Shown: in pieces, positions 1 through 64,000 of the stretch | How the letters are laid out: each line of letters opens with the position of its first letter | How positions within the stretch are numbered: position 1 is the stretch's first letter | Assembly (NCBI GenBank): GCA_013874835.1 | Contig: CP059430.1 | Location: 1,692,864 to 1,756,863, forward strand | From: Carnobacteriaceae bacterium zg-84 | GTDB lineage: Bacteria > Bacillota > Bacilli > Lactobacillales > Aerococcaceae | Length of the DNA stretch: 64,000 bases | Direction: 5' to 3' | Translations under genes and position numbers: made by a program | The notes under the pieces: model-generated | Told to the model about the DNA's origin: nothing | Database searches by the model: none | The model's input: the letters and a program-made list of their open reading frames with translations, nothing else

Positions 1-451
1 CAGATAAAACGGTATGCGTACTTTCTCCACCAACGGGTAGCGACGTCAACTCTAAATGTCCCACGCCTTTTTGCAAAACATTTTCCGATGTGCCTGCATA
101 AATTGGAATTTCTTCTAACAGCTTAGGTATACGTAGATATCCAATTTGTTCATTTATTTCTAACATACGGGCATACTCTTTGATACCGTCTTTTTGTAAA
201 TCCGTAAATGGATCTTGTATCCAAACTTTTTGAATCCTCGTTTCATTATATGCTTTTGCTAAAGCAATGCGTTTATCAACATCTTTTGTCGAAATATGCG
301 ATGCATTTTTTTCAAATTCTGTCACCACAACTTTTGAGGCAAAATAATACATGGTTTGACTAACAATGGGAAATAATGTTATTCCTAATCCAAGTAAAAA
401 GATGATAATAAGTCCTCTCTTACGTCTTTTGGCGACTACCCTTTTTCGCAT
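1..451 (-). CDS. Class C (pilin) sortase, partial, cut by window start
   Basis: The frame runs off the left edge of the window, so only the first 150 residues are present. They comprise a basic N-terminus, one membrane segment (about residues 13-33), an extracytoplasmic region with the class C lid motif DPF, and the start of the sortase barrel (GVGHLE, LPVGG). The catalytic His, Cys and Arg lie beyond the edge. The ATG at 451 lies inside the last codons of the upstream sortase (32-bp overlap, different frame), so the two are probably translationally coupled. It closely resembles its neighbour, and a paralogous pair of pilin sortases is common in pilus islands. Role inferred: pilin polymerisation or attachment of a minor pilin, at the membrane outer face. 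Confidence 0.88.
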   Translation of the reverse strand, partial: MRKRVVAKRRKRGLIIIFLLGLGITLFPIVSQTMYYFASKVVVTEFEKNASHISTKDVDKRIALAKAYNETRIQKVWIQDPFTDLQKDGIKEYARMLEINEQIGYLRIPKLLEEIPIYAGTSENVLQKGVGHLELTSLPVGGESTHTVLS

Positions 452-1307
452 ATCTGTTCTCTTTTCTATATTTTCGGTGCAATTTAACAAATAAAATAAC
501 TAAAATCACTAATACAAAAAACGTACCATAAAACAAGCGCTTGTATAAATCATTCTCTTTAAAATAACTAGTTTCTTTTTCTTCTATCGCTTCCACATAA
601 TCAATACGAAATCCTCTAACAAGTAAACGATGTGTGTTAACCATATAAGGTGTACACGTCAACAACGTCACATAATCGTGTCCCTCTTGAATACGTAAAT
701 CCTCAATATTAGTAGGTTCTACCACTTTGATTTGATCCACTTGATACGCTAATGTTCCACCAATATTATGAACATAAAACTTATCGCCAATTTCCAATTT
801 GTCTAAATCTGTAAACAATTGTGCAGTGGGTAATCCCCGATGTGCTGTTAAAACAGCATGCGTACTATTCCCCCCAACAGGCAGAGAAGTTGCCTCTAAA
901 TGCCCAACACCTCGTTGTAAAACATTCTCCGAACTCCCTGCATAAATGGGTAAGTCTTGTACAATTTTCGGAATGGATACATGCCCAATCTGTTCATTTA
1001 CTTCTAGCATACGGGCATATTCTGCTGTTCCTTCTTTTCTATCTTTTTCCGAATAAGGATCTTCAACATCTATATGTTTACTAGATATAAGCGCATCATT
1101 ATAAGCATTTGCTAAAAAAATACGTCTTTTAATATCTGCTGTATCTAATTTTTTCACTTCTGCTTTAAAACTCGTCACTTGCACAATAGACGCACGATAA
1201 TATAAATACTGACTAACTAAAGGGAATGCCAATATACCTAAACCAATTAAAAATACTAGATAAAAAAAGAAACGACTTTTTCTAGTTTTGGTTTTCTTCA
1301 TTGTCAT
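420..1307 (-). CDS. Class C (pilin) sortase
   Basis: 295-residue transpeptidase that would join pilin subunits through a Lys side chain. The N-terminal membrane segment is at about 13-35. The lid motif DPY (83-85), which characteristically plugs the active site in class C enzymes, is present. Catalytic His156 (LTAHRG), Cys218 (TLLTC) and Arg227 (HRLLVRG) are all visible, followed by a C-terminal membrane helix and basic tail, also typical of class C. The start overlaps the end of the ancillary pilin gene by 26 bp and the end overlaps the next sortase by 32 bp, so all three are probably one transcript. A second in-frame ATG two codons later could also be the start; neither has a strong ribosome site. 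Confidence 0.93.
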   Translation of the reverse strand: MTMKKTKTRKSRFFFYLVFLIGLGILAFPLVSQYLYYRASIVQVTSFKAEVKKLDTADIKRRIFLANAYNDALISSKHIDVEDPYSEKDRKEGTAEYARMLEVNEQIGHVSIPKIVQDLPIYAGSSENVLQRGVGHLEATSLPVGGNSTHAVLTAHRGLPTAQLFTDLDKLEIGDKFYVHNIGGTLAYQVDQIKVVEPTNIEDLRIQEGHDYVTLLTCTPYMVNTHRLLVRGFRIDYVEAIEEKETSYFKENDLYKRLFYGTFFVLVILVILFVKLHRKYRKENRYAKKGSRQKT

Positions 1308-2469
1308 GTTTCACACTCTTTTTCTTTAAGAATATCCCTACAATAACGAAAACAATGCCCCATACATACCCATTACTCAACAATTCACCTGTATGTGGTA
1401 ACCAACGCCCAATAAGATCAGGTGGTAAAGGTCTATTCACAATAATTGTCAGCGTATCATCTGTATATGATATAGGTGTAATCTCGAATGCAATATCTAC
1501 ACCCAATACAGCATATTCAACATTATCGACAATCGGTGCTTTTACTTCTCTTAAATAATATTTTCCATAAGGCAAATCCTGTACTTCAAAATATCCATTT
1601 TCCCCAGAGGTAAGAGTATATGTATGTCCACCTCTTAATAGTGGTTTTTTGTCAGCGTCTAACACTTCAAAAACAGCACCTTGTAAAGCCTTAGCGGGTG
1701 TTTGTTCATTCACTTTCTTAAATCGTTTCCCTCCAAAATGTGTTGGGTGATTTTCTATCGCAATATTCGTCACGTCATTCGCTTTAATCATAATCATTGG
1801 TGTATCTGTTAATAGTTGATACCCCGGCAACGCTTTGACTTCTTTGATAATATATTCCCCTTCAGCAAGACCGAAAATACGAATATTTCCCATTTCATCA
1901 GTGTTTAATACCGTTTCTCCGTCTGCATCAAGTGTTGCTAAGCCGTTTTTCACATGTACAATCTCATTATTTTTTGTATACAAAGAAAAGGCAACATTCG
2001 CTAGTGGTGTTCGCTCTTTTCCTTGTTGTTCATATTTAAACAAATGTAATTCTCCTGTTGGATGAAATTGCTTTGCATGAATCGTTTTATTTTCAAAATC
2101 ATTCCCTGTTAAATCAATAAAAAAAGGTACAATTTCTGTTATAGCAAGCTCTGTTTTTTCAGATACTGCCAGTACATAATACAAGCCTCTCTCCAACTGG
2201 ACTTTATAGGACTGGTCATTTAATGACACAACAGATGCAGTATATTTATTTTTCAAAGTGTGCAAATCTTGCGTTTTCACCCAATCTACTTCAGACTGGT
2301 CTGCTCCAATTTTAAACAGATGATATTGAATATCTTGATTATTGGCAAAAGCATTCGGACTAATAATTTCAATCGTTACCGTATCATTTGCATGCGCATG
2401 ATTAGAAAATGGTAAACAGACAAACGCAATCAACACACATATTCTTTTGACTAATTTAGAAAATGTCAT
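1282..2469 (-). CDS. Ancillary pilin / SpaA-domain LPXTG surface protein
   Basis: 395-residue exported protein with an N-terminal signal peptide (about 1-27) and a C-terminal sorting signal LPHTG at 357-361, followed by a hydrophobic helix and charged tail. The middle holds SpaA/Cna-B-like modules: repeated GKRFKK and E-box-like segments (IIKEVKALPGYQLL, YYLREVKAP) that in this fold support isopeptide bonds. It lies between the backbone pilin and the sortases and is shorter than typical tip adhesins, so a minor or basal pilin is the likely role (inference). A terminator-like hairpin just upstream could lower its expression relative to the backbone pilin. Confidence 0.85.
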   Translation of the reverse strand: MTFSKLVKRICVLIAFVCLPFSNHAHANDTVTIEIISPNAFANNQDIQYHLFKIGADQSEVDWVKTQDLHTLKNKYTASVVSLNDQSYKVQLERGLYYVLAVSEKTELAITEIVPFFIDLTGNDFENKTIHAKQFHPTGELHLFKYEQQGKERTPLANVAFSLYTKNNEIVHVKNGLATLDADGETVLNTDEMGNIRIFGLAEGEYIIKEVKALPGYQLLTDTPMIMIKANDVTNIAIENHPTHFGGKRFKKVNEQTPAKALQGAVFEVLDADKKPLLRGGHTYTLTSGENGYFEVQDLPYGKYYLREVKAPIVDNVEYAVLGVDIAFEITPISYTDDTLTIIVNRPLPPDLIGRWLPHTGELLSNGYVWGIVFVIVGIFLKKKSVKHDNEENQN

Positions 2470-2531
2470 CCTATCTTCCTTTCCTTTTTAATATCTTTTC
2501 AATATCTTTCTAGTATCGAACATTCTTATCT

Positions 2532-2632
2532 TCTCAAACACGACTTAACGTATGTTATTCATACGCCGACAAACAAAGTATTGAGAATATGATGGGAACA
2601 TACCTTTATTTATCGCTAAATCGTGTTTGAGA
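2532..2632. repeat. 12-bp perfect inverted repeat between the two pilin genes
   Basis: TCTCAAACACGA at 2532-2543 is matched exactly by its reverse complement at 2621-2632. The matches continue imperfectly inward (ACTTAACG versus CGCTAAAT). The core resembles the inner part of the ISL3 ends seen elsewhere in the window, but the two arms point outward rather than inward, so this is not an intact element. It could be a decayed insertion scar or an RNA fold in the pilin mRNA. Confidence 0.45.
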
Positions 2633-2654
2633 AAACAGGTGATAAACACCTGTT
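2631..2654 (-). terminator. Hairpin after the backbone pilin gene
   Basis: AACAGGTG (2634-2641) and CACCTGTT (2647-2654) form a perfect 8-bp stem with a 5-nt loop. On the minus strand it is followed by TTTTC. It lies 14 bp past the backbone pilin stop and upstream of the ancillary pilin, so it probably acts as a partial terminator or mRNA stabiliser that sets subunit stoichiometry. Confidence 0.65.
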
Positions 2655-2667
2655 CTCTACTTACTGC

Positions 2668-4422
2668 TTATTTTTTTGATTTTTTCATACCAATAAAGGC
2701 AAAGCCCATTAAACCTAATCCTAAAGCAATAAAGATAACTGTACCAATACCACCTGTATCTGGAATGGTTGGACGTTTGTTATTATGCACTTTATCTGCA
2801 GTCGCATTTCCGTTCTCGGTTGCTGACATTATTGCTGTTGGATCTATATAGTATGATGTTTGTGATACTGTAAACGAAATTTTTGACGTTAATAGTTGAT
2901 ACCCAGTTGGTGCTTTTGTTTCTTTTAAGTAATATTGTTTTGAACCGTCACCAATTGCTGTGGTTGATGTATCTGGAAGATATCCTAACCCTTTAATTTC
3001 AAATTCTCCATGTTCATCAGAAACTAATACAATGTCTTCACCCGCAACAGCTAGTTTAAATTTACCCGCATCAATCGCTGCTTTATTTGCTGCAATTAAT
3101 CCGTCTGTCCATTTCATAGGTGTTTCATCTTGATCAGTATTATACAGTTTAAATTCCGCTCCAGATAATGTCACATTTTCATTTGTTGCATCATCTTTTG
3201 TAAATCTTTTACCTCCTGTATAAACGTATACCGGTGGAGAAGGTGGTGTTTCCGGTGTTTCTGGTGGAGTATCTGGTGTACCCGGTGGTGTGCTTGGTGG
3301 TGTATTTGGTTTATGTGGATCATTTGGATCATGATGATTACCGCCACTGTTTTTATAAACGATTTTCGTTTCGTTTTTAATCCCTTTACCCATAATTGCT
3401 TTATCATTGATTTTTGCTTTTAACTCGACTTGAATAAATGGATTTGCATCTGTATTTTCTGTCACATTACCAATTTCCGTAGCACTTGGATGATTACGTT
3501 TATCTAGCGAAACGCTACGTGTGATTTTATCTAACCCCTCTGATGTTAAAGAAACAGTAACTGTTCTATTATCTGTTGTTGGAGGTGTTACTGTATAGTC
3601 TGTATCTTTAATCAATTCAGTTGTACCAAATTGAACTTTACCAACACCTACATAATCTAATGCTTCATCCAATGTATCTGTAAAGTCATATTTAGAATAG
3701 GTATCAATATTTGTCGGAATCGTTCCTTTTAAATAGAATTGAATGTCTTGACCAGCATTATAGCTACCCTCATTTGAACCAAGTTGATTCACATCCTTGT
3801 CTACTGACGGTAATTTACCTGTTACGTTTTTTGGATACACATGAGCTTCTGATAAATAGCCTGATCCATCACTTGCACTTAAAGGTACTGTCAAACGGAA
3901 TGGCACAGCATATCCTGCTGATACTTCTGACGGTGCTGAATGTTCGATAATCCAATATGTACCATTTTGTTCTTTTGTACGAATAAATCGCACTTCTCCA
4001 TTTTCAGCTGTTGGATCTAACAGTCCTGAGTTATCATTACCAGTAATTAACGCATCTAGCTGTGCTTCTGTTTTAGCCATCAGTTTTTCATTTGTCCATT
4101 CTGGATCATTTAGTTTATCCTCTGGAATTTTATACCATTTGAAGGTAACATTTGATAATGTTCTTACATTTGTCCCTAATGCTCCTATTTCTGTATTAGT
4201 CAATGCTTGACCATTTTCATTTACTTTAGGAACAGTACTGTTATACGCATCTGCTTGTAACTTCACAATGGTTACTGTTGTTCTATCAGGAACGCTAGCT
4301 GAAACACCGTTAATTGCAAAAACAGGTTGCGCATACGGAACAGCCGGAACAAAAGCACCACCAAGTAACATCATGGCTAAAGCAACACGATTAACCCGCT
4401 TTAACTTACTTGTTCTTGTCAT
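2668..4422 (-). CDS. Major (backbone) pilin, isopeptide-forming LPXTG protein
   Basis: 584-residue secreted fimbrial subunit. A signal peptide covers about 1-35. An N-terminal pilin domain ends in the pilin motif HVYPKN, whose Lys is the usual acceptor for sortase-mediated polymerisation. A proline-rich spacer (about residues 371-397) is followed by a SpaA/Cna-B-like domain beginning GGKRFTKDDA and carrying the E-box YYLKETKAP. The sorting signal is IPDTG at 553-557, a variant of LPXTG, followed by a hydrophobic helix and KKSKK. It is first in the operon, directly behind a near-consensus promoter and a strong ribosome site (AAGGAGAG). Domain assignments rest on motif recognition; the backbone role is inferred from order and domain architecture. 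Confidence 0.92.
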   Translation of the reverse strand: MTRTSKLKRVNRVALAMMLLGGAFVPAVPYAQPVFAINGVSASVPDRTTVTIVKLQADAYNSTVPKVNENGQALTNTEIGALGTNVRTLSNVTFKWYKIPEDKLNDPEWTNEKLMAKTEAQLDALITGNDNSGLLDPTAENGEVRFIRTKEQNGTYWIIEHSAPSEVSAGYAVPFRLTVPLSASDGSGYLSEAHVYPKNVTGKLPSVDKDVNQLGSNEGSYNAGQDIQFYLKGTIPTNIDTYSKYDFTDTLDEALDYVGVGKVQFGTTELIKDTDYTVTPPTTDNRTVTVSLTSEGLDKITRSVSLDKRNHPSATEIGNVTENTDANPFIQVELKAKINDKAIMGKGIKNETKIVYKNSGGNHHDPNDPHKPNTPPSTPPGTPDTPPETPETPPSPPVYVYTGGKRFTKDDATNENVTLSGAEFKLYNTDQDETPMKWTDGLIAANKAAIDAGKFKLAVAGEDIVLVSDEHGEFEIKGLGYLPDTSTTAIGDGSKQYYLKETKAPTGYQLLTSKISFTVSQTSYYIDPTAIMSATENGNATADKVHNNKRPTIPDTGGIGTVIFIALGLGLMGFAFIGMKKSKK

Positions 4423-4451
4423 AAGTTTTTCTCTCCTTTTTTATTGTGATA

Positions 4452-4485
4452 GACGAATTATAACGCTTGAATATTTATTCGTCAA
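4452..4485 (-). promoter_or_regulatory. Pilus operon promoter with overlapping inverted repeat
   Basis: Minus-strand -35 TTGACG (4480-4485), 17-bp spacer, -10 TATAAT (4457-4462). A 7-bp inverted repeat, GACGAAT (4452-4458) and ATTCGTC (4477-4483), covers both hexamers, so a dimeric repressor could occlude the promoter. Upstream lie two GGGAGGG-containing runs (about 4499-4508 and 4580-4592), possible activator contacts. Confidence 0.75.
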
Positions 4486-4595
4486 CTCTCCATAATAGCC
4501 CTCCCTCGTTAATTTTTATATATTTTAAAGCGTTTTTATTTAATACATAGGTTTTTATCTATCTACAAAAAAGGATTTTCTAACCCTCCCTCCCT

Positions 4596-4647
4596 AAAAA
4601 ATACACAAAATATAGATTTTTTTGTTTTACGATCTATATTCTGTGTA
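4596..4647 (-). terminator. Terminator of the ABC exporter/two-component operon
   Basis: TACACAAAATATAGAT (4602-4617) pairs with ATCTATATTCTGTGTA (4632-4647) with one mismatch. On the minus strand the stem is followed by a run of T, 20 bp past the response regulator stop. Confidence 0.75.
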
Positions 4648-4667
4648 CTTCTCATTAAATTTTAATT

Positions 4668-5267
4668 TTAAACCCAGCCATTTTTTTCTGCAATGTTTAC
4701 TGCTTCAATACGATTTGTTGCTTCTAATTTTAGTAAAATCGTTGACATATAGTTCCGAACTGTTCCATTAGATAAAAACATTTTTTGGGAAATTTCTTTA
4801 TTAGACAATCCTAAAGATACTTGTTTTAATAATACTTGTTCTTGTTCTGTCAATGGATTTTCTTGCATAAACATCACTTCCATAAGTTCTGGGGAATACT
4901 CTTTTTGACCTTTCAAAACACTTTGAATGGTTATCATCAAGTCTGAAATGCTCCGTTCTTTTAATACGAAAGCATCTACACCTGCTCTAACTGCTCTTTG
5001 AAAATATCCCGGACGTTTAAATGTTGTCACAATAATCACTTTCGTGTTTAACTGTCGTTCACGTATCCATTCTAAAACATCTAGTCCTGTCATGTAGGGC
5101 ATTTCAATATCTAGTATTGCTACATCAATCTGCTCTTTTTCTAAACAATCTATGGCTAATTTCCCATTAGATACTTGGTGAACATGACGAATTTCCTCTT
5201 GCATTGTAAGTAATTGACACATCGCATCTAATAACATCCCTTGATCTTCTGCAACTAATACATTCAT
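4668..5267 (-). CDS. NarL/LuxR-family response regulator
   Basis: 199-residue cytoplasmic regulator. The receiver domain has the acidic pocket (AEDQ), phosphoacceptor Asp53 (VAILDIEMP), a TTF switch residue region and the conserved VLK. The C-terminal LuxR-type helix-turn-helix includes [16 protein letters not shown] and the recognition helix [10 protein letters not shown]. The start at 5267 was chosen over 5294 because GGAGGAGG lies 7 nt upstream of it, and this ATG forms a 4-bp ATGA overlap with the kinase stop, the usual sign of coupling. By family it pairs with DesK-type kinases such as the one encoded just upstream. Likely target: its own operon, through the repeats at 8037-8066. Confidence 0.92.
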
Positions 5268-6355
5268 ATCAAGTCCTCCTCCAATGGTATCCACATTATC
5301 AAACGTGTTGGGTCTTTTAGTGATGTCATTTCTAGCTGTCCTTTTATTGTTGTCAATCTATCTCGTATTGAATGCAACTCTTGCCCTGTCCATGTATCAA
5401 ATCCAACACCATTATCTTCTACCGTTATTAGCATTTCTTTACTTTTTCGTTCAAATCCTATATGACAATGGGTTGCTTGACTATGCTTGATTAAATTATT
5501 ACCACATTCTCTTAATATCATCGTAATCACTGCTTGTAACGGTTCTGATAAAACTTTTATCATATCACGATTTGTCACATTCAATGTGATTTGTGCCATA
5601 GCAAACATATTTTGTAAAATGTGCAATTCCTCTTCCACTGTATGTTTTTTCAAAGACTGAACAATCTGCCTAACCTCTTTCATGGAAATTGTCGTCACTT
5701 CTCTAAGTTCTTCAATTTCTTTTCTCGCTTTGTCATACTCTTTATTTTCCATGAACGCTATTGCTAATTCACTTTTTACACTTAACATGGCAAAGACATG
5801 TCCCAATGTATCATGTAAATCTTGTCCAATACGGTTTCTTTCATTTTCCGCTAGTAGTAAATTGATAGATTCATTTTTTTCTTGAAGTATTTTCTTTAAC
5901 CGCTCCTCTTTTACGCTTTTTCTCATCACATACATCATACCAACCGCTACTAAATGAAAAATTACCAAAAAGATAATTACTTCGATGTCTTTTACTTGGA
6001 ATATACAATAAAGCAATACGGCATAGGTCATATAAAAAATAATGTAGCGTTTACTTGTTAAAGCATCATCTTGAAAATGCCATGTCAATATATTGGTAAT
6101 ATAGAAAATAAATAGTGATGACGTGACACTCCCAAATACCGTTAACACAATGGTGTACACACATAGATAAAGAAATAATATCCATTCAATGCTCTCTTGT
6201 TTAACCAGTATAAGCGATAAGTATGAAACAACAAAAAGAATTGTTAATGGTAAAAACCATAGAGAATATTCTCCCGTAAAAATGTAGTAAAATGGAAAAA
6301 TAAGATAAACAAGTGATACAAAATACATTGGGTGTATTTTTTTGAAAATCGACAT
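5264..6355 (-). CDS. DesK-like sensor histidine kinase (HisKA_3)
   Basis: 363 residues. About six membrane helices fill residues 8-145 with almost no external loop, so the signal is probably sensed within the membrane, as in DesK/LiaS-type intramembrane sensors. The dimerisation domain has the HisKA_3 motif with His181 ([12 protein letters not shown]). The ATPase domain keeps the N-box-like [11 protein letters not shown] and the G-box DNGVGFD. The start shares one base with the permease stop (TAATG), and the end overlaps the response regulator by ATGA. Being sandwiched between an exporter and a regulator suggests it senses the exporter's substrate or membrane damage, as in antimicrobial-peptide resistance modules (inference). 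Confidence 0.92.
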
Positions 6356-7083
6356 TATTTTACCTCCTGTTTTTTTCTCAAAATAAACGCTATTCCTCCT
6401 ACTATTATGGCATACACAACAACAATTAGTAAAGTTAAGATATTCACGGTATCATTCTTTAAATACCCCAAGACCAACTGATTTGCATAATAACTTGGCG
6501 TCATATGAGCTACTTGCTGCATCCATTGTGGTAATGTTTCATAAGGCATCCACGAACCTCCAAAAATAGCCAAAACAAAATACAAAATATTCGCAACGAT
6601 ATTCATGGTTTGTGTTGTTTTAAAAAGGGTTAATAATAACCCAATCGCTAAGTACGTCAAACTGCCTACTAACAATAATAGAGCACTCACAATCCATTGC
6701 CCCACACTCATTGCTACATTTTTAATAAAAATACCTACAGCAAAATTGATGATAATCGAAATAACAAAAGATACAAACATGCGTATCACTTTTACCGCAT
6801 AGTATTGTGCTAACGAAATCGGCGAATGCTGTATTTGTATCAACCAATTATTTTTCTTATCTGTATCCAGTAAAATTGGAAAACCGTATAATCCAAAACT
6901 ACTCATACTAAAAGCGGTCATGGTAATTAAATAATTGCGTGTTAGTATCGCCACATCCCCATAACTACTATCAAACATAGATGAAAAAAGCAGGAAAAAC
7001 AAAACGGGCATACCAATCCCTAAAACAAATGAAAACAAATCACGTTTTGTTAAAATCAATTCCATTTTTAATAAAGCACCCAT
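6355..7083 (-). CDS. ABC-2 type transporter permease
   Basis: 242-residue integral membrane protein with about six predicted helices, starting with a short cytoplasmic helix (MELILTKRDL) typical of ABC-2 permeases of the YvfS/DrrB type. It shares one base with the preceding ATPase gene (TAATG) and one with the following kinase gene, so the stoichiometry is probably fixed by coupling. The partner is the ATPase encoded upstream. The substrate cannot be read from the sequence; lipids, antimicrobial peptides or small lipophilic drugs are typical for the family. Confidence 0.88.
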   Translation of the reverse strand: MGALLKMELILTKRDLFSFVLGIGMPVLFFLLFSSMFDSSYGDVAILTRNYLITMTAFSMSSFGLYGFPILLDTDKKNNWLIQIQHSPISLAQYYAVKVIRMFVSFVISIIINFAVGIFIKNVAMSVGQWIVSALLLLVGSLTYLAIGLLLTLFKTTQTMNIVANILYFVLAIFGGSWMPYETLPQWMQQVAHMTPSYYANQLVLGYLKNDTVNILTLLIVVVYAIIVGGIAFILRKKQEVK

Positions 7084-7958
7084 TATTTTTCCTCCTTTGT
7101 ATTATCAAACAGTGTATTTAATAATGTTTTGTTTAACATTTCCATATCTTCAATCGAACACCCTAAATTTTGTAGATATTCAAAGACTTTTTGGGGCTCT
7201 TTTGTCATAAACGTTATCGTATCACGTGATGTTTTGACATCATAAATTATCTCAAGTTTTTGGATACTTTTCTGATATATAATCGGTATATTAAACTGCT
7301 TTTCTCGTTCCTCCGAACGCATTTTATGCGGTGTCGTATCACGTAAAAGTTGCCCATGATGCAACACTAAAATTCTATCTGCCGTATGTTCTACTTCTTC
7401 GATGTAGTGTGAGGAGTAAATAATCGTGACACCCTTTGTTTTTAATTGAGAAATAATTTCCCAAAACCGTTGTCTTGTCGACGTATCCATACTTGCTGTT
7501 GGTTCATCTAAAAATAAAATACTTGGTTGACCAATGAGTGTTAGTACAAAAGACATCAACCGTCTTTGCCCACCCGATAATTTTTCGGTAACTTGATTTT
7601 TTTGCTCTGCTGAAAAACCTAGTAAAGCATCAATTTCTTCTGTGGATAATGAATTTTTGTGAATTTTTTGGAAGAATGTAATCAATTCGAATACTTTTAA
7701 ATTTTGAGGTGCTACATTTTCCTGTGGTAAAATGGCGACTTTTGTTTTTAAGGACGCATGTGTGACAGGCATTTTATCAATCGTTATTTCACCCTTTGAA
7801 ACAAATTTATCGCCAATTAAGCAGGACATTAACGTCGTTTTTCCTGCTCCATTCGGACCAATCAAAGCGACACAATCTCCTTTATTAATCGTAAAAGAAA
7901 TATCTTTTAAAATATGTTGTCCACTTATCGCTTTATATATTTTATTTACTTCAATCAT
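7083..7958 (-). CDS. ABC transporter ATP-binding protein
   Basis: 291-residue ATPase with Walker A (GPNGAGKTT), Q-loop (AILPQEN), signature (KLSGGQRR), Walker B (SILFLDEP) and the H-loop (YSSHYIEEV), then about 90 residues of C-terminal extension as in drug/bacteriocin exporter ATPases. The start at 7958 was chosen over the GTG at 7967 because GAGGAG lies 8 nt upstream of it. It is the first gene of the operon ATPase-permease-kinase-regulator, driven from the region at 8000-8066. Confidence 0.92.
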   Translation of the reverse strand: MIEVNKIYKAISGQHILKDISFTINKGDCVALIGPNGAGKTTLMSCLIGDKFVSKGEITIDKMPVTHASLKTKVAILPQENVAPQNLKVFELITFFQKIHKNSLSTEEIDALLGFSAEQKNQVTEKLSGGQRRLMSFVLTLIGQPSILFLDEPTASMDTSTRQRFWEIISQLKTKGVTIIYSSHYIEEVEHTADRILVLHHGQLLRDTTPHKMRSEEREKQFNIPIIYQKSIQKLEIIYDVKTSRDTITFMTKEPQKVFEYLQNLGCSIEDMEMLNKTLLNTLFDNTKEEK

Positions 7959-7999
7959 ATAACACACTCCTCATGCTCCGTATTTAGTTTGATAGATAT

Positions 8000-8066
8000 A
8001 GTATAATCTCTATTTCCAACTCTTATTAGTAAAAGATGTCACATAAAAAAATGACATTTGTCACAT
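8000..8066 (-). promoter_or_regulatory. Exporter operon promoter with repeated operator
   Basis: A -10 TATACT sits at 8000-8005 with no recognisable -35. Upstream are two exact copies of TGTCACAT (8037-8044 and 8059-8066), 22 bp apart (two helical turns), with an inverted half-site ATGACA (8051-8056) between them. A weak -35 plus phased upstream repeats fits activation by the NarL-type regulator of this operon (inference). Confidence 0.55.
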
Positions 8067-8137
8067 CACATGATATAAAGCTTTAGGTGGAGAGTACAGA
8101 AAATAAATGCTATATCATTTTTATGTTGATATATAAA

Positions 8138-8166
8138 TTTACATTAATCTAACAGAGGTCTATAAT
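8138..8166 (+). promoter_or_regulatory. Promoter for the immunity-like gene
   Basis: -35 TTTACA (8138-8143), 17-bp spacer, -10 TATAAT (8161-8166). The predicted leader is about 85 nt and contains a very short reading frame (AAGGA followed by ATG TTT AAA TAG at about 8226-8237) before the gene start at 8258. Confidence 0.65.
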
Positions 8167-8257
8167 ATACTTATGAAAAGAAACCGGCGACACCAATGTA
8201 CACATCGTTTTATAAGGACAATTTATGTTTAAATAGATATTATGGAGATGTACGATT

Positions 8258-8548
8258 ATGAAAATAAAATGGGAAAATGAAAATCAAGAGTTATTAACTG
8301 TAATATATCGTTTAGTATTGAATTATCTTATAAGTGATAAAGAAAGAGAACTTTTATTAGAAGCAAAGAATAAGATAGAAAATAATATGTATGAGAGAAA
8401 AGTTGTGGAAGATTTAAAAACACAATTAGGAATACTTGCTTTGAAACGAGAATTATCACGAGATGTCAGCGTATTTTTTTCAGAAATTTCAAGAAAAACT
8501 CCAGGTCATAAATTGGGATATTCTTTCTATGATTCACTAATACGTTAA
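8258..8548 (+). CDS. Bacteriocin immunity protein-like (enterocin A immunity type)
   Basis: 96 residues, highly charged and predicted all-helical. The spacing of hydrophobic residues and the stretch KERELLLEAKNKIENN followed by LGILALKRELSRDVSVFFS resemble the four-helix enterocin A/pediocin immunity family, small cytoplasmic proteins that protect against class IIa bacteriocins by acting on the mannose PTS receptor. No bacteriocin gene is seen nearby, so it may be an orphan immunity gene. A mannose PTS operon lies elsewhere in this window. It has its own promoter and a GGAG about 10 nt before the ATG. Family assignment is from recollection of sequence pattern only. Confidence 0.55.
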   Translation: MKIKWENENQELLTVIYRLVLNYLISDKERELLLEAKNKIENNMYERKVVEDLKTQLGILALKRELSRDVSVFFSEISRKTPGHKLGYSFYDSLIR

Positions 8549-8618
8549 ATGAAAGGTATCAATACTTGACTATTCTAGTGTTTAAAGGCATTCAAGATAA
8601 TTGTTTTAGTGGTGATAG

Positions 8619-8837
8619 ATGGACACAAAATTTTTCTTATATATCATACTTCTTCTTACACTCATAGCAGCATATGGAGAGGACAAACAGAAAAAAATTG
8701 TCATATACAATTTAATCATCAAAAATGAAAAAATGGCTATGTTAAAACAAGCAATCTCACAACAACAGTTGGATAAAATAAAAGCCATTCGCTTTATCAA
8801 TAGGAAATATAGACTAGGCGTTTATTTTTCAAAATAA
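8619..8837 (+). CDS. Small membrane-anchored protein of unknown function
   Basis: 72 residues: one N-terminal membrane segment (about 5-19) followed by a basic amphipathic region rich in Lys and Gln. I do not recognise the family. It lies 70 bp after the immunity-like gene on the same strand and is followed 27 bp later by a strong terminator, which supports its being transcribed and real. The ribosome site is weak (GGTGA). Small membrane proteins next to immunity genes are sometimes accessory immunity factors, but that is only a guess. Confidence 0.45.
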   Translation: MDTKFFLYIILLLTLIAAYGEDKQKKIVIYNLIIKNEKMAMLKQAISQQQLDKIKAIRFINRKYRLGVYFSK

Positions 8838-8862
8838 ATATATGATAAACTTGTATGAAATC

Positions 8863-8897
8863 AAAAAGGCATGCACGTCATTCGTACATGCCTTTCT
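8863..8897 (+). terminator. Terminator after the small membrane protein
   Basis: AAAGGCATG (8865-8873) pairs with CATGCCTTT (8887-8895); an inner ACG/CGT extends the stem. It closes the 8258-8837 transcript and is flanked by A and T tracts, so it could work in both directions. Confidence 0.75.
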
Positions 8898-9238
8898 TAA
8901 TGGCTGCTATATTGATAAATAAAAATTATCTCTATCATTTACCTATAATATACACAGTTGTTCGTTTTGCTAATGTACTGCAAGAAAAAAGCAGATTTCA
9001 AAAATTTTTAGCTTTTTTGAAGTCTTTTCCTTTTATTAAAATTATGAAAGTATACATTGACACTTAAGACACTTAATAACACCATTACACCTAACTTAAT
9101 CAATGCACTAGTAGTATATTTCTATATATTAGGTAATCTAATTATCTCAACTCGAAATATAGAGGATGCACCCAGCTGATTATCTAATATTTTCTTCTAT
9201 AGGCTATACAATACTTAGTCACTTTTCAAAATATTCTA
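8898..9238. other. Intergenic stretch without a supported gene
   Basis: AT-rich. One reading frame crosses the terminator at 8865-8895 and lacks a ribosome site, so I do not accept it. Nothing else was recognised. Confidence 0.5.
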
Positions 9239-9721
9239 TTACATTAAGCAAAATCCTCGATTTAAAATTCTATCTCGTTCACTTTTCTCATCCTTTAATT
9301 TTTGCGTTTCTTTTTCAATATTCATAACTTTCATGTGATGATACTTATAATCTTGTATCCATAGACACGTTAATAGATACCAAATAAAAACATCTTTATC
9401 ATTTTCAGAACCGTTCTCCATTAAATCATCTATTTCCTTATTTAATTGTTGTTTATCAATTATGTCTAATAATTTTGAACGACTTACTATCTCTTGTATG
9501 CTATCATCTTGTAATTTTGATTGACTAAATGAAGCCGTTACTTTAGAAAGCATTGGATATACAGAACACATTTGTTTCAGGTGAATATTTACAAAAATTT
9601 TATGTTGCCAGTGAACTTTTAACATAGCTCTATTCAATGTTTTTCGATGCTGAGATATATCCCATACGTAAAACACAATAGTAACAAAAATACATAGTAT
9701 TAAAAAACTAGCATTGTTCAT
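9239..9721 (-). CDS. Membrane-anchored helical protein, unknown
   Basis: 160 residues with one N-terminal membrane helix (about 5-20) and a long, mostly helical cytoplasmic part rich in Lys, Glu and Asp, with another aromatic segment (VFIWYLLTCLW, about 109-119) that could touch the membrane. I do not recognise a family. Its ATG overlaps the stop of the 87-residue gene upstream (ATGA), so the two are a coupled pair and may form a complex. No promoter or mobile-element signature was found. Confidence 0.6.
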   Translation of the reverse strand: MNNASFLILCIFVTIVFYVWDISQHRKTLNRAMLKVHWQHKIFVNIHLKQMCSVYPMLSKVTASFSQSKLQDDSIQEIVSRSKLLDIIDKQQLNKEIDDLMENGSENDKDVFIWYLLTCLWIQDYKYHHMKVMNIEKETQKLKDEKSERDRILNRGFCLM

Positions 9722-9981
9722 TTATCTTCCTCCAATTCTTTTTTATGAAATAACTTACTTTGAAGTTTTATAATCATCTCATCTTTTTTGTCAACGACAC
9801 GCTCTAAACGGATAATTGCTCTCTCCTCAATAAAAATAATCACATCAAAATTTTTTCTTGCATGCCTTTGATGTAAAGTAAATCCAATAAATTCAAAAAT
9901 AACAATTATTGCACATATACCAAATGGTACATTGGCATCTAAACTAGATTTTAAATGCTCTAACCAAGAAAAATAGTCCAT
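9718..9981 (-). CDS. Small membrane protein with coiled-coil tail, unknown
   Basis: 87 residues: an N-terminal amphipathic stretch, one membrane helix (about 18-36), then a charged helical tail with heptad-like spacing (IIRLERVVDKKDEMIIKLQ). AAGGAA lies a suitable distance before the ATG. It is first in a two-gene unit with the 160-residue membrane protein. Function unknown; the architecture resembles small holin-like or complex-scaffold proteins, but there is no phage context. Confidence 0.6.
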   Translation of the reverse strand: MDYFSWLEHLKSSLDANVPFGICAIIVIFEFIGFTLHQRHARKNFDVIIFIEERAIIRLERVVDKKDEMIIKLQSKLFHKKELEEDK

Positions 9982-10097
9982 ATCTCACTTCCTTATCTAC
10001 AAATTTTATCAACATGACACATCATGTACTATACATACTATATGCAAAGATAAAGAAATTTTCTATGTAGATAGACAAAAAGATGAAAAGACCTAAC

Positions 10098-10141
10098 AAA
10101 AAAGTTCTCTAACCTACCATTTTAGGTTAGAGAACTTTTTT
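10098..10141 (-). terminator. rlmN terminator, overlapping its 3' coding end
   Basis: A 19-bp perfect stem (10098-10116 with 10123-10141) with a 6-nt loop and A/T tails, active in both orientations. The last seven codons of rlmN, including the stop, lie in the stem and loop, so the protein's C-terminus KSSLT is written in terminator sequence. Confidence 0.88.
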
Positions 10142-11237
10142 TATTAGCTTGCTTTTTCATTTGACTTGAACGTAATTGACCACATGCAGCTTCTATATCG
10201 TGTCCAAATTCTTTACGTACGACACAGTTAATACGATTTTTCTTTAAAACATCGTAAAAGGCAACTACTCGCTCTTTACTACTACGTTCATATTGGTCGT
10301 GCTCTCTTACTTTGTTATATGGAATTAAATTGACGTATGATAGATGTTTTTTGTCTTTTAATAAATCAACTAACTGTTGAGCCTGTTCAACAGAGTCGTT
10401 GACATGATCTAACATAATGTATTCAAACGTCACACGTCGATTTGTTTTACGAATGTATTCATCAATCGCACCCATGACAACTTCAATCGGATATTTACGA
10501 TTAATACGCATAATTCTCGAACGTGTTTCATTATCTGGTGCGTGTAAAGATAAGGCGAGGTTCACTTGTAAACCATTATCTGCAAATTCTATAATTTTTG
10601 GAGCTAGTCCACTCGTAGAAACGGTAATATGTCTAGCACCTATCGCCAATCCTTTGTCAGAATTTACAACGGATAAAAATTTTATGACATTATCATAGTT
10701 ATCAAAAGGTTCTCCTATTCCCATTACAACAATATGACTAACACGTTCGTCCTTACCTAAAGTATCTAATGTTTTTTGAACGTGCATCACTTGTGCAACA
10801 ATTTCACCAGCAACTAAATCACGTTGTTTGGCAATGATACCACTGGCACAAAATGTACAGCCAATATTACAACCCACTTGCGTTGTGACACAAATAGATA
10901 AACCATATTCTTGAGGCATCAATACTGTTTCAATGAGTAAGCCATCTGCTAATTCAAATAGAAATTTACGTGTCCCATCAGTTGATTGTTGCTTAATTTT
11001 TTCATTTAAAACAGGAAAAGCAAATGTTTCTTCTAATAAATCAATTATATCTTTAGATAAATTTGTCATCTCTTGAAAAGAATTGACACGTTTTCGATAT
11101 AACCAATCCCACACTTGATTGGCACGGAATTTTTTTTGTCCATTCTCAATAAACCACGCCTCTAAATCTGCTAATGGGTAACTATAAATCAGTGGTTTAC
11201 TTTCTAATTCATATTTTGCTACTTTTTTATTAACCAT
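10122..11237 (-). CDS. rlmN: Dual-specificity RNA methyltransferase RlmN
   Basis: 371-residue radical-SAM enzyme that methylates C2 of adenosine 2503 in 23S rRNA and A37 of some tRNAs. The radical-SAM motif CNIGCTFC provides three cluster cysteines, and [11 protein letters not shown] is the SAM-binding GEP motif. Two further conserved cysteines, in the central region (VTTQVGC) and near the C-terminus (ACGQL), fit the methyl-carrier/catalytic cysteine scheme. Length is normal for the family. It stands alone between its promoter region and its own terminator. Confidence 0.95.
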
Positions 11238-11439
11238 ATTTATCTCCTAATCAGTATCCTGTGCTTATTATAGCATACTCTCCTTTCGTTTATAAGATTT
11301 TCTCGTAGTAAATCAAGTAAAATCTCTGTAAAAATAAAAGAAAATAAACACTTCATAATATCAATTTTCCCTCGTTATTTAGATTTTAGCTCTATCGAGA
11401 ATAAAGCAACTGTATTTTGATAATGTTTATACTAAAAGA

Positions 11440-11472
11440 AAAAGGCAGTGAATGACAAAGGCATTCACTGCC
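11440..11472 (-). terminator. Terminator of the beta-lactamase-like gene
   Basis: GGCAGTGAATG (11444-11454) pairs perfectly with CATTCACTGCC (11462-11472); on the minus strand it is followed by TTTTTCTTTT. Confidence 0.88.
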
Positions 11473-11512
11473 AAGTGATGTGCTCTTTACCAATACAATT
11501 GATAAAGAACTA

Positions 11513-12583
11513 TTAATTCATATTCACTCTGTGCCACTCATTGATTACGTAAGCTAAAGCACCTAATTGATATGCACCTACACCACTTACTTCCGTACTA
11601 TGAATAGTGCTACCACCTAATCCAGCAGTATAGATAGATACTAAATATGGCTTATTTTCTTCTACAATCGCACAAACATTCAAAGCTTCACGAACATATC
11701 CTGGTTTTTGATACACAGGTACTTTCACAAATGTCTTATAATACTCGTCTGGGAAAGAGTAGCCAAGATACATGATTAAATCACGATATTTCTCTCTATC
11801 ATTCCACAAGTATTCTAATACTTGAATATAGTAATCTGTGGTTGTTTTATTATTCAAGTCGATTGTTTTAGTATCTGCTTTGGATTGCCCATACCGTCCA
11901 AACATGGCATACGCGGCTTCAATGCCTCCTACTCTATCTGCCAATGCGTAGGCGGGGGTATTCTCAGAATATTGTAAGGAATATTTTTGCATTTGTGGAA
12001 TAGTCATAGCTCCGCCAAAAACTGAGACGTATGTATCATGCTCCCCTTTGTATTCATAGGTTGTTCCCGTAATATCAAATGCCTCATCTAAAGATAACCG
12101 CCCTGCTTCTACTTCATCAACTACTAACATATTTAATGGTAATTTATATGTACTACCAGCTGTCATCGGCTGTGTATCATTCATAGAAAAAGTTTCATTT
12201 GTGTCAATATCTTTATAAGAAAAAGCAATACTCTTATAATCAATACCAAACTCGTCTAAATAAGCTTTTACAGTATCTACTAAAGATAAATTGGGGTAGT
12301 CATAATACAAACCATACGCATCCATTTCTGCCAAATCGGCTTTCATCACATCTTGTTTTTCTTCCATTGATTTTTGTCGTTTTTTGACTGCTTTTTCCTC
12401 TATTTTCTCTACGGATTCTGATGATATTTCACTTTCTGTTTCTCTGATGGATTCTTGAGTTGTACTCTGCTGCGTATTTTCTACAAACATCACTTTTGGA
12501 TTCGGCATGCAATAGAGTGCCAAACCAATAATAAATGTGACTAAAACACCTATAGCAATCCCTAATTTTGTTTTATCTTTCAC
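11513..12583 (-). CDS. Membrane-anchored class A beta-lactamase-like serine hydrolase
   Basis: 356 residues. A signal anchor covers about 7-26, then a charged, Glu/Ser/Lys-rich linker (about 35-85), then a penicillin-recognising fold. The SxxK motif is STYK (GSTYKLPLN) and an SxN-type motif is seen in YSENTPAYAL. A KTG triad is not obvious (TAGLGGST is in that position), so true beta-lactamase activity is doubtful. Similar proteins in lactic acid bacteria are annotated as serine hydrolases and probably act on the cell wall. It is monocistronic with its own terminator. Confidence 0.8.
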   Translation of the reverse strand: MKDKTKLGIAIGVLVTFIIGLALYCMPNPKVMFVENTQQSTTQESIRETESEISSESVEKIEEKAVKKRQKSMEEKQDVMKADLAEMDAYGLYYDYPNLSLVDTVKAYLDEFGIDYKSIAFSYKDIDTNETFSMNDTQPMTAGSTYKLPLNMLVVDEVEAGRLSLDEAFDITGTTYEYKGEHDTYVSVFGGAMTIPQMQKYSLQYSENTPAYALADRVGGIEAAYAMFGRYGQSKADTKTIDLNNKTTTDYYIQVLEYLWNDREKYRDLIMYLGYSFPDEYYKTFVKVPVYQKPGYVREALNVCAIVEENKPYLVSIYTAGLGGSTIHSTEVSGVGAYQLGALAYVINEWHRVNMN

Positions 12584-12651
12584 GTCTATCCTCCATTATT
12601 GTCCACTTATTATAAGAGATTATTTGGAAAATAACAAGATACTTTACAAAC

Positions 12652-12682
12652 AAAAATGACTAGTTTTTCACTAGTCATTTTA
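12652..12682 (-). terminator. mscS terminator
   Basis: AAATGACTAG (12654-12663) pairs with CTAGTCATTT (12671-12680); T-rich on both sides, so possibly bidirectional. Confidence 0.85.
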
Positions 12683-12685
12683 TTC

Positions 12686-13450
12686 TTATGAAAGAGTCGT
12701 TTCAACACTAATTAAATCATGCTTTTGCAAGGCTTTAATAATATCCAATCGTAATGCCGATACCGTAATAAAACTTTCCTCAATATCTCGTGTCCAAATG
12801 AAAGCTTTCACCTCAACATACGTTGTACTCAACTCCGCCAGCGTCACTTTAGTATCTTCTTTATTCAGCACGAGATGATGACGAATAATTTGTTCTTTAA
12901 TAATATCTATGACCTTATCTAAATCTTTATCCAATCGAATATAAAAGGAAATCGGATAGCTTGTTGTTGAATCCTTTTTGTCATTATTGATAACGACCGT
13001 TTCATTCATCACATAATTCGGAACAATCGCACGCTCATTCGTATACAATTTAATCACTGTATAATGTAAATTCATTTCTTCAATGACACCAGTAATATTT
13101 TTATCGGATAATCGTACTCTATCACCGATTTTGAAGGCATCTGATTGTATCAATAAAATACCTGCCAATAAGTTCCGAATCACATTTTGTAAAGCAAAAC
13201 CTAATACTGCCACGACAAGTGCTGAGTTAGCTAGTAGAGATGTAATAAATCCTCTAAAATTTTCAAACTGACTTAAAATAAGAAAAAAGCCAAAAATCAA
13301 TGCTCCTGTTTTACATAAATTTCCAATAAAACGTACAGATAAATTATTACGTTTGGCTAGAAGCCTATCCGAAATCGTACGTACGATGATATAAAATACA
13401 ATGGCAAATAAAATCGTCCACACTTTAGTGTCTTTTAATAAATCTAGCAT
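12686..13450 (-). CDS. Small-conductance mechanosensitive channel (MscS family)
   Basis: 254 residues. Three membrane helices lie in the first 110 residues, the last being the Gly/Ala-rich pore helix (SALVVAVLGFALQNVIRN). The beta domain (IGDRVRLSDKNITGVIEEM) and cytoplasmic alpha/beta vestibule follow. The family opens under membrane tension to release osmolytes after hypo-osmotic shock. The start at 13450 is preferred to the upstream codon at 13510 because AAAGGA lies 8 nt before it and the first membrane helix then begins near residue 9. Confidence 0.88.
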   Translation of the reverse strand: MLDLLKDTKVWTILFAIVFYIIVRTISDRLLAKRNNLSVRFIGNLCKTGALIFGFFLILSQFENFRGFITSLLANSALVVAVLGFALQNVIRNLLAGILLIQSDAFKIGDRVRLSDKNITGVIEEMNLHYTVIKLYTNERAIVPNYVMNETVVINNDKKDSTTSYPISFYIRLDKDLDKVIDIIKEQIIRHHLVLNKEDTKVTLAELSTTYVEVKAFIWTRDIEESFITVSALRLDIIKALQKHDLISVETTLS

Positions 13451-13591
13451 CTCCGTTTCCTTTCTAATAAAATATTCATTATTTATGAGAACATCTTGAA
13501 TACACACCATTCATAAGTCTATGTCTAGTATTAGTCGGTGCATATCCATTATAGCCACTTCATACCCTACTCCTCTTAGTAGCCGATTTTT

Positions 13592-14626
13592 CTATTCTAC
13601 TAACCCACTTTGAATGTACGCATCCACTAAGTTTTGTGTCGCCACAATAGAATCTATGTGTGTACGTTCATAGGAATGACTTGATTCAATCCCCGCTCCT
13701 AATAGAGCATGTTTCACATCTGCACCAGCACGCATTGCTGCGGAGGCATCACTCCCATAATATGGATAAATATCTAACTGAAATGGGATAGCATATTGAT
13801 TCGCCAACGCTACTAAATGTTGACGAAATCCATAATGATATGGACCAGAACCATCTTTCACACAAATAGATACAGTATATTCATCTGTTTGTTGATCATC
13901 CCCCATTGCTCCCATATCCACAGCCAAATATTCTACTGTACGCTCATCAATAGATGAATTAGCACCGTATCCAATTTCTTCATTTGTTGAAAAATAGATA
14001 TGTGTTGTATATGGTAGTACTATTTTTTCTAGTTGGTATTTTTCTAAAAGTGCCAGTAAAATAGCAGCACTCACTTTATCATCAAGGAATCGACTTTTGA
14101 TAAATCCCGTATCGGTTAAGGTAGTTCTTGGGTCAAAGCTAACAAAATCTCCTACATTGATGCCTAATGCTTTTGTATCATCTGCTTTTTTGACTTTCTC
14201 ATCTAAACGTACTTCCATATTATCTTGTGTACGTTCAATCGTACCTGCCTCACGATACACATGACAACTCGTTTGATGTAATAAAATTGTTCCTGTTACT
14301 TTCCCCCCCGTACTCGCAATATGTACTGTACAGTTTTCTCCCTCAATCATATTCCAAGGGAATCCACCGATTTTATCTAATTTTAATCGTCCATCTGGTT
14401 TAATCGCACGTACAATAGTACCTAAAGTATCCACATGTGCCGTCACTACTTTATGTTTAGTATCATCTTTACCCTGAACGGTTACTAAAACACCGCCTTT
14501 ATTGGTACGTTTAGCTCTATATCCCATTTTTTCAGTCGTTTCTATCAAATACTCAATAACATCTTTTGTGAACCCTGTTGGAGATGCTATTGCCAACAAT
14601 TCTTGTAAATAGTTTAATGTGTTCAT
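13592..14626 (-). CDS. M42-family metallo-aminopeptidase
   Basis: 344-residue cytosolic metalloenzyme of the PepA/YsdC/FrvX type. Metal-binding and catalytic segments are visible: VTAHVDTLG (first metal His/Asp), FLDDKVS (bridging Asp), TNEEIGYG (catalytic Glu pair), YLAVDMGA and ESSHSYERTH (last His). Members cleave N-terminal residues from peptides as large tetrahedral complexes. It lies directly downstream of the GH20 gene terminator, and a run of T precedes its ATG region, so it probably has its own promoter in 14627-14667. Confidence 0.9.
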   Translation of the reverse strand: MNTLNYLQELLAIASPTGFTKDVIEYLIETTEKMGYRAKRTNKGGVLVTVQGKDDTKHKVVTAHVDTLGTIVRAIKPDGRLKLDKIGGFPWNMIEGENCTVHIASTGGKVTGTILLHQTSCHVYREAGTIERTQDNMEVRLDEKVKKADDTKALGINVGDFVSFDPRTTLTDTGFIKSRFLDDKVSAAILLALLEKYQLEKIVLPYTTHIYFSTNEEIGYGANSSIDERTVEYLAVDMGAMGDDQQTDEYTVSICVKDGSGPYHYGFRQHLVALANQYAIPFQLDIYPYYGSDASAAMRAGADVKHALLGAGIESSHSYERTHIDSIVATQNLVDAYIQSGLVE

Positions 14627-14667
14627 CTTATTCTCCTTATTTTTGACTTTATTACATTTATTATATC

Positions 14668-14704
14668 AAAAAAACGCAATAAGCGTGACTTATTGCGTTT
14701 TTTT
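14668..14704 (-). terminator. Terminator of the GH20 gene
   Basis: A 16-bp perfect stem (14668-14683 with 14689-14704), 5-nt loop, flanked by A7/T7. Confidence 0.93.
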
Positions 14705-14711
14705 GATTTTC

Positions 14712-17336
14712 TTAATGTTGTTTTTTAAGCCATACAGCAACACCAATACAAAGTAGTCCAATGAACATTGTCCACAATGCCATTTGTTCTCCTGTTTTCA
14801 CCAGTGTTTTATTTTTTGTTGTTTCTTTTGACAGTGTACTATTTGTTTTTATATTTGCATTTTCTTTAACAGTTGCTTTTTTCACATAGAACGTTCCCAC
14901 TGCTTTACCATCACGAGAAACAATACTTAATTGATGTTTGCCTGTTGTTAATGTTGCTGTATACATATTTGATAATGTAACAATCGTACTACCACTTTTT
15001 ACCGTATACATACTTTTATCTACCATTTTACCGTCAACCATAACAGATACGAATTTATTAAAATCAGCATTTGATGCCATTCTAAGTGTTTGTCCCGCTG
15101 AAATTGTTTGATTATTTCCATCAATTATCATATATTCTATTTCTGCATCTTTTGGTAGATGTGGTAATACTGGAGATTTTTTCAAGACAAGTGCTTTAAT
15201 CGTTTCTTCTAATTTTTGCACATCATGATTAACATCATTTTGTTGTGTAATATTTTTTGTTTTATCAATATTTTTAATAAAATCTGTTAAAGCTTTTACG
15301 CTTTCTTCTGTATAGCTATCCAAATCTTTTGGTACTGTTGCTAGCACTTTATCTAATGCTGTGTAATCTGCTTTTTTCAATGTTAGTGCTTTTACTAAAT
15401 CTTCTAACTGTTTCACGTATGCATCAACATCACTTTGTTGTGTGATATTTTTTGTTTTATCAACATTATTGATAAAATCTGTTAAAGCTTTTACACTTTC
15501 TTCTGTATAGCTATCCAAATCTTTTGGTACTGTCGCTACTACTTCATCTAATGCTGTGTAATCTGCTTTTTTCAATGTTAGTGCTTTTACTAAATCTTCT
15601 AATTGTTTCACGTATGCATCAACATCACTTTGTTGTGTGATATTTTTTGTTTTATCAATATCATTGATAAAATCTGTTAAAGCTTTTACACTTTCTTCTG
15701 TATAGCTATCCAAATCTTTTGGTACTGTTGCGACTACTTTATCTAATGCTGTGTAATCTGCTTTTTTCAATGTTAATGCTTTTACTAAATCTTCTAACTG
15801 TTCCACGTATGCATCAACATCACTTTGTTGTGTGATATTTTTTGTTTCATCAATATTATTAATAAAATTCGTTAGATTTTCAACTGTTTCTTCTGTATAG
15901 TTATCTAAATCTTGAGGTATTTTTGATATACCTTCAATTAATGCTGTATAATCTGCAGGTTTTAGTTCCAATGTATTTAACAATTCTTCTAATTGTTTAG
16001 CATATTCATTCACTTCTTCTTGTTGATCGTTTGTTTTTGTTCGATCAATCGAATTAATTAGTTTTGTTAATGCATCAACAACATTTGTGTTGTATATTGT
16101 CAAATCTTTTGGTACTCGTGCAAGTAATGCATCCACTTTTGCATAATCAGCATTCGGTTTTTTAGCAAACACATCTGCATTTTTTGTTGCAAAAGCTTGC
16201 ATAAGTCTAAAGGCTAAATTTGGTTTATATTGTCTTGACGGTGTATCACACCATGTACAAACCATACTTCCGATAATATTCACGTTTGCACTTGGATCAT
16301 CTGGATTATAAGTGGTACCTGCCACTTGTCTAAATGGTGCTTTTTGAACGCCATCTAATCCTTGTTGTAAGTTATACCAACCACTACCTGAATAATCACG
16401 ACCCACCACATAATACCAAGCATCATTTGTATTTAGAATTTTATGTCCTTTTGCACTCAATGTTTTTGCAGAGGCAACATTATACCCATTCCAACCCGAT
16501 GTCCAATAAGAAATAATAATATCTTTATCAAACGTTACCTCTTCACTATTGTTATAGTAAAATCCGTCATTAAACGCCATTGGTTGTAAATTTGCATCTT
16601 TAATAATCTGTGCCAGAGCGTTCACATATTCTCCGAATGTTTTATAAAGTCCTTTTGATTGTAATGCTTTAAATCCATTCGTGCCTTGTGTGTATAAGTC
16701 ATTAGCAAATTCATCTGCCCCAAAATTAAAAATACGTACTTTTCCAGAAAAATAATTAGCATATTTTTTAACTAATTGTTTTGTAAAATCAACGGCTTCT
16801 GTATTCGTAATATCTAATGTTCTATCGGAACTTATACCATTATTTGTGTGGAACGGATTAGCAATCCCTAATTTTTCCATAGCAACTAAAATCGCATCCA
16901 TATGTCCTGGGCTATTGACAGCTGGAATAATAGACACTTTCTTAGAAGCAGCATACGCCAATAACTCTGTCATTTCTGCTTGGGTTAAAGCATCCCCATT
17001 TCGATCATTATAATAAGATCTATTCCCTTCTTTTATCGCTTCTTTGACAGCATTACTTGGGTACGTTTTACTATTTGTTGTAATTTCCATGTCATCTAGA
17101 ACGAATCTTAAACCATCATTACCTAATAAAACGTGTAAATCAGTAAAGCCTAATTCTTGTGCTTTATCGACAAGCTGTTTGAGTTGTTCTAATGAAAAAT
17201 ATTTACGCCCTGCATCAATCGAAAACACACGCATATAGTTCTCTTGATCGGAATACGCTTTCAAACTCGGTGAAATACCTACGAAAAGCACAACTACCAT
17301 TAACCACTTTATCCATTTTTGTATCCATTTTCTCAT
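14712..17336 (-). CDS. Cell-wall-anchored GH20 beta-N-acetylhexosaminidase with FIVAR-like repeats
   Basis: 874-residue secreted enzyme. A signal peptide covers about 1-30. The GH20 barrel (about 30-385) contains the catalytic Asp-Glu pair in FNFGADEFAND and substrate-pocket tryptophans (SYWTSGWNGY, CTWCDTP). After it come five repeats of about 65 residues (first divergent, last four near-identical), a linker of about 130 residues with an Ig-like look, and a sorting signal LVKTG (845-849) with hydrophobic helix and KKQH tail. LVKTG departs from LPXTG at Pro, so anchoring efficiency is uncertain. Likely role: releasing terminal GlcNAc/GalNAc from host glycans at the cell surface, as StrH-like enzymes do. 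Confidence 0.9.
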   Translation of the reverse strand: MRKWIQKWIKWLMVVVLFVGISPSLKAYSDQENYMRVFSIDAGRKYFSLEQLKQLVDKAQELGFTDLHVLLGNDGLRFVLDDMEITTNSKTYPSNAVKEAIKEGNRSYYNDRNGDALTQAEMTELLAYAASKKVSIIPAVNSPGHMDAILVAMEKLGIANPFHTNNGISSDRTLDITNTEAVDFTKQLVKKYANYFSGKVRIFNFGADEFANDLYTQGTNGFKALQSKGLYKTFGEYVNALAQIIKDANLQPMAFNDGFYYNNSEEVTFDKDIIISYWTSGWNGYNVASAKTLSAKGHKILNTNDAWYYVVGRDYSGSGWYNLQQGLDGVQKAPFRQVAGTTYNPDDPSANVNIIGSMVCTWCDTPSRQYKPNLAFRLMQAFATKNADVFAKKPNADYAKVDALLARVPKDLTIYNTNVVDALTKLINSIDRTKTNDQQEEVNEYAKQLEELLNTLELKPADYTALIEGISKIPQDLDNYTEETVENLTNFINNIDETKNITQQSDVDAYVEQLEDLVKALTLKKADYTALDKVVATVPKDLDSYTEESVKALTDFINDIDKTKNITQQSDVDAYVKQLEDLVKALTLKKADYTALDEVVATVPKDLDSYTEESVKALTDFINNVDKTKNITQQSDVDAYVKQLEDLVKALTLKKADYTALDKVLATVPKDLDSYTEESVKALTDFIKNIDKTKNITQQNDVNHDVQKLEETIKALVLKKSPVLPHLPKDAEIEYMIIDGNNQTISAGQTLRMASNADFNKFVSVMVDGKMVDKSMYTVKSGSTIVTLSNMYTATLTTGKHQLSIVSRDGKAVGTFYVKKATVKENANIKTNSTLSKETTKNKTLVKTGEQMALWTMFIGLLCIGVAVWLKKQH
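15181..15960 (-). repeat. Four 195-bp tandem repeats inside the GH20 gene
   Basis: The marker GTGTAATCTG recurs at 15361, 15556 and 15751, and a variant at 15946, exactly 195 bp (65 codons) apart. The inner copies differ by only a few bases, which suggests recent duplication; copy number probably varies between strains. Each unit encodes a helical FIVAR-like module. Confidence 0.9.
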
Positions 17337-17527
17337 ACAAACCCCTCCAATATTGTGTTGTTGATTTTATTATAACAATATATAAATAAGAAAACTATAT
17401 TTATGGGGATTTTTTCATGATACCGCTTTTATTTTTTCATATAATTAACTACACCCTATCATCCAATACTCATCAAATATTTAGACAAATCGTAGAATAT
17501 TTTATACATTTTCTTAATTATCATGTT

Positions 17528-17568
17528 AAAAAACATCACACACCAAGATTGGTTGTGTGATGTTTTTT
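17528..17568 (-). terminator. alaS terminator
   Basis: AAAAAACATCACACA (17528-17542) pairs with its complement at 17554-17568; T-run on the minus strand. Confidence 0.9.
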
Positions 17569-17574
17569 CTCTTT

Positions 17575-20205
17575 TTATTTTAATAATTCAATTACTTTTG
17601 CTAAAGCATCTTTGACACCTGCAGGATTTTTACCACCAGCTTGTGCCATATCTGGACGACCTCCACCGCCACCTGCCACAAGTGGAGCAATTTGTTTGAT
17701 TAAATCTCCTGCTTTCACGCCTTTTTCATTGGCTTTTTTATTTGCGGCAACAAGCAAGTTCACTTTGTCATCTTGTACTGTAGCAACTACAAAGACATCT
17801 GAACTATCTTTTTCTTTCCATGTATCTGCTAGTCCTCTTAATGCATTCATATCTTTATTTGGTGTTTCCACTGCAATGATACGTAAATCATGGTAGACTT
17901 GTACATTATCAAATAAAGCATTTGATTCTTGCTTCAATAATTTTGCTTTTAATGATTCTAGTTCTGAACGCAATTCTTTTTGTTCTTGTAATAATTGTCC
18001 AACACGTGTTGGTACATCCATCACAGAAGATTTTACTGTTTTTGCTGTGTCAACAAGTGTACGTTCAAAGCTATTTAATAGTTCATATGCTTCTTGACTT
18101 GTAACAGCTTCAATACGTCTTGTTCCTGCACCGATACCTGATTCGGATACAATTTGGAATAAACCAATTTCTTGTGTGTTGCCTACATGAATACCACCAC
18201 ATAATTCAATCGAATAACCACCAATATTGACAACACGTACTACTTTACCATATTTTTCACCAAAGAGTGCCATTGCTCCCATTGATTTAGCTGTGTCAAC
18301 ATCTGTTTCAATCGTCACAACATCTAATGCTTCCCAAATTTTTTCGTTAACAATACGTTCCATTTGTTTTAGTTCTTCTGGTGTAACTTGTCCAAAGTGT
18401 GTAAAGTCAAATCGTAAATAAGTTGGAGAAACATAAGAACCTGCTTGATTAGCATGCGTGCCTAATACATCTTTTAAGGCTTTGTGCAATAAGTGTGTCG
18501 CTGTATGGTTGTTCGTGATTTTACGGCGACGTGCTTTATCAACAACTAATTTGTACTGTGTGCCAACGTGTAGTGGTAACACTACTTTAACACTATGCAT
18601 TGGTTGTCCATTTGGTGCTTTTTTCACATTTTCAACAATCGCAACAACTTGTCCGTCCATTGTTTCCACAACACCCGTATCAGCAACTTGTCCTCCCATT
18701 TCAGCATAAAATGGTGTTGTTGAGAAGAACACATTTGCATATTGTTCAGCATCTACGTTATCCACTTGTTCGTTATGACAAACAATCGCATTTAATTCTC
18801 CTATTGCTTCATGTGTTTGATAACCAACAAACTCACTTGGCACATGAATTGATGTATATACTTCAGATTGAATAGCCATTGATTCTTCTTTTTGACGAGC
18901 CGCTCTAGCACGTTCACGTTGTTCGTTCATCGCAATGTCAAATTCTTCTGTATTCACTGTGAATTGATGTTCACTTGCATATTCTTGCGTTAATTCCAAT
19001 GGGAAACCATATGTATCATATAATTTAAAGGCTTCTCGTCCAGATACAACCGTTTCTTTGTTCTCATCCATATTTTTGAAAATATGTTGTAATAATTCTA
19101 ATCCACCATTAATTGTTTCGTGGAATTTTTCTTCTTCAGATCCGATTACTTTTTGAATAAAGGCTGTTTTTTCAACAATTTCTGGATAGAATGCACCCAT
19201 AATTTCCGCAACAACTGGAACTAAGTCTTTCATAAAAGTGTGGTGAATACCTAATTTTTGTCCGTGCATAACAGAACGACGAATTAAACGACGTAAAATA
19301 TAGCCGCGCCCTTCATTTGATGGCAATGCTCCATCTCCAATCGCAAAACTTACAGCACGAACATGGTCCGCAATCACTTTAAATGATGTGTCTGTCGTTT
19401 TATTATCACCATATTGAATAGAAGTTAATGTACCAATTTTGTCAATAATTGGTTTGAATAAGTCTGTTTCAAAATTTGTTGGTGTATCTTGTAAAACAGA
19501 TGTTACACGTTCTAATCCCATACCCGTATCAATATTTTTACGTGGCAGTGGTTGATATGTATCATCTGGCATGTGGTTAAACTCAGAAAATACCAAGTTC
19601 CAAATTTCTAAATAACGTTCATTTTCACCACCAGGGTAGTTTTCTGGATCATCTTCAGGTATATCCAAATATTTTTCTCCACGGTCATAGAAAATTTCAG
19701 TACATGGTCCGCATGGCCCTGCACCAATATCCCAAAAATTATCTTCGAATGGTACTAAATGTGAACCATCAAAATTTGGTTGTTTTTTCCAAATATTTGG
19801 TGTTTCTGTATCTTCTGGATAATATGTTGCGTATAATTTTTCAGGTTCAAAACCTAACCATTTTTCATCTGTTAAAAATTCCCACGCCCATGAAATAGCC
19901 TCTTCCTTGAAATATTCTCCAATAGACCAATTCCCTAACATTTCAAATAGTGTGTGGTGACGTGCTGTTACCCCTACATTTTCAATATCATTTGTACGAA
20001 TACATTTTTGTGCATTTGCCAAACGTGGTGTGTTTGGTACTTCTGTTCCGTCAAAATATTTTTTTAACGGTGCCACACCTGCGTTAATCCATAATAATGT
20101 TGGATCATTGACTGGGATTAAAGACGCACTTGGAATAATCTCATGTTGTTTTGATGCAAAAAAGTCTAAATATTTTTGACGTATTTCTTTACTTGTTAAA
20201 ACCAT
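17575..20205 (-). CDS. alaS: Alanyl-tRNA synthetase
   Basis: 876 residues, normal length for the bacterial enzyme, which charges tRNA-Ala. The class II catalytic domain is N-terminal (GVAPLKKYF, MLGNWSIGEYF, TGMGLERV). The editing domain has the zinc motif HTATHLLH and the distal CGGIHV. The C-terminal C-Ala domain ends in the glycine-rich VAGGGGGRPDMAQAGG. A strong GGAGG ribosome site precedes the ATG. The transcript starts about 230 nt upstream and carries an alanine T-box, so expression rises when uncharged tRNA-Ala accumulates. Confidence 0.97.
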   Translation of the reverse strand: MVLTSKEIRQKYLDFFASKQHEIIPSASLIPVNDPTLLWINAGVAPLKKYFDGTEVPNTPRLANAQKCIRTNDIENVGVTARHHTLFEMLGNWSIGEYFKEEAISWAWEFLTDEKWLGFEPEKLYATYYPEDTETPNIWKKQPNFDGSHLVPFEDNFWDIGAGPCGPCTEIFYDRGEKYLDIPEDDPENYPGGENERYLEIWNLVFSEFNHMPDDTYQPLPRKNIDTGMGLERVTSVLQDTPTNFETDLFKPIIDKIGTLTSIQYGDNKTTDTSFKVIADHVRAVSFAIGDGALPSNEGRGYILRRLIRRSVMHGQKLGIHHTFMKDLVPVVAEIMGAFYPEIVEKTAFIQKVIGSEEEKFHETINGGLELLQHIFKNMDENKETVVSGREAFKLYDTYGFPLELTQEYASEHQFTVNTEEFDIAMNEQRERARAARQKEESMAIQSEVYTSIHVPSEFVGYQTHEAIGELNAIVCHNEQVDNVDAEQYANVFFSTTPFYAEMGGQVADTGVVETMDGQVVAIVENVKKAPNGQPMHSVKVVLPLHVGTQYKLVVDKARRRKITNNHTATHLLHKALKDVLGTHANQAGSYVSPTYLRFDFTHFGQVTPEELKQMERIVNEKIWEALDVVTIETDVDTAKSMGAMALFGEKYGKVVRVVNIGGYSIELCGGIHVGNTQEIGLFQIVSESGIGAGTRRIEAVTSQEAYELLNSFERTLVDTAKTVKSSVMDVPTRVGQLLQEQKELRSELESLKAKLLKQESNALFDNVQVYHDLRIIAVETPNKDMNALRGLADTWKEKDSSDVFVVATVQDDKVNLLVAANKKANEKGVKAGDLIKQIAPLVAGGGGGRPDMAQAGGKNPAGVKDALAKVIELLK

Positions 20206-20215
20206 TTTTTCCTCC

Positions 20216-20437
20216 TAAATTAAATAAAGTGCACCTTGCATGTAGGGGCACTTCCGCACGGTTCCACCCTACTTGCAATGCACACTTTCGTTCATTACAT
20301 CTCTTCATGCCGATAACGTTGGCAAACGGTCATATTTCTATAACATCTTTATCTCGGGTAGCATTGTATCCGTGCTTTCTTTCACCACTCAAAAGCTCTC
20401 TAAATTGTCTACAACATGTCCCTCAACTTACCGCTTG
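20216..20437 (-). promoter_or_regulatory. Alanine T-box riboswitch
   Basis: The conserved T-box AGGGTGGAACCG is on the minus strand within 20255-20270. It is followed by a long stem that can act as terminator: GTAGGG-side bases around 20266-20290 pair with CCCCTAC...GTGCAC at 20228-20248. Upstream, the Stem I region has an apparent specifier codon GCT (20360-20362, alanine) followed by A, matching the gene controlled. Terminator/antiterminator choice depends on the acceptor end of uncharged tRNA-Ala. The T-run after the stem is weak. Confidence 0.93.
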
Positions 20438-20466
20438 AGTATAAAAGATTTCTTTGCTTTCGTCAA
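20438..20466 (-). promoter_or_regulatory. alaS promoter
   Basis: -35 TTGACG (20461-20466), 17-bp spacer, -10 TATACT (20438-20443), just upstream of the T-box leader. Confidence 0.85.
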
Positions 20467-20759
20467 TAGAAAATAGTTTTTTAACACATGAATAATGGAT
20501 TTTTTTCAAAGACGTAGACTATAAAAAATACCCTAAGCATGAGAAATTCTCCGCTCGTGAAAATTATCATAAAAAACCAACAACTTCATCAACTGGTTGT
20601 CATATTTATAGCTATACCATCTATTTTCTATTTTAAAAATAGTGTGTTTTAAAAAGTAATTCTTTTTTGAAAGATATTGATTTTAATCTTTTTTTAATTT
20701 ATTATTAAATATAGCAAATATGCATTAGCACTAACTACACACAATATTCAAAATTTTAG

Positions 20760-20986
20760 TGTAATTTTAAAGATGAAAACAAGAGCTCTAGTACTAGCAG
20801 ATTTGTTAACAAATACGGAATTTCTAAAGTTAGTGATAGAATAGGTAATTATACTTCTACCTCATATACATTGGTAAGAGATAGAGCTGTGAATAGTAAA
20901 GCAGGACACATGGAGGCAGTTTTTGGAAACTATATGACAAATACGAAAATAGAGTAGGTCCTTTTGACAGAAATGGCATTGGCTAA
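20760..20986 (+). pseudogene. Remnant of a polymorphic-toxin C-terminal tail
   Basis: No start codon. An in-frame stop (20757-20759) precedes an open stretch reading SSSTSRFVNKYGISKVSD and later LVRDRAVNSKAG. The neighbouring frame then continues with THGGSFWKLYDKYENRVG and PFDRNGIG before a stop at 20984-20986. The HGGSxWKLYD ending is typical of the last residues of several contact-dependent or LXG/WXG-type toxins. One frameshift near 20910-20925 would join the two parts. The 5' part of the toxin gene is missing. It lies directly before three small genes placed like immunity genes. Confidence 0.65.
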
Positions 20987-21017
20987 ACCTCTAATCCCGA
21001 CAAGAAAGGAAACAAAG

Positions 21018-21458
21018 ATGATTGAAATAGGCACGTATCGTGTACAGCTTGATGATGACTCTTGTTGTCTTTTTGATGAAAAACAACATCACTACACGAT
21101 TATCAATAAACAACTTCCCAAGATTTATGCTACTATTAAAAAAAATCAAGGTGTAGAGATACAACTATACACTCAAGCAACATTAAACATAAAACAAAAT
21201 GTGATATATCTCATATTTGACCCTGATATTTATAGTACACCGAGAATAGAAAAACCAAAAATACATACCTTTTGCGAACACGACGATTTTCGTTATACCG
21301 ACTATTTACATGTCGTATTAGGAAAACACACACTTGTGACAAGCAAAGACGAAACAGTCGTGTATGCCATTTTAACAAAACACGAAGAAGAAAAAATCAT
21401 TGTCAATCATGCACAGTTGACATACGTGGTGTCTGACAATTATCTATTGATAAAATAA
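21018..21458 (+). CDS. Small cytoplasmic immunity-like protein (first of three)
   Basis: 146 residues, no signal or membrane segment, alternating hydrophobic/charged residues suggesting beta sheet. It seems to hold two weakly similar halves, each of the kind found singly in the next two genes (YRVQLDDDSCCLFDEKQ; YLHVVLGKHTLVTSKDE). The start at 21018 was chosen because AAGGAAA precedes it; the longer frame would overlap the toxin remnant. I do not recognise a named family. Position after a toxin tail suggests an immunity function (inference). Confidence 0.65.
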   Translation: MIEIGTYRVQLDDDSCCLFDEKQHHYTIINKQLPKIYATIKKNQGVEIQLYTQATLNIKQNVIYLIFDPDIYSTPRIEKPKIHTFCEHDDFRYTDYLHVVLGKHTLVTSKDETVVYAILTKHEEEKIIVNHAQLTYVVSDNYLLIK

Positions 21459-21468
21459 AGGAGATTAC

Positions 21469-21699
21469 ATGAAAGAAAGATTGTCTTGTTTTGGATACAC
21501 ATTTATTATTTCAAATACATCTACATATACGTATGATGAAAAAAAACAAATGCTCGTTTTTTTCGATGAAAAAGAACCACATATTTGCCTTGTGATTGCT
21601 TACCACGCTGATACAGACGCATTGGACATCAAGGGAAATTATATGGCTTGTGATATAAAAGGAAAAGACATATACATTCGAGCAAAATGGGAAGCATGA
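21469..21699 (+). CDS. Small cytoplasmic immunity-like protein (second of three)
   Basis: 76 residues, preceded by AAGGAG at good spacing and 10 bp after the previous gene. The pattern FGYTF, YTYDEKKQ, and a long beta-rich segment (HICLVIAYHADTDAL) is shared with the third gene (FGYTLRFDD, YIFDKEKQ, ACFILKYNTDTQTL), so the two are paralogues. No catalytic motif is evident. The likely role is binding and neutralising a toxin domain, inferred only from context. Confidence 0.68.
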   Translation: MKERLSCFGYTFIISNTSTYTYDEKKQMLVFFDEKEPHICLVIAYHADTDALDIKGNYMACDIKGKDIYIRAKWEA

Positions 21700-21710
21700 A
21701 AGGAGATTAG

Positions 21711-21962
21711 ATGAATACTTATACAGAATGCCAAGCTTTTGGGTATACTCTAAGATTTGACGACACACTCAATTATATTTTTGATAAAGAAAAACAAAGC
21801 ATGGTTATCACGGATAAAAACATGACAGAAGCATGCTTTATATTAAAGTATAACACTGATACACAAACCCTTATAACCCAGCCAATATGGAATATGCATT
21901 ATACAATACAAGGGCATACGATACATTTTTATGGTTATTCTGAAGAACATTTCTTTGTATAG
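21711..21962 (+). CDS. Small cytoplasmic immunity-like protein (third of three)
   Basis: 83 residues with an AAGGAG ribosome site 11 bp after the previous stop. Clear paralogue of the 76-residue protein upstream over nearly its whole length, with divergence at the C-terminus. Soluble, beta-rich prediction, no export signal. The tandem duplication and drift of three such genes is the pattern left when immunity genes accumulate against variant toxins. Confidence 0.68.
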   Translation: MNTYTECQAFGYTLRFDDTLNYIFDKEKQSMVITDKNMTEACFILKYNTDTQTLITQPIWNMHYTIQGHTIHFYGYSEEHFFV

Positions 21963-22032
21963 TACCATCTATATAGACATATTAACAATACATACTGTAA
22001 AAAGTGGCTGACCCAAAAGTTAACCTATAGGG

Positions 22033-22069
22033 AAACCGGAGACAATCGAATGTCGATTATCTCCGGTTT
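22033..22069 (+). terminator. Terminator-like hairpin after the immunity-like genes
   Basis: AAACCGGAGA (22033-22042) pairs with TCTCCGGTTT (22060-22069), with an inner ATCGA/TCGAT stem; a weak T-rich tail follows. Confidence 0.7.
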
Positions 22070-22074
22070 ATTAT

Positions 22075-22104
22075 GGTTCTGCGTTAAATCGTATTGGTAG
22101 AGAG
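22075..22104 (+). repeat. Decayed ISL3-type left end
   Basis: GGTTCTGCGTTAAATCGTAT, then TGGTAGAGAG, matches the right-end consensus of the intact element at 58718-60194 in most positions (GGCTCTTCGTCAAATTGTGT, then TGGTGGAGAG). It is oriented as a left end and pairs with the right-end-like copy near 23273-23298. Confidence 0.6.
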
Positions 22105-22110
22105 TAATAA

Positions 22111-22233
22111 ATAACACTAAGAGAATTGAAAACACATTACGAGGTAATCCAAAATACTCAGAGTCATTTATATATTGGTGATTTTTATCCTCCAACAACA
22201 TTTATTAAAAATCTCATAATTGAATATATTTGA
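22111..22233 (+). pseudogene. Possible short coding remnant
   Basis: A 40-codon open frame without start codon (includes HLYIGDFYPPTTFIKNL) between the ISL3-like end and the 192-residue gene. It may be the 3' scrap of a lost gene; the family is not recognised. Confidence 0.2.
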
Positions 22234-22306
22234 TAAGTTATATTATATACCAAAATGAACTCTAATAAATATATCAAGTACAGTTCATTTATATATATCA
22301 AATTTC

Positions 22307-22885
22307 TTATTTACCAGTACAATTATCTTGAATTTGCTGTATCCCTAAAATAGCACTTCCAGCAGCAATTAAACTATTTCCAAATCTTTGTATATTTTCT
22401 TGAGAGAAACCTGTTCTTGCTATTGCCATAATAGCGGTAGCTGCTGCTTGAATACCTCCTGCTGCTGCAATGAAATTTTTTAATTTAATCAATAGCCCAA
22501 CACCTAAAGCAGTTGAACCTACAATAACAATAATCGCACCTACACATTTTGTAACACCCCAAATATCACCAAAAAAATCTCTAGAGCGATTATCAAAAGA
22601 ATATTTGTTATATTGATTTTTGATATTAAAATCTATACCATATTTAGAAAAATGTTTTTGTATAGCATCCATATTTTTACTATCTATAAGTTTTTGGTCT
22701 AATTTTTCAACAGCTTCAAATAACAAATTTATTTTTTCATTACTTAAATTTTCAATTCCATTTTTCTTAAGTTCACTTATATTATTATTTATGCTATAAT
22801 CAGCATATACTTTTAAAGGACTTATTGATAAAACAGAAAACAAACTAACTAACAAAATGAATTTACCTATAAATTTTTTTGACAT
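22307..22885 (-). CDS. Secreted Gly/Ala-rich protein, unknown (bacteriocin-like features)
   Basis: 192 residues. The start at 22885 is chosen because AAGGA lies 7 nt upstream and it yields a clean signal peptide (about 1-28, ending VYA). The mature N-terminal half is charged and helical (about 30-105). The C-terminal half is hydrophobic and rich in Gly, Ala and Ile (IIVIVGSTALGVGLL; FIAAAGGIQAAATAIM), with one Cys before and one near the end (DNCTGK), so a disulfide is possible. The hydrophobic glycine-rich half resembles pore-forming bacteriocin segments, but the protein is much longer and I do not recognise the family. It is divergent from a small membrane protein and lies between decayed ISL3 ends. 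Confidence 0.65.
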   Translation of the reverse strand: MSKKFIGKFILLVSLFSVLSISPLKVYADYSINNNISELKKNGIENLSNEKINLLFEAVEKLDQKLIDSKNMDAIQKHFSKYGIDFNIKNQYNKYSFDNRSRDFFGDIWGVTKCVGAIIVIVGSTALGVGLLIKLKNFIAAAGGIQAAATAIMAIARTGFSQENIQRFGNSLIAAGSAILGIQQIQDNCTGK

Positions 22886-22924
22886 ACTAATTCCTTCTTT
22901 CAATTTTTTGTTAAGGAGATTCAA

Positions 22925-23134
22925 ATGAAAAAAACAATATTACTTCTATCACTTACAATTTTCACAATATATTTCACTATACGTGGAATTGATAATGTTG
23001 CAAAAATATATTTACTATCGCTGATTTTATTAGGGCTTGCTCACACAACTAAAATCAAATATATTTTTGTCTTTTTTTGCATTATTACTTTCACGACACT
23101 CTTACTAACTATACAACTATTACTAAGGAATTAA
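22925..23134 (+). CDS. Small multi-pass membrane protein, unknown
   Basis: 69 residues, almost entirely hydrophobic, with two or three membrane helices (about 3-19, 27-42, 47-66) and basic loops. TTAAGGAG lies 6 nt before the ATG, an excellent ribosome site. Only 39 bp separate its start from that of the divergent secreted protein, so the two promoters must be compact or overlap. An immunity role for the neighbouring protein is conceivable but untested. Confidence 0.6.
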   Translation: MKKTILLLSLTIFTIYFTIRGIDNVAKIYLLSLILLGLAHTTKIKYIFVFFCIITFTTLLLTIQLLLRN

Positions 23135-23272
23135 TTTTTTACATTATTACCAATCCATTCTTTCTTTATTGTCATGACAACTTCCTTTTACACCTTTTTT
23201 TAACAAAAGTCAAGATATTTTTCTTAAAATTATTTAAAACGAATCATTTTTATAATAATAGATTTTTATCTT

Positions 23273-23298
23273 TCACGACACGATTTGACGAAGAACTT
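23273..23298 (-). repeat. Decayed ISL3-type right end
   Basis: On the minus strand it reads AGTTCTTCGTCAAATCGTGT CG, close to the ISL3 end consensus, and faces the copy at 22075. The flanking 8-bp segments (TTTATTAT and TAAAATAA) do not match, so a target duplication is not preserved. Confidence 0.6.
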
Positions 23299-23303
23299 AA
23301 AAT

Positions 23304-23339
23304 AACCCCAGAGAGAATCTGTCGATTCTCTCTGGGGTT
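23304..23339 (-). terminator. ezrA terminator
   Basis: A perfect 16-bp stem (23304-23319 with 23324-23339) with a 4-nt loop, 16 bp past the ezrA stop; the minus-strand side continues ATTTTAAG. Confidence 0.9.
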
Positions 23340-23355
23340 TCATATACTCGTTTGA

Positions 23356-25077
23356 TTATAAATAAACACGTCTATTTTTATCTTCTTGGTACAGTTTTTC
23401 AACACGTTGGACAGCACCTGCTTCCACTTTACTTAATGCATTAGCAACCGTTTGTTTTGCTTCGGCATATTTGTATTGGTGTTGGTATAAATTGATTGCT
23501 GTGTTAATAGCTTTTTCAATTGCGGCATGTTCCATACGATAACGGTTAGCATATTGAATGAGTTGTTCTGTTAAAACGGCATTGTCAATAATATTTTCAG
23601 TTGCTTCGTCAAGTTGCTCGACATCTTCTGTACATAGAGCAACATGTTCATCAATTTCTTTCATATTGATTTTAATGCGATTTAATTTTTCAGATAATGT
23701 TTCAATACGTTTCGTTGTAGCGAAGAATAAGTCTAAGTATGTTTTGGACAATCCTGGTAAATATTGTTTTTCTAACGCACGTTTCATATTGCGTAAATCG
23801 ACTTCAAACATATCTAACTGTTCACGTACATAACGTTCACGTTGACGCAAATCACCTAATTCTTTCATCAACGTTGCTTGTTCATTGTCAATTCGTGATA
23901 ATGTTTCAGCCAGTTCAATAAAATATTCTTTTACTGTTGAAAAGACAATATCATGATTTTCCAATAAAGATTGATAATGTTCTAAAGCCTCTGCCTCTTT
24001 GTCTAATTGGGCTTTATATTCTGCCACACGTTCTTCTTCATTATCCGTTAATTCATAGTTTTGTGAAATACGGTCAATTTCCAATGTCACATAACGATTA
24101 CTTTCAGAAATTTGTTTTAAGTGCGCATTTAAACGTACAGACGCTTTTTGAATGTACTCTTTTGCGTCAATTTCCTGTTCCATTACATTGTATAAACGTT
24201 CAATTTCTTTTTCAATATCTTGTTTTTTCTCTTTTGCAATACCGATATTTAAAGCTGTCACATCTTCTCTTGCTGAATCTATCAGATTCTCTAATGTTTC
24301 AATCGCTTTGTTTAAATCAATATCTTTAAATTTAAATTGTTGTTCTACTAAGCGTGCATGACCTTGCTTAATATCATCAAGTTGTTCTTTAAAATCTACG
24401 TCTACTAAATTGTAGAAGGCAGGTATCATTGGTAGAATTTCTTCTAAAGCAATGGTTTGTTTTTCTGCTTGCTTTAATACATCACGTGCCTCGATATAGT
24501 CCGCTTCTTCCATTAGAGTATCAAATTGTTGGAAAGATGCTTCAATATTGGACAAGCGCTCATCAATGGTTTCAAAAGCTTCTTTAAATTTCACACTATC
24601 TTTTAGCGCATTATTACGCAATGTTTTATAGTGTTCGCTAACCGCTTCAATTTCTTCGTGATTTTCTTTTTCACTGTCCACTAAACGTTGTAAAGCTTCA
24701 TCAATCTGAAACACATTTTTTTCTGCTTCATCAATCATTTCTCTGGCTTCATCAATCGCTCGACGAGATTTGAAAAATCTTAATTGATCGGCATATTGTT
24801 CTGCATCAGATAATCTTGTTTCAATATTTGGCAATACTTCTTTTACTTGTTCATCCCAACGTGCTTGCCAACTTTCAGACAAGCGTTTTGTTTGCCCACT
24901 TAAATGCATATTTTTTAATTTAATAATGATGTCATCTATTGGGATATCGAAAATAGCAACTTTTTGTTCATCTAATGCTGAAACAGCTTGAACTTGTTTG
25001 CCTTTCATAAAAAGTGCTACTCCATAACTTCCTAGTACAATCACGATTAGCACCAAAAATAATATCACAATACCCAT
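23356..25077 (-). CDS. ezrA: Septation ring formation regulator EzrA
   Basis: 573 residues. A single N-terminal membrane helix (about 2-22) is followed by a very long, charged, spectrin-like coiled-coil cytoplasmic region, the hallmark of EzrA. The protein modulates FtsZ ring assembly and links division to wall synthesis at mid-cell. The start at 25077 is preferred to 25125 because GGAGG precedes it and the membrane helix then starts at residue 2. It is monocistronic between its own terminator and yycJ. Confidence 0.93.
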   Translation of the reverse strand: MGIVILFLVLIVIVLGSYGVALFMKGKQVQAVSALDEQKVAIFDIPIDDIIIKLKNMHLSGQTKRLSESWQARWDEQVKEVLPNIETRLSDAEQYADQLRFFKSRRAIDEAREMIDEAEKNVFQIDEALQRLVDSEKENHEEIEAVSEHYKTLRNNALKDSVKFKEAFETIDERLSNIEASFQQFDTLMEEADYIEARDVLKQAEKQTIALEEILPMIPAFYNLVDVDFKEQLDDIKQGHARLVEQQFKFKDIDLNKAIETLENLIDSAREDVTALNIGIAKEKKQDIEKEIERLYNVMEQEIDAKEYIQKASVRLNAHLKQISESNRYVTLEIDRISQNYELTDNEEERVAEYKAQLDKEAEALEHYQSLLENHDIVFSTVKEYFIELAETLSRIDNEQATLMKELGDLRQRERYVREQLDMFEVDLRNMKRALEKQYLPGLSKTYLDLFFATTKRIETLSEKLNRIKINMKEIDEHVALCTEDVEQLDEATENIIDNAVLTEQLIQYANRYRMEHAAIEKAINTAINLYQHQYKYAEAKQTVANALSKVEAGAVQRVEKLYQEDKNRRVYL

Positions 25078-25203
25078 ATCAGTTCCTCCAACAATAATTC
25101 TATCTATATAATATAAAATTCTCACATATCCTAATTAGTATAACATTTTGTCACTATATAAAACAATAGAAAACATAACAAATAGGTAACAAAATGATAA
25201 CTT

Positions 25204-26007
25204 TTACAAGGTAAACAATGTCGTTGGTTCGTCTGGATCTGTATCACGAATGACAAAATCGTGATTGACAGCATGTCCTTTTTCTTTTAACACATGAGAA
25301 AAAGTTTCATTTGCCAATGTTTTTATATTATTTTCTTTACTCAAATGCCCTAAATAAATCTGTTTTGTATGGTACCCCAACATATCTGAAACAGCCAACG
25401 CCCCGTCTTCATTGGATAAATGCCCTTTATCACTTAAAATACGTTGTTTTGTTGACCATGGATAACTTCCTGCTCGTAATAAATCAACATCGTGGTTGCT
25501 CTCCATTAAATACGCTGTGGCATTCGTTAAAGCATCTCTTAAATATTGGCTAACATATCCTGTGTCGGTTAGCATGACAAAATTTTTGTGGTCTTTTTCA
25601 AAAGCATAAAACTGAGGAGCAATCGCATCGTGAGATACACCATAACTGATAATATCGACATCTCCCAATGTCATGCGTGTCCCCATTTTAAAAATATGTT
25701 TTTGCGACACGTCAATCTTACCAACCAATCTATCTAATTCTGTCCATGTTTTTTCATTGGCATAAATATCCATACCATATTTTCTAGCTAGAACACCTAC
25801 ACCGTGAATATGATCTTTATGTTCATGAGTCACAAAAATACAATCAACATCTGCAATATTGCGATTGATACGTTGTAATAGTTGTTCGATTTTTTTTCCA
25901 CTTAAGCCTGCATCTACTAAGATTTTCTTTTTTGGTGTTTCAATATAGGTCACATTCCCTGAACTACCACTTGCTAACATACTGATTTTCATTGTAAAAT
26001 CGTCCAC
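25204..26007 (-). CDS. yycJ: MBL-fold hydrolase YycJ/WalJ
   Basis: 267-residue metallo-beta-lactamase-fold protein with the metal motif VTHEHKDHIHG, LTDTGYVS and the later NHDVDLL and GHLSNED segments, matching YycJ/VicX, the last gene of most wal operons. Its role (possibly 5'-exonuclease-like, linked to DNA replication/division coordination) is not settled. The likely start is the GTG at 26007, with AGAGG 7 nt upstream; the ATG at 25992 is an alternative. 13 bp separate it from yycI. Confidence 0.92.
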   Translation of the reverse strand: MDDFTMKISMLASGSSGNVTYIETPKKKILVDAGLSGKKIEQLLQRINRNIADVDCIFVTHEHKDHIHGVGVLARKYGMDIYANEKTWTELDRLVGKIDVSQKHIFKMGTRMTLGDVDIISYGVSHDAIAPQFYAFEKDHKNFVMLTDTGYVSQYLRDALTNATAYLMESNHDVDLLRAGSYPWSTKQRILSDKGHLSNEDGALAVSDMLGYHTKQIYLGHLSKENNIKTLANETFSHVLKEKGHAVNHDFVIRDTDPDEPTTLFTL

Positions 26008-26020
26008 TATATGACCTCTT

Positions 26021-26860
26021 TCATTTGTTACTTTCTATATTATTTGTTAATGGCACATTTGTGAGCGCATCAACACGCAAAACACTACGTGTCCCATCAG
26101 ATAGTTTCACATCTAAAAACCACACAGGTGTATAAATAAACATATCCTCAACAGGTGTGTTTCGTTGATAAACTAATGTCATCAATTCAATAACACTTCC
26201 TTCAGGCAATAACGCACTCGCATATAAACTTGTTAGAGCATCTTTTTCACTAAATAAAATACGACTTTCATCTTCTACTGTAAATTGACCTGTATACGTT
26301 TGTGTATACCCTGTTATATGATTGCCATTCAACACAAACACAACTCTAGCATTATCATCTACAATAGGCATGTCATCAATAAATTGTACACACACAATTT
26401 CTTGTCGAACAGCGGAATAATATAAAGGTTTATATTTATCGCCATTGTAAACCAACAATTCATTATGCAATATATTATTCACTTGTTCTTGGTCTTGCTT
26501 AGTTAATTGTCCATTTTCTAAAGTTAGTGAAATAGGTGTATGAAAGACGACATTCACTTTTCTTTTTTCAATATCATACGTTACCGTTTGTTGTTTAATA
26601 GTTTGCTCGACAACCGATAGGTCTTCACCTTGTCTTAAACTACTAATGTAAGGTACTCTTTTTTCGGTGTATTCTTGCTCGAGCATATCCGCTATATGTT
26701 TATCCAATTTAACGTTTTTACTTTTTAATTCGGACAGAACATTGAATGCCACGGCATCTGTTCGATAAAAGACTGTTTTATCAAGAAACAATTTCAAAAG
26801 AAATATATCTAATAATAAAAATGTGATAATAAAAATGAATTGTACTTGCTTAAAATTCAT
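26021..26860 (-). CDS. yycI: WalK regulator YycI
   Basis: 279 residues with an N-terminal membrane anchor (about 7-25) and an extracytoplasmic domain. The charged stretch SELKSKNVKLD and the C-terminal WFLDVKLSDG are of the YycI type. In Firmicutes YycH and YycI sit outside the membrane and adjust WalK activity. It is placed after yycH (9-bp gap) and before yycJ. Identified mainly by position and architecture. Confidence 0.9.
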   Translation of the reverse strand: MNFKQVQFIFIITFLLLDIFLLKLFLDKTVFYRTDAVAFNVLSELKSKNVKLDKHIADMLEQEYTEKRVPYISSLRQGEDLSVVEQTIKQQTVTYDIEKRKVNVVFHTPISLTLENGQLTKQDQEQVNNILHNELLVYNGDKYKPLYYSAVRQEIVCVQFIDDMPIVDDNARVVFVLNGNHITGYTQTYTGQFTVEDESRILFSEKDALTSLYASALLPEGSVIELMTLVYQRNTPVEDMFIYTPVWFLDVKLSDGTRSVLRVDALTNVPLTNNIESNK

Positions 26861-26869
26861 ATATCCACC

Positions 26870-28123
26870 TCACTCTGCCAAGTAATCGACAAGTCGTTTG
26901 GCTGTGTCATTCACAAAAACATACCATTCCGGTACAAGCGTAATGACTTTTGTCTTACTTGGTTGTATCGTGTAAAAAATACCTACACCATCAATATCTG
27001 CCATACTTTTATCTTGTTGTTCAAATGCTTCTTGCATATCTTGAAACGACATCATCGCAATATCTTTTCGTTTCATGGATAATTCTGTTTGTAAAATATA
27101 CGACGATGACATGGTTGTAATAATACCGTCTTGTCTTACTTTTAACCGTGTTGTAGAAAAATTCTCTACCGTATCCATAATGGGTAATTTAGCGACATAT
27201 CTTCTAAAATGCAATGTTTCACCATTTTGCCCTGCAAACAATACTCTTTTTGGCCATTTTTCAAAATAATCTAGTTGTGTCGCAATGGTTTGTAAATATT
27301 GTGGCGTTGAAAAGGTTCGATACTGAGTAGACAAGACCAATCCTGTATCTTTACCTATCGTTAAATCAAATTGATTATTCACGTATCTATACGCCGTGGA
27401 TGTTGATTCATTTTTTAAATTAATTGTTGAACCAAATAAAGTTTTTATATACTGTGTTGGGTTGATTTGTTCTAATAAATACATACGTTGTTTGAAAATT
27501 TCATTATGCGATAACACATAATAGTACGTATCTTTTCCTTGTACAGCTTCCACATCAAAAAAACTTGGTCGATACTTTTGTTCAAGACTGTAAAAAGTAT
27601 CATAATTCATTGGTTTTTCAAGTGAAAAACTATACACATGCTTTGTTTTATCATTCACTGCATAAAGTGTATTGCTATCTGAAAAAACAAACACAAATCG
27701 TGTAAATGTTTCTTCTATTTTATCGCCACTATCTATATTACATAAATATTTTGCAATTTGAAAAGTCATTGGTGCAGGAAAAATATATTGTGCACTTTTT
27801 TGAGATAAAAATGCTAAATAATCTGCCGAAGATAATACTCTATCACTTGAAAAAGTCATCTTTTGATGATCTAACAAATTTACAAAAGCATCTATACTCT
27901 CTTCTTCATACGTCAGTTGTAATGTGTCATTGTGATACATAAGCATTTGATTAGGTTTGAAGAACGCACCAATTTGTTTATCATTTTTTGCGACTGTTAC
28001 AATCGTTGTGGTATCCACCTTATCTTGTTTTGGTTTAAACATAACCCAGTATGTACACACTAAACTTATCGCCACTAAAACAGCTAAAATGACTGTATAA
28101 AATCGTGAAACTTTCATCACCAT
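26870..28123 (-). CDS. yycH: WalK regulator YycH
   Basis: 417 residues, one N-terminal membrane helix (about 8-28), remainder extracytoplasmic. Position directly after walK (7-bp overlap) and size match YycH. Its presence together with YycI argues against a streptococcal host, where the vic operon lacks both. Confidence 0.9.
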   Translation of the reverse strand: MVMKVSRFYTVILAVLVAISLVCTYWVMFKPKQDKVDTTTIVTVAKNDKQIGAFFKPNQMLMYHNDTLQLTYEEESIDAFVNLLDHQKMTFSSDRVLSSADYLAFLSQKSAQYIFPAPMTFQIAKYLCNIDSGDKIEETFTRFVFVFSDSNTLYAVNDKTKHVYSFSLEKPMNYDTFYSLEQKYRPSFFDVEAVQGKDTYYYVLSHNEIFKQRMYLLEQINPTQYIKTLFGSTINLKNESTSTAYRYVNNQFDLTIGKDTGLVLSTQYRTFSTPQYLQTIATQLDYFEKWPKRVLFAGQNGETLHFRRYVAKLPIMDTVENFSTTRLKVRQDGIITTMSSSYILQTELSMKRKDIAMMSFQDMQEAFEQQDKSMADIDGVGIFYTIQPSKTKVITLVPEWYVFVNDTAKRLVDYLAE

Positions 28124-29973
28124 TCCTCCTCATCGCCATAGAACGTTACTTTTGGTAATGAAATAAAAAATGTTGACCCTTTATTTTCTTGACTGGTTAC
28201 CCACACATTCCCACCATGAAGTGTAATTACTTCTTTAGAAATAGCCAACCCTAGTCCCGTTCCGCCTTGTGCTCTTGAACGAGCTTTATCAACGCGATAA
28301 AAACGTTTAAAAATATGCGGCAATGCTTTACGTGAAATACCTAAACCTTGGTCTGTGACACTCACAACAATATTGTCATCTGTTTCTACTAAACGGCATG
28401 TAATAGTTCCTCCGTCTGGAGAATATTTAATCGCATTGTCCATAATATTGTCGATAACTTGTGTTAACTTATCTTGATCTGCCTCAACCCATAACGTATG
28501 GTTTTTTACTTCTCGTACAATTTTATGAGATTTATGTGCATAGTCTTCTGTTGATAAGAGCATATCAAATCTATCTAAAATACGATTTAACAATTTTGTT
28601 ACATCAATCATTTCAAGCTCTAGTTTTTGAATACCTGCATCCATTTTTGACAAGTTTAATAAATCTGCAACCATACGAATCATACGATTTGCTTCAAACT
28701 GAATAACTTCTAAAAAGTTTGGTGCCAGTACATCATCTTTCCACGTCCCATCAATTAACGCTTCTGTATAACTACGAATACTTGTTAGTGGTGTTCTTAA
28801 TTCATGTGATACATTCGACACAAACTCTTTACGCTCACGATCAATTTTTTCTTGTTCTGTAATATCTGACAGCACACATACCAATCCACTAATAAAACCC
28901 GATTCCCTTTGAATAACAGAAAATTCACCACGAATAATCGTTTCTTCTCCCTCACTAACAGACGACAAAATCAATTCATCTTGCGTTTGTAATAATTGTC
29001 TATATGTATATTTTTGACGAATACCAAATACATCCATAATAGACGCATTAATAACATCTTCTTCATTAGTATCTAATAGACGTAAAGCTGCTTCGTTGAT
29101 AATCACAACATTCCCACGTCTATCTGTGGCAACCACACCATCACTCATGTGTTTTAACACACTATCTAAACGTTGACGCTCCGCTTCGATAGACGCATTT
29201 GCCTCTTTAATCCGAATAGCTAGGTTATTTATTGAATTTGCCAATGTCCCTAATTCATCGTTTCCATATACTGTAACATCGCCAGAGTCGTATTCTCCCT
29301 CAGCAATTTTTTCAGTTTTATTTTTAATTTCTGATACGGGTTTTGCAATTCCTCTGCTAGAAATGACAAAAGCAATAGCCACTGTCGCAAATAATGCAAT
29401 GACCATAACGTTTAAAAATAAAGATGAAATCTCTTGTAGTTGCACATACACACTAGAAATATTAGCGTCTACAACGACAACACCCATTAACGTTCTATCT
29501 TGTGACATCACAGGCATAATAACACGTAAAATGGTTTGATTCCCTTCAGAAGATGAATATTGATATTTTTTAGAGGCACCTGTTAGTAGTACTTCTTTCA
29601 CATCAGGTTCTTCGGTCAATTTCCCGACAACATCACGATTCACTTGACTGGCTACATCAACCACTTCATTATGTTTATCAACAATTTGAATATTTAAAAT
29701 ATTTTGCCCTTGTGTTGCTTGAAATAATTCGGAACTTTTTTCAATACGTTTTTCTTTGTTTATTTCTTGCAAAACAGCAGTAGCGCTATTGGCTAAGAAA
29801 TTCGTCTGTCCTGTTACTTGCGTTTCAAAGTTTTGAATTAACTGTGTTTCTAATTGTCGTGTAAAAAAGACACCTACTAATTGAAACGATACTAAAAATA
29901 ACAATCCAAAAATAGCTGGTACTTTAAAATGGATGGAACGAAAATTTAAATTTAATAAAAATTTTCTAAACAT
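28117..29973 (-). CDS. walK: Sensor histidine kinase WalK
   Basis: 618 residues with two membrane helices (about 17-37 and 184-204) flanking an extracytoplasmic Cache/PDC-like domain, then HAMP (about 205-258), PAS (about 265-365), HisKA with His390 (SNVSHELRTPL) and a HATPase domain (NIMDNAIKYS, VTDQGLGIS, GTGLGLAIS). This is the full WalK layout. It phosphorylates WalR and controls peptidoglycan hydrolases and wall turnover; it is essential in most Firmicutes. It follows walR after 9 bp. Confidence 0.97.
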   Translation of the reverse strand: MFRKFLLNLNFRSIHFKVPAIFGLLFLVSFQLVGVFFTRQLETQLIQNFETQVTGQTNFLANSATAVLQEINKEKRIEKSSELFQATQGQNILNIQIVDKHNEVVDVASQVNRDVVGKLTEEPDVKEVLLTGASKKYQYSSSEGNQTILRVIMPVMSQDRTLMGVVVVDANISSVYVQLQEISSLFLNVMVIALFATVAIAFVISSRGIAKPVSEIKNKTEKIAEGEYDSGDVTVYGNDELGTLANSINNLAIRIKEANASIEAERQRLDSVLKHMSDGVVATDRRGNVVIINEAALRLLDTNEEDVINASIMDVFGIRQKYTYRQLLQTQDELILSSVSEGEETIIRGEFSVIQRESGFISGLVCVLSDITEQEKIDRERKEFVSNVSHELRTPLTSIRSYTEALIDGTWKDDVLAPNFLEVIQFEANRMIRMVADLLNLSKMDAGIQKLELEMIDVTKLLNRILDRFDMLLSTEDYAHKSHKIVREVKNHTLWVEADQDKLTQVIDNIMDNAIKYSPDGGTITCRLVETDDNIVVSVTDQGLGISRKALPHIFKRFYRVDKARSRAQGGTGLGLAISKEVITLHGGNVWVTSQENKGSTFFISLPKVTFYGDEEEW

Positions 29974-29982
29974 ATCTCTATC

Positions 29983-30687
29983 CTATTCTTGTTCACTACT
30001 TTTCACAAAATAGCCAACACCACGACGTGTCATTAACCAAGTTGGATGACTTGGAACATCCTCAATTTTTTCACGCAAACGACGAACGGTCACATCGACT
30101 GTACGCACATCTCCAAAATAGTCATATCCCCAAACGGTTTGTAATAAATCTTCTCGAGTCATGACTTGATTTAAGTGTTTTGCTAAGTAGTGTAATAACT
30201 CAAACTCTCGATGTGTTAATTCAATTTCCTCTCCACGTTTAGATACGATATATGCATCTTCATGAATGATTAAATCTCCCAATACAATTTCATTAGCAGG
30301 AGATGTTTCTTCCACAACAGCTTTAGTTGCTTTTCTTCTTAAATTCGCTTTTACTCTCGCTACAAGTTCGCGATTTGAAAAAGGTTTTGTCACATAATCA
30401 TCTGCACCTAATTCTAATCCCAATACTTTATCAATCTCTGAATCTTTAGCTGTTACCATAATAATTGGCATATCATGCGTTTGACGTACCGTACGACAAA
30501 CTTCTAAACCATCAATTTTTGGTAACATTAAGTCTAGTAGCATCAAGTCAGGAGATATTTTTTTTACCATTTCAATCGCTTCTTCTCCGTCAAAAGCTAC
30601 ATAAACATCATAACCTTCTTTTACTAAATTAAATTTCACAATTTCTGCAATTGATTTTTCATCATCTACTACTAAAATTTTTTTCAT
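29983..30687 (-). CDS. walR: Response regulator WalR
   Basis: 234 residues. The receiver domain has Asp52 in [10 protein letters not shown], with DDE near the start and Lys of [10 protein letters not shown]. The OmpR-type winged helix includes [23 protein letters not shown], seen here in parts ([18 protein letters not shown]). First gene of the wal operon. A perfect match to the WalR consensus occurs before the NlpC/P60 gene at 35952-35968, a probable target. Confidence 0.97.
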
Positions 30688-30812
30688 CGTTAATCTCCTT
30701 ATATTTCGTCTATATGCCTTTTTAGATACACTAAGACCATTCTATAATAAGTATACCAATACACTTACAAAAACTCAATAAATAGGAGGGGATAATACAT
30801 TGAGTTTACACA

Positions 30813-30849
30813 TAAAAATAGCGAATGACTATTGTCATTCACTATTTTT
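30813..30849 (-). terminator. murE terminator
   Basis: AAAAATAG with GAATGAC (30814-30829, one bulge) pairs with GTCATTC and CTATTTTT (30834-30849), adjacent to the murE stop; A/T tails on both sides. Confidence 0.85.
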
Positions 30850-32331
30850 CTAAATAGATATTGTTCCCTCTTTTTCAAATGAATTTATAATAAATTGCTT
30901 TTCATCAAATGGTACTTTTTCACTGCCTATTAACTGATATGTTTCATGTCCTTTTCCAGCAAAGACGACAATATCTCCTTTTTTGCTTAATGAAGCCGCA
31001 AGTTCAATAGCTTTTTGTCTATCAATTTCTTCATACACAATACAATTTGTGTCTGTAAAGGATTGTTTAATATCATCAATAATATGTTGAGGATTTTCAT
31101 GTCCTGGATTATCCGATGTAATAATCGCAATATCTGCATATTTAGACACAACATCCCCTAATTCTTTTCGTCTAATTTGTGAACGATCTCCAACAGAACC
31201 AAATAAAATAATCAATCGTTCATAGTTATAATGGTTTAATGTCAAAATAACATTTTCTAAACTAAATCCATTATGGGCATAATCCAATACAGCTAATACT
31301 TGCTTATGATTTGGAATGAGTTCCATACGTCCTGCTACTGTTGTTTGGTTCAATAAAGAAATAACCTTTTGTTCATCTTGATTCAAAATATCTGCAACAG
31401 CTAAAACAACTAAAGCATTATACACATTAAATTTTCCTGGCACAGGTAGTAAAACAGATTTCGTTACATGTTGTTTGTGATAAGCAAAAGACATGCCCAC
31501 TTGACGTTTATCAAATAAATACTGTAATTCTGTCGCTTGATAATCACTCTTGTTATCCAATCCATACGTATACACTTTTTGGTTTTGTTTGATAAAGTGA
31601 TTAACATACCTATCATCATGATTGACAATTGCTATTTTTGTTAAATCAAACAAATGTGTTTTCCAGTGCAAATAGTTTTCAAAAGTCGGATGCTCTAAAT
31701 CTCCAATATGGTCATAGGCCATATTGGTAAAAATAGCTATATCAAAATCAATATGCTCGACACGGCTCATCATCAACCCTTGGGAAGACACTTCCATAAA
31801 ACAGGTTGTAATCCCTTGTTGGAGCATTTGATGCATCACTTTATGTAATTCATAACTTTCTGGTGTTGTATTGGCCGTTTGTAAATATGTATCTCCATAA
31901 TAAATACCGTTCGTTCCGATAACTCCAGTCTTTAAGCCTACATCCTTCAAAATTTTATAAAGTAATGTTGTTATCGTTGTTTTTCCTTTTGTTCCCGTAA
32001 TGCCTACTACTGTCATTTTCTTAGACGGTTCTTCAAAAAACAAAGAGGATACTTTACTTAATATATATCGACTATCTTCAACAAGAATCAGTAGTGCATC
32101 TTCAGGCACTTGTACACGTGTTTGTCCAACAAATACCCGACATCCTTTTTTGTACGCTTGGGGTATAAATGTCGTACCATCACTCGTTCTACCTTTTAAT
32201 GCAAAAAATATTGTCTTTTCTTTAACTGTTTTCGTATTATAACTTAAATCCTCTATCGCCGTTTCTAATAGACTTACATTCCCAATATATTCAATGACCG
32301 GTATATCTACAAACATCTGACTGACTTTCAT
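30850..32331 (-). CDS. murE: UDP-N-acetylmuramyl-tripeptide synthetase MurE
   Basis: 493-residue Mur ligase that adds the third stem-peptide residue to UDP-MurNAc-L-Ala-D-Glu in the cytoplasm. The ATP loop is GITGTKGKTT, followed by the central TTPESYELH and the C-terminal SDNPGHENP. The DNPR motif of diaminopimelate-specific enzymes is replaced by DNPG, so lysine is the more likely substrate (inference). GAGGG lies 8 nt before the start. It is divergent from the flavoprotein gene. Confidence 0.93.
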   Translation of the reverse strand: MKVSQMFVDIPVIEYIGNVSLLETAIEDLSYNTKTVKEKTIFFALKGRTSDGTTFIPQAYKKGCRVFVGQTRVQVPEDALLILVEDSRYILSKVSSLFFEEPSKKMTVVGITGTKGKTTITTLLYKILKDVGLKTGVIGTNGIYYGDTYLQTANTTPESYELHKVMHQMLQQGITTCFMEVSSQGLMMSRVEHIDFDIAIFTNMAYDHIGDLEHPTFENYLHWKTHLFDLTKIAIVNHDDRYVNHFIKQNQKVYTYGLDNKSDYQATELQYLFDKRQVGMSFAYHKQHVTKSVLLPVPGKFNVYNALVVLAVADILNQDEQKVISLLNQTTVAGRMELIPNHKQVLAVLDYAHNGFSLENVILTLNHYNYERLIILFGSVGDRSQIRRKELGDVVSKYADIAIITSDNPGHENPQHIIDDIKQSFTDTNCIVYEEIDRQKAIELAASLSKKGDIVVFAGKGHETYQLIGSEKVPFDEKQFIINSFEKEGTISI

Positions 32332-32432
32332 TTTTTAGCCCTCTTCCTTCTTCACGTAGATTTACTATATCACATTTTTTATTCTTTTGGTATGATAGTA
32401 TGTAAGAATAGACAGAAGAAAGGAAATGAATA

Positions 32433-33689
32433 ATGTACGATGTAATTGTCATTGGTGGTGGTTCAAGCGGATTAATGGCTTGTGTTTCTGCTGCAAAGAC
32501 GGGTGCCAAAGTTTTACTCCTAGAAAAAAATGCTTCTTTAGGACAGAAACTTTTATTAACAGGTGGAGGACGTTGTAACATTACAAACAATCGCCCTGCT
32601 GAAGAAATTGTAGCACATATCCCAGGAAACGGACGTTTTTTATATAGTGCTTTTTCTCAATTTGATAATTATGACATTATTAAATTTTTTAAGGAAAATG
32701 GCGTGACCTTAAAAGAAGAAGATCACGGTAGAATGTTTCCAACAACTGATAAAGCAAGAACTATTTTAGATACTTTTATTTCTTTGATTAAACAACATGG
32801 CATACATGTACAAACAAAAAATACTGTTTCTAATCTCTTATTTGACGAAAATAAAGTATGTGGCGTTCATCTGGAAGACGGAACAACTATTCATGCTAAA
32901 AGCGTTATTATTGCTACTGGGGGGAAATCTATCCCAAAAACAGGTTCAACAGGCGACGGCTTTAAATGGGCAGAACAAGCAGGACATACGATTGTTCCTT
33001 TATTCCCAACTGAAGTCCCTCTCACATCAAGTGAGCATTTTATTCAACAAAAAACATTACAAGGTTTATCTTTAAGAAATATTTCATTGAGTGTACTAAA
33101 CCAAAAACAAAAACCAATTATTTCTCATCAAATGGATATGATTTTTACGCACTTTGGTATTTCGGGTCCTGCTGTACTAAGATGTTCCAGCTTTGTATAC
33201 AAAGAACAAAAAAAACAAAAGAAAAATGACATACACATGCACTTAGATTGTCTACCAGATATATCTATCGGGCAGCTTGAACAGGACTTTATGAAACACC
33301 AAAAAGAACAAAGTAAAAAAGAAATCAAAACCATTTTAAAACAATACATTCCTGAACGTTTGGCTCTTTTTTACTTAAATCAAGCCAATCTTATACCTGA
33401 AACGCCATTACAAACATTATCTCATCAAGACATAAAACATATTTGTCATCTACTAAAACATTTCACTTTTACGGTTAATGGCTCTTTACCCCTTGAAAAA
33501 AGTTTTGTCACTGGCGGAGGTGTAAACACAAAAGAAATCAATCCTAAAACAATGATGTCTAAATTAAAAGAAGGCCTATACTTTTGTGGAGAAGTACTTG
33601 ATATTTACGGTTACACCGGTGGATACAATATTACATCTGCTTTTGTCACAGGTTATTTAAGTGGCTTTCATGCCGGACAACAAAAATAA
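32433..33689 (+). CDS. FAD-dependent oxidoreductase of the HI0933/BaiN family
   Basis: 418-residue flavoprotein. The N-terminal dinucleotide fold is VIGGGSSGLMA; GGGRCNITN is characteristic of this family. A second Gly-rich segment (IIATGGKSIPKTGSTGDG) and the C-terminal CGEVLDIYGYTGGYN with FVTGGGVN complete the FAD site. Physiological substrates are mostly unknown; some relatives reduce steroid or thiol-linked compounds. AAAGGAAA precedes the ATG. The stop codon falls on a decayed ISL3-like end. Confidence 0.88.
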   Translation: MYDVIVIGGGSSGLMACVSAAKTGAKVLLLEKNASLGQKLLLTGGGRCNITNNRPAEEIVAHIPGNGRFLYSAFSQFDNYDIIKFFKENGVTLKEEDHGRMFPTTDKARTILDTFISLIKQHGIHVQTKNTVSNLLFDENKVCGVHLEDGTTIHAKSVIIATGGKSIPKTGSTGDGFKWAEQAGHTIVPLFPTEVPLTSSEHFIQQKTLQGLSLRNISLSVLNQKQKPIISHQMDMIFTHFGISGPAVLRCSSFVYKEQKKQKKNDIHMHLDCLPDISIGQLEQDFMKHQKEQSKKEIKTILKQYIPERLALFYLNQANLIPETPLQTLSHQDIKHICHLLKHFTFTVNGSLPLEKSFVTGGGVNTKEINPKTMMSKLKEGLYFCGEVLDIYGYTGGYNITSAFVTGYLSGFHAGQQK

Positions 33690-33715
33690 GCTCTTCATCA
33701 AATCGCATTAGTAAA
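33689..33715 (+). repeat. Decayed ISL3-type left end
   Basis: AGCTCTTCATCAAATCGCAT TAGTAAA matches the ISL3 end consensus GGCTCTTCGTCAAATTGTGT TGGTGGA apart from mostly transition changes. It overlaps the stop codon of the flavoprotein gene and pairs with a right-end-like copy at 34569-34600. Confidence 0.6.
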
Positions 33716-33748
33716 TTCCCTCTATCAACATGATTTATGATAAACTCA

Positions 33749-33776
33749 AAGAGCCGACCACGCGGTCGGCTCTTTT
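33749..33776 (+). terminator. Terminator of the flavoprotein gene
   Basis: GAGCCGACC (33751-33759) and GGTCGGCTC (33764-33772), 4-nt loop, then TTTT. Confidence 0.9.
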
Positions 33777-33787
33777 CATATCGCTAT

Positions 33788-34036
33788 AAAAAATAAGAGC
33801 AGTTAGAAACTAACTACTCTTACGGTTATAATAGGGGTCTAAATCAAAAGGGGATAAGATTTAGAACAAACAAGTATAGTTAGAAAAAATTCATTATCAT
33901 TCAGCAATAGAACAAAAGGGGAGAATTCTATGCAATGATAAATGACTTTTATCAAACTATGACACATAAGCATAAAATGATTGAAAAAGGGGGAACAATC
34001 ATTTTATACCCAATCAAAGGACGTAATCCTTTGACT
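33788..34036 (-). ncRNA. Candidate small regulatory RNA with three UCCCC loops
   Basis: No protein reading frame. Read on the minus strand from about 34036: a 5' hairpin (TCAAAGGA stem, 34014-34034); hairpin with 12-bp stem 33972-33983/33996-34007 and loop UUCCCCCUUUUU; longer hairpin 33891-33912/33926-33945 with loop UUCUCCCCUUUUG; hairpin 33838-33845/33858-33865 with loop UUAUCCCCUUUU; and a terminator stem of 13 bp (33794-33806/33810-33822) with one mismatch and six U. A promoter with extended -10 lies just upstream. All three loops expose C4-5U4-5, complementary to Shine-Dalgarno-type AAAAGGGG. This resembles the logic of Listeria LhrC or staphylococcal UCCC-loop RNAs, but I know no homologue. 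Confidence 0.82.
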
Positions 34037-34042
34037 TGATAA

Positions 34043-34071
34043 ATTATAGCACATTATTTTTTATTTGTCTT
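34043..34071 (-). promoter_or_regulatory. Promoter of the small RNA
   Basis: Minus strand: -35 AAGACA (34066-34071), 17-bp spacer ending TGTGC, extended -10 TGCTATAAT (hexamer 34043-34048). The predicted start is near 34036. Confidence 0.78.
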
Positions 34072-34566
34072 TAAAAAAAATAAAATTTTTATAATTTTTT
34101 ATAAGAAAATTATTTTTTCTTAATGTTCTATTATTTTAAGCTCTCTACGATTAAAAATCTTATGTTTCAGAAGAAACAATCCCATTTATTATGTCTTTTA
34201 CGCTAACTTTTTGTTATATTACATTAAAAAATAAAAAATATAAATAATCCTTTTTTAATAAGCGTTTTTATTTGTTTCAATACGTAAAAAATATACATTT
34301 TATACAATTAAAAAATACTCACTCGCTCACCACTATAAAAGAAATATCTGTCATTATACGATGCATTTTCAATAGTACAAATAGAAATATAGCCATTATC
34401 ATCATTTTATGAGCATAACCATATTTTTCAAATAAACTAGCACACATATTAGATATAGTAGAAAATAATCATACATGCTTTTATCAAAATCATTCCGTAG
34501 ATTTCCTAACATACTATTTAAAAAATAAAAAAGTACTAAATAACTAATAAATGCCTTTCATTATCT
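34072..34566. other. AT-rich intergenic stretch, no gene seen
   Basis: Runs of A and T without a supported reading frame, hairpin or repeat. It separates the small RNA from the NlpC/P60 gene and may be the decayed interior of an ISL3-derived element. Confidence 0.5.
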
Positions 34567-34568
34567 AA

Positions 34569-34600
34569 ATCTCTCCACCCACACGATTTGACACAGAAAA
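34569..34600 (-). repeat. Decayed ISL3-type right end
   Basis: On the minus strand it reads TTTTCTGTGTCAAATCGTGT, then GGGTGGAGAGAT, resembling the ISL3 end. The 8 bp outside it (TAAAAAGA) match the 8 bp outside the 33689 copy (CAAAAATA) at six positions, but both are A-rich. Confidence 0.55.
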
Positions 34601-34601
34601 T

Positions 34602-34632
34602 AAAAAGAACCACTAAAGAAATCTTTAGTGGT
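34602..34632 (-). terminator. Terminator of the NlpC/P60 gene
   Basis: ACCACTAAAG (34609-34618) pairs with CTTTAGTGGT (34623-34632); TTTTTA follows on the minus strand. Confidence 0.9.
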
Positions 34633-34641
34633 CTTTTTCAA

Positions 34642-35841
34642 CTATTTTACACGAATGAAAACTGGACCTGAACCAACATAAGCTGTATTTACAACTGTTG
34701 TATTTCCATTCCATCCACCATGAACAGCCTTACCATTTCCAATATAAACAGCAATATGTGCTAAGCCCATACCACCATTTGCGTAATAAATCAAATCTCC
34801 TGGTTGAGCTTCAGCTGCTGAAACAACTGTTCCCAATGACATATAACCAATTGGCCAACCATGATAATTGATACCTGCTGCTCTTAATGCATTCGTTGCT
34901 AATCTTGTACAATCTTGCATCACACCTAATTGTGCCAAGGCTGCTGCTGCAATAGCTTGACCTTTAGCACTTGATGTTGCACCAATGGATACATCTGCTT
35001 GTGATGTAATCGATTGTTGAGATGATGTCGCTGTCGCAATACCTTGCCCCACTTGTTGTGCTGCCAAAGCATTACGTGTTTGTTGCTCTTTTGCTTGTTG
35101 TTCTTGTGCTGCTTTTAATTTCGCAATACGTTCTGCTTCTGCTTTTTTAGCTGCTTCTGCTTGACGAATTGCTTCGTCACGTTTTGCTTCTAAATCTTTT
35201 TTATCTTTCTCAGCACTTGCTTTTTCAATGGCAATCGAAGAAACGTATACTTCACGTTCTGCTTTTTTTACAGATAATTCATTTTGTAAGTCACTTAACT
35301 CTTTTGCATTTTGAGATTGTTCTACTAATTTTTTCTCAACTTCTACTTTTTTATTTTCAACACTTTCTTTATCACGTACTTGTTGTTCACGCATTTCCGC
35401 TCCAGATGTTACTAATGCAGAAATAGCATTGAAACGCTCGATAGCATCTACAATAGAACGAGAACTTAAAATAACCCCTAGATAGTTTTCTAATGTATTT
35501 TCTGTTTGCTCTGCACGTGCTTGTGTTTGTAATTTAACCGTGCGTTTAGCAATAATTTCTTCTAAAGTTTTAATATCTTCTGTTAATGTTGTTAACGTTT
35601 TTTGCGTTTGTGTCATTGCTTCTTGTAATTGAGCAGATTTTTCTTCTGCTTCAGTAATTTGTGCCGACACATTTGCCAATTCTTTTTCAGCTTCACTTAA
35701 CTTATTTGTTAAATTCTCAACTTGATTTTTTGCTTTCTCAATTTGACTATTTACATCTTCGGCATAAGCCATATAAGGTGTTACAACTGATGTTACAGTT
35801 AATGATGCAACAGCCAATACTGTCAATAATTTCTTATTCAA
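34642..35841 (-). CDS. PcsB/Usp45-like secreted NlpC/P60 peptidoglycan hydrolase
   Basis: 399 residues. A signal peptide (about 1-27, ending MAYA) is followed by a long coiled coil (about 30-240), an Ala/Gln/Ser linker and a C-terminal cysteine peptidase domain with Cys in MQDCTRLATNAL, His in GLAHIAVYIG and a third polar residue near KAVHGGWNG. In PcsB/CwlO-type proteins the coiled coil docks on FtsEX and restrains the hydrolase, which splits stem peptides at division sites. The start is probably TTG at 35841, with GAGG 7 nt upstream; the longer frame would put 13 residues before the signal peptide. A WalR-type box lies upstream. Confidence 0.9.
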   Translation of the reverse strand: MNKKLLTVLAVASLTVTSVVTPYMAYAEDVNSQIEKAKNQVENLTNKLSEAEKELANVSAQITEAEEKSAQLQEAMTQTQKTLTTLTEDIKTLEEIIAKRTVKLQTQARAEQTENTLENYLGVILSSRSIVDAIERFNAISALVTSGAEMREQQVRDKESVENKKVEVEKKLVEQSQNAKELSDLQNELSVKKAEREVYVSSIAIEKASAEKDKKDLEAKRDEAIRQAEAAKKAEAERIAKLKAAQEQQAKEQQTRNALAAQQVGQGIATATSSQQSITSQADVSIGATSSAKGQAIAAAALAQLGVMQDCTRLATNALRAAGINYHGWPIGYMSLGTVVSAAEAQPGDLIYYANGGMGLAHIAVYIGNGKAVHGGWNGNTTVVNTAYVGSGPVFIRVK

Positions 35842-35951
35842 GTCTATTCCTCGCTTCGTGAGTATGACAAAATCATACATATATTGTTACGTTATACATT
35901 TTAACACAATATATACTGAATACATGCCTTTTTACGAAATTGTTTTCACTT

Positions 35952-35968
35952 TGTAATATAAATGTAAC
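35952..35968 (+). promoter_or_regulatory. WalR-type binding site
   Basis: TGTAAT-N5-TGTAAC matches the published WalR consensus TGTWAH-N5-TGTWAH at every defined position. It lies 111 bp upstream of the PcsB-like start, in the only upstream gap of that gene. Confidence 0.65.
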
Positions 35969-35976
35969 AAAAGATA

Positions 35977-37275
35977 CTAATCGAGTAATCCTACTCGTTT
36001 AAAAATAGTATCTACTTGTTTTAAATGGTAATGATAGTCGAAAGCATCGTCTAAATCTTCTTTCGTTAAGACAGCCATAATTTCTGACTGAGCTTCTAAA
36101 ATCGGTCTAAAAGCTGTTTGATTATCCCATGCTTTTGCTGTACAAGGCTGAACCAAATCATATGCTTGTTCACGACTCATCCCTTTATCAATCAGTTTCA
36201 GTAAAACACGTTGTGAATAAATAAGACCAAATGTTGCATCCATATTACGTTTCATATTTTCAGGAAATACCGTTAAATTTTTTACAATATTTGCAAAACG
36301 ATTTAACATATAATTTAACAGTGATGTACTATCTGGTAATATAATACGTTCTGCTGAGGAATGTGAAATATCACGTTCATGCCACAAAGCAACATTTTCA
36401 TAAGCTGTTACCATATGCCCACGAATAACACGAGCAATACCACACATATTTTCTGAACCAATGGGATTACGTTTATGAGGCATAGCCGAAGATCCTTTTT
36501 GACCTTTAGCAAAATATTCTTCAACTTCCCTTGTTTCAGATTTTTGCAATCCACGAATTTCAACAGCAAAATTTTCAATACTTGTTGCGATTAAAGCTAT
36601 TGCTGATAAATAATCTGCATGTAAATCTCGTGGTAAAACTTGTGTTGACACTTCTTGAGGACGAATGCCTAATTTTTGACAAACGTACGCTTCTACTTCT
36701 GTTGGAATATTTGCAAAAGTCCCTACAGCACCACTAATTTTTCCTGCTTCTACACCTTTGGCTGCATGTTCAAAACGTTCGATATTCCGCTTCATTTCAG
36801 AATACCAACGTGCCATTTTCAATCCAAATGTTGTTGGTTCTGCATGTACACCATGCGTACGTCCCATACATACCGTATCTTTATAGGTAATTGCTTTTTC
36901 TTTTAATACATTCAAAAAGTTCTCTAAATCTTTTCTTAAAATATCATTAACTTGTTTTAGCTGATAGCCATAAGCTGTATCCACAACATCTGTACTCGTT
37001 AATCCATAATGCACCCATTTTTTTTCATCACCTAAAGATTCTGATACAGCACGTGTGAATGCCACCACATCATGTCTTGTTTCTTCCTCAATTTCTAAAA
37101 TACGTTCAATAGAAAATGTTGCATTTTTTCTAATTTTTTCAACATCTTCTCTTGGAATTTCACCTAATTCTGCCCAAGCTTCATCAGCTAAAATTTCTAC
37201 TTCTAACCATGTTTGATAACGATTTTCCTCTGACCATACTTTTGCCATTTCTGGACGTGTGTAACGTGATAACAT
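35977..37275 (-). CDS. purB: Adenylosuccinate lyase
   Basis: 432 residues. The fumarase/aspartase superfamily signature [11 protein letters not shown] is present, with [10 protein letters not shown] and [10 protein letters not shown]. It catalyses two steps of purine synthesis (SAICAR to AICAR, and adenylosuccinate to AMP). The start at 37275 is chosen because AAAGGA lies 9 nt before it, whereas it abuts the first ATG at 37284. It stands apart from other pur genes. Confidence 0.96.
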
Positions 37276-37318
37276 ACAATACATTCCTTTCGCTTATGAT
37301 TACCTTTATAACATACAT

Positions 37319-37357
37319 AAAAAAACAATGTTAAGCAAGTATAAACATTGTTTTTTT
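37319..37357 (-). terminator. hslO terminator
   Basis: AAAAACAATGTT (37321-37332) pairs with AACATTGTTTTT (37344-37355). Confidence 0.88.
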
Positions 37358-37363
37358 CATTCT

Positions 37364-38251
37364 TTATGCTTTTGTTTCAATTGATTGTATCAATTCTTGT
37401 AAATCCTCTTCAGAAAAATAATATTTATCATTACAATAATGGCATACAATCTCAGCGCCTTTATCTTGTTCCTTAATTTCTTTTAAATCCTCTAGTCCAA
37501 GTGTTAATAAGCCTGCTTCAAATTTTTCTCGTGTACAGTCACAATGAAAAGCAACTGGTAATGTTTCTAAAATATTCACATGCTCTTTTCCAAGTACCCA
37601 TTCTAATAGTTCTTCTGGTTTACAGCCTGAATCCATTAAATCTGAAATTTGAGGCATTTTTTGAATACGATTTTCTATCTCAGTAATCACATCATCAGTG
37701 GCACCTGGCATCACTTGTATCATAAATCCACCGGCTGTTTTGACGCTATCATCGGTATCCACTAAAACACTCACACCAACGCATGACGGTGTTTGTTCAG
37801 AAAGTGCCATATAATATGTAAAATCTTCACCCAATTCTCCATCAATAATTGGTACTTGCCCAGAAAAAGGTTCTTTTAATCCTAAATCTTTACGAACGGT
37901 TAGCGTTCCTTGTGTGCCAACAGCACCACGTACATCTAACTTGCCATATACATTTAACGGTAAGGATAAATTAGGATTTTGAATATATCCTCTTACTTGT
38001 CCACTACCATTGCTATCGACTACAATTTTACCCGCCGGTCCATCTCCTTTGACTTCAACCGTTAATTTTTCTTCTCCTTTTAAATTATAGCCTAATAATA
38101 AAGCGCCAATCATCGTTCTACCTAAAGCAGCCGTTGAAGTATGCCACGTATCATGACGTTTTTGGGCTTCTTTAACCGTCTGTGTTGCATCAACAGCAAA
38201 TGCGCGAATTTGCCCGTCAAATGCCAATGCTTTTACAAAATAATCCGACAT
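37364..38251 (-). CDS. hslO: Redox-regulated chaperone Hsp33
   Basis: 295 residues. The C-terminal redox switch has the four zinc cysteines in CDC (HCDCTREKFE) and CxxC (CHYCNDKY). Oxidation releases zinc and activates holdase activity toward unfolded cytosolic proteins. It lies directly downstream of ftsH, the usual Firmicutes order, separated by a strong terminator. Confidence 0.95.
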   Translation of the reverse strand: MSDYFVKALAFDGQIRAFAVDATQTVKEAQKRHDTWHTSTAALGRTMIGALLLGYNLKGEEKLTVEVKGDGPAGKIVVDSNGSGQVRGYIQNPNLSLPLNVYGKLDVRGAVGTQGTLTVRKDLGLKEPFSGQVPIIDGELGEDFTYYMALSEQTPSCVGVSVLVDTDDSVKTAGGFMIQVMPGATDDVITEIENRIQKMPQISDLMDSGCKPEELLEWVLGKEHVNILETLPVAFHCDCTREKFEAGLLTLGLEDLKEIKEQDKGAEIVCHYCNDKYYFSEEDLQELIQSIETKA

Positions 38252-38275
38252 ATTTATATATTCCTTTCATGAAAA

Positions 38276-38312
38276 ATGGCGTTAAGTGGCACGACGTGCC
38301 ACTTAACGCATT
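38276..38312 (-). terminator. ftsH terminator
   Basis: GCGTTAAGTGGCAC (38279-38292) and GTGCCACTTAACGC (38296-38309), a 14-bp stem with 3-nt loop; a TTTTTC tail on the minus strand. Confidence 0.88.
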
Positions 38313-38319
38313 CATTCGT

Positions 38320-40278
38320 TTATGCTTCTTGTTCTTTTATATTTTCTTCTGATGTTTCTTCCACTACTTTTTCACTTGGATAGTCAACCTCTTCTGGCAT
38401 TTTTCCAGTTTCAAATAATGTTTTAATTGCACGACCATCAATCGTTTCAAGTTCAATTAATTTTTCCGCAATTAAATCTAATTGTGTTTTATGTTTTTCT
38501 AAAATGTGACGTGCTTTTTGTTTTGCTTGATTCATAATATCAATAACTTCTTTATCAATCGCACTCGCTGTATTATCAGAGTAATGTCTATTTGTCATAA
38601 AGCCATTATTATCTAATTTATAATCAACCATACCAAGCTTATCACTCATCCCATAAACCATAACCATAGAACGTACAATTTGAGATGCCTGTTCAATATC
38701 ATTACTTGCACCTGTTGAAGATTCATTAAAAATTAACTCCTCTGCTGCACGTCCCGCAAGCAAACCAACTACTCTATGGAATAATTCTTCTCTTGAGTAG
38801 ACAACTTGATCTTCTTTTGGAACAGAAATCACGTATCCTGCTGCACGCCCACGTGGTACAATCGTCACTTTATGGACATCTTGTGCAGATGCTAATACTA
38901 GACCGGCAATGGCATGTCCTGCTTCATGGTAAGCAACAACACGATTTGCTTTTTCTGTTCTCACACGATCACGTTTTGCCAAACCGGCTATAATACGATC
39001 TTGTGCTTCATCTATATCTTCCGCATCAATCATTTTTTTGTTTAAACGAGCCGCAATAAGTGCTGCTTCATTTAATAAGTTTGCTAAATCAGCACCTGAA
39101 AATCCCGGTGTTTTTTCTGCAATATCTTTTAAATGAACATCTTTAGCCATTGGTTTTTTTCGTGCATGAACAGCTAAAATTTCTTCACGTGCTTTCACAT
39201 CTGGATTACCAACTAAAATTTTTCTATCAAAACGTCCTGGACGTAGCAAGGCTGGGTCTAAAACATCTGAACGGTTTGTTGCAGCAATAACAATAACACC
39301 TTCATTACCTTCAAACCCATCCATTTCAACTAACATTTGGTTTAATGTTTGTTCACGCTCATCGTTTCCGCCACCCATACCAGCTCCACGGCGACGACCT
39401 ACTGCATCAATTTCATCAATAAAAATAATTGCTGGTGCAGATTTTTTTGCTTTTTCAAATAAATCACGCACACGACTTGCACCAACCCCAACAAACATTT
39501 CCACAAACTCAGAACCTGAAATAGAATGGAATGGTACATTTGCCTCACCGGCAACTGCTTTTGCCAATAATGTTTTACCAGTTCCTGGAGGGCCTTCTAA
39601 TAAAACACCAGAAGGTATTCTAGCTCCCAAGGCTGTAAATTTACGAGGGTCTTTTAAAAATTCAACAATTTCTAATAATTCTTGTTTCTCTTCTTCTGCA
39701 CCGGCAACGTCAGTAAAACGTACTTTACTTGGTTTACCTTGTGTATCTTCAGGACGTAATTTCCCAAAACTCATTGGATTACGGCCTCCGGCACCACCCA
39801 TATTGCCCATCATGCTAAACATGAAGAAAATAAGAACAGCTGTTGGAATTAAATTGGCTAAAACAGAAATCCAAATACCTGATTGATCTCTTTGCTCTGC
39901 TTTGACTTCTACACCTTTTTCCAATGATAATTTTTCAATCGTTTCTTTCATGTATTCAGAATTACTAATGTAAAGTTTAAACTTTTTAACTTTAGATTGA
40001 CCAGAACCTAAAAAGTTTGTAAAAATACCTGTTTCAACAGCTTTAACATCAATAGATTCTTTCAACTCACCCGTAACTTCAACCGCATCATCTACAGGTT
40101 GTGTTTTTATGCTCTTGACATTATTTTTTTGTAATTGCTCAAATAATTCTGTCGTTGTAATGGCATTTTGCCCTGATGACGTGCTCCCGCCCGTTGCCAG
40201 AGAGAAAAAGCCCCAAACGACTGTTATACACAAGAGCAAATACAACACATTGCTTCCTATAAAGCGTTTTTTATTCAT
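38320..40278 (-). CDS. ftsH: ATP-dependent membrane zinc metalloprotease FtsH
   Basis: 652 residues. Two membrane helices (about 9-27 and 130-150) flank a small external domain. The AAA+ module has Walker A GPPGTGKT, Walker B IIFIDEID, the pore loop FVEMFVG and arginine fingers (RPGRFDR). The protease domain has the zinc motif HEAGH. It degrades misfolded membrane and short-lived cytosolic proteins. It follows hpt after 133 bp, within the conserved tilS-hpt-ftsH order. Confidence 0.97.
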
Positions 40279-40411
40279 TTATACCTCCTACATGCCATAT
40301 TGTCATGTTTCAAACTATCTTCAATCTATTCTTACGCTAACAGCGTCACGTTATATCTTAGCATAATTGATTTTAAAAATACATCAATTTGCAAAAAATC
40401 AACCTTTAGTC

Positions 40412-40960
40412 TTAGTCTTTTTCTGAATAGACAGATTCTTTTAATACACCGATATATGGTAAGTTACGATATAGTTGAGCATAATCTAATCCATAACCAA
40501 CAACAAACTCATTTGGAATTTCAATACCTACATAATCTGCATCTAATGAAACAACTCGTCTTTCTGGTTTATCTAATAAGGTCACGACTTTAATAGACTC
40601 TGCTTTACGGTATTCAAACAATTCTTTCAATTTCATCAATGTTCTACCTGTATCCACAATGTCTTCAATTAAAATCAAGTGACGTCCTTCAACAGATGTA
40701 TCTAAATCTTTCAAGATTTTGACATAACCAGAAGACTCTGTTTCATCCCCGTAACTACTCACATCAATAAAATCAAGTTCTAAAGGAATAGACATATTTC
40801 GTACTAAATCTGTCATAAACATAATACACCCTCTTAAAACTCCTACGATTAAAGGCTTTTTCCCGTCATATTCTGCTGACAATTGTTCACCTAAACGTTT
40901 TACACACTCTTCTAATTCTTCTTTTGTCACAAGAACTTTTTCAATATCTTCATGTATCAT
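40412..40960 (-). CDS. hpt: Hypoxanthine phosphoribosyltransferase
   Basis: 182 residues. The PRPP-binding motif [14 protein letters not shown] and the flexible-loop DVSSYG mark a type I phosphoribosyltransferase that converts hypoxanthine and guanine to IMP and GMP. It overlaps the tilS stop by ATGA, so the two are translationally coupled. The pairing is conserved in Firmicutes. Confidence 0.95.
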
Positions 40961-42243
40961 GATTTTTCTCTCTTTCTATAAATAATATATCGCTCACTTA
41001 TTTTACCAGTTTCTCTAAAATTAGACAATCGTTGACAACGCTCATCTAAAATCGCTAAAACATCATTTTTTTTATTTACAATTAAATAAATACTATCTCG
41101 TTCACTTTTAGGTATTTTTTCGTCAATAAAAATACGATTGATTTTTTTTGAAAAAGTACCTAAACACATCTTATCTCCTGTTTGTCGTGTTCGTATAGTC
41201 AATGGCAAATCATCTATGGATACCGGACAAATAGCATGCTCTGTACTATCAGACACATATAAGCAATAATCTTGTATATCCACTGTGTCATCTTCGGTCA
41301 TATTTAGTGCTTTATACTGGTGATTCGTTTTTCGTTCTAGAAATCCATTCCCGTAACGATTAACGCATTGCCATCCATTTTTTAAATCACACACTTTTTC
41401 TCCTGCTGTATGATTAAGTAGATTCAAAACGTCCTCAATAGCACTCTTTGTCACGAGTTGATGTTGCCGAAGCCATTTAACAATAATTTGTTTTTGTAGA
41501 TAAGTTGGCAAAGTTCTGAATGTTTCTCCTTGAATACAATTCTTTTGCACAACATGCTCATACGTATGAACGATATGCTCATTAGCAATCTGTAGCACAT
41601 CTATTAATTCTTTTGAAAAATCTTCTATATGTTTTGAAAATTGATGATTTTCTTTTTTTAATAGTGGCAAAATATGGTGTCTAAAACGATTTCTTGTATA
41701 AGCATCAGAATGATTGGTACTATCTTCTAAATAGTCAATTCTATGATTTTTTGCATAGTCCATCAACATTTCTTTTCCATATAATAATAAAGGACGAACG
41801 AGTTGACAATTTTCAGTAAAAAATCGTACTTGTTGCATACCTACCAAGCTCTCAAGACTACTCCCTCGAACGAGTTTCATCATGATTGTTTCAACTTGAT
41901 CGTCTAAATGATGGGCCGTCACAAGATGCGTACATTGGTGCTCTTGAACAATTTTTTTCAAAAATCCATAGCGATACGTTCTTGCTTCGTCCTCAGAAAG
42001 AAGAGTTGGAATATCCTCATTGGTTACGAACGGAATACCTTCCCTTCGACAAACATTCTGAATAAGTTGAATATCCTTATATGCCTCTTGACGAATACCG
42101 TGATTGACATAAGCTACCAATGCTCTAGGACGATTTTTTAACTGTATATATAAATCAAGTAATACCATGGAATCTACTCCTCCTGAAATCGCCAATAAGA
42201 GCTTGCTCGTTTTATTCCAAAAATGCGGTAACTCTACTGTCAT
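40957..42243 (-). CDS. tilS: tRNA(Ile)-lysidine synthase
   Basis: 428 residues. The N-terminal PP-loop is [13 protein letters not shown], followed by [12 protein letters not shown]; the C-terminal domain recognises the tRNA. The enzyme converts C34 of the CAU anticodon to lysidine so that the tRNA reads AUA. The start at 42243 is preferred because GGAG lies 6 nt upstream; an earlier ATG at 42255 overlaps that site. Confidence 0.94.
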
Positions 42244-42265
42244 AATAATCTCCATTCAATAAAAG

Positions 42266-42310
42266 ATAAAAGCCCCTCCTAACAATAGGCTAGGATAGGG
42301 GTTCTTTTTT
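42266..42310 (-). terminator. Terminator after the yabR-like gene
   Basis: GCCCCTCCTA (42272-42281) pairs with TAGGATAGGGG (42291-42301) with small bulges; flanked by A and T runs. It would attenuate read-through from divIC/yabR into tilS. Confidence 0.75.
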
Positions 42311-42782
42311 AACTACGACGTCCACCACGTCCACCACGTTTTCCTTCTGTATTACGTTTTAAAGAAAGCAATCTTTCATCACTATCTTTTAAGAAGGCAC
42401 TCATTAACGCATCAAAATCATCTTGTTTTTTTACTTCTTTTGGTTTTTGTGGTGCTTTTGATTGAAATGACGGACGTTCTTTAAAACTTGTGTGGTTTTC
42501 GGATTGTTGTTTTTTAAATTTAGGTTTAGATTGTTCAGAAGCTGGTTTTTCAATCGTTTGTTTAATGGATAAACTAATTTTTCCATCTGGAGAAATATTT
42601 GTCACTTTTACATTCACTGTATCTCCAACAGCCAACACATCGTTGACATCATTAACAAACGTATCTGACACTTCACTGATATGCACAAGCCCTGTTTGAT
42701 TATTTTCCAACTGTACAAATGCTCCAAATTTTGTAATGCTTGTCACTTTACCAGACAATTTATTTCCTACTTCAACTACCAT
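42309..42782 (-). CDS. yabR: S1 RNA-binding domain protein (YabR-like)
   Basis: 157 residues. A single S1 domain fills about 1-72 (GKVTSITKFGAFVQLE, GLVHISEVS, VKVTNISPDGKISLS). It is followed by a disordered Lys/Gln/Ser-rich linker and a basic Arg/Gly tail (KRGGRGGRRS) likely to bind RNA. Position between divIC and tilS matches YabR. Probably a ribosome- or mRNA-associated regulator; the exact role is unknown. An identical S1 module occurs in the 54227-54607 gene product. Confidence 0.9.
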   Translation of the reverse strand: MVVEVGNKLSGKVTSITKFGAFVQLENNQTGLVHISEVSDTFVNDVNDVLAVGDTVNVKVTNISPDGKISLSIKQTIEKPASEQSKPKFKKQQSENHTSFKERPSFQSKAPQKPKEVKKQDDFDALMSAFLKDSDERLLSLKRNTEGKRGGRGGRRS

Positions 42783-42816
42783 AAAATGATATTTCCTCCA
42801 CTATACATTAAATTGT

Positions 42817-43173
42817 TTATTCTTTGTTTTCTTGCTCTTCCCTTTTCTGTTCTTGCTTTAATAACATGTTTTCACTTGGAATATTAAAAATGATTTCATC
42901 TTTTGTTCCCATAAATCCTCTGCTTCTAGCGAGTTTCAAAATATAATCATCATCGTTTAGCAAATCCACTTGGGCTTGTAATTCCATTTTCTGAACTTCA
43001 GCTTTTTCCTTATCCGCCTGAACATTTTTAAGGGTTTGTTGAAATTCTTGATTTTGTTTCACATTTTGCCATATTTGAAAAACCAATAAGCCTGCCAACA
43101 CACTACTAATAAGCAACCATATAAACACTCGATTGGTGGCGTGCTTTGCACTATTTTTATTTACTTTTGCCAT
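42817..43173 (-). CDS. divIC: Septum formation initiator DivIC/FtsB
   Basis: 118-residue bitopic protein: a basic cytoplasmic N-terminus, one membrane helix (about 16-34), and an extracellular coiled coil (about 37-75) ending in the DYILKLARSRGFMGTKDEI block typical of DivIC. It forms a complex with FtsL and DivIB that activates septal peptidoglycan synthesis. The first ATG is 26 nt from a strong AGGAGG, with a hairpin in between. Confidence 0.93.
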   Translation of the reverse strand: MAKVNKNSAKHATNRVFIWLLISSVLAGLLVFQIWQNVKQNQEFQQTLKNVQADKEKAEVQKMELQAQVDLLNDDDYILKLARSRGFMGTKDEIIFNIPSENMLLKQEQKREEQENKE

Positions 43174-43205
43174 ATAAAAGCTATCAGTGATAGCACTATC
43201 CTCCT
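43174..43205 (-). promoter_or_regulatory. Structured ribosome-binding region of divIC
   Basis: AGGAGG (43200-43205) is 26 nt from the ATG (43171-43173). Between them GCTATC-ACT-GATAGC (43180-43194) forms a 6-bp hairpin. With the hairpin folded the spacing falls to about 11 nt. An alternative GTG frame starting at about 43195-43197 ends just inside divIC (TGG CAA AAG TAA). Confidence 0.5.
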
Positions 43206-43361
43206 ATCTTGCCTATACAATTTTATAGTTACTAAAAGTATAGCAAGTTTTGAATAATTTTGTCTATGATAAAACGTAATTTTTTTATAATTTATTAAAA
43301 AATACATTTTATCAATATATATGTACACTATAAAACACTGCTCTTTTTGGATATTCCTTAC

Positions 43362-43400
43362 AAAAATACGTTAAATAGCCCGTGACTATTTAACGTATAC
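43362..43400 (-). terminator. Terminator of the uracil permease gene
   Basis: TACGTTAAATAG (43367-43378) pairs perfectly with CTATTTAACGTA (43386-43397), with TTTTTG following on the minus strand. Confidence 0.88.
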
Positions 43401-43443
43401 GTCTTTTGTGTAAAATCTATTTAGTATCAAAGATGCCTCTTAT

Positions 43444-44733
43444 CTATAACACTTCTTTTCCTGCTTCGCCTTTTTTATTTGGTAAAATTAAATTCAAAAT
43501 AATCCCCGCTAAAGCACTTAGTGCTGTCCCTGATAGTGTCAATTCTGGTGTTACTTGTAAAACCGCTCCACCAAGTCCTAAAACCAACATTGCACTTGCG
43601 ATAATTAAATTTTTAGATAAACCAAAGTCTACTTTTGCTTCAATCAACACTTTTAAACCATTACTTGCAATAACTCCATATAAAAGAATAGACATCCCAC
43701 CGATAACTGCCGTTGGAATAGTAGAAATAAGTGCTGTAAATTTACCTAATGTACTCAACCCAATCGCAATCAATGCAGCGTTACGAATAACAGATACAGA
43801 AGCAATACGTGTCATACCAATGACACCCGTATTTTCTCCGTATGTTGTATTAGCTGGTCCTCCCAAAAAGGCTGATACAGAGGTTGCTACACCATCTCCA
43901 ATTAACGTCCATTTTAATCCTGGATCTTTCAAAAATTGTCGTTTACAAATTTCACCTAATACTGTGTGATCTCCAATATGCTCTGAAATCGTCACAATCG
44001 CAATCGGAACGATTGCCAATGATTCTGCTCCAAAATCTAATGTATATGATTTAAACCATGGTGTTGCAAATGGTAAAGAAAAATCAGGAATACTAATCCA
44101 TGGTGCACTCACTACGGCAGAAAAATCAACTAATCCAACAAATATTGCGACAATATATCCCGCTAAAATACCTAGTAAGAACGGAATAATTTTGAAAAAG
44201 CCTTTTGCCGTTGTATTGATATAAGCTGTCACTAGAAATGTTGCGACTGCAACAAAAATTTGTTTCAAATCAGCATCTTTTATAAAACCTGCATTTGTTA
44301 CGGCTGAATTTGCTAAACCTAATCCAATAACCATAATCATTGGTCCAATCACAATAGGTGGTAATAATTTATCTACCCATTTTGTCCCAATTACACTAAT
44401 CACACCGGCAATCAATACATAAACAAAACCAACTAAAATAATACCTGTTTGTGCCGCTGAAATATCCCCATTTTTTTGTTGAATAGCTAAACTCATTGCA
44501 CTAATATACGCAAACGAAGAACCTAAATAAACAGGAACTTTTGCTCTTGTAGCAAGTATATAGATCAATGTCCCTAATCCACTACAAAACAACGCTACTG
44601 ATACAGACATGTTCAGTAAAATCGGTACTAAAATCGTTGCACCAAACATCGCAAAAATATGTTGCACACTCAATAATAATCCCATTTTCCATTCCGGCTT
44701 TTGATGCACGTCTAATAATAATTTCTTTTCCAT
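43444..44733 (-). CDS. Uracil permease (NCS2 family)
   Basis: 429 residues with about 12-14 membrane helices. NCS2 signatures are seen in the QHIFAMFGATILVP segment (first helix), SSFAYI, and SEHIGDHTVLG, where the conserved Glu/His contact the base. The overall pattern matches UraA/PyrP proton-uracil symporters better than xanthine carriers. The upstream leader carries a PyrR-type loop and a terminator, as is common for pyrP in Gram-positives, which supports uracil as substrate. Confidence 0.9.
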   Translation of the reverse strand: MEKKLLLDVHQKPEWKMGLLLSVQHIFAMFGATILVPILLNMSVSVALFCSGLGTLIYILATRAKVPVYLGSSFAYISAMSLAIQQKNGDISAAQTGIILVGFVYVLIAGVISVIGTKWVDKLLPPIVIGPMIMVIGLGLANSAVTNAGFIKDADLKQIFVAVATFLVTAYINTTAKGFFKIIPFLLGILAGYIVAIFVGLVDFSAVVSAPWISIPDFSLPFATPWFKSYTLDFGAESLAIVPIAIVTISEHIGDHTVLGEICKRQFLKDPGLKWTLIGDGVATSVSAFLGGPANTTYGENTGVIGMTRIASVSVIRNAALIAIGLSTLGKFTALISTIPTAVIGGMSILLYGVIASNGLKVLIEAKVDFGLSKNLIIASAMLVLGLGGAVLQVTPELTLSGTALSALAGIILNLILPNKKGEAGKEVL

Positions 44734-44758
44734 ATTTTCCTCCTATATTTTTGGGCAT

Positions 44759-44844
44759 AAAAAAAGCCCGAAATAATGGTATTCGGCCTGAAAAATTTGA
44801 TTATTCAATTCTTTCTTTGTTATCTCACGGAATAACGTTAAAGA
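44759..44844 (-). promoter_or_regulatory. PyrR-type attenuator leader of the uracil permease gene
   Basis: On the minus strand, a stem-loop at 44814-44844 has an outer UCUUU/AAAGA stem, an internal AAC bulge, an inner GUUAU/AUAAC stem and the loop UCCGUGAG, close to the PyrR binding loop (UCCNGNGAG). A terminator stem (44766-44789) with seven U (44759-44765) follows. UMP-bound PyrR would favour termination. Confidence 0.65.
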
Positions 44845-44857
44845 CCTATACAACAAA

Positions 44858-44886
44858 ACTATATCATTTTTTTAATATTTATGCAA
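44858..44886 (-). promoter_or_regulatory. Promoter of the uracil permease gene
   Basis: -35 TTGCAT (44881-44886), 17-bp spacer, -10 TATAGT (44858-44863). Confidence 0.78.
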
Positions 44887-44933
44887 GATGTACACCCTTA
44901 GTCTAATTGAATAATAATTATACCCTAAAAATA

Positions 44934-44968
44934 AGCAACGTGAAGTAACCTCGTCACTTCACGTTGTT
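44934..44968 (-). terminator. brnQ terminator
   Basis: CAACGTGAAGT (44936-44946) and ACTTCACGTTG (44956-44966), just past the brnQ stop. Confidence 0.8.
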
Positions 44969-44971
44969 TGT

Positions 44972-46306
44972 TTATTTATGTACCATAACTGAAAAATCAA
45001 AAGGTTCTCCGAGCTGTCTATTAGGCAAAACACATGCAATCAGCATACAGACTATATCTGGTAATAGCCAACCCAATGATTGTTTCGTCAGTGGCAACTG
45101 TGCCAATACCTCTGAAATACCACTCACTTTAATCACAGAGAAAATAGAAATGAATACAACCACTCCCACGGTTAATTGCATACCAAATTTAGACATTGGG
45201 ACAAACTTATTCACAATCACAAGCAATACAATACTAATCGCAATCGGATATAATATCAATAAAACTGGAACTGAATATTTAATCACATTACTTAATCCTA
45301 AATTAGCAATGACTAAGCCTACTAATGTAAATACTCTTGCATACATTTTATAACTAATTTTTGAATATAATTCACTAAAAAATTCACTGGCAGATACAAT
45401 TAAACCAACTGTTGTTGTAAAACACGTTAAAATAACCATACCTCCTAAGAAATATTGGCCTACCGAACCAAATAAATCTTTCGTAATTTCTGTCAATAAA
45501 TAAGCCCCTTTGTTAATGTTACTATTAGACAAAACCTCTTGTGGAACAGGAAATTTATTTCCTAATAGCCCTAATCCTACATAAAAAACACTAAATCCAA
45601 TTGCTACTAAAATACCTACACCCCAAATAGTTTGTAAATACTCTTTTTTTGATTGAAACCCAAACTGTTTCAATGTCTGTAACGCAACCACACAAAAAGC
45701 AATGGCTGCTAATGCATCTAAGGTATTATATCCTTCAATAAATCCTGTTAAAAAAGGCGCTTGAACATACTCTGGACTAGCTATTGACACTGGATTTTGA
45801 TGATATTTCATAATACCTAATACCATCACAACCACAATCATAAGAGCAAACATCGGTGTTAAAATTTTACCAACACTTTTTAAAATACTATTTGGATTAA
45901 CCGATAATAAATACGCACATCCAAAATACAATACAGTAAAAATAAACAAACCTATTTGTAAACTATTTTCAGGTATGAATACTTTTACACCAATTTCAAA
46001 TGATGTTGTCGCTGTACGTGGAATAGCAAAAAATGGACCAATCGTTAAATATAAAGCAGATAAAAATAAGGCAGAAAACCATCTTGATATTTTCCCCTCT
46101 ATTTCTTTTTTATAGCCATCTTTTCCAAGTGTTCCAATAATTAGAGTTAAAACAGCGACACCCACTCCTGATAATACAAACCCTGTCATTGCAGGCCAAA
46201 AATATTGTCCAGAATATAATCCTAATGCTGGTGGAAAAATTAAATTTCCTGCACCAAAGAAAATACCAAATAACAACAAAGCTGTTAAAAAACTTTTCTT
46301 TAACAT
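44972..46306 (-). CDS. brnQ: Branched-chain amino acid permease
   Basis: 444 residues, about 12 membrane helices. The start FGIFFGAGNLIFPP is the conserved first-helix motif of LIVCS/BrnQ carriers, which import Leu, Ile and Val with sodium or protons. The start at 46306 is preferred to 46366 because GGAGG lies 5 nt before it and the membrane motif is then near residue 15, as usual. Confidence 0.93.
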   Translation of the reverse strand: MLKKSFLTALLLFGIFFGAGNLIFPPALGLYSGQYFWPAMTGFVLSGVGVAVLTLIIGTLGKDGYKKEIEGKISRWFSALFLSALYLTIGPFFAIPRTATTSFEIGVKVFIPENSLQIGLFIFTVLYFGCAYLLSVNPNSILKSVGKILTPMFALMIVVVMVLGIMKYHQNPVSIASPEYVQAPFLTGFIEGYNTLDALAAIAFCVVALQTLKQFGFQSKKEYLQTIWGVGILVAIGFSVFYVGLGLLGNKFPVPQEVLSNSNINKGAYLLTEITKDLFGSVGQYFLGGMVILTCFTTTVGLIVSASEFFSELYSKISYKMYARVFTLVGLVIANLGLSNVIKYSVPVLLILYPIAISIVLLVIVNKFVPMSKFGMQLTVGVVVFISIFSVIKVSGISEVLAQLPLTKQSLGWLLPDIVCMLIACVLPNRQLGEPFDFSVMVHK

Positions 46307-46375
46307 AGTTCCTCCATTTATTTTATCATTTTTGTTCATTATAAAAGATATGATAACCGTTTTCAATATAGATTT

Positions 46376-48259
46376 TTAGGCATCATAAAATGTACTTAAA
46401 TATTCCCAGCGCTCCATTTTATCTAAGAGTAAGGCTTCTTTCTCTTCTAGCTCAAGCTGTAATGACTGCAATATATCAAATGCACTTGCTTGTTGTACCA
46501 TTTCTTCCTGAATTTTTGCAATTTCTTGTTCTAAATGAGTAATATCATCCTCAATCGTTTCCCAATCTTTTTTCTCTTGATACGTCATACGCTTTTTCAC
46601 TGTTTTTTGTTCTTGTTCAACGAATGATATTGCCCTTTCTCTTTTTTCATGGACATTCTCTATTTTCTTTTTCTCTAAATAATCCGTCATACTTCCAATA
46701 AATGTATCGTATTGTCCATTCCCATTTAATACAATAAGTTTATCTGTTGTTCTGTCTAAAAAATATCTATCATGTGACACAACAATCACAGCCCCGGAAA
46801 AAGTGTCTAAGTAATCTTCCAATACTTGTAACGTCGCAATATCTAAATCATTTGTTGGTTCGTCCAATAGTAATACATTAGGCTTTTGAATAAGCAACTG
46901 CAATAAATATAAACGTCTTTTTTCTCCTCCCGATAATGTTCCGATAAGAGCACCATGCATATGACGAGGAAATAAAAATGTTTCCAGTAATTCTGTCACA
47001 CTCATTTTTTGCCCTTGTCCCACTTCAACTTCCTCTGCTACTTCTTGCATATAAGTAACCACTCGTTTATCTTCTGGCAAGTCGTCTGATAATTGTTTGT
47101 AATAGGCAATTTTAACAGTTTCTCCAACTTTAAATAAACCACTTGTAAAGGGTAGATTTTGTGCAAATGCGTGTAGCAAGCTCGTTTTACCAACACCGTT
47201 TTCTCCAACAATTCCTAATCTATCATGCGTTTGAACAATATATGTAAAATCTTCCACAACTGTATGTTCTCCTACGGTTAAAGTAACCTGTTCACACTCA
47301 AAGACACGTTTTCCTAATCGTGAGCCTTCTACATTCAATGACATCGTTTGTGTTTCGACTTTATTTTTGACTTGTTCTTCAATCTCTTTAAAACGATGAA
47401 TACGTGCCTGTTGTTTTGTCGTTCTTGCTTGTGCTCCTTGACGCATCCACGCTAATTCACTAGTATACAATTTTTCCATTTTAGCGTGCATACGCTCTTG
47501 AATAGCTTGTCTTTGAGATTTTTGCTCTAAATACGTTTCGTAATTTCCCTCATAAACCTCAATTTTTCCATTTATCAATTCAAACATTTTGGTTACAGCA
47601 CGTTCTAAAAAATACCGATCATGCGTGACTAAAATCAATGCTCCTTTATACTGCGCTAAATATTGTTCAAGCCATTCAATACTTTCATAATCTAAATGGT
47701 TTGTCGGCTCATCTAAAAGTAACAAATCAGGCTCTTCAATTAACACTTGCGCTAATCCCACACGTTTTCTCTGACCACCCGAAAGTGTACTAATTTTTTG
47801 CGTTAAGTCTAGAATACCTAATTTTGTTAAAATCGTTTTAATTTGAACATCGTACTGCCAAGCATTCGTTTGCGTCATCTGCTGCTCTGCGTGTGTGTAT
47901 TGTTTTTGATAAACTGGATTTTCAGGGTCTTGCTCTAGTGCCAAAACAGCCTGCTCATATTGTTTAACCACTTGTAATAAAGGTGCATCTCCATTATAAA
48001 CCGCTTCAAAAACCGTATCCTGCTCAGATAAAAATGGATTTTGCTTTAAATAACCAATTCTAAAGTCATTGGCACATTCAATCTCTCCACTATCTGCTAC
48101 ATCTTCTCTACTTAAAATAGACATCAAAGAACTTTTTCCAGTTCCGTTTTGTCCAATTAGTCCTATATGTTCACCTTCACGAATATGAAATGAAACACCA
48201 TTTAATAAAGTTTTAATGCCATATGTTTTATGTAAATCAATTACTTTAAAATCTTTCAT
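46376..48259 (-). CDS. ABC-F family ATPase (Uup-like)
   Basis: 627 residues, soluble. Two ATPase domains with Walker A GQNGTGKSS and GENGVGKTS, signatures LSGGQRKR and LSGGEKRR, and Walker B LLLLDEP/VLLLDEP, joined by a linker (about 240-290) with the ARTTKQQARIHRF block of ABC-F proteins. The C-terminal coiled coil (about 540-620) resembles Uup. It has no membrane domain. ABC-F proteins act on ribosomes, in translation rescue or antibiotic resistance; Uup types also affect precise excision of transposons. Confidence 0.9.
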   Translation of the reverse strand: MKDFKVIDLHKTYGIKTLLNGVSFHIREGEHIGLIGQNGTGKSSLMSILSREDVADSGEIECANDFRIGYLKQNPFLSEQDTVFEAVYNGDAPLLQVVKQYEQAVLALEQDPENPVYQKQYTHAEQQMTQTNAWQYDVQIKTILTKLGILDLTQKISTLSGGQRKRVGLAQVLIEEPDLLLLDEPTNHLDYESIEWLEQYLAQYKGALILVTHDRYFLERAVTKMFELINGKIEVYEGNYETYLEQKSQRQAIQERMHAKMEKLYTSELAWMRQGAQARTTKQQARIHRFKEIEEQVKNKVETQTMSLNVEGSRLGKRVFECEQVTLTVGEHTVVEDFTYIVQTHDRLGIVGENGVGKTSLLHAFAQNLPFTSGLFKVGETVKIAYYKQLSDDLPEDKRVVTYMQEVAEEVEVGQGQKMSVTELLETFLFPRHMHGALIGTLSGGEKRRLYLLQLLIQKPNVLLLDEPTNDLDIATLQVLEDYLDTFSGAVIVVSHDRYFLDRTTDKLIVLNGNGQYDTFIGSMTDYLEKKKIENVHEKRERAISFVEQEQKTVKKRMTYQEKKDWETIEDDITHLEQEIAKIQEEMVQQASAFDILQSLQLELEEKEALLLDKMERWEYLSTFYDA

Positions 48260-48277
48260 GATAACTCCTAATCAAAA

Positions 48278-48313
48278 GAACAGCGTTAAACCGAGTTCGG
48301 TTTAACGCTGCAT
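48278..48313 (-). terminator. metG terminator
   Basis: A perfect 12-bp stem CAGCGTTAAACC/GGTTTAACGCTG (48281-48292/48299-48310); T-run weak on the minus strand (TTCTTTTG). Confidence 0.85.
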
Positions 48314-48320
48314 TTACTCA

Positions 48321-50357
<2,037 letters not shown>

Positions 50358-50993
50358 TTATTCAACATTATCCAAGAAATAAATCAATGTTTGTAATTCA
50401 TTTGTTAAGTCAACATTTTGTACACGTACACCTTCTGGCACAGATAAACGTAGTGGTGTAAAGTTTAAAATCCCTTTTACACCTGCTTTTACGGCTATTT
50501 CTGCTGTTTCTTGAGCAACAGTTTGTGGTACCGTTAAAATGATAATATCAATTTTTTGTATTTTTAACTGCTTTTCCATATCATTCATATCATATATAGG
50601 TACACCACTTTGAATTGTACCAACAATGTCTTTTGACACATCGAACGCTGCACTAATACGCACACTATTACTTTGTTGGAAATTATAATTTAACAACGCA
50701 TGTCCTAAATTCCCAACACCAACAAGCGCCACATGTGCCAGTCGATCTTGATTTAATGTTTTATTGAAAAAGGCTAATAAAGCCTCAACATCATACCCAT
50801 ACCCTCGTTTTCCAAGTTCTCCAAAATGTGAAAAGTCACGGCGTATAGTCGCACTATCTACTTTAATAATCTCACTTAATTCAGCAGATGAAATTCTTGT
50901 TTTACCAGAGTCTAATAATAACTGTAAGTAACGATGATACAAAGGTAAACGTTTAACCGTAGCATTTGGAATTTTACTTATATTTTCACTCAT
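50358..50993 (-). CDS. rex: Redox-sensing transcriptional repressor Rex
   Basis: 211 residues. An N-terminal winged helix ([26 protein letters not shown] in two parts) is followed by a Rossmann domain with GVGNLGHAL and a C-terminal domain-swapped helix. It senses the NADH/NAD ratio and represses fermentation and respiratory genes at TTGTGAAN6TTCACAA-type sites. No such operator was found in the upstream gap. It is the first gene before metG. Confidence 0.95.
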
Positions 50994-51224
50994 CTCAATG
51001 CCCTCGTTTTCTTAAATATTCTATATTGATATTACTATACTTTAGTGAAAAAAACTACAAAAAGAAATCAATTTGTCTAATTATAACAAATAAATTCACT
51101 CATATCTATTCGATATATACGAATATCAATATGAATGCGAACAAATAATGTACAAAACGTTTGTTCTTTATAAAAAGAATACTAATGTGCATGGTACCAG
51201 ACATCATATCAAATGAAAAAGGTA

Positions 51225-51232
51225 GTAAAAAC
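51225..51232. repeat. Target-site duplication, left copy
   Basis: GTAAAAAC, repeated exactly at 52836-52843. Confidence 0.95.
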
Positions 51233-51347
51233 GGCTGTATAATTTTTAGGGTTGATGGCATAAGCCACCAACCCTAATTTTATGTAGACAAAAAGGCAAT
51301 TTTCTCTTAAATTAAAAGTACCACCAAATAATAAGGAGAAATTGCCT

Positions 51348-52652
51348 ATGTCTAATATAACAGAAATCTTACTACAATTAAAGGATAAAAACATCACATT
51401 TGATCATGAAAACATATCAGAGTGTGACATTCGACATAAAAAATCATTGGTCTTATACGGTAAATTAACCTATACACCAGATTGTTGCCCAAATTGTCAC
51501 GCAACCAATGGCATTGTAAAAAATGGGACACGTCAATCGCAACTGTCTTTATGCCAAATTTCAGGACTAAACGCCTATTTATCACTCACTAAACAACGTT
51601 TTTATTGTAAATCCTGTCAATCATCATTTACAGCGGAAACACCTATTGTGGATAAGCATTGTTTTATCACAAACCGTTTAAAACAAAAGATAATGGATAC
51701 TTTAACAGAAACCATTTCAGAAACGTACATCGCTAAACAACACAATGTATCTGTACATACGGTCAGACGTATTGTTGATAAGGTCGCCTCTACTTTAAAA
51801 GTAAATCACAACACGCAATTACCTCAACACCTATGTTTTGATGAATTCAAGTCAGTAAAATCTTCTGATAGTGCCATGAGTTTTATCTATTGTGATGCAC
51901 TGACTCATCAACTGATTGACGTTGTACACGACCGTAAATCCAGCACGCTATTAGACTACTTTGCTAGATACGATACCCAGACAAGAAAAGCTGTTAAAAC
52001 AATTACGATTGATATGTTTCGCCCCTATATTCAGATATCCAAGCAAGTATTTCCTAACGCACATATCATTATCGACCCTTTTCATATTGTACAAGCATTA
52101 AATCGTGAATTAACAAAACACAGAGTGCATGTAATGAAAGCTTTACATCAGAACAATCGCCGTTTATACAACAAAATGAAACGTTATTGGAAGTTGTTTT
52201 TAAGTAACACAGATACCCTAAGTAGTTATCCTTATCACCGTTTTCCACTGTTTGATTGGATGACGCATACACAAGGGATAGTCGATTATTTATTGGAACA
52301 AGTCCCCGAACTACGAGCTACATACGATGTCGTTCATCAATTAAGAGATGCTTTACATAATAGAGATTTTGACCGATTTGAAGAAATACTCATATGGGCT
52401 AAACAGGAAGCTATTTCTCCTGGTTTACGTAGAGTATTAAGAACGTTCAAAGGGTATTTACCCTATATTAAAAACACCTTTATCTACCATCATTTGACTA
52501 ACGGTGCACTTGAAGGTATCAATCATAAAATTAAAGTACTTAAGAGAAATGCCTATGGTTATCGTAACTTTTCACATTTTAGAAATCGTATTTTATTCAT
52601 GTGTAAGTTATATGTACCATATACCGTGCCATCTACTTCACTAGTTGCTTAA
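51348..52652 (+). CDS. ISL3-family DDE transposase
   Basis: 434 residues. An N-terminal zinc-ribbon-like domain (CCPNCHA...CKSC), an HTH (SVHTVRRIVDK), and a DDE catalytic core: FDEFKS, TIDMFRPYI and later LEGINHKIKVLKRNAYGYR with the conserved Glu. The start at 51348 is chosen because AAGGAG lies 9 nt upstream. No frameshift or stop; it looks functional. It differs clearly from the second ISL3 transposase in this window (58842-60134). Confidence 0.95.
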   Translation: MSNITEILLQLKDKNITFDHENISECDIRHKKSLVLYGKLTYTPDCCPNCHATNGIVKNGTRQSQLSLCQISGLNAYLSLTKQRFYCKSCQSSFTAETPIVDKHCFITNRLKQKIMDTLTETISETYIAKQHNVSVHTVRRIVDKVASTLKVNHNTQLPQHLCFDEFKSVKSSDSAMSFIYCDALTHQLIDVVHDRKSSTLLDYFARYDTQTRKAVKTITIDMFRPYIQISKQVFPNAHIIIDPFHIVQALNRELTKHRVHVMKALHQNNRRLYNKMKRYWKLFLSNTDTLSSYPYHRFPLFDWMTHTQGIVDYLLEQVPELRATYDVVHQLRDALHNRDFDRFEEILIWAKQEAISPGLRRVLRTFKGYLPYIKNTFIYHHLTNGALEGINHKIKVLKRNAYGYRNFSHFRNRILFMCKLYVPYTVPSTSLVA

Positions 52653-52655
52653 TAG

Positions 52656-52804
52656 TTTAAGTCAAAAGTGACGTACGAATAACTCCTTCCCCGCACAACG
52701 TAGGGGAAGAGACATGTATCGTGTACATGTCGGTGAGCCGTACATCACTTTGTGACTTAAAATAAAAAGATAGTGACGTAACATTCATTACATCACTACC
52801 TTTT
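52656..52804 (+). ncRNA. Folded 3' element of the ISL3 insertion sequence
   Basis: A 20-bp outer stem (52656-52677 with 52739-52761, one bulge, one mismatch) encloses two hairpins: CTTCCCC/GGGGAAG (52686-52709) and GACATGTA/TACATGTC (52711-52731), forming a three-way junction. A terminator hairpin (52769-52800, then TTTT) follows. GTGACGTA and TACATCAC occur in both the outer stem and the terminator, so alternative pairing is possible. No protein-coding role is apparent. Confidence 0.6.
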
Positions 52805-52835
52805 ATGAGTCATCAACCCTATTTGACATAGAGCC

Positions 52836-52843
52836 GTAAAAAC
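52836..52843. repeat. Target-site duplication, right copy
   Basis: GTAAAAAC, matching the left copy. Confidence 0.95.
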
Positions 52844-52869
52844 TAATTTTCCACTACCTTTGTTCTATT

Positions 52870-54213
52870 TTATAATTTTTGTTCTAATTCTGCTTTTAAA
52901 TCTTCAAAACCAGGTTTCCCTAATAATGCAAACATATTTTTCTTATATGCTTCAACTCCTGGTTGGTCAAATGGATTAACACCATTTAAATAACCTGAAA
53001 TAGCCACCGCAATTTCAAAGAAATACATCAAATATCCTAATGTATAAGCACTTGTATCTGGAATTGTAACCAATAGGTTTGGAACACCTCCGTCAGTATG
53101 AGCCAATAATGTACCCTCATAAGCTTTTGTATTCACAAAGTCTACTTCTTTTCCTTGCAAATAACCTAATCCATCTAAATCTTCTTCGGTCACTGGGATT
53201 GTAACAGATCGTCTTGGTTTATCTACTTTAATAACTGTTTCAAACAAGTTACGTTGTCCCTCTTGAATGTATTGTCCCAATGAATGTAAATCTGTTGAGA
53301 AGTTTGCACTAGATGGGTAAATGCCTTTTTGGTCTTTTCCTTCTGACTCACCAAATAATTGTTTCCACCATTCAGAGAAATATTGCAAACTTGGTTCATA
53401 GTTAATTAACAACTCTGTCACTTTACCTTTACGGTATAAAATATTACGAATTGCTGCATATTGATACGCTTCATTTGTTTCTAAAGCATCCTCTTGATAA
53501 TCTAACATTGCTTGCTTAGCACCAGACATCAGTCCGTCAATATCAGCACCTGTCACAGCTATTGGTAATAATCCCACAGGCGTTAGAACTGTGAAACGTC
53601 CACCTACACTATCCGGAATAACAAATGTTTCATAACCTTCTGCATCAGCTTCATGTTTCAATGCACCACGTGCGGCATCCGTTGTAGCATAAATGCGTTT
53701 TTTTGCTTCTTCTTGTCCATATTTTTTTATCAATAACTCTTTAAATACACGGAAAGCAATCGCTGGTTCGGTTGTTGTACCAGATTTAGAAATCACATTC
53801 ACAGAAAAATCTCTATCACCAATAATATCAATTAAGTCATATAAATAGGTTGAACTAATACTATTTCCTGCAAAGAATACTTGTGGTGTTTTACGGTTCG
53901 GGTCTAAATTATAAAAACTGTGATTTAAGAAATCAATGGCTGCTTTAGCACCTAGATATGAACCTCCAATACCAATCACAACTAAAACATCTGAATCAGA
54001 TTGAATTTTTTTAGCAGCTTCTTTAATACGTGCAAATTCTTCTTTATCGTATGTTTCTGGTAAATCCACCCAACCTGTAAAATCAAACCCTGCGCCTGTT
54101 TTTTCACGTAAATCTTTATTTGCTGTTGATACAGCTGATTGTAAATAACGTAATTCATGCTCTCCAAAGAAAGAGAGTGCTTTTTTATAATCAAATGTTA
54201 TATGTTTTCCCAT
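52870..54213 (-). CDS. pgi: Glucose-6-phosphate isomerase
   Basis: 447 residues, typical of the shorter Gram-positive form. Signatures are visible: [14 protein letters not shown] (phosphate binding), [25 protein letters not shown] and the catalytic Glu/Lys near the C-terminus. It interconverts glucose-6-P and fructose-6-P, downstream of the mannose PTS and ManA products in glycolysis. GGAGG lies 7 nt before the start. An insertion sequence sits 27 bp beyond the stop, inside the likely terminator. Confidence 0.96.
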
Positions 54214-54226
54214 GTTTCTACCTCCA

Positions 54227-54607
54227 TTATTCTTGATGTGTCTGTTGATTGATTAACTCCTGAGCTTCATCAATCCATTCAGGTAATTTTTGACGCAGTG
54301 TTTCAAATCCTAATTGATTAGTATAAACATCACGCCGTCTTTTTTTTCGTACCACTTGCTTAGGAACCGGAATTTTTTCTAACGCACGTAACGACAAACT
54401 AATTTTCTTTGTATATTCATCAACATCAATGACCATGGCACGTACCGTTTGCCCCAAAGTCAAAAAACCTTGTACATTTTGTATATATCCATGTGTACAT
54501 TCTGAAATATGAATTAAACCTTGTTCGTCCTGGCCAAGACTAACAAAAATTCCATAAGGTTGAACCCCTGTCACTGTCCCTTCTATAATGTCACCAATTT
54601 TATACAT
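54227..54607 (-). CDS. S1 RNA-binding domain protein (general stress protein 13-like)
   Basis: 126 residues. The S1 domain fills about 1-72 ([37 protein letters not shown]), followed by a basic linker (VRKKRRRDV) and a short helical tail. It resembles YugI/GSP13 and the CvfD regulator of streptococci, a ribosome-associated post-transcriptional factor. The start at 54607 is preferred because AAGGTG precedes it; the longer frame overlaps the cyclophilin end more deeply. Confidence 0.85.
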
Positions 54608-54617
54608 AGGCAACACC

Positions 54618-55205
54618 TTATAATTCTTCAATAGATAAAATGGCAATATCTTCTAACGGTCTATCTTGAGCGCCTGTTTTTGCTTGTTCAATAGCATACA
54701 CAACATCCATGCCACTTTTCACTTGCCCAAAAACAGTATGTCTTTGATCTAACCAAGGTGCCCCACCATTTTTAGCGTATTCTTCAATCGCTTCTTTTGG
54801 CCAACCTCCTTTTTCTAATTGTGATAACATATGTGCCGGCACATGTTTAGCTGTAACAATAAAAAATTGACTCCCATTAGTATTTGGTCCAGCATTTGCC
54901 ATAGATAATGCTCCATTAAAATTAAATGCGTCTAAAGAAAACTCATCCTCAAATTTTTCTCCATAAATCGATTCACCACCCATACCTGTTCCAGTAGGAT
55001 CTCCTCCTTGAATCATAAAGTCTGAAATAACTCGATGGAAAATAACACCATTATAATAACCTTGTTTTGCTAAACCTACAAAGTTCGCTACTGTTTTTGG
55101 CGCAACATCTGGAAATAAGCGTAAAACAATATCTCCTTTGGTTGTTTTCATCAACACTTGTATTTCATTTTGTGTTTGTGTTTCTAATTGTGGATAATTT
55201 GTCAT
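54618..55205 (-). CDS. Cyclophilin-type peptidyl-prolyl cis-trans isomerase
   Basis: 195 residues, no signal peptide, so cytosolic. The cyclophilin core is visible: [15 protein letters not shown] (catalytic Arg and Phe), [18 protein letters not shown] and [12 protein letters not shown]. It catalyses proline isomerisation in folding proteins. The short insert around [18 protein letters not shown] is usual in Lactobacillales homologues. It lies just upstream of the S1-domain gene (10 bp), with pgi next. Confidence 0.93.
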
Positions 55206-55285
55206 CTATCTCGCTCCTTATCATTCTCATATCTCATATATCATACCTAATTTTAAAAGATTTTTCATCTTTTTTTATTTCTTAT

Positions 55286-55332
55286 GACAAAAAAACTCTC
55301 TATAAAGTCATACGGCTTTATAGAGAGTTCTA
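55286..55332 (-). terminator. Terminator of the mannose PTS operon
   Basis: AACTCTCTATAAAG (55294-55307) pairs with CTTTATAGAGAGTT (55316-55329); the T-run on the minus strand closes the man operon. Confidence 0.9.
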
Positions 55333-55698
55333 TTATTTTCTTTTAAATAAGGATTTTAAAGAAAGAAACGGTACATTTTTGACGATTTTATCATTACCTA
55401 AATATTCACGCATAATTTTTAATGCTTTGCCTGCATCTTTGACAACAAAGTTAAAACTACCATTTTTCTTAGTGTCAACAAAAAAGCCACGAATATAACG
55501 ATTATTGAAATACAGTTGAGCTCTTACCTTATCAATTTCTTGCCATGGAATTTGCACAAAATCATTCGGATTTTTTTCATAATAAAACTCAATCGCTTTA
55601 TCACCAATTAAAATGGAACCATTTTTAGCTGTAATGCCACTGTGAAAAGAATTTGCTTTTGTTGTAAAATCTACTTTTGTATTTTGTGATACGACCAT
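55333..55698 (-). CDS. ManO-like DUF956 protein
   Basis: 121 residues, small soluble protein with mixed alpha/beta prediction (SFHSGITAKNGSILIGDKAI; IPWQEIDKVRAQLYF). DUF956 proteins are encoded almost only at the end of mannose-family PTS operons in Lactobacillales, as here. Function is not established; an adaptor or regulator of the transporter is likely. 21 bp after the IID gene. Confidence 0.88.
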   Translation of the reverse strand: MVVSQNTKVDFTTKANSFHSGITAKNGSILIGDKAIEFYYEKNPNDFVQIPWQEIDKVRAQLYFNNRYIRGFFVDTKKNGSFNFVVKDAGKALKIMREYLGNDKIVKNVPFLSLKSLFKRK

Positions 55699-55719
55699 TT
55701 CATATTATCCTTTCATGTC

Positions 55720-56634
55720 TTAGAAAATACCTACTAAATGTCCTAAGATACCCACAATAAATAATCCGAAGATGATAAGAATTGGGTTTACTTTTTTCTT
55801 CAATAACCACATACACAAGAACGTTAATAATAACGCTGCAAAACCTGGAATTAACTGATTCAAGTTATCTTGTAATGTTGTGACTTTTTCTGGAGAAATT
55901 GCTTTTCCACTTGCCACTTCTCCTAAAATTTGTTGTAATTGTTCACTAGTAATGTTACCTTTCGGGAACTCCACATACGCTCCTTCAGATAATTTTACTG
56001 TTGATACTACCATTGGGAAGTTAATAGACGTCCAACGTTGTACTAAAATCCCCATAACAAACATCCCTAAAATAGATGCTCCTTTTGTAATAGTTTGTAA
56101 TAAACCACCAGATAAATCTTTTGTGATTTCTGAACCTTGTTTATACCCAAACTCTTGTGTATACCATAAGAACGATACACGAATAACATTCCATACGATA
56201 AAGAAGAATAATGGGGCAATAATAGAGCCACCAGTTGCCAATGATGCTGCAATCGCACCTAAAATTGGACGTACTGTAAACCAGAATACTGGATCACCAA
56301 TACCTGCTAAAGGTCCCATCATACCGACTTTAACCCCTTGAATAGCAGAATCATCAATACTTGCACCATTTGCACGCTCTTCTTCTAAAGCTAATGTTAC
56401 CCCTAAAATTGGTGCTGCAATATATGGATGTGTATTGAAAAACTCTAAGTGACGTTTTAACGCTGCTGAACGTTCTTCTTCTGTGGTATATAATTTTTTC
56501 AAAGCAGGAATTAAAGCGTATGCCCAACCACCATTTTGCATACGTTCATAGTTCCAAGAACCTTGTAAAAGTTGTGAACGAAGCATAACATGACGACGGT
56601 CTTTTTTTGTTAATGTTACTTTATTTTCTGTCAT
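55720..56634 (-). CDS. manN: Mannose-family PTS component IID
   Basis: 304 residues. Cytoplasmic N-terminus (WNYERMQNGGWAYALIPAL is characteristic of IID), then membrane helices, KKKV basic loop and final helix. With IIC it forms the membrane channel for mannose/glucose/glucosamine. This IIC/IID pair is also the docking target of class IIa bacteriocins. Overlap: 15 bp after IIC. Confidence 0.95.
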   Translation of the reverse strand: MTENKVTLTKKDRRHVMLRSQLLQGSWNYERMQNGGWAYALIPALKKLYTTEEERSAALKRHLEFFNTHPYIAAPILGVTLALEEERANGASIDDSAIQGVKVGMMGPLAGIGDPVFWFTVRPILGAIAASLATGGSIIAPLFFFIVWNVIRVSFLWYTQEFGYKQGSEITKDLSGGLLQTITKGASILGMFVMGILVQRWTSINFPMVVSTVKLSEGAYVEFPKGNITSEQLQQILGEVASGKAISPEKVTTLQDNLNQLIPGFAALLLTFLCMWLLKKKVNPILIIFGLFIVGILGHLVGIF

Positions 56635-56649
56635 ACTCTATACCTCCTC

Positions 56650-57462
56650 TTAATAATCATTCAAAATATCGCCTAAAGGATCACCAGAAACTTGTGAACC
56701 ACCTGCACCGCTATTCCCACCATTTTTAGATAAATTCAAGTAGATAATAGCTAGTGCTAGACCGATAATACCTGTTGCAATCAAAGTCAATTCGTTTAAT
56801 GGTGCTAATGCAAATCCTAGGAAGAAGAATGGCCATACTTCTTTTGTTGCCATTAAGTTAATAACCATTGCATACCCTACAGCTACAACAAATCCTCCAC
56901 CGATTGCCATACCTTCAGTAAACCATGCTGGTAGTGAACCTAATACATCTTTTACTGTTTCAGAAGGTACAAATAGTAATAATCCTGACGGTATCATTAC
57001 ACGTAATCCTTGACCTGCTAAGGCAATTAAATGCCACATTGTTACGCCTCTAAAATTACCTTTTTCTGCAGCTTTATCTGCTTGGTGAACAAGTACAACA
57101 GAAACAGTTCTCATCACCATTGTTAACACTAGACCAACTGTTGCTAATGTAATCGCTGAAGCAATCGCTACTTGGCGTCCTGCTACATCAAAATTACCTG
57201 CTTTTACATAAATAATCGCTGAAGCAACAGAAGCAAACGCTGCGTCTGGTGCAATAGCAGCACCAATATTAGACCAACCCATTGCAATAAATTGTAATGC
57301 CCCACCTAAAATAATACACTCACTTAAATGTCCTGTTGCTAATCCAACTAATGAACACGCAATAATCGGTTGATGAAATTGAAATTGGTCTAAAACACCT
57401 TCCATACCCGCCAAAAATGCTACAACGAGAACTAAAATTGTTGAAATTACATTAAATTCCAT
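56650..57462 (-). CDS. manM: Mannose-family PTS component IIC
   Basis: 270 residues with about seven membrane helices and the conserved GALQFIAMGWSNIGAAIAPD. It carries the sugar-binding membrane domain; the short C-terminal GGSQVSGDPLGDILNDY tail faces the cytosol. Its outer loop is the usual receptor for pediocin-like bacteriocins. 12 bp after IIAB. Confidence 0.95.
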   Translation of the reverse strand: MEFNVISTILVLVVAFLAGMEGVLDQFQFHQPIIACSLVGLATGHLSECIILGGALQFIAMGWSNIGAAIAPDAAFASVASAIIYVKAGNFDVAGRQVAIASAITLATVGLVLTMVMRTVSVVLVHQADKAAEKGNFRGVTMWHLIALAGQGLRVMIPSGLLLFVPSETVKDVLGSLPAWFTEGMAIGGGFVVAVGYAMVINLMATKEVWPFFFLGFALAPLNELTLIATGIIGLALAIIYLNLSKNGGNSGAGGSQVSGDPLGDILNDY

Positions 57463-57474
57463 AATTTCCTCCTA

Positions 57475-58464
57475 TTATAATGATAAGCCTTCAGATGCTT
57501 TAGCAGAAATCAATTTAAATAAATCTGCTTGTTTATCTGCTGGAACTTTTCTAACATCAAATTTAACACCTAAATCAGCTAATTTTTTATACGTGTTAAC
57601 ATCTTCTTGATCAACTGATAACGAACTGCTAATAAGCACTTTTCCAACAGAGTGCGCCATTGACCCAATGTTTAATTCTTTAATATCGACACCTTGTTCA
57701 ACAACTGCTAGCACATCTTGTGGATTTTCAAATAATAATAATGCCTTTGTGTCACCAAAACGTGTATCTTTTGTGACTTCTACTAATTTTTTCAACGGAA
57801 TAACATGTGCTTTTACACCCGGAGGGGCAGCTTGTTCAATCAGTTTTTTGCGTAACTCATCTTGAGATACTTTATCAGATACAACAATAATACGATCAGG
57901 GTTCGTTGTTTTTGTCCATGTTGTTGCAACTTGTCCGTGTAATAAACGCGTATCGACACGAGCAAGAACAAATTTAATATGTCCATCACCTAGTACCGTC
58001 CCTTCAGGAATAGCTCCTAGACGTTCTTCTTTTTGTGCTACTGGTTGTTGTTCAACAACTGGTTGTAGCTCTTCAGGTTTTACTTTTACAGCTTCTTGAG
58101 CTGTTGGAAGAATCGCTTTAGCAATATCATGAGCTTTTGTCATTGTAAAACGACTTGCATAGCTTTCCATTAACATTGGTAAATTTAAGCCTGCAACAAT
58201 TGCTCTTGTTTCTGGGGATTCTTCAAACAAAATATTTGCTTGATTAAATGGGCTACCACCCCATAAATCCACTAAAAACAACACTTCTTCAGTGTCAAAT
58301 TTAGCCATTGCTTCACGAAGTTTTCGTTGCAAATCTTCAGGTCCCTCACTCGGCATAAATGCAACTGCTTCAACTTGTTCTTGTTCACCAAAAATCATTG
58401 ATGCAGATTGTTTTATTCCTAATGCAAATTCTCCATGACTTGCAATAATAATACCTACCATCAA
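57475..58464 (-). CDS. manL: Mannose-family PTS component IIAB
   Basis: 329 residues. IIA domain (1-125) with phosphorylated His10 (IIASHGEFA), a Pro/Val/Gln-rich hinge (about 128-150), and IIB domain with His near 176 (DTRLLHGQVATTW). It passes phosphate from HPr to the incoming sugar. First gene of the man operon (IIAB-IIC-IID-ManO). GGAGG precedes the start, and either of the first two ATGs may be used. Confidence 0.96.
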   Translation of the reverse strand: MMVGIIIASHGEFALGIKQSASMIFGEQEQVEAVAFMPSEGPEDLQRKLREAMAKFDTEEVLFLVDLWGGSPFNQANILFEESPETRAIVAGLNLPMLMESYASRFTMTKAHDIAKAILPTAQEAVKVKPEELQPVVEQQPVAQKEERLGAIPEGTVLGDGHIKFVLARVDTRLLHGQVATTWTKTTNPDRIIVVSDKVSQDELRKKLIEQAAPPGVKAHVIPLKKLVEVTKDTRFGDTKALLLFENPQDVLAVVEQGVDIKELNIGSMAHSVGKVLISSSLSVDQEDVNTYKKLADLGVKFDVRKVPADKQADLFKLISAKASEGLSL

Positions 58465-58484
58465 AATACCTCCTTTGATTTTTC

Positions 58485-58540
58485 TTCTGAAATTATAAAT
58501 AATTTCTATTTCAGAATATCAAAAAGAATACGAATGTAAA
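58485..58540 (-). promoter_or_regulatory. man operon promoter with inverted-repeat operator
   Basis: -35 TTTACA (58535-58540), 16-bp spacer, -10 TATTCT (58513-58518). An inverted repeat TTCTGAAAT (58485-58493) and ATTTCAGAA (58508-58516) overlaps the -10 and the start site, so a repressor could block initiation. No sigma-54 (TGGCAC-N5-TTGC) promoter was found, and no ManR-type activator gene lies nearby. Confidence 0.55.
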
Positions 58541-58626
58541 TAGTTTTTTTTATTCAATGCTCTAGAATGATAAAATGATGAGAGAAAAGTAACAGAGTAC
58601 CGTAAAATCACTGTTAAATAAATGAA

Positions 58627-58656
58627 TTCAGAAAATGGCACGTCCTATTTTCTGAA
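58627..58656. other. Hairpin upstream of the man promoter
   Basis: TTCAGAAAATGG (58627-58638) pairs with CC-TATTTTCTGAA (58644-58656) with one bulge. It shares the TTCAGAAA core with the man operator, so it may be a second regulator site rather than a terminator. Confidence 0.4.
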
Positions 58657-58709
58657 AAGTTGATATATTAAAACCGCATAAAATCAACGTTTTGTGTATT
58701 TTTTCTCAA

Positions 58710-58717
58710 ATTTTATT
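58710..58717. repeat. Target-site duplication, left copy
   Basis: ATTTTATT, repeated exactly at 60195-60202. Confidence 0.93.
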
Positions 58718-58841
58718 GGCTCTATAATAAATCGTGTTGGTGGGAATAATCCACCAACACGATTTTGTATATAAAAGTGGACAAAAAAAGAGAAATACCT
58801 GTATGATTAAATCACCACAATTAAACAAGGAGGTATTTCTC

Positions 58842-60134
58842 ATGGATTATTATACAAAAAAATTATTAACATTAACAGATAAATCTTTCATAGCTGATGA
58901 ACATTGGTTAGAAGAAAAAACAATAAATGGTATTCCACACCACTTTATTAAAGGTACTTGGACAAAGCCTTGCCACACCTGTCCACATTGTCATGCTAAA
59001 ACACTCATCAAACATGGGACATATCAAACGAAAACATTATTACCAAAGTTTAGACAAATCAAAACTGTTTTACTTCTTAAAAGAACCCGTTATCGCTGTA
59101 AAACGTGTCTAAAAACCTGTTCTTCTTCGTGTTCTTTAGTCGATAAACATTGTTGTATTTCTAAAGAATTAAAACAACTTATTGCACTTGATTTAACGAA
59201 AAATATTTCAAGAAAACATATCTGCCAAGACCACTTTGTATCTGATGTGACCGTACAACGTGTCTTAGATAAATATACAAAACAAGTTAAACCGTCTTTT
59301 CATTATCTACCTAAGGTACTATGTATCGACGAATTTAAGTCTGTGACATCTCATTTAGGGAAGATGAGTTTCATCTGTGTAGACGGATTGACACACCGTA
59401 TTATTGATGTGTTACCTAGTCGCCAATTAGACCATTTAATCACTTATTTTAAACAATTTTCTAAAAAAGCAAGACATAGCGTTCGCTATCTTGTTATGGA
59501 TATGAATGCCAATTATGGCAAACTTATTCAGAAGGTTTTTCCTAATGCCGTTATTGTCACAGATAGATTTCATATCATACAACATATACATCGGAATTTA
59601 AATACACTACGTATAAAAGAAATGAACACCTTTAAAAAAGAAGAAAAGGCTTATAAACACTTAAAGAAATACTGGAAATTATTATTAAAAGATGCCTTTG
59701 ATGTAAATGATACAGACTATCATTATCACCAATCCTTTAAAACATATCTGACACACGCACAAGTCCTTGATAGATTATTAGACTATAGTCCTGTTTTAAA
59801 ACAAGCATATGAGTTTGTACAAGAGTTGAGATATGCTTATAGACAGCGAGATTTTGATTTATTTATGGAGGTTATTCATCATATTGACCCGTCATTACCA
59901 GAGTGGTTTAGAAAGAAATTTGATATTTTTAAAACCTATCAGAATGGTATTTATCAAGCTTTTACCACACCTTATTCAAACGGTATCACAGAAGCTATCA
60001 ACAATCATATTAAAGTCATCAAACGGATTGCCTATGGCTACAGACGTTTTTCTTATTTTAGATTGCGTATTTTAATCATACAACACCATTCTCAGTGGCA
60101 GAAAAAGAATGTGAAAAAGGTAGTGAATGGTTAA
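58842..60134 (+). CDS. ISL3-family DDE transposase (second type)
   Basis: 430 residues. An N-terminal zinc ribbon (CHTCPHCHA...CKTCLKTC), an HTH (VSDVTVQRVLDKY), and a DDE core: CIDEFKS, VMDMNANYGK, TDRFHIIQHIHRN and TEAINNHIKVIKRIAYGYR. The start at 58842 was chosen because AAGGAGG lies 9 nt upstream; the frame itself opens further 5' at the IS end. The open frame is intact. Confidence 0.95.
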   Translation: MDYYTKKLLTLTDKSFIADEHWLEEKTINGIPHHFIKGTWTKPCHTCPHCHAKTLIKHGTYQTKTLLPKFRQIKTVLLLKRTRYRCKTCLKTCSSSCSLVDKHCCISKELKQLIALDLTKNISRKHICQDHFVSDVTVQRVLDKYTKQVKPSFHYLPKVLCIDEFKSVTSHLGKMSFICVDGLTHRIIDVLPSRQLDHLITYFKQFSKKARHSVRYLVMDMNANYGKLIQKVFPNAVIVTDRFHIIQHIHRNLNTLRIKEMNTFKKEEKAYKHLKKYWKLLLKDAFDVNDTDYHYHQSFKTYLTHAQVLDRLLDYSPVLKQAYEFVQELRYAYRQRDFDLFMEVIHHIDPSLPEWFRKKFDIFKTYQNGIYQAFTTPYSNGITEAINNHIKVIKRIAYGYRRFSYFRLRILIIQHHSQWQKKNVKKVVNG

Positions 60135-60148
60135 TGCCATTCACTACC
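60119..60148 (+). terminator. Transposase terminator with the stop codon in the loop
   Basis: A perfect 12-bp stem GGTAGTGAATGG/CCATTCACTACC (60119-60130/60137-60148); the transposase stop TAA (60132-60134) is in the 6-nt loop. Confidence 0.7.
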
Positions 60149-60194
60149 AACATACTCACTATTTCTCTCCACCAACACAATTTGACGAAGAGCC

Positions 60195-60202
60195 ATTTTA
60201 TT
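60195..60202. repeat. Target-site duplication, right copy
   Basis: ATTTTATT, matching the left copy. Confidence 0.93.
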
Positions 60203-60282
60203 TTCAAAAAATCTTTATCTAGTAAAAAATCCCTTTTGGTATAAATCCACCATTTTTTAAATATATCTATGTGTTTATAATT

Positions 60283-60311
60283 AAAAAAGCAAGTAGTTTT
60301 AATCTACTTGC
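60283..60311 (-). terminator. manA terminator, overlapping its stop codon
   Basis: GCAAGTAG (60289-60296) and CTACTTGC (60304-60311), 7-nt loop, with six T on the minus strand. The manA stop lies in the loop. Confidence 0.88.
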
Positions 60312-61270
60312 CTATTTGGTTTGGATGCAATTAGTTCTAAATCTCCAGTCAACCTAATTTCTTGTGTCCCAAATGGTAAAATAAACGAATGAGATAAAGA
60401 GAGCTTATACTCTCTCTCATCTATTCTCATTTTTCCTGCTCCTTTTATCACAGTCACCAAATAATAGCCTTCGTCTAAAAAAATAGACATTTGTCCATCT
60501 ACTTGCCATTTCCAAACACTAAAATAGTCATTACTCAAATAATGATGCACATAACCATCTTCTATATCGTGTCTAGCATCTTTCAAAACTGGATGCTGAT
60601 GTGGAAATCGTGTCACATCTAATGATTGTTGAATATGTAAGTCCCTTTGATGACCTTGTTCATCCACTCTATCATAGTCATATACACGATAGGTTGTATC
60701 TGAATTTTGTTGTGTTTCTAATATCACAATACCTTTCCCGATTGCATGAATGGTACCATGAGGCACATCGAAAAAATCACCAGCTTGAACAGGTATTTCA
60801 AGAAATAAATCTTTCCATTCTTGTTTCTCAATTTTTTCTTTAAACTCTTCTTGTGTTTGAGCTGTGTGCCCATAAACGATTTTGGATCCTTCTTCTGCTG
60901 AAATCACATACCAGCATTCTGTTTTCCCTAATTCTCCCTCATGTTCTAACCCATAAATATCATCGGGATGTACTTGAACAGATAAATCATCACTAGCATC
61001 TAAAATTTTTGTAAGCAAAGGGAAACGCTCCTCTACCTTACCACCAAAATAATCTGGATATGTTTGATAAAATGTATCCAATCCCATACCTTCAAACATT
61101 TTTGGAGATATAATTGTTGATACACCATTCGGATGTGCACTAATGCTCCATGATTCTCCTATTTTTTGACTAGGTAAGAGCATACCAAATTCTGTTTCTA
61201 ATTTGTTACCTCCCCATATTTTTTCCTGTAACACAGGCTTTAAAAAAATGGGTTCCTTATTATCTACCAT
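60299..61270 (-). CDS. manA: Mannose-6-phosphate isomerase, class I
   Basis: 323-residue zinc cupin enzyme that converts mannose-6-P, the product of the mannose PTS, to fructose-6-P. Signatures: LFLKPVLQEKIWGG-type start, VQVHPDD (metal His), CWYVI, GTIHAIGKGIVILE (second metal site) and the C-terminal LPFGTQEIRLTG. Length is normal for the Firmicutes short form. It overlaps the oxidoreductase gene upstream by 7 bp. Confidence 0.95.
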   Translation of the reverse strand: MVDNKEPIFLKPVLQEKIWGGNKLETEFGMLLPSQKIGESWSISAHPNGVSTIISPKMFEGMGLDTFYQTYPDYFGGKVEERFPLLTKILDASDDLSVQVHPDDIYGLEHEGELGKTECWYVISAEEGSKIVYGHTAQTQEEFKEKIEKQEWKDLFLEIPVQAGDFFDVPHGTIHAIGKGIVILETQQNSDTTYRVYDYDRVDEQGHQRDLHIQQSLDVTRFPHQHPVLKDARHDIEDGYVHHYLSNDYFSVWKWQVDGQMSIFLDEGYYLVTVIKGAGKMRIDEREYKLSLSHSFILPFGTQEIRLTGDLELIASKPNRQVD

Positions 61271-62280
61271 AAATTCTCTACACCTTTTTCTAATAATTCT
61301 ATTTGTAATATAGTTTCCTCATCTTTGACTAGTTTTTCTTTACCCAACACAATCGTATCGTGTAAATGCTCATAAAAATATTTATAATGACCTTTCTCAG
61401 ATACAATTTTTTCTTCATGGATACATCCCAAATCGTCTACATACGTTAAAACACCATAATCTTCTAAGGTATCTACTCCAAAATCATCATGCTCTGGCAT
61501 ATAAAAATACTTCAAATGCTCTTCTTGCCTATCTTTTTTGTCTTTTATAAATGTACCTTTCATTCCATAAACAACAAAACTCGGTCTTGGTTTTATTCTA
61601 AAATAACTTGATTTAACAGATACTTTCATATTTTGATAATATAAATCAATGTCAAAATAATCATTCATACGTCCTTCACCTAAAAGTTGACGAACATCAA
61701 AATGCGTACTTGTAGGTACTCCAAAACAAGAAATCACTTGATCCAATGTATGACAAGCATGCGTGTACACAAAACTATCCTCTACATTGAATATTTCCGT
61801 TCCTTGTGATACTTCAGGTCTAAAATAATCAAAATGCATATCTATTTCATAAATATCTCCTAATTTTTGACTATCTATTACTTTTTGAACAGTTAAAAAA
61901 TCACTATCAAAACGTCTATTTTGATAACATTCCAATATTAACCCTTTTTCTTTTGCTAGCTGAAATAATTCCTTAGCTTCTCTAGCTGTTTTCACAAAAG
62001 GTTTTTCAACTAAAACATGCTTCCCATGCTCCAATGCCAACTTAGCATATTCATAATGTGATGCCATAGGCGTTGTAATGACAATAAGATTTACGGTAGT
62101 ATCTTTTAATAAAACATCTAAATCTGTTGTATAAGTGACATAAGGCTGTTTTTCCCACTCTGATTTAAAATGACGAACATACACATATTTCACTTTAAAT
62201 TTATCTTTCAATGTTCTGACAAATGGCAGATGATAACGATTTGTACTTTTCCCATTCCCAATATACGCAAGTGTTAACAT
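61264..62280 (-). CDS. Gfo/Idh/MocA-family NAD(P)-dependent oxidoreductase
   Basis: 338 residues. The Rossmann start (TLAYIGNGKSTNRYHLP) with GKHVLVEKPF and the central catalytic Lys (EKP) define the family. The second domain holds YTHACHTLDQVISCFG, with His in the usual catalytic position. Substrates are usually sugar or inositol derivatives; here a hexose derivative is plausible because the gene is co-transcribed with manA (7-bp overlap). Exact substrate unknown. Confidence 0.9.
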   Translation of the reverse strand: MLTLAYIGNGKSTNRYHLPFVRTLKDKFKVKYVYVRHFKSEWEKQPYVTYTTDLDVLLKDTTVNLIVITTPMASHYEYAKLALEHGKHVLVEKPFVKTAREAKELFQLAKEKGLILECYQNRRFDSDFLTVQKVIDSQKLGDIYEIDMHFDYFRPEVSQGTEIFNVEDSFVYTHACHTLDQVISCFGVPTSTHFDVRQLLGEGRMNDYFDIDLYYQNMKVSVKSSYFRIKPRPSFVVYGMKGTFIKDKKDRQEEHLKYFYMPEHDDFGVDTLEDYGVLTYVDDLGCIHEEKIVSEKGHYKYFYEHLHDTIVLGKEKLVKDEETILQIELLEKGVENLW

Positions 62281-62357
62281 ATTATACCTCTTTTACATTT
62301 TTATCAAACTAACTATATCATTCTCAACCTTTTTTCAAAAGTATTTTTATCTCAAAA

Positions 62358-62395
62358 TAACAAAAGAAGATGATTGCTACTCATCATCTTCTTTT
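62358..62395 (-). terminator. Terminator of the whiA operon
   Basis: AAAAGAAGATGAT (62362-62374) pairs perfectly with ATCATCTTCTTTT (62383-62395). The C-terminal codons of the 46-residue gene form one arm. Confidence 0.85.
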
Positions 62396-62517
62396 GTTTC
62401 TTCTTGTTTTTTCTCTTTTTCTTTATCAAATAATGCTTCAACATCAATAAATTTACTCAATCCATTTGTTAGCTGCTCAATTTGTTTTTCAATAAAATCT
62501 TTATCTTGCAATGCCAT
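62377..62517 (-). CDS. 46-residue highly charged protein, unknown
   Basis: MALQDKDFIEKQIEQLTNGL, then LSKFIDVEALFDKEKEK and a Lys/Glu/Asp tail ending KEDDE. The ATG follows the whiA stop directly (TAAATG), with AAGGTG upstream, so translation is probably coupled. No membrane or export signal; predicted helical. I do not recognise a family, but placement at the end of the yvcK-whiA unit and the overlap of its end with the terminator support a real gene. Confidence 0.72.
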   Translation of the reverse strand: MALQDKDFIEKQIEQLTNGLSKFIDVEALFDKEKEKKQEETKEDDE

Positions 62518-63453
62518 TTAAACACCTTCTTTTTTTAGTTTATCTGCAAATGCAACAATTTTTCGTAAACGATGATTTATTCCTGACTTAGAAACCGTTT
62601 CTCCAACAATCATCTCTCCGATTTCCATTAAACTAGATTCTGGATAAGAAAGTCTTAGCTCTGCCACTTCTTTTAATTTTGGTGGCAATTCGTCCAGACC
62701 TACTTTTTCTGCAATGTAATTGATCGCTTCAATTTGTTTACTTGAGGCATTGATAACTTTACTTAAATTGGCATTTTCACAATTCACAATCCGATTAACC
62801 GAATTTCTCATATCTCGAATAATACGAATATCCTCAAATTTCATCATACTATTTAATGCACCGATAAGCACAAGAAAATCTGCAATTTTCTCAGCCTCTT
62901 TAATATAGGCAATATACCCATTGCGTCGTTCAATAATACGACCATTCATATAAAAGCGATTTATCATATCACAAATATCTTGACTATGGTCTTCATAGTT
63001 TGAATAAATTTCAAGGTGATAACTACTCTTTTCAGGATTATTAACAGAACCTCCTGCTAAAAACGCCCCTCGTAAATATGACTTTACTTTTTGCTCATTA
63101 TTTTTAATATTTTTAGGTACTCTTGTTTGGAAAAACAAACCGTCCATAATACCTAAATCTGTTAAAATTTCTTTTGTGCCTGTTTTTAAACGTACAATAT
63201 AAATATTATTTTTCTTTAACTTCATTTTACGACGAACAAGTAATTCACTTTCAACATCATAATGATCTTTCAATAACGTATACATACGTCTAGCAATAGC
63301 TGCATTTTCTGTTTGCACATTTAAAATAAACTTTTGCTGATACAAACTGACTGCCCCATTCATTTGGATAAGCGCTGCAAGTTCCGCTTTGGCATGTTCC
63401 TTATGAACTTCTAAAGACGTTAATTCTTTTTTCACTTGAGCCGCATAAGACAT
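62518..63453 (-). CDS. whiA: WhiA, LAGLIDADG-like/HTH DNA-binding protein
   Basis: 311 residues. An N-terminal LAGLIDADG-like domain ([29 protein letters not shown]) is joined to a C-terminal HTH ([31 protein letters not shown]). In Firmicutes WhiA influences cell division and chromosome segregation. It lies 29 bp after yvcK, as usual (rapZ-yvcK-whiA order). Confidence 0.94.
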
Positions 63454-63482
63454 GTTATCACCACCTTTCTTATCACTATTTT

Positions 63483-64000
63483 TTATTTTTCAAATACACT
63501 GTTTAATAGTGTCATCAACTCTTCAACTACTTTTTTACCGTCGTGGAACGCACCATTTTCTTTCATTTCTAAGAAATTTGTCGAAATCACACGACATCCT
63601 TCTCCTCGTAGACCGTCAAAATGGTGCTTCACTTGTAATAAATACTCTTCGCCTTTTTGTTGATTTAAATAATCATCTGGTACAGTTTCTGTATTAACAA
63701 GAACCGTATCAATGAACATCTGCTTTAAATGGCGATGCAACACACGTACATGATCGGCATCTGTAAAGGATTCTGTTTCTCCTAATTGCGTCATAATATT
63801 GCAAATATAGACAATTTGCGCTTGTGTTTTTAAAATCGCTTCAGATACATTCGGAATCATTAGATTAGGTAAAATGCTTGTAAACAAACTTCCCGGACCT
63901 AACACTAACATATCTGCTTCTTCAATTGCTCTAACCACATCACTTGAGGCATGCGCATCTTCAATAGAACCGTCTTTCGTCGTCACATGAACATGCTTAA
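63483..64000 (-). CDS. yvcK: YvcK/GlmR-type gluconeogenesis factor, partial (C-terminal part)
   Basis: The frame continues past the right edge of the window, so the N-terminus is missing; 172 residues are visible. [19 protein letters not shown] and [19 protein letters not shown] are conserved nucleotide-sugar-binding segments of YvcK. It binds UDP-GlcNAc and directs carbon to cell-wall precursors. Coupled with whiA downstream. Confidence 0.92.

Follow-up and report, generated by a model that had tools for sequence, protein, structure and literature searches.

The minus strand of the 64,000-nt stretch of the Carnobacteriaceae bacterium zg-84 genome analysed here (the window) carries, at positions 34071-33788, a small RNA locus in which a promoter is followed by a 5' hairpin, three hairpins named A, B and C, a CCCC linker and a terminator. 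The promoter (34043-34071) consists of a weak -35 element, AAGACA (34071-34066), and the -10 element TATAAT (34048-34043), separated by a 17-nt spacer with an extended TG; from the -10 element, the transcript is predicted to start near 34036 and to reach a length of about 245 nt. The 5' hairpin, formed by UCAAAGGA...UCCUUUGA (34012-34036), has a loop that is not C-rich. Hairpin A (33968-34011) has a stem of 16 bp and the loop UUCCCCCUUUUU (33995-33984), hairpin B (33874-33963) an imperfect long stem with the loop UCUCCCCUUUU (33924-33914), and hairpin C (33838-33865) the stem CUAAAUC/GAUUUAG closed by the loop UUAUCCCCUUUU. They are followed by a single-stranded linker (33824-33837) that contains the C-tract ACCCCU, with an unpaired probability of 0.84, and by an intrinsic terminator (33788-33823) made of a 14-pair hairpin (33823-33793) and a U-tract. 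All these features lie on the minus strand, and the RNA gene is convergent with a plus-strand gene for a baiN-like (HI0933) flavoprotein (32433-33689). A preliminary description had proposed an unannotated small RNA with a promoter and a terminator of its own, and both signals were found, the extended -10 promoter at 34071-34043 and the 14-pair terminator with its T-tract. Just past the RNA terminator, positions 33740-33770 form a strong GC-rich hairpin, AAAGAGCCGACCGCGTGGTCGGCTCTTT, which probably serves the convergent baiN-like gene as terminator. Upstream, about 500 nt of very AT-rich sequence devoid of ORFs of at least 50 aa (34080-34600) separate the RNA promoter from the terminator of a PcsB-like NlpC/P60 gene (34642-35880).

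The predicted RNA folds with a minimum free energy of -74.6 kcal/mol versus -34.0 +/- 3.9 kcal/mol for shuffled sequences (z -10.3, with 0 of 200 shuffles as good), confirming the series of hairpins described earlier, although these had been counted as four and the stem-loops number five when the terminator is included. The three near-identical loops are all present as originally quoted: CCCCUUUU is common to the apical loops of hairpins A, B and C, and the threefold occurrence of CCCCTTTT was not reproduced in any of 2000 dinucleotide shuffles of the RNA. The four tracts of at least three C in the window RNA are all unpaired (P 0.84-1.00); one of them, the fourth tract, which precedes the terminator within the linker (33837-33834), had escaped the preliminary description. 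C-tracts are absent from the terminator loops of this RNA and of both homologues described below. The region had also been said to hold no reading frame; in fact a 44-codon ATG frame exists within it, but this frame lacks a Shine-Dalgarno (SD) sequence and is not kept in the sister species. A search of the whole window with Rfam, including relaxed thresholds, gave nothing credible at the RNA locus.

The genome of the window (G000; 1.91 Mb, one contig) was compared with those of two further species of the genus, G001 and G002, and the RNA is present in all three species examined. In G001 the location is equivalent: the RNA gene faces the baiN homologue beside murE in convergent orientation. The RNA is composed there of a 5' hairpin, three hairpins with the loops UUACCCCCUUUU, CCCCCCUUUUU and UCCCCCUUUU, the linker UUUCCCU and a terminator (z -6.7). 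The RNA gene was not found at the baiN locus of G002. Its copy there is a shorter form of 137 nt with an amidase gene on one side and an mscL-like gene on the other, both named by eye from their translations; this intergenic region (L306:1511-1647 and L004:2754-3286) holds an RNA with one hairpin fewer. It was found by a covariance model built from the G000 and G001 RNAs, with an E-value of 0.12 that is weak alone; the copy is regarded as certain because the 26-nt hairpin C pattern is matched with 0 mismatches and the architecture agrees, and its fold reaches a z of -8.9. The G002 RNA carries the UCCC loops CUCCCUUUU and UCUCCCUUAA, and two further CCC tracts are single-stranded. Equivalents of the 5' hairpin are formed by GUUCAAAC/GUUUGAAC in G001 and by CUUCAAA/UUUGAAG in G002, and the linker is replaced at the same place by AUCCCUC in the latter. 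The homologue promoters read GTGACA-17-TAAACT and ATGTAA-17-TACAAT, each with a TG before the -10, so that the 17-nt spacer and the TG-extended -10 are common to the three promoters. Terminators that differ in sequence from that of the window end both homologues too. Over the three species the RNA measures 137-253 nt and forms four or five stem-loops, and the C-tracts of the hairpin C loop and of the linker are unpaired in every case. The locus is very probably a real, conserved and previously undescribed small RNA.

Comparison of the three sequences also bears on the earlier proposal that the loop, and not the stem, is the functional part. The loop of hairpin A is kept in G001 with a changed stem, and no such hairpin exists in G002. 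In the three-species alignment, which covers hairpins B and C, five of the six apical pairs of helix B have changed on both sides with pairing maintained in every cell, a result equalled by 2 of 500 shuffles. Helix C shows no variation, with 14 of 14 stem bases identical while the G002 loop differs. The proposal thus holds for hairpins A and B, where loops are kept and stems change, and fails for hairpin C. At the modest but clear level that three sequences allow, the pattern suggests that hairpins A and B conserve their loops and retain their stems simply as stems, and that the sequence of the hairpin C stem is itself constrained. The homologues were also checked for the reverse situation, stems retained with loss of the C-rich loops, which had been put forward as evidence against the proposal, and the claim survived. 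Sites complementary to the hairpin C stem arm GGGNNAAGATTT numbered 12 in the three genomes, small RNA loci excluded, versus 28 for a reversed control, and none was convincing at a start codon.

The phylogenetic range of the RNA appears narrow under searches whose stricter filters and three-sequence model can miss distant relatives. Within the family, the three-loop pattern and model R1 were run on 76 genomes and located it in this genus alone; at the level of the order, 395 genomes from about 80 genera were screened with the hairpin C pattern and with model R2, which gave no convincing copy beyond the genus. When up to three mismatches were allowed, the hairpin C pattern had six single matches outside the genus in the 395 genomes, fewer than the ten of its reversed version used as control. 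In a blastn comparison with 60 relatives, the region matched only itself and, by chance, one stretch of 34 nt. Several candidates were discarded. At least 118 stretches in GTDB contigs matched the three-loop pattern; those inspected included no homologue, being tandem repeats, arrays of a CRISPR-like kind or sequences whose folds lacked the loop arrangement. Regularly spaced matches in Bacillaceae looked promising at first, but were tandem repeats. Weak model matches in G080 and G017, as well as matches in G143, G344, G311/G314 and G020, had a fold unlike that of the window RNA.

The likeness to LhrC put forward in the preliminary description was borne out by the G001 homologue, for which LhrC (RF00616) was the sole match among 4227 Rfam families at E<=1. 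The match scored 31.6 bits, far below the Rfam gathering cut-off of 110 bits, with an E-value of 0.0033 when 261 bases were searched and of 0.079 for 6.3 kb; its alignment spans hairpin C, the linker and the terminator, with hairpin C corresponding to LhrC stem-loop A. RF00616 did not match the window RNA or the G002 RNA. In the reverse direction, among the sub-threshold matches of model R2 outside the genus, inspection left one intergenic small RNA candidate, in G048, at a locus where Rfam recognises two LhrC genes (112.5 and 125.8 bits); because of these calls G048 is taken to be a Listeria. Model R2, built from three RNAs only, gave three LhrC-like sites there with 20-26 bits, versus 15.5 for the best unrelated match in the 64-kb window. 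The third site (L409:1501-2341, positions 2067-2115, minus strand) lies between the two recognised copies of this presumed Listeria and scores 22 bits with model R2, with no Rfam call at gathering.

The members of the LhrC family (LhrC1-5, Rli22 and Rli33-1; RF00616) share with the RNA described here a stem-loop with a CUU(n)CCCCUUUU-type loop, a single-stranded CCC linker, a strong terminator, a G-poor composition and about three to four equivalent C/U seeds. The C-tract of the linker appears as ACCCC in the window, as UUUCCC in G001 and as AUCCC in G002, the U being missing from the linker of the window alone. According to its published description, LhrC4 has CUCCC and four U at three sites, namely loop A, the single-stranded stretch and the loop of the terminator (PMC4132741), and the G002 RNA fits this closely in seed sequence. 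The differences lie in architecture and copy number: LhrC RNAs have two stem-loops in 105-121 nt (PMC8079631) versus four or five in 137-253 nt here, where the RNA has a 5' hairpin in addition and as many as three hairpins with C-rich loops; LhrC1-5 display UCCC in the terminator loop, whereas the terminator loops here lack the motif; and seven siblings exist in L. monocytogenes versus one copy found per genome here. LhrC is induced by LisRK under envelope stress, and no LisR consensus is known (PMC4132741). The RNA probably resembles LhrC in its way of working, with a distant kinship possible, while staying short of membership in the family. The reading as a true but distant LhrC homologue from outside Listeriaceae, with hairpin C and stem-loop A as the common core, is tentative and in our view somewhat doubtful; since the part shared with LhrC is largely a C/U loop, convergence on the same seed explains it as well as descent does. 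RsaE/RoxS and other staphylococcal UCCC-loop RNAs also have repeated UCCCC seeds able to bind SDs (PMC9217828), but they differ in architecture and the RNA here has no Rfam match to them. The CiaR-dependent csRNAs of Streptococcus are small RNAs of the same order whose several copies act additively, as cited in PMC4132741; no Rfam match connects them with the RNA here, which is single-copy and shows no CiaR-type repeat upstream by eye.

The UCCC motifs of LhrC, RsaE, RNAIII, SprD and FsrA are reported to mediate target binding, in several cases at SDs (PMC4132741, PMC9217828, PMC8079631). The RNA of the window has the architecture of such UCCC-seed repressors, with a predicted promoter and intrinsic terminator of its own and predicted unpaired C-rich seeds. 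By analogy, it is likely to be a trans-acting, multi-seed, SD-pairing small RNA of the UCCC kind. Its own promoter and terminator would yield a transcript of about 245 nt that presents G-poor, C/U-rich seeds in the form of three CCCCUUUU apical loops and a single-stranded CCCC linker. Purine stretches rich in G (RRRRGGGG), located at SDs or close to them, would be the pairing partners of these seeds, and ribosomes would be kept from loading, in the manner of LhrC on lapB and oppA; several equal seeds would permit one RNA to use alternative seeds or to bind more than one mRNA. Transcription, base pairing, direction of regulation and targets are what we infer from these features, and occlusion of the SD is suggested by the studied relatives in function.

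Candidate targets were assessed with pattern matches and 400-kb samples of genome. Repression of several mRNAs had been raised as a possibility, which found no support in the genome of the window, where the loops prefer ribosome-binding sites (RBSs) no more than shuffled loops do (5 sites below -18 kcal/mol among 324 sampled RBSs versus a shuffled-loop mean of 5.7). In G001 there is a weak excess, with 16 strong loop-RBS sites versus 8.1 for shuffled loops. Genes with an AAAGGGG SD are enriched in G001 for exported or membrane proteins with hydrophobic N-termini (17 of 32 versus 90 of 320, p=0.004, by a crude hydrophobicity rule and with three paralogous SpaA-like genes counted), and they include SpaA-like, YSIRK, GH84 and GH101 proteins and, by eye, lipoprotein-like sequences. 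In G000 this enrichment was not seen (3 of 9, p=0.37) and no class was prominent; AAAGGGG SDs are scarce in this genome (1 of 325). The strongest duplex found in G000 has -24.9 kcal/mol and joins loop A to the RBS of the gene for a PTS lactose/cellobiose IIA protein (start at G000:C1:86871). Such an extreme value is expected because the site was picked from a genome-wide pattern search, and the gene is a candidate, not a target. A PGA_cap capsule-like gene (G000:C1:144528) and the cas9 gene mentioned below complete the list of first candidates in G000. Among candidate genes of G000 and G001 with plausible starts, one similar pair only was found, a GNAT acetyltransferase with 29% identity. Other sites were recorded in passing. 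Three near-identical SpaA-like surface protein genes of G001 (L264, L290 and L300) have the common RBS GGAAAGGGGAAUA, well placed for CCCCUUU pairing. The cas9 gene of G000 (L398; G000:C1, near 1360133) has the SD AGGAGGGG, a possible loop pairing site. Near-identical transposase-like gene copies of G000 (L343, L349 and L353; MFYKETHPNDEIILN...) in some cases carry the RBS AAAAAGGAGGGAAAAA, which pairs well with the loops.

Other explanations can be weighed against the same observations. The C-rich loops could be decoys that titrate an RNA-binding protein, such as a KH-domain or cold-shock protein, since a protein site present in repeats would be expected to show near-identical loops on more than one stem and a stem as invariant as that of hairpin C; we regard this as improbable, because the drift of the motif between species from CCCCUUUU to CUCCCUUUU suits pairing, two of the four G002 sites lie outside hairpins, and LhrC, which the model searches gave as the nearest family, is an mRNA-pairing RNA. 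Pairing with mRNA 5' regions away from the SD, altering stability and not translation, is reported for LhrC on tcsA and would agree with loops that have no general RBS preference in the genome of the window; most studied UCCC seeds act at SDs, however, which makes this account unlikely as well.

Less probable still is that the RNA chiefly pairs with a G-rich small RNA, in the way in which the UCCCC motifs of RsaE bind the GGGG motifs of RsaI (PMC9217828): the same chemistry is possible in the window RNA, but RsaE acts on mRNAs too. It is scarcely credible that the locus contains hairpins but has no function as RNA, or that it encodes a small peptide. The 44-codon frame could be read in favor of a peptide, but it has neither an SD nor conservation, and fold z-scores below -6 in three species, co-variation, and conserved loops and terminators argue against a lack of RNA function. 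A UCCC-type small RNA that would pair with SDs through several seeds is the reading that we favor.

The principle is a known one, not a new one, and the RNA fails Rfam LhrC membership, yet LhrC is the nearest family found. If it were a true homologue, LhrC-type RNAs would be old in Lactobacillales, gaining or losing seed hairpins, with a seed that follows the SD usage of each genome. The RNA supplies a concrete candidate regulator for a genus from which no description of such a small RNA was found, as well as an outgroup to the Listeria LhrC RNAs that bears several equal seeds in one molecule. Since the number and sequence of these seeds vary between sister species (CCCCUUUU versus CUCCCUUUU), it lets one ask why UCCC RNAs have redundant seeds and whether the seeds co-evolve with Shine-Dalgarno usage.
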